From IMG/VR virus record IMGVR_UViG_3300047300_000022, positions 1 through 34,593 of that record: a stretch of 34,593 bases of DNA, one strand, 5' to 3'. This document shows positions 1-34,593 of this stretch, in pieces. A model generated the notes under the pieces. It searched no databases. It saw only the letters and a program-made list of their open reading frames with translations, and was not told where the DNA came from. The DNA comes from a virus. Position 1 is the stretch's first letter. Every line of letters starts with the position of its first letter. A program made the translations under genes and the position numbers.

Positions 1-127
1 TAATAACCCTATGCTCTTGCATTTCCACCTCTTCTTGAGAAGATTTAGGGTCTTGTGCAACAGACATCAGATCATGAAGCATCACATGGAGCAACTCATG
101 TAAAGCCGTCTTGTCTAGGGACTCAGG
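1..127. repeat. Left copy of 127-bp direct terminal repeat
   Basis: The first 127 bases recur exactly as 34467-34593. The repeat lies inside the coding region of a small metallopeptidase whose reading frame continues intact across the join. Identical ends of exactly 127 bases usually reflect the k-mer overlap of a circular assembly graph rather than a biological terminal repeat. Either way the genome appears complete and closed or circularly permuted. Confidence 0.95.
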
Positions 128-328
128 CGTAATCTTTTCTGCACCAAAGTCACCTAAACGATAGGTTGCTAATCTGGCATTCTCATTAAACTCAACAGAA
201 GCCATTGCTTGCTTTGCAGGCTTAGAGCCTTTCTCTATTCTCCAGTCACCCAGAGATAGTGTTTTCTGCCATTTCTTTACACATTCTGCAAAGAATTCAG
301 CATCCTGTTGAGTTGGAATGTTTGACAT
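1..328 (-). CDS. Small HExxH zinc metallopeptidase, N-terminal part (continues at 34466)
   Basis: ATG at 328 opens a frame that runs off base 1 and continues from 34466 to a TAA at 34420, giving 124 aa in total. Residues 77-81 read HELLH, inside TALHELLHVMLHDL. This is the zinc-binding HExxH helix of gluzincin- and SprT-like peptidases. A later EMQEHRVIN stretch (about 103-110) could supply a third ligand. The protein has no signal peptide and is likely cytoplasmic. The gene follows the lysis cassette on the same strand, and its end overlaps the phosphoesterase start by 14 nt. Substrate is unknown. The zinc site is seen directly; peptidase activity is inferred. It is easily missed because the contig ends cut it. 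Confidence 0.8.
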   Translation of the reverse strand, partial: MSNIPTQQDAEFFAECVKKWQKTLSLGDWRIEKGSKPAKQAMASVEFNENARLATYRLGDFGAEKITPESLDKTALHELLHVMLHDLMSVAQDPKSSQEEVEMQEHRVI

Positions 329-361
329 AACACCGCTTTATACACAACTTTTTCACATTTT

Positions 362-961
362 TTATGAAGTCAATACTGCAAGTGCGTGATTTATATGCTT
401 TTCTCTGTCTGCCAATCCAATAAAACCACCATTTATCTTCTTGGTCATGGTCTTGTAGTCACGAGAATCGGCATATTGGTTGAGTTTTTGGACATCCCAA
501 AACCATCCTGCTGTGAGAGCCGCATACATTGGAGTAGCAACCAAATCAGGGTTCATCACAAAATCAACTCCTAAGGCTTGTCCTGCATGGTAGTAGTTGG
601 CATGACCCGTCAACTGGATGCAACCACGACCTCTAAAACGCCATCCATCACCAGAAGCCTCATCTCTATTACCCATACGATTGGAGTAAACAGTATTGGC
701 AATCAACTTAGGGTTTCTAGCACAAGCCTGTGCCTTGGCAGCATCAAAGCGTTTAGGCCATAACTTCTGCAAAGCCTCTGCACGATAATTTAAATTCTCC
801 TCAAGAATCTTAAAGTTACCGCATTCATGCCCACATTGACCAATGAAAGCCGCTTGTCGATATGGTGTAGATATATCAAACCTATCAAAAGTGGCATTCA
901 GACCATCAAGCCATTGCTCACCAATGTGAAGTTGTTTAAGTTGTTCAGCGGTTATTGACAT
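362..961 (-). CDS. GH19 chitinase-like endolysin
   Basis: This 199-aa protein degrades peptidoglycan at lysis. The glycoside hydrolase 19 fold is recognisable: GHECGNF at 44-50 carries the likely catalytic acid E46, EENLNYR at 54-60 carries the second acidic residue, and RFRGRGCIQLTGH at 108-120 is the hallmark substrate-cleft motif, followed by NPDLVATP. It has no signal peptide or membrane anchor, so export through a holin is expected. Its start overlaps the Rz stop by 17 nt, placing it last in the holin, Rz/Rz1, endolysin cassette. The length is usual for a single-domain phage GH19 lysozyme. Confidence 0.93.
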   Translation of the reverse strand: MSITAEQLKQLHIGEQWLDGLNATFDRFDISTPYRQAAFIGQCGHECGNFKILEENLNYRAEALQKLWPKRFDAAKAQACARNPKLIANTVYSNRMGNRDEASGDGWRFRGRGCIQLTGHANYYHAGQALGVDFVMNPDLVATPMYAALTAGWFWDVQKLNQYADSRDYKTMTKKINGGFIGLADREKHINHALAVLTS

Positions 962-1445
962 TTAACAAGTCTCTCATCTGATTGTAAGAATCAACGCAAG
1001 CGTTCAAAGCGGCAGTATTTTTGTCACCAGCAGCTACTATTTCTGCGATGGCTTCGATGGTTGCTCTTTCGGCATCAGAAGCTGTGTCAGTCTGTCTGTC
1101 AGGTTGACTGGTTGCTTCTGTATTTGTGGTGGCAATGGGGGAACTTGGGGTGGTTTGTAGGTTACTTGAGGGGCAGAGGCGCAACTTGCCAGCACGATTG
1201 GCAACAGCAAGAGCATTAGTTTTTTTGTTGATAGCATCATTAGCCTCCTGTAATTTAGTAGATTGTTCGTTAAGTTTCTCTGTCATGTTTTGCTCGATCT
1301 TACGAGCCTCTTCATTCTTTTTGGCAATGGCTATCTTCATGTCGTTATCACGCTCTAGCCATCCGTAATGATGTCCTACCCTGTAAGTACCAAACAAAGA
1401 TATAAGAACACCAACAATTAACCAAGGTAAAGGAATAGGTAGCAT
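945..1445 (-). CDS. Rz: Rz-like inner-membrane spanin
   Basis: The 166-aa protein has an N-terminal membrane anchor at about residues 6-23 (LPWLIVGVLISLFGTY). A long charged, coiled-coil-prone periplasmic part follows (about 35-90), then a Thr/Ser/Pro-rich stretch and an Ala-rich helix. This is the i-spanin plan: with the outer-membrane lipoprotein Rz1 it disrupts the outer membrane at lysis. The identification rests mainly on the Rz1-type frame nested inside it and on the position between holin and endolysin. Its ATG overlaps the holin TAA by one base (TAATG), implying translational coupling. Confidence 0.85.
   Translation of the reverse strand: MLPIPLPWLIVGVLISLFGTYRVGHHYGWLERDNDMKIAIAKKNEEARKIEQNMTEKLNEQSTKLQEANDAINKKTNALAVANRAGKLRLCPSSNLQTTPSSPIATTNTEATSQPDRQTDTASDAERATIEAIAEIVAAGDKNTAALNACVDSYNQMRDLLNVNNR
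1037..1237 (-). CDS. Rz1: Rz1-like outer-membrane spanin lipoprotein, nested in Rz
   Basis: A frame lies wholly inside Rz, shifted by one base. It encodes about 66 aa with a lipoprotein signal: a lysine-containing start, LMLLLLPIVLASC with lipobox LAS-C, then a short proline-rich mature chain (YKPPQVPPLPPQ). This is the classic o-spanin architecture. Two adjacent ATGs exist at 1240 and 1237. AGGAGG lies three bases before the first and six before the second, so 1237 is preferred. Proline richness and the lipobox together make a chance frame unlikely. Confidence 0.88.
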   Translation of the reverse strand: MLSTKKLMLLLLPIVLASCASAPQVTYKPPQVPPLPPQIQKQPVNLTDRLTQLLMPKEQPSKPSQK

Positions 1446-1969
1446 TAATCAGCCTCCTGTCGAGCAACAGCTAATTGAACTCGCTCATGGTCATCTTCCA
1501 AGTGATCTGGTGGTGTAGTCGGTGGAGGGCCTGGTGTCCAACTTTCATCCAACTCTGGGTTATTCCAAACAGGCATTGCACCAAATGGTTGGCTAGGCAA
1601 TCCATAAGCAGACTGAGAAGGTGCATAGGAAGCGTTAAAATTACCCATAGAGCCGTTATTACCCATTGGTTGACACATTGGTTGCATTGGAGGTTGAGGC
1701 GCTCCAAAAGCCTTTGATCCAGCGGCTACTGCTCTCTTAGACATCACTCCACCAATACCACCTACGATCAAAAGAACGATGTCATTCAGCATCTTGGTAT
1801 AGGCTTGGTCAATCGGAGCCATGCTTTTGATTGGCTGTGTCACAAAGGTGACAGAATAGAGCAAAGCAACAACAATGAAACACAGGATACAAGTGACCGC
1901 AATGACCACAAAACCCCAGATTCGTACCTCGATTTCGTCAGGGGTTAGGTTTTGTTTCTGGTTGGACAT
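1445..1969 (-). CDS. Putative holin with two membrane segments
   Basis: The 174-aa protein has two hydrophobic segments: about residues 17-42 (GFVVIAVTCILCFIVVALLYS) and about 62-78 (DIVLLIVGGIGGVMS). A long Pro/Gln/Met/Asn-rich cytoplasmic-looking tail follows and ends in acidic residues. Two membrane spans directly upstream of Rz/Rz1 and endolysin fit a class II holin. The tail is longer than in typical holins. Start 1969 overlaps the upstream lipoprotein gene by 32 nt, and the stop shares one base with the Rz start. Function is inferred from topology and neighbours. Confidence 0.65.
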   Translation of the reverse strand: MSNQKQNLTPDEIEVRIWGFVVIAVTCILCFIVVALLYSVTFVTQPIKSMAPIDQAYTKMLNDIVLLIVGGIGGVMSKRAVAAGSKAFGAPQPPMQPMCQPMGNNGSMGNFNASYAPSQSAYGLPSQPFGAMPVWNNPELDESWTPGPPPTTPPDHLEDDHERVQLAVARQEAD

Positions 1970-2141
1970 CGGATACTTTCTTTTCTAAGATGGGTGCAAC
2001 TAGATATTCTGGGCATTGCTGAGTGAACAAACACTTAGGTTTCTGACATTGTTCAGCATGAAAGTTGTCAGGGTTCTGGCAAAAATATCTGTATCTGTCT
2101 TCACATCCAGTTAGTAGCAATAACAAAAGCAAATATCTCAT
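1938..2141 (-). CDS. Small cysteine-rich lipoprotein
   Basis: The 67-aa product begins MRYLLLLLLLTGC, a very short lipoprotein signal peptide with lipobox LTG-C. The mature chain has four further cysteines (C21, C32, C37 and C43) and ends Lys/Pro-rich. It is expected to be a lipid-anchored periplasmic protein. Its ATG overlaps the stop of the 58-aa gene (ATGA) and its end overlaps the holin start. The position suggests a lysis accessory or superinfection-exclusion factor; neither is shown. Confidence 0.8.
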   Translation of the reverse strand: MRYLLLLLLLTGCEDRYRYFCQNPDNFHAEQCQKPKCLFTQQCPEYLVAPILEKKVSDVQPETKPNP

Positions 2142-2314
2142 ACCATTACATCCACTTGTGAGTTCTTAATCCAATGAGTCTTAATCTCTTGGACTTTCTG
2201 TTGATGGTCTGCTTGTCTGTTCAATTCGGCTAACCTTGCCATATTCTGCTGATGGATCACCCTGTGAGCCTCCCACATCATTTTGGCATTTTGTTGGTAA
2301 GTGTTGATTTTCAT
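2138..2314 (-). CDS. 58-aa hypothetical protein, ATGA-coupled
   Basis: ATG 2314 to TGA 2138 encodes 58 aa beginning MKINTYQQNAKMMWEAHRV, hydrophilic and rich in Gln, His and Asn, probably helical. It has no membrane segment. Both ends are ATGA overlaps, with the 49-aa gene upstream and the lipoprotein gene downstream. That is the main support for it as a real gene. An alternative frame (60 codons, 2181-2363) covers the same DNA but breaks the overlap pattern. Function unknown. Confidence 0.72.
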   Translation of the reverse strand: MKINTYQQNAKMMWEAHRVIHQQNMARLAELNRQADHQQKVQEIKTHWIKNSQVDVMV

Positions 2315-2460
2315 AACCCAATCTTTCCCAATAAAAGTGCCACAATTTTGTTTGATAAGTCATCAGGTAAGAACTTTAAGAAACCTAAGAACCACCAAGC
2401 TACACAGCCGTAAATAAAGACCTTCAGAAACATGTCAAATTGTTTCTGATACTCGTTCAT
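2311..2460 (-). CDS. 49-aa membrane microprotein, ATGA-coupled
   Basis: ATG 2460 to TGA 2311 encodes 49 aa with one hydrophobic segment (VFIYGCVAWWFLGFLKFL, about residues 14-31) and a second weak one near the C-terminus (IVALLLGKIGL). Both ends overlap neighbours by ATGA. A single-span membrane protein beside holin and spanin genes could be an antiholin or pinholin-like factor, but nothing in the sequence proves it. Confidence 0.72.
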   Translation of the reverse strand: MNEYQKQFDMFLKVFIYGCVAWWFLGFLKFLPDDLSNKIVALLLGKIGL

Positions 2461-2957
2461 CTGCCACACCCACCTTTAGGACACAGACTCATTAACTCAT
2501 TGATGCCAATGAACACCAAAAACAGAACAAAGACAATGCCACCAATGATGATTGCCCACTCTTGCATCTCTTGTTCTTGTTCTTTAGCTTTCTTTTCAGC
2601 CGCCCTCAAAGCAGCCATCTCTTTAGCATCATCCCTGTCCATCTGTGCTTGACGCTCTTTGATCTTGTTCCAGACATCAATCTTGCCTGTCTGCATGAAC
2701 AACATCTTGAGTTCTTCCTCAAACGCTCTTGCTTGCTCTAGCGCCATCTCAATCTGTAGAGCAGCACCCATGTTTGAACCACGCTTTTCACGCTTTGCCT
2801 CAAGCATCGCTTTTGTAGCAACACTCTTAGCATCAAACATCTTGCCAATCATGGGGGCAAGACCACCTATGTCATTGGCTACCTTACTAGCCTTTTTGAC
2901 CATCGAAATGGCGTTCTGTAGGCCATTTAACGCACTTATCGGATCAATAGGAATCAT
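2457..2957 (-). CDS. Coiled-coil protein with C-terminal membrane anchor
   Basis: The 166-aa product starts MIPIDPISALNGL. An in-frame GTG at 2972 would add five residues, but ATG 2957 has GGGAGAAGAG upstream and shares ATGA with the preceding gene. It has a long Ala/Glu/Lys/Arg helical region (about 50-130, including KERQAQMDRDD and AEKKAKEQEQEM) and a membrane span at about 135-155 (IIIGGIVFVLFLVFIGIN). It ends with a short CPKGGCGR tail. This predicts a tail-anchored coiled coil. The role is unknown; it sits between ejection-type proteins and the lysis cassette. Confidence 0.78.
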   Translation of the reverse strand: MIPIDPISALNGLQNAISMVKKASKVANDIGGLAPMIGKMFDAKSVATKAMLEAKREKRGSNMGAALQIEMALEQARAFEEELKMLFMQTGKIDVWNKIKERQAQMDRDDAKEMAALRAAEKKAKEQEQEMQEWAIIIGGIVFVLFLVFIGINELMSLCPKGGCGR

Positions 2958-3067
2958 TTTCTCTTCTCCCACTTGAGACAGACTACTTTGCGATTAAACA
3001 CATCGCCAGTCCAAGTCCATTTAACACATCGGTATTCAATGGTTGCCGCCAAGAGAAAGGCGATCAT
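2954..3067 (-). CDS. 37-aa microprotein, ATGA-coupled
   Basis: ATG 3067 to TGA 2954 encodes 37 aa: MIAFLLAATIEYRCVKWTW and then a basic end (KWEKRK). The first residues are hydrophobic but short, the rest polar with two cysteines. It overlaps both neighbours by ATGA, and its end carries the Shine-Dalgarno of the next gene (GGGAGAAGAG). Its function may be partly to couple translation. Confidence 0.6.
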   Translation of the reverse strand: MIAFLLAATIEYRCVKWTWTGDVFNRKVVCLKWEKRK

Positions 3068-3156
3068 GGAAATGCCCAGATAACAATATAACTACAAAAT
3101 ATGACAAAAGCAGTAAGAAGGACTGCCGCTAAATAAGCAACAGCCCACTCTTTCAT
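3064..3156 (-). CDS. 30-aa single-span membrane microprotein
   Basis: ATG 3156 to TGA 3064 encodes 30 aa, MKEWAVAYLAAVLLTAFVIF and on to WAFP, almost entirely one membrane helix. It starts within the stop of the 648-aa ejection-type gene (ATGA) and ends in an ATGA with the 37-aa gene. The overlaps on both sides and the clean hydrophobic pattern support it despite its length. Confidence 0.65.
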   Translation of the reverse strand: MKEWAVAYLAAVLLTAFVIFCSYIVIWAFP

Positions 3157-5099
3157 GGCTTAAATTCAGCTTTATTCAACGCTTCGTTAATTCGTGCTTT
3201 TGTCTTATTATTCTTGATCTGTTGACTTGCAACACGAACTAAACTCAGTACAGGAACTGGCAAACCAGTCAAAGCACCAGTAGCACCAGCTTCTGCCATT
3301 GCACTCATCAAAGCCATTGAAGTACCAGAACTGTTAATCAATGTTCCTGGTGGTACTGTCTGAACATACTTCACGACTTCATTTAAGTCACGAATAGTTT
3401 GAGCCTTTTCTTTACCCAAAATGATATCCAAACGACCATCTGAATCCAAAGCATTGACTGCTTGATTAAGTTTTGCAGGAGAAACAATAGGTCTGCCACT
3501 AGAGTCAGTTTGCAAACCACTTGTTGCAACATTCTCCAAGTGCTTAATGGTTGCACCTTGCAATTCTTTCATTGCTTGTTGACCATTCTTGCCACTTGTC
3601 AGCAAAACTCTACGCAAGAAAGTAACTTCCTCTGGAGTTGCATTTAAGATAGAACGATTAAATGCTTCACTAGCAGCTACTTTAGGATCGTCTTTACCTT
3701 TAACAGCAGTTAACAAGTTAGCAACTACAGCACGACCTTCATATTTACGAGCTTGAGACTCACGCAAAGCACGAGCTTCTGCATATAGTGGGCCAGCAGT
3801 ATCTTTTGTAGTTTCATCAATGATTGACTTCAAAATAGCAGACTGACGCTTGTTGACAATGTCATAGTCAGTAGCCATGTTGATTTCTCTACGCAACTCT
3901 TCCAACTTCTTAACAGTTGCATCCAATGCTACTAAATTACCATTTTCATCTTTAGTAGCAATTCCTAGTTTTACAGCAAACTGTTTGGCAGTATCAGGAA
4001 TAGCAGAAGATGGAACTCCACTTGGTTGGCTATTCAAGTAATCAAATAATGTAGTCTGTGTCTCTTGATCGCCATACTTAATAGTTCTTGGTAATGTCAA
4101 ATCTACTGGCAACAATGCTTCAGGAGAGTTATCTGCCTTGCGATAAGCAGCAGCAGTCTTAGCTTTAGCACCTTGCCAACCTTGTGACAAAGCATCAATA
4201 ACCGCATTACCAGTAGCAGCAGGGCCAATAGCCGCAGTCTGAGAACCAGTCATGTCAATCAAAGCATCAAAGTTCTGCAATGCTTGCAGATTGTTTTGTT
4301 CTGCTCTCTGACGGAGTGGTTCACCCAATGGGCCTTTAATTTGTTCTTTCTCAAAAGCCAATTGAGCAGCATTACGCTCTCTAGCTCCAAGAGTTAAATC
4401 AACAGGAACTGGAAGACCTTGAGCAGTTACTTCACGCTGTAATCCTGCAGGAGTTGCAGCAGCACCAGCACTTGTACGAGCACCAACACCAGTAGTAGGT
4501 GTTAAGTCCATTCCTAATGCTTCTTTAACGATGCTAGTGCCTCGTTGAGCGCCCTGAGAAATCTGTTGAGCGCCTTGTTGGACAGACTGCAAACCACGCA
4601 ATGCAGTAGCCTCTGTAATGGGTGTAGCCTGTTTTAAAGCCTGACCAAGCATTCCAGCCTCAGTAACGACAGGAATAACAGGAGGCAATGCTTCTGCAAC
4701 CTTACCAATAGCCTGAACTTGCTCCATGCCTGATTGAGTTCTAGGCATATAGGTGTAACGCTGACCACCAGCCATAGCTTGCTCTTGAATAGCTCTAAGA
4801 GCCTCTGGAGTGCCAAACTTGCCTGCTTTTGCTTGCTCAATAGCGCCAGTAATACCGCCACCAATAGTTCCTAGCAAACCAGTAGTACCACCAGTTAACA
4901 AGGTCAATCCTGCTTCACCAGCGCCAAGCAGTTGATCTCCTAATCCTGATGGTGCAGGACTAGGAGCAGTAGCCATCTGAGCAGTATTCTGCTGACTCTT
5001 CGCTATTTGATAAGCCTGAGCAACAGTTTCAAACTCTGGCGTTCCTTGTTTTGCCCTATTTTGGACAATCCAAGTTGCGTATTCTTCTGCTGTAGCCAT
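3153..5099 (-). CDS. Large internal virion (ejection-type) protein A
   Basis: The 648-aa product begins MATAEEYATWIVQNRAKQ and GTPEFETVAQAYQ, an N-terminal helix pattern recurrent in internal virion proteins of short-tailed phages. A glycine-rich hydrophobic stretch at about 60-90 (LLTGGTTGLLGTIGGGITGA) is followed by long Ala/Gln/Glu helices and another Gly/Ala hydrophobic patch near 600. Such proteins leave the virion with the DNA and form a conduit across the envelope. It is first of three consecutive large Ala/Gln-rich genes. The start shares one base with the previous stop (TAATG). Assignment rests on composition and position. Confidence 0.65.
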   Translation of the reverse strand: MATAEEYATWIVQNRAKQGTPEFETVAQAYQIAKSQQNTAQMATAPSPAPSGLGDQLLGAGEAGLTLLTGGTTGLLGTIGGGITGAIEQAKAGKFGTPEALRAIQEQAMAGGQRYTYMPRTQSGMEQVQAIGKVAEALPPVIPVVTEAGMLGQALKQATPITEATALRGLQSVQQGAQQISQGAQRGTSIVKEALGMDLTPTTGVGARTSAGAAATPAGLQREVTAQGLPVPVDLTLGARERNAAQLAFEKEQIKGPLGEPLRQRAEQNNLQALQNFDALIDMTGSQTAAIGPAATGNAVIDALSQGWQGAKAKTAAAYRKADNSPEALLPVDLTLPRTIKYGDQETQTTLFDYLNSQPSGVPSSAIPDTAKQFAVKLGIATKDENGNLVALDATVKKLEELRREINMATDYDIVNKRQSAILKSIIDETTKDTAGPLYAEARALRESQARKYEGRAVVANLLTAVKGKDDPKVAASEAFNRSILNATPEEVTFLRRVLLTSGKNGQQAMKELQGATIKHLENVATSGLQTDSSGRPIVSPAKLNQAVNALDSDGRLDIILGKEKAQTIRDLNEVVKYVQTVPPGTLINSSGTSMALMSAMAEAGATGALTGLPVPVLSLVRVASQQIKNNKTKARINEALNKAEFKP

Positions 5100-6640
5100 T
5101 AACGACCTCCACGCAAGATAGCATCTGCTGCACTCATAATATTAGAAGTTTGAGCATTTGGTGTTGGTCTATTGGGCGTAGGAATTTGATTTACCAAAGC
5201 CTGACGCTGACCTTCACGGCTTGCACCTGAATAACGATCATTTACATCTTTAGCAACACGAGATGAGAAGTCATTGAATGACTCACCTGGTCGAACAGTA
5301 AAGTCACCAGCAATAAATGTACTGCCTGCACGAGTCAAAGCGCCATTGTTCTTGGCAAGCCAATCAGTCTTAGCATTTGCAACAGCAGAGTCAATATCTT
5401 GCAATTTAGCCATACCACGCAAGAATTGTGCGATATTGGCAGAGTTAGAAGTGTCTTTAGGGAATCCAGATAGAGCCATTTGGATGTCTTTATCCGTTGC
5501 AGGGCCAGGTGGCAATGCTTTAATTGCTGCGCTGTTACGCAAACGAGTGTATTCCTGACGCAAAGAAGTCTCATAGCCTTCTGCACCAATTGTAGACTTA
5601 GCAAACTCACTAAGGCTAGACAACTTGCCATAACCACCAAGGCTTTCAATTCTGTTTGCCAGATCATTGAACTGGTCAGCAGATTGTTTAGCAGTAGCAG
5701 CTACGACAGCATTCTCGTTAATCAGTTTACGAGTATCAGCAGGAATCTCTGTATTCAATTTGTTAATCTGAGCCAGTTTCTCCAACACATTGACATTAGT
5801 CATCTGAGTGTCTAAGTTCAATTTAGCACCTCGAGTACCAATCTCACTCTGCAGATTCTTAATGTTCCAAGTCTTCTCTTGCAAACCAAGCTCTTGCGCT
5901 CTTTGAGTAAACTGAGACTCAATAACTGCTTTAGTAGCATCTGCTGACTTTTTAAGCAATTCAGCTCGTTCTGTTGGAGATGCCACATCTGCTTTAGCTT
6001 GTGCAGAAACAGCTTCAGCCGCCAGTTTATTGGTCTTAGCAGCCGCTTCTTGTGCTTTATAGATGCTTTCCAACTCAGCACGACCAGCAGGAGTCTGTAA
6101 CAATTGTGCTTCAACACGCTTGATGTCATAGCTTGGGCCACTAACACCAGCACCAGGCATCACATTTCCTTCATCATCTTTCAATGGGAATTGTGTTGGT
6201 TGACCATACATGGTTGGTTGACCAGGTTGGAATGCTTGCTGAGAAATCTGACGAGCCTGTAAAGCTTCTTGTTGAGCCTGAATTTGGGCCTGTCTTTGAG
6301 TCATTTGGTCAGCAGTTGTAAGCAAACGCAAAGCTAAGTCTTGATTACCAAGTTGACTTGCTTTTTGAGCAGCTTGAGTCAATGCAACTGGATTAGTAAT
6401 GTCCAAACCACGCATGATCTCTTGTTGCTGAGTAATCATTCGCAATTGTGGGTCTTCAGCACCAAGCAAACCACCAACAGCACGACCAAGACCAGCAGCG
6501 CCTGCATAAGTCATAGCCGCACCTCGAGCCTCAGGAGACATATTAGACAACTGAACACCTTGATTCAAAGCAGCCATCTGCTGTTGTTGACCATACATTT
6601 CGGGAGTTAACCCGAATAAGCTAGGAATAATATCTGCCAT
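5099..6640 (-). CDS. Large internal virion (ejection-type) protein B
   Basis: ATG 6640 is preferred over an upstream TTG at 6652 because GGAG lies before it, giving 513 aa. The N-terminus (MADIIPSLFGLTPEMYGQQQ) leads into Gln/Ala-rich helices and a Gly/Ala patch (AGAAGLGRAVGGLLGA, about 45-60). A long coiled-coil-prone middle follows (about 180-330), with a polar C-terminus rich in Asn and Pro. It has no catalytic motif. Composition and position between two similarly large helical genes point to an internal core or ejection protein. Confidence 0.6.
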   Translation of the reverse strand: MADIIPSLFGLTPEMYGQQQQMAALNQGVQLSNMSPEARGAAMTYAGAAGLGRAVGGLLGAEDPQLRMITQQQEIMRGLDITNPVALTQAAQKASQLGNQDLALRLLTTADQMTQRQAQIQAQQEALQARQISQQAFQPGQPTMYGQPTQFPLKDDEGNVMPGAGVSGPSYDIKRVEAQLLQTPAGRAELESIYKAQEAAAKTNKLAAEAVSAQAKADVASPTERAELLKKSADATKAVIESQFTQRAQELGLQEKTWNIKNLQSEIGTRGAKLNLDTQMTNVNVLEKLAQINKLNTEIPADTRKLINENAVVAATAKQSADQFNDLANRIESLGGYGKLSSLSEFAKSTIGAEGYETSLRQEYTRLRNSAAIKALPPGPATDKDIQMALSGFPKDTSNSANIAQFLRGMAKLQDIDSAVANAKTDWLAKNNGALTRAGSTFIAGDFTVRPGESFNDFSSRVAKDVNDRYSGASREGQRQALVNQIPTPNRPTPNAQTSNIMSAADAILRGGR

Positions 6641-6652
6641 TTTGCTCTCCAA

Positions 6653-8689
6653 TTAAGTCCAATATCCAGGGTTAGCAAACTCACCAACTGCTAGAGGATT
6701 TCCTGCTGTGCCAGTTGTTGGTGACGAAAATAGACCTGTAGTCCAGTTAGCTAATCCTTGTCCAAGCAATGATGTTGGGCTACCCAATCCACCTAATACT
6801 GTTGCATAAGGGTTAGTTGTAGCAGCATTGCTTGTAGCAAGTCCTGAACTCAATTGAGCGCCAGTTAAGCCTAAACGACCAGCATTAGCGCCTGCTTGTG
6901 CTTGTTGTTGAGCAAGTGCGGTACTCATGCCAAATGGTTGTTGTCCCATTGTTTCAAGGTTTTGAACTTGTCCCAAAGCAGTTGTATATGGTGCATAAGC
7001 CGCTTGTTGGCCTGCGTAATATTGACCCATAGCGCCAGCACCTTGACCAAGCAATCCTGCACCAAATGCAACTTGTTGTTGACCCGCTTGTTGAGCATTA
7101 GCAGCCAATTGCGCCTCTTGCATTGCACGAGCATTAAACAAAGCCTGTAATTCAGGTGTTGTAGCACCATAATTTCCACCTTGAGCAACTGCCAAACCAG
7201 ATCGACCTTGTTGTTGCAATTTGTTCTGCAAATTAGCCAACTCAAGTTCACGACCTGGCTGTAACAAGTTCATCTGCTGAGTAATATAGCGTTGAGCAAC
7301 TTCTTCAGGAGTCTGAGCCAAGTATTTATTGCCAAGGTTAAACAAACTTTGAGCGCCTGTTTGCAAAGGAGCAAATTGTGCTTGTGCTTGTTCTGCTTGA
7401 GTCAATCCTGCATTAGACAAAGCCATCAAACGATCTTGTTGGGCTTTAGCCTCTGGAGTTAACTGATAGCCTGCACTTACCATCTGACCAGTTACAGGAT
7501 CATAGGTAAATTGAGAAGTACCAAATCGAGTGGTCATGCCAACAGGACGGAATTGAGCCGCTTGTTTGGCAGCAGCAGTCTCAGCATCAATACGAGCTTG
7601 AGCCGCTTGAGCCGCTTCTCTGGAAGTCTGTTGTTGTAGCAATCCACCAGCAGTAGACAAACCACCAGAAAACAAACCAGCTAATTGTTGAGCAGTTAAG
7701 TTACCAAGTAAATTAGTCCCTGCATTTGTAAGCAAGTTTGTAGCCGCTGTGTTTAATAGAGTACCCGTAGGAGTCAAACCTGGAGTACCCGTAGGAGTCA
7801 AATTTGGATTACCCGTGGGAGTTGAACCTGGAGTACCCACAGGAGTTGAACCTGGAGTGCCAACAGGAGTCAATAATCCAGAAGTGGTTGCGTCAGCTGC
7901 TAGTTTTTTAGCAACAGTATCAGCAGTAATCCCGCCTGCAGCGCCAGTTAACAAACCACTTCCGCCAGTTAAACTAGTAATGGTTGGAACAGTTGCTCCA
8001 GTAGTTAAAGCCGCAGCCAATGTCTCAGCACCAGCTGTACCTCCTGCACCACCAAGAGCCAAATCTAATTGTGCTAGTTCAGCAGCAGTTAATCCTGTTG
8101 TGCCAACAGTTCCTGCACCACCAGTCAATAAACCGCCAGCTTCAGCACCTACTGTAGCACCCGTAGTAGCACCTGCTCCAGTAGTAGAAGCACCACTTAA
8201 CAATCCTTCAGCTCCTGCACCACCAATGCCACCTAAAGCGCCAATACCACCCATGACACCAAGAGCAATCAATGTGTCTTTAGTTAGGTCAGAACTAGAA
8301 GCGCCAGTAGTGAAAAACTGTGGATTTCCTTGAGCATCAAACTGGACACCATAACCAGTATTACCTTTGCCACTATAAGTTCCACCAAAGAAACTACCAA
8401 TCTGGCGTTCGCCATAAGTGTTCTCTAGCTCTTGTCCTGTTTCTTTGTTGTAGTAAACATTGACTGTTTGTTCAGGAGTTTCACCTGATTCATAGTACAT
8501 GGCGGGCTTAACTTCTTGCCTGACACCAAACTGCTTAATGTCAGTAATTCCTGCATTAGCAAGAATTCGAGCCATGTCAGCAGCATTGGCTTGAGGAGAG
8601 CCTTTACCCTCTCCTTGCCATTTAGATGAGTCACTAGAAGCAAGAATTTGCTTAACTAAGTTGTCAATAACCTTTTGATCGACTGCCAT
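6653..8689 (-). CDS. Large Gly/Ala/Thr-rich virion protein with 8-residue repeats
   Basis: The 678-aa protein is third of the ejection-type trio by position. After a polar N-terminus it has a very glycine/alanine/threonine-rich zone (about 140-260). A proline repeat of 8 residues follows (type TPVGTPGS, about 275-315), then Gln/Ala-rich helices (about 350-600). The hydrophobic Gly/Ala zone could insert in membranes. SD AAGGAA overlaps the upstream stop. It could be an internal virion protein or a tail-tip component; no enzyme motif is visible. Confidence 0.6.
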   Translation of the reverse strand: MAVDQKVIDNLVKQILASSDSSKWQGEGKGSPQANAADMARILANAGITDIKQFGVRQEVKPAMYYESGETPEQTVNVYYNKETGQELENTYGERQIGSFFGGTYSGKGNTGYGVQFDAQGNPQFFTTGASSSDLTKDTLIALGVMGGIGALGGIGGAGAEGLLSGASTTGAGATTGATVGAEAGGLLTGGAGTVGTTGLTAAELAQLDLALGGAGGTAGAETLAAALTTGATVPTITSLTGGSGLLTGAAGGITADTVAKKLAADATTSGLLTPVGTPGSTPVGTPGSTPTGNPNLTPTGTPGLTPTGTLLNTAATNLLTNAGTNLLGNLTAQQLAGLFSGGLSTAGGLLQQQTSREAAQAAQARIDAETAAAKQAAQFRPVGMTTRFGTSQFTYDPVTGQMVSAGYQLTPEAKAQQDRLMALSNAGLTQAEQAQAQFAPLQTGAQSLFNLGNKYLAQTPEEVAQRYITQQMNLLQPGRELELANLQNKLQQQGRSGLAVAQGGNYGATTPELQALFNARAMQEAQLAANAQQAGQQQVAFGAGLLGQGAGAMGQYYAGQQAAYAPYTTALGQVQNLETMGQQPFGMSTALAQQQAQAGANAGRLGLTGAQLSSGLATSNAATTNPYATVLGGLGSPTSLLGQGLANWTTGLFSSPTTGTAGNPLAVGEFANPGYWT
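7761..7871. repeat. 24-bp minisatellite inside the Gly/Ala-rich virion gene
   Basis: About four tandem 24-bp units start near 7770, 7794, 7818 and 7842, with a partial fifth. On the minus strand they encode 8-residue units (TPVGTPGS, TPVGTPGS, TPTGNPNL, TPTGTPGL). Units differ by a few substitutions but keep the frame, so copy-number change would shorten or lengthen a Pro/Gly linker without frameshift. Confidence 0.9.
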
Positions 8690-8698
8690 GATATTTCC

Positions 8699-9502
8699 TT
8701 ACAAATTGCCTGTTAGTGTGCTTGGGAATTTCCGTTGATTGCCAGGCCAAATAATGCGAACAGCACCAACACCGCCTGCTCCACCAACTCCACCTTGAGG
8801 AGCGCCACCACCACCTCCATACAAACCACCAGCGCCACCATCAGAATCAGCATAATTTCCACCAGATGTTCCACTAGAGCCACCGCCACCACCAGAACCA
8901 CCAGTTCCACCAGCACCACTAGAACCTTCTCCAAGTATGCCTACACCGCCACCGCCACCCATACTTTTATTGAAATTGGCAACAGAGCCACCTCCACCGC
9001 CTCCACCTGAGCCATCACTTCCATTGCTACTGGTGCTTCCGTTAGCTGCGCCATTGCCACCATTACCAGAATAGCCACCAGCACCACCACCAGCACCACC
9101 AAAGCTACCTGATCCACTATTACCGCCATTACCACCGCCAGTTCTAGCTGATCCACCACCTGTACCGCCAGTACCATCATAAGTACCATGACCAGCATAA
9201 AGAACGGCAGTACCATTAAAAGATGATGTTCCACCATTGCTACTAGTGCCACCAGGGCCTACAACTACTGTGTAAGAAGTACCTGGCGTGACTGGATAAT
9301 CATTTGCGTATGCTAAAGCACCACCACCGCCACTATGTGCATCATCTGTATAAGACTCAGCACCACCACCGCCACCAACACAAACAACAGAAACAGAAGT
9401 TACCCCTGCAGGGCAAGTCCATGAATATGTGCCTGCTGTTGTATAGGCTTGTTGTCCAATAACTTGGACACCTGACAATAGTGAGTTAATTGCAGCAAAC
9501 AT
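8699..9502 (-). CDS. Glycine-rich tail adhesin
   Basis: ATG 9502 (MFAAINSLLSGVQ) shares one base with the preceding TAA and yields 267 aa. After a short N-terminal part comes a beta segment (AGTYSWTCPAGVTSVSVVCV). About 200 residues then follow, made largely of Gly, Ser, Asn and Ala with many GGGGG runs, ending VGAVRIIWPG. This plan is common in phage receptor-recognition tips, where polyglycine-II helices present variable loops. It directly follows the 183-aa connector and probably sits at a fibre end. A longer start at 9538 is unlikely. Confidence 0.72.
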   Translation of the reverse strand: MFAAINSLLSGVQVIGQQAYTTAGTYSWTCPAGVTSVSVVCVGGGGGAESYTDDAHSGGGGALAYANDYPVTPGTSYTVVVGPGGTSSNGGTSSFNGTAVLYAGHGTYDGTGGTGGGSARTGGGNGGNSGSGSFGGAGGGAGGYSGNGGNGAANGSTSSNGSDGSGGGGGGGSVANFNKSMGGGGGVGILGEGSSGAGGTGGSGGGGGSSGTSGGNYADSDGGAGGLYGGGGGAPQGGVGGAGGVGAVRIIWPGNQRKFPSTLTGNL

Positions 9503-10053
9503 TATGGTGTGTAACCTTGTGAGAAAGAACCATACCAATTTGTACCATCAGCAACAAATGTCAAGATGTCCATCTTTCCTGCAGTTGTTGTGATTGTTGG
9601 CGCTCCAAGAACATTCCATTTAACACCAGTAAATGTTGCACTTCCACCGCCAGTAGTTGCAGCCTGTTTTAGCAACAAAACAAAAGACTTTCCTGCAGTA
9701 GCAGTAGGCATTGTGAATGTGCAAGCAGTAGATGCTGTCAAAGTAGCAGTTTGAACAGTTCCACTAGTCAATGACAAAGTACTAGAACTAGAAACAGTAC
9801 CAATAGACACGACACCTTCTGTATAGTTATTTACAGTAGGGTTAGTCAATGTCTTGTTTGTCAGAGTCTGTGTATCAGTAGTTCCAACAATCGAGCCACT
9901 AGGAGTATTAGAAGAATCTAATTTAGTAGCAATGGCTGTCTGAATGTTATTGAACTCAGTATCAATCTCAGTACCTTTAACAATCTTTAAAGGATTGCCA
10001 GAAGTGAGATTATCCTTAGACGCAAAGTCTGTACTTTTGGTGTAGTCTGACAT
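9502..10053 (-). CDS. Fibre connector protein, paralogue of the 166-aa protein at 18631
   Basis: The 183-aa protein shares an ordered set of motifs with the product at 18631-19131: TQTLTNKTLTNPTV, NYTE, TMPTA-AGKSFV and G-T-WYG near the C-terminus. It is beta-rich, full of Thr/Ser/Ala, with no enzyme motif. Each paralogue is directly followed by a gene starting MFAA that encodes an adhesin-like protein. A structural role in mounting a fibre or tip is inferred. GAGGTAATTGAT precedes the ATG. Confidence 0.65.
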   Translation of the reverse strand: MSDYTKSTDFASKDNLTSGNPLKIVKGTEIDTEFNNIQTAIATKLDSSNTPSGSIVGTTDTQTLTNKTLTNPTVNNYTEGVVSIGTVSSSSTLSLTSGTVQTATLTASTACTFTMPTATAGKSFVLLLKQAATTGGGSATFTGVKWNVLGAPTITTTAGKMDILTFVADGTNWYGSFSQGYTP

Positions 10054-10092
10054 ATCAATTACCTCGTTTTACATTTGTAAGAATTAAGTAGA

Positions 10093-11652
10093 TCATGCTA
10101 TCTTCCCATTCTTAGCTTGAATTTCAATTTTCTGAATAGAGCATTGTGCTCCGTTGATAGTAAGTTCATATCCAGTCTGAACAACCTTACCTGATCCACT
10201 TGCAGATACTGTCAATGTGTTTAATGCGATACCATCAGAGTAGTAAGCAAGCGTTGTCGCATTAGCTCCATATTCAGCAATACCATATTGAGCAACACCT
10301 TGAATAGGAATTGTTGCATTAGCACTCAAGTAATTAGTTTTAAAATCAAATCCCCACTTAATAGTGACAGTTTGATTTGTTCCACCAATGACAACAGCAG
10401 ATATCTTTTTCAAGATTGATGTCTGATTAACATTTCCAAGGTCTGCATTGTTTGTGTAATACAACATCCGATAAGATGCAGTATCGTCAAGATACCCAGT
10501 ATGCGTTCCAATGTAACCATTCTTACCTAAGTACAAATCACCATTTCTACGAGATAAGAATGCAGTTGGTTCAATAGAGTCCCAAGTTGTTACTCGTGAA
10601 GAGCCATCTTGCAACATGACTTTAGTGTCAAAGCAGTAAACAGACTTATAAGTTGGCATTGTGAGCAAGTAAAAACCTTCACGCTCAGAATACACAGACT
10701 TAATGTTTGCCAATGTTTGACCAGCAACTGCAGTCATCAAATCATTGCGAACATTCTTAGACAAATCACGCTCTGGTGCAGACTTCTCTTGAATGGTTCT
10801 CATCAAAGAACGAACACCACTATTTGACAAGAAAACAACATCAGAGCTAGTTGTTTGAACAGAGTCTCTAGCCAAGCATCCAATGCCACCAATGGTATCG
10901 TATAGACTCATTGTTGATGGTGTTGTAGCTCCTTGATAAACCAAGATTTGACGCTTACCAAAGATAAACAAGAAGCCATTGTGAGCAGCCAATGCTTGTA
11001 CTTCATCAGCACCATTAGGCCAAATCTGATTAACATTCAATGAACCTGAAGTGCCACCAGTCCAAACATGACCAGTTAGCAAATCAGAAAATGTGATAGT
11101 TGTTTTGTCACTAGAAGTATTAGCTACCCACAAGCGACCAAAGGCAGAAATTGCCAAGTTTGCCAATGGAACAGTACCGCCATAACCAGACTTCTCACTT
11201 GCTCTGCGATAAGTAGTAGTACTTACTGCAGGGTCGTATATCAAAGGATCATGGCCTGTTTGAAAGAAATATGTAATTCCATTCAAAGATGCACATTGCC
11301 AGTTACTAGCAGTAATCGTAGGAGCAGTACCACCACCCCCATAGGTCAACTCAGTAACTGCATTTGATGTACCGAGCTTAAACAACTTATTGTTGCCAGC
11401 AAACAAAACAGTCAAAGTGCCATCAGTCTGAACCAACTCATGAATAACACCAACATCATTTGCACCAAGGTTTCCAGAAGATGAATTAACCTTGCTCCAG
11501 CCCTTACGAGAGCCAATGCGACCATATTGGTCAATGACACAGTTAGTTGCGACTAAAGCAAATCCAGCAGCCAAATCTAATGGGCTGTCTTGCGTATTCA
11601 GGCCGTAGAAGCCTGGCGCAGATATGCTGAAGGTTTGGATAGCTTGAGCCAT
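10093..11652 (-). CDS. Tail nozzle / head-tail stabilisation protein
   Basis: The 519-aa protein begins MAQAIQTFSISAPGFYGLNT and QDSPLDLAAGFALVATNCVID, with YGRIGSRKGWSKV, a pattern typical of the large beta-propeller-like tail proteins of podophages (T7 gp12 or P22 gp10 role). Repeated beta motifs such as FGRLWVANTSS, HNGFLFIFGKRQILVYQG and DVVFLSNSGVRSL support a propeller. It follows the gp11-like adaptor with a TAATG overlap, the usual order. Whether it is closer to the T7 or P22 type cannot be settled here. Confidence 0.75.
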   Translation of the reverse strand: MAQAIQTFSISAPGFYGLNTQDSPLDLAAGFALVATNCVIDQYGRIGSRKGWSKVNSSSGNLGANDVGVIHELVQTDGTLTVLFAGNNKLFKLGTSNAVTELTYGGGGTAPTITASNWQCASLNGITYFFQTGHDPLIYDPAVSTTTYRRASEKSGYGGTVPLANLAISAFGRLWVANTSSDKTTITFSDLLTGHVWTGGTSGSLNVNQIWPNGADEVQALAAHNGFLFIFGKRQILVYQGATTPSTMSLYDTIGGIGCLARDSVQTTSSDVVFLSNSGVRSLMRTIQEKSAPERDLSKNVRNDLMTAVAGQTLANIKSVYSEREGFYLLTMPTYKSVYCFDTKVMLQDGSSRVTTWDSIEPTAFLSRRNGDLYLGKNGYIGTHTGYLDDTASYRMLYYTNNADLGNVNQTSILKKISAVVIGGTNQTVTIKWGFDFKTNYLSANATIPIQGVAQYGIAEYGANATTLAYYSDGIALNTLTVSASGSGKVVQTGYELTINGAQCSIQKIEIQAKNGKIA

Positions 11653-12302
11653 TAAACAGCCTCAAAAGAGCCAAATTCAGGATAACGAGTAGCCTCTGTT
11701 GCAATATAGTCAGACAGCATAGACTTATACAACTGATAAGCCTCAGAAGAATTCAATCCACCATCCTCACCACGCTCAACCAAAGCTCTTGCATAAGCGT
11801 TCTGAACGACTAATTCAGCAGGGACAGAAATAACTGTACTGTCACTAGACAAAACAGCTTGTGGAACGATTAAGCTGAACTTAATGGTATATACGCCATC
11901 AGGAATCGGGAACAATGTGACCTTGGTGTCGTAGTTAGAATCTACGCCATCAAATGTGTAATACATTGGGATAGAACTTGATGGAGTACCAAAGTTCAGA
12001 AAACGATTCATATTGGCGAACGGAATGTTCTCAATACTGATCTTGCTAGTAGAGTTAATAGCGTCTTGAACACGGAATTTCTGACCAGCACCAGTCATTG
12101 AATAAGAATAAGTGCCAGATGTAGTGGTCAAAGTTACTGTAGTGCCAAGAACATTCCACTCATAAGCATCTTCAATCTGACGCTTAGCATCATTGACAAA
12201 CTTGCCAATCAATGTTGAATAGGTTGTTTCGGAAACAGTAGAGACTTCCTCTTCACGCAGGCGAACAAGCACATCATTGACTGCTTGCAAATAGGTTGTC
12301 AT
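11652..12302 (-). CDS. T7 gp11-like head-tail adaptor (tail tubular protein A)
   Basis: The 216-aa protein starts MTTYLQAVNDVLVRLREEE and continues VSTVSETTYSTLIGKFVNDAKRQI, then EDAYEWNVL. This N-terminal helical signature and length are characteristic of gp11-like adaptors that dock below the portal. A beta-rich middle and a helical C-terminus (ALVERGEDGG, SEAYQLYKSMLSDYIA) follow. It overlaps the upstream small basic gene by ATGA and precedes the nozzle gene. Confidence 0.82.
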   Translation of the reverse strand: MTTYLQAVNDVLVRLREEEVSTVSETTYSTLIGKFVNDAKRQIEDAYEWNVLGTTVTLTTTSGTYSYSMTGAGQKFRVQDAINSTSKISIENIPFANMNRFLNFGTPSSSIPMYYTFDGVDSNYDTKVTLFPIPDGVYTIKFSLIVPQAVLSSDSTVISVPAELVVQNAYARALVERGEDGGLNSSEAYQLYKSMLSDYIATEATRYPEFGSFEAV

Positions 12303-12592
12303 TTCTTATTCCTCTCTGAAATCGCTTTAGCTTTTGCTCTAGCGTCTGCCTTGGACGATGCGCCCCAAGCCTTCAGAGATAATAAGAGTCGGGTAGGCTT
12401 CCCATCTTTCATCTCAGGCCCAGGCATATTGCCCATGCGTGCTAAAAAGGATGCCCTACGAGGGTTGTCTCCCGACTTTACTGGTGGCTTTAAATGACCA
12501 CCTGTTTCTGCATTATACGATGCTCTGCCCTTGGCGTTCAAGCCACCTTTAGGGTTTTGGCCTGCTTTTGTTTGCCAAGTTGGAGATTTCAT
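12299..12592 (-). CDS. Small basic phage protein (DUF6321-like)
   Basis: ATG 12592 gives 97 aa, sharing one base with the previous TGA (TGATG). The first half, with NPKGGLNAKGRASYN, TGGHLKPPVK and GDNPRRASFLARM, is a strongly conserved signature of small phage proteins that I associate with DUF6321; the label is from memory. The C-terminus is Ala/Lys-rich. It is very basic, lies in the virion gene block and forms a trio with two other Lys-rich proteins. A DNA- or head-associated role is a guess. Confidence 0.82.
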   Translation of the reverse strand: MKSPTWQTKAGQNPKGGLNAKGRASYNAETGGHLKPPVKSGDNPRRASFLARMGNMPGPEMKDGKPTRLLLSLKAWGASSKADARAKAKAISERNKK

Positions 12593-12750
12593 CACTTCAC
12601 CTTTTTTGGTTTCTTCGCAGTTTTAGCAGCCGCCTTAAAAGCCTCCGCAGTAGGAGCGCCCTTAGAGCCGACTTTACGCATCTTTTCACCCGAACCAGCC
12701 TTGATGCGTTCTTGTTTAGCATGAATGTTAGCGTAAAGACCTTGCTTCAT
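12592..12750 (-). CDS. 52-aa lysine-rich protein
   Basis: ATG 12750 to TGA 12592 encodes 52 aa, MKQGLYANIHAKQERI, then AGSGEKMRKVGSKGAPT and a Lys/Ala tail; 15 residues are Lys or Arg. The MKQGLYANIHAK and GEKMRK-G-KGAPT pattern recurs in small proteins of phage structural blocks. It overlaps the upstream gene by ATGA and the downstream gene by TGATG. It may bind DNA; function unknown. Confidence 0.8.
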   Translation of the reverse strand: MKQGLYANIHAKQERIKAGSGEKMRKVGSKGAPTAEAFKAAAKTAKKPKKVK

Positions 12751-12914
12751 TTCATTTTCTTTGGCTTGGATTTACCAGCTTCTGACAAAGCAATTGCAAT
12801 CGCTTGCTTGCGAGAAGTCACTTCTGGGCCTTTTTTAGAGCCAGAATGGAGTGTTCCAGACTTGTACTCACCCATAACTTTGCCAATTTTCTTGGCTGCA
12901 GCTGCTTTTTTCAT
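12747..12914 (-). CDS. Small basic protein (DUF6496-like)
   Basis: ATG 12914 (overlapping the previous stop as ATGA) gives 55 aa: MKKAAAAKKIGKVMGEYKSG, then LHSGSKKGPEVTSRKQAIAI and a Lys-rich end. The KVMGE-KSG-LHSGSKKGP and RKQAIAIALSEA core is a well-conserved small phage and bacterial family that I associate with DUF6496 (name from memory). A longer start at 12950 breaks the overlap and is rejected. Function unknown. Confidence 0.82.
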   Translation of the reverse strand: MKKAAAAKKIGKVMGEYKSGTLHSGSKKGPEVTSRKQAIAIALSEAGKSKPKKMK

Positions 12915-13312
12915 GGTTTCTCTTTCGTAATAGGCCCACCAGACTTCCAAGCATCACAAGTACGGGCCGCTGCACAAGTGAATTGAAACAAGTCACAATA
13001 ACCAAGATCAGCCGCTTTGATGAAGTTTTCATCATAAGACAAGCCTTCTTCGTTCTTCTCCAAGCCTGATTTGATGCATTCCATCATCTTTGGAGTCTGA
13101 ATAAAAGCAGCACAGTTACCACACCTCATACCCTTAATGGTATTTGTAGGAGCGTTGTACATCTTTGCCTTTTTTAACCAAAAAGCATCATTTGCTTCAT
13201 TAGGATTAGGTGGCCCATAACCAAACTTCTTAAACGCATTGTTGCGATTTTTTAGGTTAATGGTTATATCCTGAGTGGATATAGGGCAAGTTACACCAGT
13301 TAGTAGGCTCAT
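12911..13312 (-). CDS. Cysteine-rich virion-block protein
   Basis: The 133-aa protein has a conserved-looking cysteine region in its second half: MRCGNCAAF, a C about 13 residues later (MMECIKSG), then GYCDLFQFTCAAARTCDAW and GGPI. The six closely spaced cysteines could bind a metal or iron-sulfur cluster, or form disulfides. The pattern recurs in phage structural regions, so it is probably a minor virion protein. Its start shares ATGA with the membrane protein upstream and its end shares ATGA with the DUF6496-like gene. Confidence 0.75.
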   Translation of the reverse strand: MSLLTGVTCPISTQDITINLKNRNNAFKKFGYGPPNPNEANDAFWLKKAKMYNAPTNTIKGMRCGNCAAFIQTPKMMECIKSGLEKNEEGLSYDENFIKAADLGYCDLFQFTCAAARTCDAWKSGGPITKEKP

Positions 13313-13512
13313 CTGATCACCTTAGTGGCTACAAAAGAGATAAATCCACCAACTACGGATGCAATTGCCATACCGACAAACATACCGCCTTTGGACTTAT
13401 TAGCCATCTCTAAAAGCAGTTTGATGTCTTCACGCATAGCATGAACTTCTGATTGGAGAGCCTCAACTTGAGCTTCTAGCTTACCAAACTCTCTTGGGTC
13501 AATCTCAGACAT
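13309..13512 (-). CDS. Small coiled-coil plus membrane protein (XhlA-like topology)
   Basis: The 67-aa protein has an amphipathic heptad region (about 8-40, FGKLEAQVEALQSEVHAM) followed by one membrane span (about 44-63, MFVGMAIASVVGGFISFVAT) and a basic C-terminus. This matches the topology of XhlA/holin-associated proteins, although it lies in the head-tail block away from the lysis cassette. It overlaps neighbours at both ends (8 nt upstream, ATGA downstream). Confidence 0.72.
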   Translation of the reverse strand: MSEIDPREFGKLEAQVEALQSEVHAMREDIKLLLEMANKSKGGMFVGMAIASVVGGFISFVATKVIR

Positions 13513-13702
13513 TTGCTACCTTTCTTGGCCTGCCAGCCTTCTTGACAGGAGTTGGTGGTTTTAGAACTAGCTGTTTATCGTTGTTCTCAACTTCTTCTAT
13601 ATCAATTCTGACATAACCTTGATGACCAACCATGCTCTGAATATCTTGTGGTTGGGTAAAGGTCACAGTTTGACCGCTTTGAAGACAACGATAAGTAGCC
13701 AT
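13505..13702 (-). CDS. 65-aa hypothetical with AT-hook-like C-terminus
   Basis: The preferred start is ATG 13702 (MATYRCLQSGQTVTF). The frame is open to an ATG at 13735, but that ATG lies inside the terminator hairpin. The product has a small beta-rich domain (about 1-40) and a basic tail ending KKAGRPRKVANV, whose GRPRK core resembles an AT-hook. It follows the second terminator, so it is read from leaky readthrough or its own promoter. Function unknown. Confidence 0.65.
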   Translation of the reverse strand: MATYRCLQSGQTVTFTQPQDIQSMVGHQGYVRIDIEEVENNDKQLVLKPPTPVKKAGRPRKVANV

Positions 13703-13712
13703 ATTCTTATGA

Positions 13713-13737
13713 AAATGGGGGTTATTAGCCCCCATTT
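13713..13737 (-). terminator. Intrinsic terminator after the decoration gene
   Basis: A perfect 9-bp inverted repeat (aaatggggg / cccccattt) with a 7-base loop lies directly after the stop of the 107-aa gene. Read on the minus strand it ends CCCCCATTTTC. It is GC-rich at the loop end with a short U tract, a good intrinsic terminator. It is nearly symmetric, so it could work weakly on the other strand. Confidence 0.8.
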
Positions 13738-13739
13738 AA

Positions 13740-14063
13740 TTAGACCATGCGAGCCACGACTACACGAAGAGTCGAAGATGCCAAGTCAACAGTTGATCCA
13801 GACTCGTTTTGAATGCGGAATTTGACTGTGTTTGCAGCAGAGACATAGCCTGTTACTGTCAAACCAACCAAATCAACACCCAAAGATGCGCCAATGACCA
13901 TATCACCCAAGGCTACGCCAGGGATTGTAATATCGTCAGTCTCGCCTGCACCATCAACCAATGAACCAGCGTCCAAAGTAGCCTTAACTACCCATGTATC
14001 GCTGAAAATGCCACGGAATGTATCGTTACCACGACGAGATGTTACCGAAGATGCGGTTGCCAT
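13740..14063 (-). CDS. Probable capsid decoration / head accessory protein
   Basis: The 107-aa protein is beta-rich (TDDITIPGVALGDMVIGAS, VGLTVTGYVSAANTVKFRIQN) without charge clusters or enzyme motifs. It lies immediately after the major capsid gene and is isolated between two strong terminators. A TTGGAG site precedes its ATG. Size, fold type and position suggest a decoration or stabilising protein made in high copy. That is inference; no family was recognised with certainty. Confidence 0.65.
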   Translation of the reverse strand: MATASSVTSRRGNDTFRGIFSDTWVVKATLDAGSLVDGAGETDDITIPGVALGDMVIGASLGVDLVGLTVTGYVSAANTVKFRIQNESGSTVDLASSTLRVVVARMV

Positions 14064-14083
14064 ATTAGTTCTCCAATTAGATT

Positions 14084-14115
14084 AAAAAAGTCCCCCCACC
14101 GATTAAGGCAGGGGG
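14084..14115 (-). terminator. Intrinsic terminator after the major capsid gene
   Basis: The minus strand reads CCCCCTGCC, a 6-base loop (TTAATC), GGTGGGGGG, then AC and six T. The 9-bp stem includes two G-U pairs. This is a textbook intrinsic terminator 17 bases after the capsid stop codon. It should limit transcription of downstream genes and stabilise the capsid mRNA 3' end. Confidence 0.9.
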
Positions 14116-14131
14116 TAATTGGCTACTGCAA

Positions 14132-15094
14132 TTAAGCTGGAACTGCCAGAGCGTAAGCGCTGGAAGACAAGGCTGCACCAGTTGTTGCGGCTGTGCGAAC
14201 AGCTTTCACGCCATACAGAGTGTCAGATGTAAACAAGGTAGCGAGGTACTCTTGTTTGTACTGAACTTGTGAGCGCACACCAACTTGCTCAACCAGAACC
14301 ATAGAATCCTTGTGGCCCATCAAGCAGATGCGGTCAGTACCAGAGTTACCAGCACCGAAGTCAGCATTGCTTGTTGTGAACACGGGGATACCATACAGTT
14401 GACCGATTTCACCATTGCGGATTGCGTCACCATTGCCCACGAAAGCCTGTTCTGTGTAACGAGCCAAGCCCATCAATGTGTTACGGCTTGAGGGAGGAAT
14501 GATGAAGAAGCGACCATCCATAGGAGTGTCGTTGTCATCCAAACGCTGAATAGTGCGACGAATAGCAGCATCAGTCAAAGCAGCGGCATTAGAGGTAGTG
14601 CTGTTATAAGCAGTAGTACCATCAGAACCGATATAAGCCTTGGTAGTTGTGTTGCTAGTAGCGTAGTCGTTAGTACCAACTGTAGCGCCATTGAAGTAGC
14701 GACCCAGTTGAACCAAGTCAGTATCTACTTGCTTAGCCAATGCATAACCAGCGTCTGCTGTATAAAACTGACGCAAGCTGTTCAAGGCTTGTGCTTCAAC
14801 GATGTCTTCGATCAAACGGCTATATTCATAGTGCTTGTCGATAGCGATCTGGACTTCAGTCTCAGTAGCAGCAATCAGGGTAACTGCTGTAGAAGCAGCT
14901 TTAGCTGATGCAGAACCACGAGTGGGGGCTGGAATGTGAACTGTGTCACCTTTCTTGCCCTTGAAGTTCATTTTGTTGACGATGTTTGCCAATACAAGGT
15001 TTTTCTTGTAGGCGGCAACAATCTCATCACTCCAGATTTCTGGAATAAAGGTTGCTGCTGTGGTTGTGGTTACTGCTGGGGTTGGAAAAGCCAT
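14132..15094 (-). CDS. Major capsid protein
   Basis: The 320-aa protein begins with a Thr/Ala-rich lead (MAFPTPAVTTTTAATFIPEIW), then SDEIVAAYKKNLVLANIVN and GKKGDTVHIPAPTRG. This order, with EYSRLIEDI soon after, is typical of HK97-fold capsid proteins of short-tailed phages. It has a strong GGAG ribosome site, lies directly after the scaffold gene, and is followed by an intrinsic terminator, as expected for the most abundant late product. The codon use looks slightly more GC-rich than the fibre genes. Confidence 0.9.
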   Translation of the reverse strand: MAFPTPAVTTTTAATFIPEIWSDEIVAAYKKNLVLANIVNKMNFKGKKGDTVHIPAPTRGSASAKAASTAVTLIAATETEVQIAIDKHYEYSRLIEDIVEAQALNSLRQFYTADAGYALAKQVDTDLVQLGRYFNGATVGTNDYATSNTTTKAYIGSDGTTAYNSTTSNAAALTDAAIRRTIQRLDDNDTPMDGRFFIIPPSSRNTLMGLARYTEQAFVGNGDAIRNGEIGQLYGIPVFTTSNADFGAGNSGTDRICLMGHKDSMVLVEQVGVRSQVQYKQEYLATLFTSDTLYGVKAVRTAATTGAALSSSAYALAVPA

Positions 15095-15118
15095 GATTAA
15101 ATCTCCAAAATAAAGTTA

Positions 15119-15859
15119 TTACCGAACCCTGCCCTCTGCGTATGCCTGCATGATCTCATCACTTAGTGCATCGTATCGGTTAGGGTCTTGCATTTTCAGC
15201 CGAATAAGGTCTGCCCTTCGATAAACCTTACGAGAAGACTCACCAGAACCACCTACATCAACTCCTACAGCTTTAAGACTTTGCTTGCGTGTAGCCTCAT
15301 TAGAAGCCTCACTTTGCTGTTTCTTAACGCCACGAAGTTGCTTATATGTGCTTAACAGCTCATTGGCAGAATCATAGTCAAACTCAGCATCAGCACGCTT
15401 GAATAACTCAATGCGAACAGGGCTAGATTTCACCCAATTTGCAAAGTCCTGATCTTTAGCTATATCGCCAAAATCGGGATGTTCTTGCGCTAACTTCTGT
15501 TGAATCTGTGTCCTTTTCAATTCTAGCGTTGCTTGTCGCGCAGCTATGATGTCAGGGTGACTATCAACTGTCTTCTGAACTGCCTTCTTTGGGTCTTCAA
15601 AAAAGTCAATCTCAGGTTCGTCCTGCCTAATAGGTTGTTGTTTAGACCCAAGGTTCTGTCTGATAAGTTCATCGGCTAGTTTTCTTACTTCGCCAACCTC
15701 TTGAGCCTGCTTTCCAATCAGCTTTTCAGCCTCTTGGTGCATTCGTACAATTTCATCTAAACTTTTATCCCTATATTTTTCAGGGAGTTCAGGTTTTGTA
15801 GCTTTTTGCTCTTCGATTTCTAACTCACCAGGCAATTCTTTGTCATCATCAACTAACAT
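15119..15859 (-). CDS. Capsid scaffolding protein
   Basis: ATG 15859 is chosen over an upstream TTG at 15883 because AAAAAGGA precedes it; the product is 246 aa. It is acidic and highly helical with many Glu, Lys and Gln: MLVDDDKELPGELEIEEQK, a central coiled coil (about 45-75), acidic DEPEIDFFEDP, and a basic C-terminus (SSRKVYRRADLIRLKM) of the kind that contacts capsid protein. Its position just before the capsid gene supports the call. Confidence 0.82.
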   Translation of the reverse strand: MLVDDDKELPGELEIEEQKATKPELPEKYRDKSLDEIVRMHQEAEKLIGKQAQEVGEVRKLADELIRQNLGSKQQPIRQDEPEIDFFEDPKKAVQKTVDSHPDIIAARQATLELKRTQIQQKLAQEHPDFGDIAKDQDFANWVKSSPVRIELFKRADAEFDYDSANELLSTYKQLRGVKKQQSEASNEATRKQSLKAVGVDVGGSGESSRKVYRRADLIRLKMQDPNRYDALSDEIMQAYAEGRVR

Positions 15860-15916
15860 ATTTTTCCTTTTTCCTGCCGTCAATCGGTTGTAGGAGATTC
15901 AACTCGGCATTATTGC

Positions 15917-16144
15917 TTATGAGTTGAGTTTGCGCTCACTCTTTAACTTGTCGGTATGACTCTTTCCAAATTTGGAATGAGCAGTAGGGAATGCTCCCGA
16001 CCATCCTTCAAGCTTAAAAGCTGGCGCAGATAAAGTGCGGTTGGCAGTTGCTCCACACTCACACATTAGACTGATTGCCTCATAATCAACCAATCTTTCT
16101 GTTTTGTGTCCATTTTCACAGACGAAATCAAACATTCTTCTCAT
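15917..16144 (-). CDS. FmdB-like small zinc-ribbon protein
   Basis: The 75-aa protein starts MRRMFDFVCENGHKTERLVD and then SLMCECGATANRTLSAPAF, followed by KLEGWSGAFP. This resembles the FmdB/zinc-ribbon family, although the first knuckle (CENGH) has His in place of the usual second Cys. ATG 16144 has GAGGA five bases upstream and overlaps the preceding gene by 17 nt. Similar proteins are frequent before phage scaffold or capsid genes. The role is unknown. Confidence 0.72.
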   Translation of the reverse strand: MRRMFDFVCENGHKTERLVDYEAISLMCECGATANRTLSAPAFKLEGWSGAFPTAHSKFGKSHTDKLKSERKLNS

Positions 16145-16367
16145 TTAGTTCCTCATATGCTCTCTCGCTGACTTGTTTTAAGTTTTTCAGCCAAGTGAGT
16201 ATAGAAAGTTCACCTTTTCGGAATTGTAGACTTTTTTCGTCACTAATTGTTGCAATATTATTCAAAGGTTCAATCATATTGTCAATATCCTCTAAAAGTT
16301 GTTTCCAACCTTCAGAAGCCATCATTGAGAACCTAGCCTCATAATATTTCTGTAATTCAGGGGTCAT
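16128..16367 (-). CDS. 79-aa helical hypothetical protein
   Basis: The protein (MTPELQKYYEARFSMMASEG, then WKQLLEDIDNMIEPLNN) is acidic and helical and ends in a Lys/Glu-rich helix. It overlaps the 92-aa gene by ATGA and the FmdB-like gene by 17 nt, so the three form a coupled unit between fibre genes and scaffold. I do not recognise the family with certainty; similar proteins accompany FmdB-like genes in phages. Confidence 0.75.
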   Translation of the reverse strand: MTPELQKYYEARFSMMASEGWKQLLEDIDNMIEPLNNIATISDEKSLQFRKGELSILTWLKNLKQVSERAYEELNEKNV

Positions 16368-16642
16368 GCGCCATTTCCTGAATCAATTGTGATTGTTTCT
16401 ACTACTGGATCAGGGCGAGTCTGCACTTCTACTGTGTAAACCATGCCATTTTCTACATAAGGATCACAACCTACTAGCATTTGAGTAGCTCTGTCATGTT
16501 CTTTGAAGATGCTAACCTTTAAACAGCCATTCTCAGTAAAGAAGTCATCATTTGGGCCAGTCACAGGAAATGATGTATTTGAGAATAACTCACGATAGTG
16601 TCCAACTGTGATAGTTCCATTTTCTAGTTTAGCAATGTTCAT
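16364..16642 (-). CDS. 92-aa hypothetical protein following the LamG adhesin
   Basis: The product (MNIAKLENGTITVGHYRELF, then PVTGPNDDFFTENGCLKVSI) is beta-rich with an acidic end. It begins two bases after the stop of the LamG gene. Small proteins with this type of N-terminus often follow fibre genes, where they can act as fibre-assembly factors. That role is inferred from position only. Stop and next start form ATGA. Confidence 0.68.
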   Translation of the reverse strand: MNIAKLENGTITVGHYRELFSNTSFPVTGPNDDFFTENGCLKVSIFKEHDRATQMLVGCDPYVENGMVYTVEVQTRPDPVVETITIDSGNGA

Positions 16643-16644
16643 GT

Positions 16645-18627
16645 TTATCCTTTATCTGCAAATGCTGCTGTAGGGGCTGTAAAGTTTGCTGTGTACCGAG
16701 CATAGCCTTTGGTGATTCGTAAATCGTCTATGTAGCCTGTCAAAGTAGTTGATAGTCCACGGTTAATACCAATTACAAAGTTGTCTGTACTGCTTACATT
16801 AAAAGGTGAAGAAGATGTGCCGCTTCCGTTTGCAACGCCATTTAAATAATGTGTAATAGTAGAGCCAGACCTAACAACTGCAACATGATTCCATTGTGAG
16901 GATGGAATTGTGTTTGTGGTTTGCAAAGAAAAACCTGTTCCAGTTTCAAAATACAATTTATTTGTTGTTGAATAAAAAACAAACGCCCATCCAGATGTAG
17001 GTGGTGCTGAATCATCTGAGTTTGCACAAGAAACAATGCCCCCATAATTTCCGTGTGCTGTGTAATACAACCAACATTCAATGGTGAAATCGCCTTGCAA
17101 TGATGCAATAGGAGTAGTCAGATTTTTTAAGTAATCCCCAGTCCCATCAAAATACATCGAGCCAGTACCATACTTCTTAACGCTTGTAGAAATCTGTGCA
17201 TTGCCCACAGTTTCTAAGTCGTTCATCATGGCGTTGTCTAAGATGCCAGCGTTGGTGTAGTTGAGCAGCAGCTGCGTGTTGGTAATGGCAGTGAGCGGGG
17301 CTGTTGGAGGAGTGAATGCGCTGTTGTAGAGCGAAGTTCCTTTCAAGAACCGGACATCCGACAAATACCCATTGAAGGGATTGCCTCCAGGAGTCGCGCC
17401 AAAAGACCACGCATCCGTGTTGTTCACTAGAGCCGCGCTGCTTGTTACTGTGTTTCCGAGAACACCATTCAAAAAGAGTCGGATCGAAGTCCCGCTTCGA
17501 CTTGCAACGATATGGTTCCACTGATTGGGAACAATGGTTCCGATGCTCACACCATTTGCAATGTCGTATGAAGACCCATTGCTACTTGCGTAGAAGACAA
17601 CCGTGCCGCCGGATGTGTAAAAAATAAACGGGGAATATCCGGCGGTGCTTGCTCGCTTGTCGATCAAAGCCGGAGTGCCGGAAGTGGACAAGTAATACGC
17701 CCACACTTCCACCGTGAAATCTCCAGAACCAAACTCGGTATTGGCGCTGTCTGGGGCCGTCAAATAATCTCCACTACCATCAAAGTACCCAGACCCACCA
17801 ATCACGCTTGTGGAGTAGGCAGTTGTAGGGCTAAATGGGCTGAAGCGTTGGACGCTTACATCTCCAGTTTTTGTAATGGTATATGCATTAGACGAATTGT
17901 CAATAAAGCAATTGCTCTGGCAAATCAATGCTTGCGTTCCGCTAATAGCTGTTAATGGTGCTGTAGGTGGCGTAAAGTTTGTGGAATACAAACCTGAAAG
18001 CACCAATCTGTAATTGGACAAGTAGCCAGTCCCCGGTCTTGCGCCAAGAAAAGCGTTGTACCAAATTCTTCCATTTGACGCTACGTAAGTTGTGCTGTCT
18101 GCCCAAGTACTTCCAACCTGTACACCATTAACAAAAAATCTTGTGCTACCACTTACACGGCTTACGGCAATGTGCGTCCATGTATTTAATGCTGGTGCTG
18201 TGGAGCTAGTAATAACCGATGAACCACCAACGGTATAGTCAATCGAGCTGGTTGCGGCCAAACCAATGGTGATATATGAGCCATTGGTACTATTTGGTCT
18301 GTAATCAATATTTGTGACGCTGGTATTGGTTAAAAATATCCAAAACTCAACAGTAAAGTTACTTGTCCCAATAGCAGTTCCACCACTTGAGCCAATGGTT
18401 AAATAATCCCCAGATCCATCAAAGTAAGCTGACCAATTATTCCCATACGGTGTAAACGTGCCTTGGGTTGTATTGCCATTACGAGTAATGGTGAAGTTGT
18501 TTGTAGATGAGTCTAAGAATGTATTGTTCTGTGCACCATTAGTACCATTACCATGTAACAACATCGTTACATAGTTAAACTGAGGGTCTTTAGCGTCTGC
18601 GCTACCTGATTTGGATGCTGCGAACAT
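16645..18627 (-). CDS. Triple LamG (concanavalin-like) adhesin
   Basis: The 660-aa protein has an N-terminal lead (MFAASKSGSADAKDPQFNYV, then LLHGNGTNGAQNNTF). Three concanavalin-like/LamG domains follow, each opened by YFDG-GDYL: about residues 69, 277 and 493. Each continues with FTVE-W or FTIECW and a WNH or WTH-(I/V)A strand with V-R-G, and ends with a YLSD(V/Y)R or YIDDLR strand. Such domains bind carbohydrate, so this is a likely receptor-binding fibre. It follows the 166-aa connector. DNA of the middle domain is markedly more GC-rich than the third, suggesting a swapped domain. Confidence 0.85.
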   Translation of the reverse strand: MFAASKSGSADAKDPQFNYVTMLLHGNGTNGAQNNTFLDSSTNNFTITRNGNTTQGTFTPYGNNWSAYFDGSGDYLTIGSSGGTAIGTSNFTVEFWIFLTNTSVTNIDYRPNSTNGSYITIGLAATSSIDYTVGGSSVITSSTAPALNTWTHIAVSRVSGSTRFFVNGVQVGSTWADSTTYVASNGRIWYNAFLGARPGTGYLSNYRLVLSGLYSTNFTPPTAPLTAISGTQALICQSNCFIDNSSNAYTITKTGDVSVQRFSPFSPTTAYSTSVIGGSGYFDGSGDYLTAPDSANTEFGSGDFTVEVWAYYLSTSGTPALIDKRASTAGYSPFIFYTSGGTVVFYASSNGSSYDIANGVSIGTIVPNQWNHIVASRSGTSIRLFLNGVLGNTVTSSAALVNNTDAWSFGATPGGNPFNGYLSDVRFLKGTSLYNSAFTPPTAPLTAITNTQLLLNYTNAGILDNAMMNDLETVGNAQISTSVKKYGTGSMYFDGTGDYLKNLTTPIASLQGDFTIECWLYYTAHGNYGGIVSCANSDDSAPPTSGWAFVFYSTTNKLYFETGTGFSLQTTNTIPSSQWNHVAVVRSGSTITHYLNGVANGSGTSSSPFNVSSTDNFVIGINRGLSTTLTGYIDDLRITKGYARYTANFTAPTAAFADKG

Positions 18628-18630
18628 ATA

Positions 18631-19131
18631 TTATTGTGTGTAGTTTTGACCAATCGTAGTTCCATACCACGATGTCCCATCACTAAAGAACGAAAAGATA
18701 TCTTGTTTACTAGCAGTACCAGTTACAGTTGGTGCAGTAGCACTAGGCCAATTTACTGTTGACCATGTAACAGATCGTGAACCAGTTGCATCTTGTCTAA
18801 GAACAATAACAAAAGACTTTCCAGCAGCTGCTGTGGGCATGGTTATAGTTGCATTTCCTGTCAAAGTCAAAATCTGAACAGTACCATTAGCCAAAGATAC
18901 AGTAATTGCTGTGCTTGTGTTAGCTGTATAAGCAGTTTCTGTATAGTTTGTAACAGTTGGGTTTGTCAGAGTCTTATTTGTTAGTGTCTGTGTTGCAGAA
19001 GTACTAACAATATCAGCAGAGTTAAGCTGAGAGCCAGTCGGAAGATTTACAGTATCTCCAGATGCAAGTTCACCAAGTGAAGTTACATCTGAAGCGGTAT
19101 ATATAGATTTAACAAGATTAACGACAGCCAT
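18631..19131 (-). CDS. Fibre connector protein, paralogue of the 183-aa protein at 9502
   Basis: The 166-aa protein carries TQTLTNKTLTNPTV at about 47-60, then NYTE, TMPTAAAGKSFVIVL and GTSWYG near the end, matching the product at 9502-10053 in order. It is beta-rich and Thr/Ser/Ala-heavy. It lies between the collagen-like fibre and the LamG adhesin and is probably a structural adaptor in a fibre. GAGGTAACTT precedes its start. Confidence 0.68.
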   Translation of the reverse strand: MAVVNLVKSIYTASDVTSLGELASGDTVNLPTGSQLNSADIVSTSATQTLTNKTLTNPTVTNYTETAYTANTSTAITVSLANGTVQILTLTGNATITMPTAAAGKSFVIVLRQDATGSRSVTWSTVNWPSATAPTVTGTASKQDIFSFFSDGTSWYGTTIGQNYTQ

Positions 19132-19142
19132 AAGTTACCTCA

Positions 19143-22037
19143 TTAGATAAGTGCGATGTTCTTGGCAGTACCAGAACTATTAAAGAAAGGCAGATATGAG
19201 TTACTTATCAAAGAAATAGTATCAGATGTGCCATCAGCTTTATAGAATGGGAAAACAAGAGTTGCACCACCACCAGTAGATGCAATTGTAATTCCACCAG
19301 AAGAGTTAGTGATTGTTATATTGCTACCAGCAGTCAAAGTAGATGCTGTATAACCAGTTCCGTTGCCAATTAACAACTGTCCATTAGTAGGTGTAGTTGT
19401 TAATCCAGTACCACCATTAGCGATAGGCAAAGCAGTACCGCTATATGTCATAGCCAAAGTACCAGAAGTGGTAATTGGGCTTCCTGAGATGCTAAAAATA
19501 GATGGAACAGTAGCAGATACAGAAGTAACAGTACCAGTATTAGAAGTATATCCATTAGGATTTGACGATGGATATGCACCCAATGCTGTTAAAGCATCTG
19601 CAGCAGTAGTAGCTCCTGTGCCTCCATTGGCAATAGGTAAAGCTGTACCACTATAAGTAATTGCCAAAGTTCCTGAAGAAGTTATTGGTGAACCACTTAC
19701 AGATAAGAATGATGGAACACTTGCTGCAACAGAAGTAACTGTACCTGAACTACCACTAGCGGCAATGGTTTGATTAGGCCATGAACCAGTAATAGAAATA
19801 TTAGTTCCAGCAACTAATCCTGGTGTTGAAGTTCCAGTTCCACCATTAGCAACAGCAACAACTCCAGTCACATTTGATGCAGTACCAGTTGTGTTCTGAT
19901 TCAAAGTAGGAATGTCAGCTGCAACAATTGCTCTGAATGTAGGCGCTCCAGATGAACCATTAGGAGAAGCTAATACATAGTTTGCAGTTTTAGAAGCATA
20001 AGGGTTCTGGGCGTCACCATAACCAGATGCAAGACTAATTGCAGGAGTTGCACCACCACTTGAAACAACTGGAGATGTAGCAGTTACATCAGTAACAGTT
20101 CCTTGTGGATTAGATGCTGTTGTAACGCTAGTCACACGACCATAAGTGTCAACAGTAATAACTGGAATCAAACTTGATGAACCAGTTGTTCCTGCAGTAA
20201 CTACGCCACTTGCTAAGTCAATAGCAGGAGTAGTTCCACCAGAAGATGTAATTCTTCCTGTTGAGCCAGAAACGGAAGTAACATAAGTGCCAGCAGCTTG
20301 CTTATTGTTAAATGTATTCCAGTCTGTGCTAGACAAATAACCATCAGTTGATGTCGTTGCTTGACTAATGCTAATAGCAGGAGTATTTCCACCACTAGAA
20401 GCAATAGGGGCAGTACCTGTGACGGATGTTACTGTTCCAGTATTAGATGTATATCCATTTGGGTTAGATGCAGGATAAGCACCCAATGAAGTCAATGCGG
20501 CAGATGCTGTTGTAGCTCCTGTACCACCATTGGCGATAGGAAGCGTACCATTGACACCAGCAGTCAGAGAAACTGTGTTCTTTTCCCAAAGTGAAGTTGT
20601 TGAGTTGTAAACAATAGTCTGACCATTGCTAGGAGATTGAGCTGAAACATTGTGCAACTCATCTAATTCATAGCCGTTCTGAACTTTAACAAATAATTTC
20701 CCATGAACAGCATGAGCATATTCAACTACTGCTACATATACCAAATGATCTGGAGCATAAGGTTTAGTAGTTGTATAAGTTCCTGCGGTTGTAGGACTTA
20801 AATATAGTTGAGCGCCATCTGTATATGCAGAAGTATCAATATCAGTAACCAATCCAATGATGGTCACATAACCATTAGAGTTATTGGCTAGATCGGCACT
20901 CATCACGCCCAATGTTTGAGCAGATGTTGAGTCACCAGTAGCAATAGCCTTGCTTACTGTTGGAAGTTGACCAGTAGCGCCAGTAATGTAAACAACTGTA
21001 CCTTTAGTTAAGGTTGCACCAGTTGTATTTCTTACTTGAACAATAACATTGGTGGTAGACGCTGCTACTGCTACAGACAAATCAGCCACACCAGATGCTG
21101 TAGAAACGCTCACAGAACCATCTGTTGAAGTAATGCTACCAATGGCATTAACATCGGTATAAGTAAGCGTTACAGCGCCAGTTTGACCATTTACACTTGT
21201 AACCAAGTTGGTTTGGTCAATCTTCTGCCAAACAGAACCATTGAAAAGTAACCAGTCACCTACTTGCCAATCGGTAATCCCATTTAGATTAGTTGATCCA
21301 GCAGTAGAAACAATGTAGTAATAGCCATTTGTGCCAGTACTAGAAGCAAGAGTAGGCGTGTTGGTAGAGGCATTCCATGTTCCTTGATAACTCAAACCAC
21401 CAGCGCCACCAACAGTAGCCCATGAAGTAGTCGTTCCATCTGTAGTTAGAAACTTACCAGAATTTCCTGTTTGGCTAGGAATCAGAGTGTTAATCTGAGT
21501 CTGCAAAGATGCCAAAGTATCTAAGACAGATTGAGAAGTGCCACCACCATTAGTGATAACTTTGATCTGGCTTGCCAACTCCATTGGTACGATTTCACCA
21601 ACATTGAGTTCATTGCCATTAGACAATGTAATAACTAAGCCACCATCAAAGTCAATATAAGCGTTAGTTACAGAAACACCATCTCTACCATCTACGCCAT
21701 CACGACCAGCAGGGCCTTGCATACCTTGTGGGCCTTGCAGACCATCACGACCAGGCATCCCGTCTTTACCATCTTTGCCATTAACGCCATCTTTGACGCT
21801 TTTGACTTCAATAAGTTTTTGTTCTAGCTTATTGCCAAGATCATCGTATCTTGAGCGGATATCTGCTTCAATTTTCTTAAGAGCTTGAACAACAAGGTCA
21901 ACATTCTCGCCAACTTTTTGTTTTTGCAATGCTCTTGCTTGTTCTACAGAGCTTCTGACCGAATCGAGAATTGCCTGTTGCTGTTCAGGCGTCATTTCTT
22001 TAAGGATTAAGTCCTTTACGAGACTTTCAGCGTCCAT
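19143..22037 (-). CDS. Collagen-like tail fibre
   Basis: The 964-aa protein starts with a helical region (about 1-80, including MTPEQQQAILDSVRSSVEQ). A collagen-like Gly-X-Y tract follows at about 84-120 (KDGKDGMPGRDGLQGPQG) and then a trimer-type beta fibre. A CBM-like segment (YQGTWNASTNTPTLAS, ITDWQVGDWLLFNGSVWQKI) is at about 220-280. The C-terminal half has repeated PIANGGTGATT, LGAYP-SNPNGYTSNTGTVTSV and SGSPIT-SGTLA units. These are common in long phage fibres. It overlaps the portal stop by 11 nt, so the N-terminus may attach near the portal/tail. Confidence 0.85.
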   Translation of the reverse strand: MDAESLVKDLILKEMTPEQQQAILDSVRSSVEQARALQKQKVGENVDLVVQALKKIEADIRSRYDDLGNKLEQKLIEVKSVKDGVNGKDGKDGMPGRDGLQGPQGMQGPAGRDGVDGRDGVSVTNAYIDFDGGLVITLSNGNELNVGEIVPMELASQIKVITNGGGTSQSVLDTLASLQTQINTLIPSQTGNSGKFLTTDGTTTSWATVGGAGGLSYQGTWNASTNTPTLASSTGTNGYYYIVSTAGSTNLNGITDWQVGDWLLFNGSVWQKIDQTNLVTSVNGQTGAVTLTYTDVNAIGSITSTDGSVSVSTASGVADLSVAVAASTTNVIVQVRNTTGATLTKGTVVYITGATGQLPTVSKAIATGDSTSAQTLGVMSADLANNSNGYVTIIGLVTDIDTSAYTDGAQLYLSPTTAGTYTTTKPYAPDHLVYVAVVEYAHAVHGKLFVKVQNGYELDELHNVSAQSPSNGQTIVYNSTTSLWEKNTVSLTAGVNGTLPIANGGTGATTASAALTSLGAYPASNPNGYTSNTGTVTSVTGTAPIASSGGNTPAISISQATTSTDGYLSSTDWNTFNNKQAAGTYVTSVSGSTGRITSSGGTTPAIDLASGVVTAGTTGSSSLIPVITVDTYGRVTSVTTASNPQGTVTDVTATSPVVSSGGATPAISLASGYGDAQNPYASKTANYVLASPNGSSGAPTFRAIVAADIPTLNQNTTGTASNVTGVVAVANGGTGTSTPGLVAGTNISITGSWPNQTIAASGSSGTVTSVAASVPSFLSVSGSPITSSGTLAITYSGTALPIANGGTGATTAADALTALGAYPSSNPNGYTSNTGTVTSVSATVPSIFSISGSPITTSGTLAMTYSGTALPIANGGTGLTTTPTNGQLLIGNGTGYTASTLTAGSNITITNSSGGITIASTGGGATLVFPFYKADGTSDTISLISNSYLPFFNSSGTAKNIALI

Positions 22038-24057
22038 TGCTTAACTCCTTGGTCAACTGATCTAAGAAATCTTGTTCCATCATTGAGACTTTATTCTGCT
22101 TTTCAGCCATTTGCATCTCAACAATCTTAGATTTATTCTTAATATCAGCCTCTTTGAGCATTAATTCAGCAATCTTGACTCGCTTGTTAAACTCATCTGA
22201 TTCTTGACCAGCAGGCAAGTTCTTAGTAGTGCTACTAATCACTTTTGCTTGCATTTCTTGAGGCATCAACTGAGCTTCAACTGCCAATTTAGTAGCTTCA
22301 GCACGATTTTGCTCAGCCTGTGTCGCTTGGACAGCAATTTGAGCCTGTGCCAACTGCATAGCCAACTGTTGCTGAACTTGTTGCATCTGCTGGGCTTGTG
22401 GATCAGGCTTAGCCATCTGATCGAGCATCTGAATCAACTCATGTCGGTTAGACAGAGAAGAATTAGCCATGATGCCCTTCAAAATCACAGGCAAAACTGG
22501 TGTATTGGGGCCAAGAGTCTGCAACAAAGAGATGAATTGTTGTTGTTCATGCTCCCGAGCAATGATACCCAAAGCTGCAGTAGGAATAAACTTCAAGTCA
22601 ACAGTAGGATAACGCTCTGGATCAAACTGCATATAGCGATAAGCAGCCTTATTAATGAACGGAATCATAAAGTCTTCTTGGAAGTTCACCAAGGTACGCT
22701 TGTACTTCTTGATAATCGAGGCAACAGCCATCGAAATACCGCCTTGATTGGCATCCCGAGAAACACTAGACACCATTCCGTTGCTATCTAGCGTACCAGT
22801 AGACTGCAAGAGCATTCTTTCGAACTCTTTGGCAGTATTCATGTTGCCAGGATCAGTATTACCGAACTTGAACGGATACAAAATCTCGTTAGGATTGCCG
22901 TTTGTCAGGATGTTCTTGCCTGGTTTCACTTCAAACTTAGCGCCACGAGGCAAACGAGTTGCATCCATCGCCATCATTGGGCTAGTAGTAAGCGCCAAAG
23001 AGTCCAAATGAGAACGAATCTGAGCGTCTACAGCCTTTTGTGAGTTGTAAGCCTTTTCAACAGTACCACGACCGAGCAAACGATTAGGAACTGTATCATC
23101 TTGGTAAGCAAGAATTGGACGATCCTTCATCATGTAAGGATTCTTTTCTGCTTTCAGAAGAACACCATCGTTAGCAATAACGACAATGGCTTCTACCAAG
23201 TCAGCATAATCGTCTTGAATTGAATCTTCAGGGAATAAATCCTCAACTTCAGCACCTTCTTCTAGCTTCTCAATGTATTCTCTAGGAACTAAACCATAGT
23301 AGGTAAGAAGTTTTACTTTATCGTCTTCATACTGAGTGATCTCTTGAGTAGGTTCAAGATCAGTATCCATTGAGTCAGTACCGATCTCTACCTTGCGATA
23401 GATACCATCTTCCTGACCTTTAACGACTTTATGGATAGAGACATACTTCTCAATCGCCACACCCATGCAGTCTTCAATAGAAGTGCCATTAGGGTCAAAC
23501 AAGAAGTTCTTGGGGTTAACAGGAACAATCTTGACAGCGATACGATCTTTTTCTAGTACACCAATAGCAGCTTGGCCTGGTTGACCAGGAATCGGTTGAG
23601 TAGACGGAACAAAGATTTTCTCTGTTTTAACAACAATTTCACCAATACCAGTTCCGTATATTTCAGCCATCAACTCAATCTGGTCAATAGCCTTACGAAT
23701 CTTATCAACTTTAAAGTCTTCCATCAGTTGAGCCTTAATCATGGCTACATCCAATGGGTTGTTGTTTACATCACGGATATCGTCTTGAATGTCAAAGAAC
23801 TCACCTTGACCGAAGATAGCCTCCATGATCTCGGCATGGCGAGTCTCAACGGCTTGAGTAGTGCCAGGCGTGACAATACGAGAACGCTCAGATTCCCTAG
23901 TCTTGTCTTGTGCATCCCATTCACCACGGAAAATACGCTCATATTCGAGCCAATCAGTTAAATAATTGGTATCTCGATAATCACGCCAGCGATCACAATG
24001 GTTAACTACAAAGTTAACTAATTCTTTATCGCTCTCTGTTGGTTCTTGGAATTCCAT
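22027..24057 (-). CDS. Portal protein
   Basis: The product from ATG 24057 is 676 aa; a GTG three bases earlier is not needed. It follows terL with a TGATG overlap, the standard order. Recognisable portal features are an N-terminal region with DTNYLTDWLEYERIF, RSRIVTPGTTQAVETRHAEI and MEAIFGQGEFFDI. The core includes DRPILAYQDDTVPNRLLGRG and EFERMLLQSTG. A long Gln/Ala C-terminal helix (about 560-650) forms a barrel-like extension. The length and long helical C-terminus suggest the large portal type of podophages such as P22. Confidence 0.9.
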   Translation of the reverse strand: MEFQEPTESDKELVNFVVNHCDRWRDYRDTNYLTDWLEYERIFRGEWDAQDKTRESERSRIVTPGTTQAVETRHAEIMEAIFGQGEFFDIQDDIRDVNNNPLDVAMIKAQLMEDFKVDKIRKAIDQIELMAEIYGTGIGEIVVKTEKIFVPSTQPIPGQPGQAAIGVLEKDRIAVKIVPVNPKNFLFDPNGTSIEDCMGVAIEKYVSIHKVVKGQEDGIYRKVEIGTDSMDTDLEPTQEITQYEDDKVKLLTYYGLVPREYIEKLEEGAEVEDLFPEDSIQDDYADLVEAIVVIANDGVLLKAEKNPYMMKDRPILAYQDDTVPNRLLGRGTVEKAYNSQKAVDAQIRSHLDSLALTTSPMMAMDATRLPRGAKFEVKPGKNILTNGNPNEILYPFKFGNTDPGNMNTAKEFERMLLQSTGTLDSNGMVSSVSRDANQGGISMAVASIIKKYKRTLVNFQEDFMIPFINKAAYRYMQFDPERYPTVDLKFIPTAALGIIAREHEQQQFISLLQTLGPNTPVLPVILKGIMANSSLSNRHELIQMLDQMAKPDPQAQQMQQVQQQLAMQLAQAQIAVQATQAEQNRAEATKLAVEAQLMPQEMQAKVISSTTKNLPAGQESDEFNKRVKIAELMLKEADIKNKSKIVEMQMAEKQNKVSMMEQDFLDQLTKELSNGR

Positions 24058-25316
24058 CACACCCCCGATATTATGTCGATTGGCTGCCAGTCATCTTCTT
24101 CATCTTGTTCAAAGTACGAAGTAACTGCAAGCTGATCCATATATGATAAGGCATCTGGCAAGTCATCATGGACACCAGACGCAGGAAACATCAGAAGTTG
24201 GTCGATGAACTCATCCCAATTCTCTTCAGAATTAAGCACGATTCTGCCATGTTCGAACCTTCCTTGCAATGCCCAAATGACTCTATCTGTCTTTTTTCTG
24301 TTTCCGTGGGTCAAATCCTGAATATGCGAGTAAACATTGTTTTTCCGCATCAGGTCGCTCAGATATGGCAAAACAGCGTTCTTTAGCGCCCCCCTCTCGA
24401 TTCCCACGCTAGTAGGTCTGTAATCCCTCATAGCCATCAAAATCTTGGCAGCAGTCTCACGAATATCCCATCTGCCATGAATGATCTCTTTGACAAACCA
24501 CTTCCCATCGTCAGTTACCTTAACCACGCAGATAGCCGACTCATCCAGTCTTTTCTTGGAATTCCCAGCTTGTTTGGCAACTTCCTCAAATCCCGCAAGG
24601 TCAATTGAGATGAAATAGCTCCCATGCTCAGGTTCTACCCCATATTTGATCCACTCTTCCTTGAAGATATCACTTCCCGCATTAGAGAAAGAAGCCATAT
24701 ATTCCTGTTTAAAAGCAAAGGAACTAAGCGTCTTTTTGGCAGATTCAATCTCTATAGGATCAATCAAAGGGTTATCTTGGGTTGTAAAGTGCCAACTCTT
24801 CCAGTCTGGATCAGTACCCTCTTCCCCCAATTTAAAGGTGTCATAGAACCAATTGCGCCCTTTAGGAGTCCCAATAAATAATGCCCTACCCTTTTTGTCA
24901 GACAAAGAAGCCCGAATAACTTGTTCCCAAGCCTCAGGCTTAATATCCGCAACCTCGTCCAGTACCGCATAAGTCAAAGACACGCCACGAAGCGTATCAG
25001 GTCTATCAGCGCCACGGACATAAATCCTAGCCCCGTTTATCAGGGTAATGTCCAAGTTATTAACATGGCTACCTTGAATCACATCTCTACCTAACTCCAA
25101 CAACAAGTCCCAGATAATTTGCCTAGACTGCCCCATAGTAGGGCTTACATAAAGCACAGCAGAGCCTTGTGGACACTTTAAACCCTCAATTAAGAGCGAC
25201 ACAGCAGCCATACGAGACTTACCGCACCTACGCCCAGCAGCCACTACCTTAAACCGAGTCTTATCCTTAAACACCTCTTGTTGCCAAGGAAGTAAAGAAA
25301 AATTAAGGTCTGCCAT
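24057..25316 (-). CDS. terL: Terminase large subunit
   Basis: The 419-aa packaging motor has an ATPase domain with Walker A VVAAGRRCGKS (24-34), Walker B YAVLDE (116-121, D120 and E121) and coupling motif IGTPKG (148-153). The nuclease domain carries acidic residues D239 in FISIDLAGF, E307 in VGIERG and D384/D385/D388 in HDDLPDALSY. Length is normal. Its start overlaps the small-subunit gene by 14 nt. It cuts and drives phage DNA into proheads at the portal. Confidence 0.96.
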   Translation of the reverse strand: MADLNFSLLPWQQEVFKDKTRFKVVAAGRRCGKSRMAAVSLLIEGLKCPQGSAVLYVSPTMGQSRQIIWDLLLELGRDVIQGSHVNNLDITLINGARIYVRGADRPDTLRGVSLTYAVLDEVADIKPEAWEQVIRASLSDKKGRALFIGTPKGRNWFYDTFKLGEEGTDPDWKSWHFTTQDNPLIDPIEIESAKKTLSSFAFKQEYMASFSNAGSDIFKEEWIKYGVEPEHGSYFISIDLAGFEEVAKQAGNSKKRLDESAICVVKVTDDGKWFVKEIIHGRWDIRETAAKILMAMRDYRPTSVGIERGALKNAVLPYLSDLMRKNNVYSHIQDLTHGNRKKTDRVIWALQGRFEHGRIVLNSEENWDEFIDQLLMFPASGVHDDLPDALSYMDQLAVTSYFEQDEEDDWQPIDIISGV

Positions 25317-25680
25317 ACTTGTCCTCTACATCCTCAACAGGGTTGGTATCTATCACAGTCGGCTCACCAAGACCACTAATAGTAATGCTTACAGATGATC
25401 TTTGACTCTTATCCTTCTCAAACATAGAAACAGGAAGAGTCCGATCAATACACATCTTCAAAGCCGCCATCTGACCAGGGTGCTCGTCATTCAAAGCAAT
25501 CTCAATCACCTTCTGTGCTACATCCTTACCCCCAGAGCGAATCATCAACTCCTTCAACTCCTTTAACCTTTGATGGTCAGTCTTAGGCAATACAGCAGGC
25601 GGGTTATCAGCAAACCTCTGTATCGTCATCTTCACAGACCCCTTAGGTCTTCCTCTTCCACGCTTGAGTGCTGTTTCCAT
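25303..25680 (-). CDS. terS: Terminase small subunit
   Basis: ATG 25680 (METALKRGRGRPKG) has AAAGGT just upstream; ATG 25692 would add four residues and is also possible. The roughly 125-aa protein has a basic AT-hook-like N-terminus (RGRGRPKGSV), a helical middle (HQRLKELKELMIRSGGKDVA) and an acidic C-terminus. It overlaps terL, the usual arrangement. It would recognise the packaging site, perhaps in the unusual G-rich and repeated DNA directly upstream. Confidence 0.8.
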   Translation of the reverse strand: METALKRGRGRPKGSVKMTIQRFADNPPAVLPKTDHQRLKELKELMIRSGGKDVAQKVIEIALNDEHPGQMAALKMCIDRTLPVSMFEKDKSQRSSVSITISGLGEPTVIDTNPVEDVEDKYGRP

Positions 25681-25744
25681 ATTACCTTTCATTTTGCTTT
25701 TTCAGAGAGTAGTAGCCACCTTCAATTTTCACCACCACAACTCA

Positions 25745-25776
25745 CCCCCTCCCCCCCTATCAATCCCAACCTACCC
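25745..25776 (-). promoter_or_regulatory. G-quadruplex motif upstream of terS
   Basis: On the minus strand four G runs occur in order: GGG, 6 bases, GGG, 7 bases, seven G, 1 base, five G. This satisfies the G3+N1-7 pattern. It lies about 65 bases before the terS start, in the only large gene-free stretch (25693-25948). It could act in the terS mRNA leader, in packaging recognition or in replication pausing. Only the pattern is seen. Confidence 0.7.
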
Positions 25777-25833
25777 ACCAATCAGTCAGCAATTGGTTAT
25801 GAGTTATAACTAAATGCAAGAGGATTGGATGGT

Positions 25834-25873
25834 CGCTTATTTGGGTACTTTGATTACGCTTATCAGGGTACTT
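25834..25873. repeat. Pair of 17-bp iteron-like direct repeats, 23-bp period
   Basis: The unit cgcttatNNgggtactt occurs at 25834-25850 and 25857-25873, 15 of 17 bases identical, with starts 23 bp apart. The period is about two helical turns and not a multiple of three, so it is not explained by a coding repeat. It is a candidate binding site for terminase or a regulator. Confidence 0.8.
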
Positions 25874-25891
25874 AATCTAATCCTATCTGCA

Positions 25892-25925
25892 GTCCTTACC
25901 TATCTAACCCTTCAATCCTTACCTA
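25892..25925. repeat. Second direct-repeat pair with 23-bp period
   Basis: tccttaccta occurs at 25893-25902 and 25916-25925, again 23 bp apart, just beyond the first pair. The rest of the unit is not conserved. With the first pair it makes a compact array at 25834-25925 upstream of terS and beside the end of the 74-aa gene. Confidence 0.65.
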
Positions 25926-25948
25926 CACTATCTACTAACAATGCCTAT

Positions 25949-26173
25949 TCATTGGGGTTGTTCATTCTTTCCCGACCAGTTAGTTACTAACCCTATTGCC
26001 TCTACTGGTTCATCTACTCTGTATCCTATTGTATGCAGATGATGATAAATGGCTAATAGATTCTCGAAACCCTTAGATATGTTACCTTGTCCTGCTGTTA
26101 GTAGTATCTGTCTCTTGGGGTTGTCTAGTTTTCTTCGGAACTGCCTGGTATCAGCTTTCGGTGGTCTGGACAT
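25949..26173 (-). CDS. 74-aa basic hypothetical protein
   Basis: The start is ATG 26173 (MSRPPKADTRQFRRKLDN), with AGGA seven bases upstream; a start at 26215 lacks such a site. The N-terminus is basic and the middle helical (PKRQILLTAGQGNISKGFENLL), followed by AIYHHLHTIGYR. It could be a small DNA-binding regulator, since it stands alone upstream of terS and next to the repeat array, but no clear helix-turn-helix is recognised. Confidence 0.7.
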   Translation of the reverse strand: MSRPPKADTRQFRRKLDNPKRQILLTAGQGNISKGFENLLAIYHHLHTIGYRVDEPVEAIGLVTNWSGKNEQPQ

Positions 26174-26217
26174 CTTTTCATCCTGCCTAATAAATAATTT
26201 AAGAAATTCTACCATTT

Positions 26218-26232
26218 AAGGGTTTTTACCTA
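26218..26232. promoter_or_regulatory. Operator-like 15-bp element, copy 1
   Basis: AAGGGTTTTTACCTA matches the dyad at 31108-31122 at 12 of 15 positions. It lies between the divergent starts of the minus 74-aa gene and the plus 34-aa gene. Copies 2 and 3 are at 31108 and 28930. A shared repressor or activator site is inferred. Confidence 0.4.
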
Positions 26233-26271
26233 TTTATTTGCGTCACCAATGGGCTATTATTCTTTTACCGA

Positions 26272-26306
26272 CCTAGCGGAACTAGGACACTTAATAGGAG
26301 TTAATC
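26272..26306 (+). promoter_or_regulatory. Leader of the 34-aa gene: dyad plus conserved ribosome site
   Basis: A perfect dyad cctag-N5-ctagg (26272-26286) is followed by ttaataggagttaat (26291-26305), placing AGGAG six bases before the ATG at 26307. The same 15-base ribosome-site leader recurs at 31180 (identical) and 32488 (one change). The dyad could be an operator or a short mRNA hairpin. Confidence 0.6.
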
Positions 26307-26411
26307 ATGTCTAATCTTCAATCTACCATCGCTGATATCACTACTGCTGTTGTTATTGGTCTGGCTCTCTGTGTTGGGCTGCTTGCTTACTTCGACATCC
26401 TTGTGAAGTAA
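26307..26411 (+). CDS. 34-aa membrane microprotein, lone plus-strand gene
   Basis: ATG 26307 to TAA encodes MSNLQSTIADITTAVVIGLA and then a continuing hydrophobic stretch to FDILVK, one clear membrane span. Support comes from a strong AGGAG site within a leader shared with genes of the plus-strand operon about 5 kb away. It stands alone between a divergent gene and a convergent HNH gene, so it probably has its own promoter and may be regulated with the early operon. Function unknown. Confidence 0.7.
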   Translation: MSNLQSTIADITTAVVIGLALCVGLLAYFDILVK

Positions 26412-26421
26412 TACTTTCTAG

Positions 26422-26703
26422 TTAAAATATACTCTCTTTGTGGTCTAATTCCAGTAGATTCTTGATAGTCTCGTTCAGAGCATCTATCTCGTCCATCTTC
26501 TGAATAGACCACATTCTCTTTTGTCCATGCCATCCTAGTATTGGATGCATGTGACAGTCCCTACAAAGGGCTATACAAGTGTATTGAAGACCTTGTTTGA
26601 CATGGTGAGCATCACTTGGGCCACTTGTTCCGCATACTGAGCAAGGTAAAGACTTAACCAAGGCTAAGTGCTTTCTCTCTTTGGCATTTAGTTTGTTGTT
26701 CAT
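26422..26703 (-). CDS. HNH-type / Ref-like nuclease
   Basis: ATG 26703 shares ATGA with the upstream gene and gives 93 aa. The zinc and active-site pattern is clear: CSVCG (C21, C24), DAHHVKQG (H33, H34), then LCRDCHMHPILGWHG (C47, C50, H51). This resembles the beta-beta-alpha metal fold of phage Ref/HNH proteins in the DUF968 style. It is probably a DNA endonuclease of recombination or packaging; location away from terS makes recombination likelier. A start at 26754 is less likely. Confidence 0.8.
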   Translation of the reverse strand: MNNKLNAKERKHLALVKSLPCSVCGTSGPSDAHHVKQGLQYTCIALCRDCHMHPILGWHGQKRMWSIQKMDEIDALNETIKNLLELDHKESIF

Positions 26704-27023
26704 TGAGTTGCTTTTTGCTCCATTCGGGCTGAGTATTGTTCGGTGCGCCAGCATTCAACCCTAGCTTGTGCTGCTGTCATTAACCATCTAAAACGCTCCT
26801 CCCTTTCTACGGCAGCCCTAATTCCTTCCAAAATCTCAATATATTCTGGATGTGCATAAGCAAATGTGTCCTGTTTTCCAAGCACTTCTGTCCCTGCCTG
26901 GCTTTTCAATTGTGCATGTTTTGATTTCCTGAACTCCTCCAAATACATCCTGTCTGCCTTTGCTTTGGCATATAGGGGTGCTGTGTCAATCAGGAATTGG
27001 ATTGCTTTTGTTGGTTCATTCAT
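26700..27023 (-). CDS. 107-aa helical hypothetical protein
   Basis: The protein (MNEPTKAIQFLIDTAPLYAK, then ADRMYLEEFRKSKHAQL) is almost fully helical and rich in Ala, Glu and Arg. It overlaps both neighbours by ATGA: the 153-aa gene upstream and the HNH gene downstream. Proteins with an EFRKSK-A-L region often occur beside recombination genes in phages. No function is known to me. Confidence 0.78.
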   Translation of the reverse strand: MNEPTKAIQFLIDTAPLYAKAKADRMYLEEFRKSKHAQLKSQAGTEVLGKQDTFAYAHPEYIEILEGIRAAVEREERFRWLMTAAQARVECWRTEQYSARMEQKATQ

Positions 27024-27481
27024 GTTATTTCCACCACCAGATCACCATTGGATTTGATGTAATTTCTTGTTTTTTGGATATATTTCTCAAATTCAGCTCT
27101 AGAAATGCTCGATTGCTGTAGATCAGCATACTGAATCAGCTCTCTAATTGCTTGTATTGATTGACCATCTAAACCCATTTTCATGGTTTCTTGATATCTC
27201 GTGGCTGCTTTATGGAGTCCTTCTTGGGCTTTCTCACATATTGGCAATACTTCAGGCCCTATTCCGTTCTTTCCCATCATCTCGGACAGATTTAGGACAT
27301 CTACTAGGGTTCTCCAGTCTGTTACTGTTCCCATGCCTTTTGTCATTGCATCTAGGGCTGAATACTCAAGAAGTCTGAGCTTATCCAGCTTGTCCCTCTG
27401 AGTTATTGATGCTCCCACTATTGCATGGGTCAGGGGGTCTATCAGACTCCACCTCTTGCGTTTTGTTGTCTTTCTGGTCAT
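27020..27481 (-). CDS. 153-aa hypothetical protein
   Basis: The start at 27481 (MTRKTTKRKRWSLIDPLTHA) has GGA seven bases upstream. The N-terminus is basic, then WSLIDPLTHAIVGA, a motif recurrent in phage hypotheticals, then long helices. It overlaps the end of the 61-aa SKGSR protein by about 100 nt, a large overlap for this genome. A start at 27502 is possible and would enlarge it. It ends in ATGA with the next gene. Confidence 0.75.
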   Translation of the reverse strand: MTRKTTKRKRWSLIDPLTHAIVGASITQRDKLDKLRLLEYSALDAMTKGMGTVTDWRTLVDVLNLSEMMGKNGIGPEVLPICEKAQEGLHKAATRYQETMKMGLDGQSIQAIRELIQYADLQQSSISRAEFEKYIQKTRNYIKSNGDLVVEIT

Positions 27482-27566
27482 TGTCTTTTCCGAATATGGC
27501 ATCCCATCTATTTGCGTATTCTTGATTGCTTACAGAAAATGGTCTACTTCGTGAACCTTTACTCAT
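27381..27566 (-). CDS. 61-aa SKGSR-type small phage protein
   Basis: ATG 27566 gives MSKGSRSRPFSVSNQEYANR and WDAIFGK, a well-conserved small phage pattern (MSKGS-RPFSV-WD-IF). The tail (about 28-61) is Asp/Asn/Ser-rich and lies over the start of the 153-aa gene. The tail has low complexity, so only the first half looks functional. It overlaps the end of the upstream gene by 8 nt. Function unknown. Confidence 0.72.
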   Translation of the reverse strand: MSKGSRSRPFSVSNQEYANRWDAIFGKDNDQKDNKTQEVESDRPPDPCNSGSINNSEGQAG

Positions 27567-27852
27567 AATCGTCACACTCACAAATAAAGTTATAACAACG
27601 CAAACAATAGCCAGCATCCATCATTTGAAGACGAGCTTCTTGTCGGCAATGTTGATAATGCTTAAACACTTTAGTACCTTCAATATTGTCAATATCTTTA
27701 GGTAAATCAGCATCTAAAAATCTGGCAAATGCCTCAAATAAATCTTCGTTTTGCTTAAATACTCTTGCAGAACGCTCGATTAACTTTTTATTACCTTCAG
27801 TTAAATCGTCTATTTTCTTTTGTTGTTCAGCAATAATTCGTTCTAAACTCAT
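27559..27852 (-). CDS. 97-aa coiled-coil protein with C-terminal cysteine cluster
   Basis: The N-terminal half (MSLERIIAEQQKKIDDLTEG, then KLIERSARVFKQ) is a predicted coiled coil. The C-terminus holds AGYCLRCYNFICECDDYE with four cysteines in a C-x2-C, x4, C-x-C arrangement that could bind zinc. It shares ATGA with glutaredoxin upstream. It may be a small DNA- or redox-linked partner; this is speculative. Confidence 0.75.
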   Translation of the reverse strand: MSLERIIAEQQKKIDDLTEGNKKLIERSARVFKQNEDLFEAFARFLDADLPKDIDNIEGTKVFKHYQHCRQEARLQMMDAGYCLRCYNFICECDDYE

Positions 27853-28085
27853 AGAACCTCCATTTGCTTCAAAGCAGCCTGTAATCCTGCTAAACCACCT
27901 ACTCTTTGGTCATTTATGAAGATTTGAGGCAAACCACGCACATTTGGATAAGCAAATTCAAAGGCTTTACGGACTGAAGCATCGTCCATGTCTTGCTCAA
28001 TAAACCGCAAACCCTGAGATTTAAGAATTAGTTTGGCAGTTACGCAATTAGGACAACCCTTTTTTGTGTATAAAAAGATGTTCAT
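27849..28085 (-). CDS. Glutaredoxin-like protein
   Basis: The 78-aa protein has the full glutaredoxin plan: a beta strand, then active site CPNC at 11-14 (YTKKGCPNCVTAK), the cis-proline loop GLPQIFIN at about 54-61 and a GSH-binding VGGLAGLQA at about 65-73. It would be a cytoplasmic dithiol donor, perhaps for host ribonucleotide reductase during infection; no reductase gene is present here. Its start lies in the 24-bp repeat at 28082-28105. Confidence 0.92.
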   Translation of the reverse strand: MNIFLYTKKGCPNCVTAKLILKSQGLRFIEQDMDDASVRKAFEFAYPNVRGLPQIFINDQRVGGLAGLQAALKQMEVL

Positions 28086-28105
28086 GCTTGTCCCCTTGCT
28101 CGGAT
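28082..28105 (-). repeat. 24-bp gene-junction repeat, copy 1
   Basis: An exact 24-bp sequence occurs here and at 28282-28305, 200 bp apart. On the minus strand it encodes the last residues RARGQA of one gene, contains AAGGGGAC as ribosome site, and ends with the ATGA that starts the next gene. Each copy thus joins the end of one gene to the start of another. Confidence 0.95.
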
Positions 28106-28285
28106 ATAAATTGGGACATTGATTTTGTGTTGGTATTTCTGCGCTAAGTCAGCAGATGTAATCAAACATTCCGTCCCGTCAGGAGCAATAAAATAGTTGC
28201 CCAAATCTACGCATCTAAAACCTTCTTCTCTGTTTAAATCGGGAATTTGAAGCATGCAAATAACGCCTGTATTTTTAAATGTCAT
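28082..28285 (-). CDS. 67-aa hypothetical protein ending IRARGQA
   Basis: The start is in repeat copy 2 (AAGGGGAC then ATG at 28285), giving MTFKNTGVICMLQIPDLNRE. The beta-rich core (GFRCVDLGNYFIAPDGTECL) is followed by ITSADLAQKYQHK. Its last seven residues IRARGQA match the end of the 95-aa upstream protein because both ends lie in the 24-bp repeat. No known family is recognised. Confidence 0.72.
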   Translation of the reverse strand: MTFKNTGVICMLQIPDLNREEGFRCVDLGNYFIAPDGTECLITSADLAQKYQHKINVPIYIRARGQA

Positions 28286-28305
28286 GCTTGTCCCCTTGCT
28301 CGGAT
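28282..28305 (-). repeat. 24-bp gene-junction repeat, copy 2
   Basis: This is identical to 28082-28105. Here it carries the end of the 95-aa gene and the start of the 67-aa gene. Recombination between the copies would delete one 200-bp gene cleanly while keeping the ribosome site. Confidence 0.95.
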
Positions 28306-28569
28306 GGAATTAGCCGCTAGTTTTGGTGTAAACCCACACATCAGGCAACCGCCTTGGTCATTCTGTGCAAACTCTATCAAAGCAGGTGCGCCTTCAATCA
28401 TCTGCGCTATTTCCTCACGCTCGGCAGAAGCGACAAGGGCGGCAAAGCGTTCAAGGTATTCACTCAAGTCGTCATCTGGATGTATAGTGGGTGACAATAT
28501 GTATGTCCTCCCTTCAGGAGCATGAAGCCCAGCCTCTCGTGCCATGCGAATAATGTCTTCTCTGTTCAT
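28282..28569 (-). CDS. 95-aa hypothetical protein ([14 protein letters not shown] type)
   Basis: ATG 28569 shares ATGA with the 26-aa microprotein upstream. The start [20 protein letters not shown] is a recurrent N-terminus of small phage proteins. A helical middle (DDLSEYLERFAALVASAERE) follows, then CLMCGFTP (C-x2-C). It ends IRARGQA in the 24-bp repeat. A start at 28635 is rejected. Function unknown. Confidence 0.75.
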   Translation of the reverse strand: MNREDIIRMAREAGLHAPEGRTYILSPTIHPDDDLSEYLERFAALVASAEREEIAQMIEGAPALIEFAQNDQGGCLMCGFTPKLAANSIRARGQA

Positions 28570-28646
28570 ATTGAAGTCCAGGCATAAAAAACCCATGACC
28601 AAAAGGCCATGAGTCCTAAAAGTATCAATTTCCACTCAAAACTCAT
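28566..28646 (-). CDS. 26-aa membrane microprotein, ATGA-coupled
   Basis: ATG 28646 to TGA 28566 encodes [20 protein letters not shown] and YAWTSI, one membrane helix. It overlaps the 77-aa gene upstream and the 95-aa gene downstream by ATGA. It could simply couple translation of the next gene or be a true small membrane protein. Confidence 0.6.
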
Positions 28647-28876
28647 ACATCTTCCATTTTGTAGTTGAGTTTGTGGTGCTGAAAACGCATGGCTGCTTCC
28701 ATTTCCAACTCTTTGAACTGTTCATCAGCCAATAAACCAATGACATCTCGTCCTTCAAACCAGATTTCTTTGATGTTTTCGTTATAAGTAGAGTCTTCGT
28801 CTTGCTCATACTCATAAACGACTGTAACGATCTCGCTACCAGCGCCTGTTGTTGTATCAAATTCCCATGTTGACAT
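28643..28876 (-). CDS. 77-aa acidic hypothetical protein
   Basis: The protein ([20 protein letters not shown], then [20 protein letters not shown]) is strongly acidic with beta strands followed by a helix ([20 protein letters not shown]). It has a strong ribosome site, AGGAG seven bases before ATG, after a 66-bp gap. It therefore probably starts a transcription or translation unit. The gap holds a copy of the 15-bp operator-like element. Acidic character could suggest a DNA mimic, which is speculation. Confidence 0.75.
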
Positions 28877-28929
28877 ATATTTACTCCTGTTAAAAACTGT
28901 TAATTTACGCTTGTTTTTTTCTTTTTGAA

Positions 28930-28944
28930 TAGGGATTTACCCTT
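28930..28944. promoter_or_regulatory. Operator-like 15-bp dyad, copy 3
   Basis: TAGGGATTTACCCTT has half sites AGGG-N5-CCCT. Its reverse complement matches the element at 31108 at 12 of 15 positions. It lies at the RusA stop, just upstream of the 77-aa gene leader. Confidence 0.45.
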
Positions 28945-29371
28945 ACAAAATCTCTTCTTTTATTATGACTTCAACCATTCCTATCGTTCCGTAAACCTTC
29001 TTGGCATGAAGGGAGATTACTTGGCTGTCATCCAGAAACACAATTCCATTCATCCCGTCAAATACTGCTTTGCAATAGTTGTCAATGTCACTTTTCTTTG
29101 TTGGGTGTTCCTCTCCTGATAAACAAGCCTCAGTTCTCTTTTTGCTGTAACTGGCGGGGATAGGGAGGGTTATGTAGATATAAGCCGTTACAGGGGTCGT
29201 TAAAGGCTCAGAACTGCCCATTGCAAGCCTTGATGCCTCAGAAACCTTAGTTTCGTAGTCAACAGTAGTCTTGGGGCTATAAGTTGATACGAATTTACCT
29301 CGCCTTGCAAACCTTGGGCGACCTTTGGGTACTGGTGTTCCTACAACCATGAAGTTAACTATAAATGTCAT
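28943..29371 (-). CDS. rusA: RusA-like Holliday junction resolvase
   Basis: The 142-aa protein has the RusA plan: VVGTPVPKGRPRFARR near the N-terminus, KKSDIDNYCKAVFDGMNG at 92-109 and FLDDSQV at 112-118. Metal ligands and the catalytic lysine fit E. coli RusA spacing: D95, D97, K101 and D114 or D115. It would resolve branched DNA during replication and before packaging. It overlaps the upstream gene by ATGA. Confidence 0.93.
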   Translation of the reverse strand: MTFIVNFMVVGTPVPKGRPRFARRGKFVSTYSPKTTVDYETKVSEASRLAMGSSEPLTTPVTAYIYITLPIPASYSKKRTEACLSGEEHPTKKSDIDNYCKAVFDGMNGIVFLDDSQVISLHAKKVYGTIGMVEVIIKEEIL

Positions 29372-29580
29372 TCGAGTTGCCCATCTTTAATTCTATTCAT
29401 GTATTCACGGATACGATCTCTCGCTCCACGACCATAAATTCTTTCAGCTCGTTCTAGTCTGGCACGAATCAAATCTCGATTCTTGCTAGTCTCCCAATTA
29501 CGATAGAGTTCCCTAGCTTCAGCAATCTCTAGGATTTGTCTGTCACTAGGGTTCTCTATGTTGCGTCTACTCCAAGTCAC
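29368..29580 (-). CDS. 70-aa Arg/Glu-rich hypothetical protein, GTG start
   Basis: The product (MTWSRRNIENPSDRQILEIA, then EARELYRNWETSKNRDLI) is highly charged and helical. It starts with GTG at 29580, inside the 35-aa gene (14-nt overlap), and ends in ATGA with rusA. The Arg-rich helices might bind nucleic acid. No family is recognised. Confidence 0.7.
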   Translation of the reverse strand: MTWSRRNIENPSDRQILEIAEARELYRNWETSKNRDLIRARLERAERIYGRGARDRIREYMNRIKDGQLE

Positions 29581-29674
29581 CAGTTAATTCCAATGCTTTG
29601 TTTATCAGGTGTAGTGGTACTGGTACGCCTTCACGCACCTTGTCCAGTAGTTTCATGGCTTGGTAGTAATTCAT
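29567..29674 (-). CDS. 35-aa hypothetical protein, ATGA-coupled
   Basis: ATG 29674 to TAG 29567 encodes MNYYQAMKLLDKVREGVPVP, then LHLINKALELTGDLE. Short proteins of the form LLD-VREG-P--INKALELTGDL are frequent in phage replication regions. It overlaps the replication gene by ATGA and the 70-aa gene by 14 nt. Confidence 0.72.
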   Translation of the reverse strand: MNYYQAMKLLDKVREGVPVPLHLINKALELTGDLE

Positions 29675-30390
29675 GCTTTCCTCACTACTTCTGCAATGTA
29701 TTTACGAATATGGTCTGGCATTGGAGTAGCTTTCTTTTCATCAGCCTTAATCTTTTCCAAAGCAGGGTCAGGCTCATTTGACGCAGGAACTGTGAGCCTT
29801 ATGTTGTCAGCAGGATTAGCTTTCGGTGCATTTGTGTTTCTCACCCAATTACGCCATGTAGCAAACCAATCTAGCTTTACACCTTTCTGACCAGCTTGGG
29901 CTATCCAGTAGTCCTTGAACTTGTCAAAGGTTTGAGCAGGATGAAGTTCTGGTCTTGTCTGTTTGCAGAATTCTTCCCATTCTTTTGGAAAAAGAAAATC
30001 ATTGGCGAGGCGTTTGCCGAGTGTCTTCTTCTCTCTATTTGTCTCTGTCTCTGTCTCTCTCTCTGTCTCTGGGATAGCATCTTGCTTGCACTCTGCTAGC
30101 ATACCGCTAACAACAGTAAAAAAGTTGTTATCAATCAATGGTTTAACACCATCTTTATATTCTTTTTCTGAGATATGTAATCGAAAGACTAGCTCATCTA
30201 GTGAGCCATCAAAAACACCATCTTTTGATTCACTTGCAAGCAACCAGAGCATAGGTGCTATCGCTTTGCTAGCAATAGGCAAGCGCATGAAAACTCTGTC
30301 GTTTAACAGGTCACGATGTAATTTAATCCAAGGAGGGCATCTGTCTTTGTAGTGTTGAAAGACAGCCCAATTTTTTGGCTGTAAAAGCAT
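29671..30390 (-). CDS. DnaT-like replication initiation / primosome protein
   Basis: ATG 30390 has GAGGTG upstream and gives 239 aa. The N-terminal winged-helix-like part shows PPWIKLHRDLLNDRVFMRLP and ASKAIAPMLWLLASESKDG, then LDELVFRLHISE. A charged repeat linker (ETERETETETNREKK) follows. The C-terminal part FPKEWEEFCKQTRPELHPAQ, YWIAQAGQKGVKLDW and WRNWVRNTN resembles the DNA-binding C-terminus of DnaT-like phage proteins. It would load host helicase at the phage origin. No phage helicase is seen. Confidence 0.78.
   Translation of the reverse strand: MLLQPKNWAVFQHYKDRCPPWIKLHRDLLNDRVFMRLPIASKAIAPMLWLLASESKDGVFDGSLDELVFRLHISEKEYKDGVKPLIDNNFFTVVSGMLAECKQDAIPETERETETETNREKKTLGKRLANDFLFPKEWEEFCKQTRPELHPAQTFDKFKDYWIAQAGQKGVKLDWFATWRNWVRNTNAPKANPADNIRLTVPASNEPDPALEKIKADEKKATPMPDHIRKYIAEVVRKA
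30029..30072. repeat. CT/GA-rich microsatellite in the replication gene
   Basis: The stretch is built of ctctgt and ctct units and encodes the ETERETETETNRE linker on the minus strand. Units of six keep the frame, but two-base slippage within the ctctctct run would truncate the protein. Confidence 0.85.
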
Positions 30391-30456
30391 ATTCACCTCG
30401 CACAGTCCACCCACTAACACAAAGAAACAATCGGCAGGCGGGGAGGCTCGCTTTTC

Positions 30457-30478
30457 GGTTGGGAGATCAAGCCCAACC
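30457..30478 (-). promoter_or_regulatory. 7-bp perfect hairpin in the replication-gene leader
   Basis: GGTTGGG and CCCAACC with an 8-base loop lie in the 113-bp gap between the winged-helix gene and the replication gene. No U tract follows on the minus strand (GAAAAGC). It is more likely an mRNA leader structure or protein site than a terminator. Confidence 0.5.
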
Positions 30479-30503
30479 TAGCCGTGTTTCAAAACATTGT
30501 AAC

Positions 30504-30878
30504 CTAAATCTTTTGGTTATTGGTTATACCGCTTGTAAAGTACGGATTGCCCTTGTAGAACCTTCTAGCTTGAGCAGCCATCACTCGATACTCAGCAGGA
30601 GTAAAGATACCTTTGGTGTTGCGTAAATCAAACGGGTTCAATTTACAGCGAGTTTCCTCATCATCCTTCTTTTTATGCTCAATCAGATCATCGTTTAGCG
30701 TGTACTTGGCAACCCAAGACCTACCAACCTTGACGATCTCTGTGTTCAGCTTACCTTGATATCTTAGTTTCTTTGCTGTGGACAGGACTGTAGCTTGTGG
30801 CATACCAGTTAGGTTAGCTACCTCGTGTGAGGTTAGTGGCCCATTCTGTAAGGCTTTAATTACTTGCGCTTGTGTCAT
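30504..30878 (-). CDS. Winged-helix DNA-binding protein
   Basis: The 124-aa protein has an N-terminal helix-turn-helix at about 13-43 (GPLTSHEVANLTGMPQATVL, then KKLRYQGKL), followed by a wing (EIVKVGRSWVAKYTL). A C-terminal tail has FDLRNTKGIFTPAEYRVM. Located after the divergent region and before the replication gene, it may be a transcription regulator or replication accessory, and could bind the 15-bp dyads. It is coupled by ATGA to the 59-aa gene. Confidence 0.75.
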   Translation of the reverse strand: MTQAQVIKALQNGPLTSHEVANLTGMPQATVLSTAKKLRYQGKLNTEIVKVGRSWVAKYTLNDDLIEHKKKDDEETRCKLNPFDLRNTKGIFTPAEYRVMAAQARRFYKGNPYFTSGITNNQKI

Positions 30879-31054
30879 TGGTACATTTCCTGAATGTTAA
30901 TTGGTCGGTTTAGATGGTTTTCTAGCGTTCTACAGAGGAGAGCCACAATAGCGGCATTGAAGTCCTCTGGATCGTCTACATAAGCATTAGCCATTGTGAT
31001 TGCGTAATCAAGCAATGTCTCAGCGCATTTTTGTTCAATTTGTTCGATGTCCAT
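30875..31054 (-). CDS. 59-aa acidic helical protein
   Basis: ATG 31054 to TGA 30875 encodes MDIEQIEQKCAETLLDYAIT, then NAYVDDPEDFNAAIVALLCR and a basic end. It is helical and acidic. It is the first minus-strand gene of the divergent region, and its stop overlaps the winged-helix start (ATGA). It might partner the winged-helix protein. Function unknown. Confidence 0.72.
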   Translation of the reverse strand: MDIEQIEQKCAETLLDYAITMANAYVDDPEDFNAAIVALLCRTLENHLNRPINIQEMYQ

Positions 31055-31107
31055 GATTTTACAAAAGTTGAGATGGATAGCCTAACATGGGAAAAATTAC
31101 AGTCTAT

Positions 31108-31122
31108 TAGGGTTTATCCCTA
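31108..31122. promoter_or_regulatory. Operator-like 15-bp dyad in the divergent region, copy 2
   Basis: TAGGGTTTATCCCTA has 5-bp half sites TAGGG/CCCTA around 5 bases. It sits mid-way in the 141-bp gap (31055-31195) between the divergent minus and plus early transcripts. Related copies are at 26218 and 28930. I found no convincing -35/-10 pair by eye. Confidence 0.5.
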
Positions 31123-31179
31123 TTAAATAGTCTTAAAAAGTGTGGCACATTATTCATGTGGACAATAAATAAGCCACAT

Positions 31180-31195
31180 TTAATAGGAGTTAATG
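31180..31195 (+). promoter_or_regulatory. Conserved ribosome-site leader of the plus operon
   Basis: ttaataggagttaat is identical to 26291-26305. In all four genes with this leader type AGGAG is six bases from the chosen ATG, which selects the second of two adjacent ATGs here (31196). Confidence 0.75.
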
Positions 31196-31396
31196 ATGCC
31201 GATTCTTAATGGAAAAAAGGTTGTAGACCTAGAAGTAGATGGTGTAGACAGCAGGGATTATCCAGATTTCTCTGATGCCTACTTTTCATTTGGATGCTAT
31301 GAAGATGGGACACCATTGTCAGAAGATGAGTTAAACAGACTCACCGAACTGGCAAGCGATGTTCTGTGGGAAATGGCTTATGAAAGTTTGCACTAA
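31196..31396 (+). CDS. 66-aa acidic hypothetical protein, first of plus operon
   Basis: ATG 31196 is preferred over 31193 by ribosome-site spacing. The product (MPILNGKKVVDLEVDGVDSR, DYPDFSDAYFSFGCYEDGTP) is acidic and ends with helix SEDELNRLTELASDVLWEMA. The pattern VDGVDSRDYPDFSDAYF recurs in small phage early proteins. Its stop shares a base with the next ATG (TAATG). Function unknown; a DNA-mimic or anti-host role is possible but unproven. Confidence 0.78.
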   Translation: MPILNGKKVVDLEVDGVDSRDYPDFSDAYFSFGCYEDGTPLSEDELNRLTELASDVLWEMAYESLH

Positions 31397-31578
31397 TGAA
31401 AACACTATTTCAGATTTACGCAGAAGAGTTTGCACACATTCAATACTGTTGCTATTGCATGGAAACAAAAGGTGACAGATTGACTTGTTGTGATGAAGCC
31501 GATTGGATCGAGTTTAAAGACTTAGACATCGAAGACCAAAGAGCAATCATTGATGAAGAGTTAAACGATAATTTTTAA
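31396..31578 (+). CDS. 60-aa cysteine-rich acidic protein
   Basis: The product (MKTLFQIYAEEFAHIQYCCY, CMETKGDRLTCCDEADWIEF) has CCYC and a later CC about 11 residues apart, a plausible zinc-binding treble, and a strongly acidic C-terminus. Its start overlaps the previous stop by one base. Function unknown. Confidence 0.75.
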   Translation: MKTLFQIYAEEFAHIQYCCYCMETKGDRLTCCDEADWIEFKDLDIEDQRAIIDEELNDNF

Positions 31579-31588
31579 GGAGTTAATA

Positions 31589-32191
31589 ATGGGTGTTCAT
31601 AAGAAGTTAATGCAAGCAAGAATCCTCTTGCAAAACGCACCACTTAAAAAGTCTGGTCACAACAAGTTTGCTGGCTATTCTTACTTTGAACTTGGTGATT
31701 TCATTCCAACAATCAATCAGATATTTACAGATGTAGGTCTTTGTGGTGTCGTATCTTACGACTCAGAGATTGCAAGTCTGACAATTACCGACATTGATGA
31801 TGGGACAAACATCATCATTACCTCTCCAATGGCAGAAGCCAACCTCAAGGGCTGTCATCCTATCCAGAACCTAGGGGCTGTAGAAACTTACACAAGACGA
31901 TACCTGTGGGTTACAGCAATGGAGATTGTTGAGCATGATGCTCTTGATTCTTCTGCTCCACTCAAAGAAGAGAAAGTAGTTATTAGCCCAACACAAGGCA
32001 TTGCAGACACACTACCACCAGAAGAGATGGAGTATCTGCGAGAGTTGGCTATGGAGATCATGTCTCTTGATGGTAAACAAGGACTTGAGAAGATGGAATC
32101 AGAGAACCTAGAAGCTGACCAAAAGGTTGCTTTATGGGGACTGTTACCAAGCAAAGTAAGAAGTGCAATTAAGAAAGCAAAGGAAGTTTGA
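31589..32191 (+). CDS. erf: Erf-family single-strand annealing recombinase
   Basis: The 200-aa protein shows the ERF core: [20 protein letters not shown] with [11 protein letters not shown] (about 25-55), [20 protein letters not shown] and [20 protein letters not shown] (about 74-113). The C-terminal third is Glu/Lys-rich and ends [12 protein letters not shown]. It anneals single strands in phage recombination. It has a strong AAGGAG site. It is followed closely by an SSB-like gene, a common functional pairing. Confidence 0.9.
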
Positions 32192-32192
32192 T

Positions 32193-32432
32193 ATGGAAAA
32201 ACGAGATAACTCAGGCGTTCTGTTCAAGAACGACAAAAAAGAAACAGGAAACCATCCTGATTACAAAGGTAATTTGACAGTTAATGGTCAAGACTACTGG
32301 TTGTCAGCATGGATTAAAGAGGGCAAGAGTGGAAAGTTCATGGGCTTGGCATTGTCTCCAAAAGAGCAACAAGCAAAGCCTTCTGAGCGTTCTAAAGTCA
32401 CCAATTTTGATGACGAAGACCTGCCCTTCTGA
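32193..32432 (+). CDS. SSB-like protein with acidic C-terminal tip
   Basis: ATG 32193, after AAGGAAG, gives 79 aa ([20 protein letters not shown]). The core ([34 protein letters not shown]) is a small beta domain. The end, FDDEDLPF, mimics the acidic tip of bacterial SSB (DDDIPF type) that recruits partner enzymes. The gene directly follows erf. It could be a single-strand DNA-binding protein or a mimic of the SSB tip; the fold is inferred. Confidence 0.7.
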
Positions 32433-32491
32433 TGGTTTATGGGGGAAAGTGGGCAATAGTGCCGGACGAACATGAGTACCCCTCTTTTTAA
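32432..32491 (+). CDS. Possible 19-aa microprotein
   Basis: ATG 32432 shares a base with the SSB-like stop (TGATG) and runs to TAA 32491, encoding [19 protein letters not shown]. It fills the only gap between two operon genes, and its stop precedes the next ribosome site. It could be a coupling leader or chance. Confidence 0.4.
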   Translation: MVYGGKWAIVPDEHEYPSF

Positions 32492-32503
32492 TAGGAGTCA
32501 ATA
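32488..32503 (+). promoter_or_regulatory. Third copy of the conserved ribosome-site leader
   Basis: ttaataggagtcaat differs from the copies at 26291 and 31180 at one base. AGGAG is six bases before ATG 32504. A shortened version (ttaaggagttaat) precedes erf at 31575-31587. Confidence 0.7.
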
Positions 32504-32833
32504 ATGAGTTTAGATAAAGCATGGTTTGGTGGAGCAGTAGAGAAATTCTTTGGTTCTCCACCATTCAAATTGGTCAGAAAAAATGACCCTGTAACGAGCC
32601 ACGAAGCAGCTCAAGTAGTAGACACCCAAAAGCTAGAACAAATCGTCTATGAGGCGATTAAAGGCTTTCCTGATGGATGTATCTCAGACGAGATACTAGA
32701 GAAGTATCCGCAGTACCCATATTCCTCAATAACAGCCAGATACAAAGCGCTGTTAGACAAAGGATTCATTGAAATTACAGGAACTCGTACAGGTCGTTCT
32801 GGCAAGAAACAAAGGATTATGAAATGCAAATAA
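32504..32833 (+). CDS. Winged-helix protein with DPVTSHEAA motif
   Basis: The 109-aa protein has FKLVRKNDPVTSHEAAQVVD, a motif frequent in small phage winged-helix proteins. A helix-turn-helix follows (about 64-90, GCISDEILEKYPQYPYSSIT, then ARYKALLDKGFIEITG) with a wing rich in basic residues (TRTGRSGKKQRIM). It is a likely DNA-binding regulator of the early operon. It overlaps the next gene by 10 nt. Confidence 0.78.
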   Translation: MSLDKAWFGGAVEKFFGSPPFKLVRKNDPVTSHEAAQVVDTQKLEQIVYEAIKGFPDGCISDEILEKYPQYPYSSITARYKALLDKGFIEITGTRTGRSGKKQRIMKCK

Positions 32834-33009
32834 CACTTCCACCTCACTCAAAGATTAGCTACCCATCTGTCTCCAATAAAGAATTCAAATGGGAATCTGG
32901 TTCTGATGTCCAAGCACTATGGAAGAAACATGGATGGACTCCACCATCTGAGCGAATGATCCCACCACCACCAGAGAAGTTTCAAGAACCTTTAAGGAGA
33001 ACAAGATGA
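32824..33009 (+). CDS. 61-aa proline-rich hypothetical protein
   Basis: The product (MQITLPPHSKISYPSVSNKE) contains DVQALWKKHGWTPPSE, a pattern seen in small phage proteins, then a PPPPEK run and a basic end. It overlaps the winged-helix gene by 10 nt, and its stop is an ATGA with the MazG-like gene. It may be a protein-protein adapter; function unknown. Confidence 0.7.
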   Translation: MQITLPPHSKISYPSVSNKEFKWESGSDVQALWKKHGWTPPSERMIPPPPEKFQEPLRRTR

Positions 33010-33314
33010 GTTATGCAAATGTTGAAATGAGGATCATCCAATGGTCTGAAGCCAGAAAGATTATTCCTAATAGCAATCCAGAATCTCAGCTTCTCAAAGC
33101 TGTGTCTGAAATGGGAGAATTAGCAGATGCCACGATTAAAAAAGATCGGGAAGCGATTATTGATGCTGTTGGCGATGTTATGGTATGTCTGGTTAATTAT
33201 TGCGCTCTACAAGACCTAAATCTGGTAGACTGTATGGAAGTTGCATACGATCAGATAAAGAATCGTAGGGGTACTCTTTTACCAAACGGAGTGTTCCAGA
33301 AAGACGCTACTTAG
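33006..33314 (+). CDS. MazG-like nucleotide pyrophosphohydrolase
   Basis: The 102-aa protein has the metal-binding helices of the MazG superfamily: SEMGELADA (E35, E38) and EAIIDAVGDVMVCL (D53, D57) with a helical frame. Such enzymes cleave NTPs or alarmones such as (p)ppGpp to the monophosphate, and phage versions may delay the host starvation response or clean the dNTP pool. It is last in the plus operon and coupled by ATGA. Its stop overlaps the convergent 47-aa gene by 8 nt. Confidence 0.83.
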   Translation: MSYANVEMRIIQWSEARKIIPNSNPESQLLKAVSEMGELADATIKKDREAIIDAVGDVMVCLVNYCALQDLNLVDCMEVAYDQIKNRRGTLLPNGVFQKDAT

Positions 33315-33450
33315 CAAGTAAGTAAAGACCCACATTTGAGAATGCGTACCCTGCGTACACAATCGCCATATGTGGGTTATCTTTCCATAGCTGTTCACCA
33401 GCTATATAGGCATAAATAGCCCCTGTGAGAATAATTAGCCAGGCACTCAA
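33307..33450 (-). CDS. 47-aa two-span membrane protein, TTG start
   Basis: A frame from TTG 33450 to TAG 33307 encodes a start SAWLIILTGAIYAYIAGEQL, then WKDNPHMAIVYAGYAFSNVG and LYLLAK: two hydrophobic segments with a short polar turn. Similar tiny two-span proteins ending YA-NVGLYL occur in phages. The TTG overlaps the phosphoesterase stop (TTGA), implying coupling. An ATG is absent before the first span. It accounts for the otherwise gene-free 33315-33446. Confidence 0.65.
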   Translation of the reverse strand: MSAWLIILTGAIYAYIAGEQLWKDNPHMAIVYAGYAFSNVGLYLLAK

Positions 33451-34433
33451 AATGCACTCACATCAATCACTTCACCACGAAACTCAACCATGTCCTCGTC
33501 AAACTTATGGACAAGTTCAGGCCACAGCAATTTGCCATTAAAAAAGGTCATGACTGCAAAGCCTGACCTATGATTTGAAGGGTTTAGTTCTCCGTATGTG
33601 AACTGTGGGCCATCAGTCTCAGCAAGTGTTCCCGTATCCACACCATATCTAGTGCCGTTATAGTCATCAAATGGCGTGACTTTTAGAGAGTGCAAGTGTC
33701 CAGTTACGATTGACACACCAGCGTTAACAGTATTGTTGTGAGTGGCATGGATACCATTCTTATATCTGTGCTTAACAACTACTTGCTCGGTAGGCCAACA
33801 AGACCAACAGAATTCCCAATTAGGAATGTGGTCTGTTAACTTAAACCCATAAACATCTTTAAATTGTGGTGCGTGTTGAGCTAATCTGTTGGCAAATCTA
33901 GCATCGTGATTGCCCCATGTAAACACTAGCTTGACATTGTGTCTCTCAGCTTTAGCGGTTTCTTCGATCTCTTCAAGCGCTGCCTGACAAGCCTTTAACT
34001 CTTGAATGACAGAAGTCTGAGGAATATCAGAAGCGTCAAAACGGCTTATAGACGCACCATCAAAAGCATCTCCGTTACATATCACCGCTTTAGGTTTTAA
34101 CTCTTGGATAGCCCATAAAAGCCCTTTAAACGATGTTGAGCGTTGACTAGGAATAAAGTGAGCATCAGAGAAGACTATGACAATTCCGTCTTCAATGCCA
34201 AGGTTAACTTGTTTTAAAGGAGAAAACGACTTTGGCTTGTTTAAGTCGTATCTAGCACCACGATGGTCAGACGCATTTAGTTTGATTTTGTAGTGATCTT
34301 CAATCCATCTTCTACGCAAATAAACTGCTCTGATATTGATATTGAGATGCTCTGCTATTTTTGCCGCAGACTGTAATTCACCCCATAGTTTGATGAATTC
34401 AACATCCGTACAAGTTTCATTATGAGCGCCCAT
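33447..34433 (-). CDS. Calcineurin-like metallophosphoesterase with N-terminal HTH-like domain
   Basis: ATG 34433 (MGAHNETCTD) has AAGGA upstream and overlaps the metallopeptidase end by 14 nt; the product is 328 aa. A start at 34526 would extend through that gene and is rejected. Residues 10-50 (AAKIAEHLNINIRAVYLRRR) look like a helix-turn-helix. The phosphoesterase motifs are complete: FSDAH (88-92), NGD (120-122), WGNHD (173-177), IHATHNNT (228-235) and VTGHLH (243-248). It is probably a phosphodiesterase or nuclease acting on DNA; the substrate is not known. Confidence 0.87.
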   Translation of the reverse strand: MGAHNETCTDVEFIKLWGELQSAAKIAEHLNINIRAVYLRRRWIEDHYKIKLNASDHRGARYDLNKPKSFSPLKQVNLGIEDGIVIVFSDAHFIPSQRSTSFKGLLWAIQELKPKAVICNGDAFDGASISRFDASDIPQTSVIQELKACQAALEEIEETAKAERHNVKLVFTWGNHDARFANRLAQHAPQFKDVYGFKLTDHIPNWEFCWSCWPTEQVVVKHRYKNGIHATHNNTVNAGVSIVTGHLHSLKVTPFDDYNGTRYGVDTGTLAETDGPQFTYGELNPSNHRSGFAVMTFFNGKLLWPELVHKFDEDMVEFRGEVIDVSAF

Positions 34434-34593
34434 TTGATTCCTTGAAGAGTAATTGCTCAAGCAAGTTAATAACCCTATGCTCTTGCATTTCCACCTCTTC
34501 TTGAGAAGATTTAGGGTCTTGTGCAACAGACATCAGATCATGAAGCATCACATGGAGCAACTCATGTAAAGCCGTCTTGTCTAGGGACTCAGG
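34420..34593 (-). CDS. Metallopeptidase, C-terminal part (same gene as 1-328)
   Basis: This is the end of the 124-aa HExxH gene that crosses the contig join. Bases 34467-34593 duplicate 1-127, and 34420-34466 supply the last codons, from N110 to a TAA at 34420-34422 (VINLLEQLLFKESNGRS). The HELLH-containing part is repeated within the terminal repeat only in part. The TAA lies 14 bases into the phosphoesterase gene. Confidence 0.8.
   Translation of the reverse strand, partial: PESLDKTALHELLHVMLHDLMSVAQDPKSSQEEVEMQEHRVINLLEQLLFKESNGRS
34467..34593. repeat. Right copy of 127-bp direct terminal repeat
   Basis: This is identical to bases 1-127 and shows the contig closes on itself. The reading frame of the metallopeptidase is continuous only when one copy is removed. 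Confidence 0.95.

Follow-up and report, generated by a model that had tools for sequence, protein, structure and literature searches.

What is a run of very small, overlapping genes doing between the putative ejection genes and the lysis genes of a phage? The window, the whole stretch of DNA that we analyzed, comprises 34,593 nt (positions 1 to 34,593 of the IMG/VR record IMGVR_UViG_3300047300_000022). The first-pass annotation had described five frames of 30, 37, 166, 49, and 58 aa that are linked by ATGA overlaps and followed by a 67-aa lipoprotein, and exactly this arrangement was found on the minus strand. The gene order on that strand is g517, g648, s30, s37, p166, s49, s58, lp67, hol174, Rz/Rz1, and GH19 endolysin, with the following features.

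5099..6652, minus strand: g517, putative ejection protein of 517 aa; matches phrog_917, 'released from the phage upon host infection' (E 6.8e-9)
3153..5099, minus strand: g648, putative ejection protein of 648 aa upstream of the chain; weak PHROG matches
3064..3156, minus strand: s30, single-span membrane microprotein of 30 aa; its start shares ATGA with the end of g648
2954..3067, minus strand: s37, protein of 37 aa with two cysteines; conserved core EYRC..W.W.GDVYNRKV.C..W
2457..2957, minus strand: p166, helical cytoplasmic domain and C-terminal span; phrog_32327, family function not annotated
2311..2460, minus strand: s49, one-span protein of 49 aa, obligate partner of p166
2138..2314, minus strand: s58, soluble helical/coil protein of 58 aa, optional
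1938..2141, minus strand: lp67, predicted lipoprotein of 67 aa; lipobox LLTGC
1445..1969, minus strand: hol174, two-span candidate holin with a Pro-rich C-terminal tail; phrog_25359, family function not annotated
945..1445, minus strand: Rz-like inner-membrane spanin subunit; phrog_312/1327/2466 (E about 1e-8)
1037..1240, minus strand: Rz1-like outer-membrane lipoprotein in another frame inside Rz; lipobox LASC, Pro-rich; present in 60/80 relatives
362..961, minus strand: GH19 endolysin; PF00182 (E 4.9e-12) and phrog_181 endolysin (E 2.6e-78)

The endolysin scored 46.6 bits against PF00182 (cut-off 25.5), which places it in Glyco_hydro_19, and the matches to phrog_312/1327/2466 together with the nested lipoprotein frame (1240-1037) mark Rz/Rz1 as a two-component spanin. 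None of the chain proteins had a match in Pfam, in NCBIfam, or to a named PHROG family, in line with the earlier suggestion of an uncharacterized, membrane-active set. Elsewhere in the window, a 519-aa tail/stabilization-like protein (10093-11652) matches virion structural families and also PHROG 5107, labeled 'lysis, amidase' (E 4e-28); this amidase label may be a PHROG misannotation. A 964-aa tail-fiber-like protein (19143-22037) carries collagen-like G-X-Y repeats near its N-terminus.

That the small frames are genes had been proposed from the repeated overlap, and conservation and selection support it. A tblastn search of the 80 nearest loci recovered s30 in 52, s37 in 70, p166 in 80, s49 in 80, s58 in 66, and lp67 in 69. 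Median pairwise omega was 0.45 for s30, 0.22 for s37, 0.08 for p166, 0.09 for s49, 0.14 for s58, and 0.12 for lp67. In every frame, s30 included, variability was higher at the third codon position than at positions 1-2 (permutation p < 0.0002), and no aligned orthologue of the six frames contained an internal stop. The objection that such frames might be missing from relatives thus falls away, and by these sequence measures all six are real genes. The most conserved member is p166, with relatives in >590 IMG/VR stretches among the matches listed. Nucleotide relatives of the window were absent from 50,697 phage records, in which the protein-level relatives were confined to metagenomic Manatee Spring records, and no copy of p166 was found in 84,980 bacterial and archaeal genomes. 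Judging by the Manatee Spring origin of the named phage records, we have the impression that these are largely freshwater phages.

Next, we considered the overlaps. ATGA occurs at six successive junctions: 3153-3156 (g648 to s30), 3064-3067, 2954-2957, 2457-2460, 2311-2314, and 2138-2141. Beyond these, lp67 and hol174 overlap by 32 bases, and hol174 and Rz by one base. Translation is coupled by termination-reinitiation at such 4-nt overlaps, which are enriched among genes of heteromeric complexes, and ATGA is the commonest overlap junction in dense prokaryotic genomes (PMC10666635). The overlaps could thus reflect compact packing of independent small genes with unrelated late functions, and the minus strand of the whole window does contain 29 ATGA junctions. 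In 300 order-3 Markov sequences, however, scored for ATGA junctions between ORFs of ≥25 aa, the longest chain was 1 in 259 draws, 2 in 39, and 3 in 2, against 6 in the window; we consider packing of unrelated genes barely credible. The junctions were also kept as ATGA or GTGA in relatives (p166 to s49 in 70/80, s49 to s58 in 66/66, s58 to lp67 in 59/63, s37 to p166 in 59/69, and s30 to s37 in 33/49).

The upstream microgenes differ from p166 and s49 in their start regions. A Shine-Dalgarno sequence is lacking in front of s30 in the window (-1.8 kcal/mol) and in 29/30 distinct relatives; that of s37 is weak in the window and missing in about 70% of relatives. One is present for p166 and s49 in the window and most relatives. 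The lack of Shine-Dalgarno sequences combined with the 4-nt overlaps suggests that translation of s30 and s37 depends on coupling, and we expect both to be translated solely by ribosomes arriving from the preceding gene. Whole microgenes are gained or lost while the overlaps persist, since nine loci contain an extra 29-aa one-span gene (family m29) between p166 and s49, the start of which overlaps the p166 stop by ATGA. Examples of m29 are L002:5489-5574 and L015:5480-5578, with seven further loci (sequence MTYFDVFL.AAVPLNYFFWIVVYP.LSNE). Insertions of ~470-620 bases split the chain in L064, upstream of p166 (about 1000-1220), and in L009 and L029, between s58 and lp67; the L064 insertion encodes an apparent AP2/HNH homing endonuclease fragment.

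Three of the chain proteins had been said to span the membrane, and we located the spans in s30 (residues 9-27), p166 (134-152), and s49 (10-28). A structural model of p166 with moderate confidence comprises four helices, the last one long and including the span. In the short tail after the span, two cysteines are nearly invariant in the family. No PDB structure matched p166 in a fold search, and the convincing scores were to unnamed viral proteins only. Among the s49-anchored loci, p166 lies upstream in 71/71. The lp67 family is a predicted bacterial lipoprotein family with signal peptide and lipobox, the latter in 80/80 members, and four conserved cysteines follow the lipid cysteine in 78/80. 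It is the second lipoprotein of the cassette and unrelated to Rz1.

The window copy of s37 has a weak N-terminal hydrophobic stretch. Relatives carry either a clear signal peptide (L023, L160, L163) or, in others, the N-terminus MDALPPPPP. Antiholins of the RI type have a cleavable signal peptide and a small, disulfide-containing periplasmic domain that binds T. In s37, two cysteines are conserved; signal peptides occur in some of its relatives and in none of the clade whose cassettes contain T202, a protein described below. In that clade the N-terminus is Pro-rich and non-signal, and we rejected the idea that s37 is uniformly a secreted peptide. We also rejected a disulfide-partner relationship in which the p166 tail cysteines covary with the presence of s37 (82/71/37/4). 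Similarities of s30 to the p166 span (hhalign probability 18%) and of lp67 to the signal peptide of the RI-like protein described below (31%, 15 columns) were put down to hydrophobic bias.

To place the chain in its genomic context, two further p166-anchored scans were performed, which yielded 241 p166 loci, 182 of them with at least 2.5 kb of downstream sequence. In 176/182 of these loci, p166 was followed within 3 kb by an endolysin (GH19, M15, GH24, or GH108). The gene preceding the endolysin (or Rz) was hol174, a PF11351 holin, or one of the PF11351-holin relatives hol1544 and hol6637. In M15/GH108 cassettes, the downstream neighbor was a PF11351 holin or hol1544, which resembles ICP1 TeaA (BLASTP 1e-6), an experimentally demonstrated holin (PMC7182436). 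Some relatives have an HP1/P21-type class II holin (PF16080, E 4e-11) or an XhlA-like protein upstream of s30/s37/p166. In MW202879, the p166 cassette is located elsewhere in the structural genes, after other genes, and again precedes a holin and an endolysin. The endolysin linkage, the holin neighbors, and the order in MW202879 show that the chain belongs to the lysis cassette, of which it is the first half. Its earlier placement between the ejection and lysis modules therefore holds in that it directly follows the ejection genes, but it lies inside the lysis cassette and is no separate membrane module. Against the lysis reading count L103, L153, and L155, in which XhlA/FNAA-s37-p166-T202 immediately precedes scaffold and capsid genes and an endolysin is missing from the vicinity.

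The holin itself is probably hol174. Its two spans and its position before the endolysin agree with the general layout of holins, which form lethal pores, and it fills the slot that GTA_holin_3TM-type holins take in other cassettes. It had no Pfam match and thus does not qualify as GTA_holin_3TM (PF11351), and hhalign comparisons with the GTAhol, hol1544, and hol6637 families were not significant. Together with lp67 it was present in 327 of 556 loci, and the two were discordant in 22.

This context bears on two of the three functions that the first-pass annotation had offered: entry channel, lysis control, and superinfection exclusion. If p166 and the small proteins were an extension of the ejection apparatus, acting as virion proteins that help DNA across the envelope, one would point to the position of the chain directly after putative ejection genes, to the overlap of s30 with the end of g648, and to the phrog_917 match of g517. 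The module, however, tracks lysis genes and not ejection genes, is exchanged for holin-type genes (see below), and in MW202879 p166 comes after other genes, yet a holin and an endolysin again follow it, which makes a part in ejection very improbable.

Known exclusion proteins include small lipoproteins, for example T5 Llp, and lp67, itself a conserved lipoprotein, carries four cysteines. The chain could accordingly be a moron-like superinfection-exclusion module beside the lysis genes, with lp67 as its exported lipoprotein. Against this stand the linkage to lysis genes (176/182), the tie between lp67 and hol174 (327 versus 22), the high conservation, and the replacement by a T-like holin set; moreover, no chain protein matched a PHROG moron family or Pfam. 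For lp67, PHROG, Pfam, and NCBIfam gave no match, and hence no homology to a known exclusion lipoprotein through these databases. We regard exclusion as improbable. For an entry channel or superinfection exclusion we found no evidence, although single members such as lp67 are not disproved in such roles, and of the three proposals lysis control is favored, because the block accompanies endolysin and holin genes in several types of cassette and alternates with a T4-type holin plus an RI-like gene.

The exchange became apparent in lp67-anchored loci, in which three kinds of occupant precede lp67-hol174-Rz-GH19:

First occupant: p166-s49-(s58), joined internally by ATGA
Second occupant: a longer, distant p166-like protein (L084, L338)
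Third occupant: T202, a 95/96-aa signal-peptide (RI-like) protein, and a 79-aa coil protein (c79), mostly with ATGA or GTGA joins

Both the p166 block and the T202 block were found between identical flanks, with XhlA-s30 before and lp67-hol174 after. The distant p166-like family of ~230 aa occupies the p166 slot in L084, L338, L343, and L361, with a weak phrog_32327 match in L084 and L338 and a 45-81-aa one-span partner in some loci. The overlapping block T202-RI-like-c79 was seen in L282, L297, L302, L313, and most of L491-L548; it may give small aquatic phages a lysis-inhibition system of the T/RI type. On one 46-kb contig (IMGVR_UViG_3300042516_001195), two p166 loci (L186 and L187) with the same tail sequence lie near both ends, probably owing to terminal redundancy of the assembly.

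Across the 556 loci, p166 (452 loci) and the RI-like gene (55) occurred together in none, nor did s49 (348) and T202 (136), counts that overstate independence owing to relatedness among the loci and to contigs that were included twice under different ids (unique proteins: 311 p166, 42 RI-like, 193 s49, and 111 T202). T202 and p166 coexist in 53 loci, which then have neither the RI-like gene nor s49, showing that p166 is not a mere stand-in for a T-like holin. T202 thus occurs with p166, with the RI-like gene, or alone, and p166 with T202 or with s49, a pattern that matches the expectation for pairs of regulator and effector in one process. A tree of the downstream block hol174 and GH19 requires at least 6 changes of slot type, of which 4 are forced by well-supported branches. 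No sequence relation was detected by hhalign between p166, s49, s58, or s37 and T202, the RI-like protein, or c79. As judged from the tree and these comparisons, the p166-s49-s58 block has been swapped repeatedly for a non-homologous one. The obligate pairing of p166 with s49 and the block-wise exchange indicate that at least the members of the p166/s49 block act together.

We then examined what T202 and the RI-like protein resemble. The model of T202 (pLDDT 76) shows one span and a periplasmic domain, a layout that fits T4 holin T, in which a short cytoplasmic N-terminus is followed by one span and a periplasmic GAF-like domain. Its best PDB match was the periplasmic domain of that protein (Foldseek, 6PSK_T at rank 1, E 3.8e-5). 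VIA-align also gave a T4 T chain first (6PX4_B, rank 1, Z 12.8), with GAF-domain chains within 1 Z of T4 T. Comparison with the T4 and T5 holin profiles yielded no convincing match (hhalign probability 44% and 10.5%). Relatives of T202 are encoded directly before the lysozyme gene in Edwardsiella phages. By its best matches, the modeled T202 would be a T4-like holin. The RI-like protein (95/96 aa) has a signal peptide; its likeness to antiholin RI is in layout only, and no family or phage record matched it significantly.

The sister cassettes thus resemble the T4 T/RI system (with RIII) in pairing a T-like one-span protein with a signal-peptide protein of ~95 aa and RI layout, which suggests that the slot works like a T/RI slot. 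The difference lies in p166 and s49, whose sequences show no relation to either the T-like or the RI-like protein of these cassettes. The span of p166 is C-terminal (134-152 of 166), behind an all-helical, cytoplasmic N-terminal part, so its layout is not that of a T4-type holin T, and s30 and s49 are too short for one. The M15/GH108 relatives recall ICP1 TeaA/ArrA, a GTA_holin_3TM holin with a neighboring antiholin, in that a PF11351 or TeaA-like holin lies beside p166; a holin-adjacent membrane protein as lysis regulator therefore has a tested precedent (PMC7182436). The window departs from ICP1 in that its hol174 has no PF11351 match. ICP1 ORF138 and ORF139, neighboring span proteins, were considered as relatives of p166 or s49 and were unlike them by eye. 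The window shares with Rz/Rz1 two-component spanin systems such a pair directly downstream of the chain, with Rz1 nested in Rz, and differs in having lp67 as a further, unrelated lipoprotein.

A different part in lysis, in which p166 (with s49) cooperates with hol174 as a further holin or pore component, so that the phage has two hole-forming systems, would be in keeping with the obligate pairing of two one-span proteins and with relatives that hold two or three holin-like genes per cassette (S21/HP1-type plus hol174, or T202 plus GTA_holin_3TM). Phage P1 (LydA/LydB/LydC/LydD) provides a precedent of several cooperating holins, and like the window it has several small holin-like and antiholin-like membrane proteins in one phage (PMC9025707). 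The P1 genes are spread across several operons, however, whereas the chain genes are all in one overlapping run. The large, conserved cytoplasmic helical domain of p166, its single C-terminal span, and the absence of a holin family match argue against a pore component, as does the fact that in M15 cassettes it occurs alongside both a GTA holin and a T-like holin. We therefore consider a second holin unlikely.

A lysis role for the chain is likely. The reading that we think probable, though by no means certain, is that the chain is the holin-control (lysis-timing) half of the lysis cassette, functions as one coupled unit, and substitutes for the T4-like holin and RI-like set. We infer the following mechanism. 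Ribosomes that finish g648 would reinitiate at s30 and proceed over the ATGA overlaps, with s30 and s37 as coupled accessory microproteins. At the inner membrane, the membrane-anchored, cytoplasmic helical p166 together with s49, and often s58, would set the time at which hol174 opens. The pair p166-s49 would restrain or trigger the holin, working inside the membrane and from its cytoplasmic side, and lp67 would be an exported lipoprotein companion of hol174. In sister phages, the same slot holds the T4-like holin and RI-like genes, for which the p166 set would be a non-homologous substitute.

A more far-reaching proposal, which we offer tentatively and with some doubt, is that p166-s49(-s58) constitutes a new, non-homologous device for lysis timing or lysis inhibition, widespread among uncultivated and largely freshwater phages, which has repeatedly replaced the T4-like holin and RI-like antiholin set while the rest of the cassette stayed the same. 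In this proposal, s30 and s37 would be micro-regulators that depend on coupling, and the disulfide-rich lipoprotein would be a possible outer-membrane sensor arm. No chain member has a homologue of tested function, and our literature search retrieved neither a paper on the p166-s49-s58 block nor an experiment on any member.

Lysis timing decides burst size, and to our knowledge the mechanism of lysis inhibition is known for few phages (T4, ICP1). In hundreds of aquatic phages that have not been cultivated, a conserved, unnamed block alternates with a T4-like holin/antiholin set, and a comparison of the two blocks can readily test which tasks an occupant of the slot has to perform. The analysis also lists microgenes of 30-58 aa, a size class usually missed by automatic annotation. 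Finally, judged by the fold likeness of the T202 model, the T-type holin fold would extend to small podovirus-like genomes.
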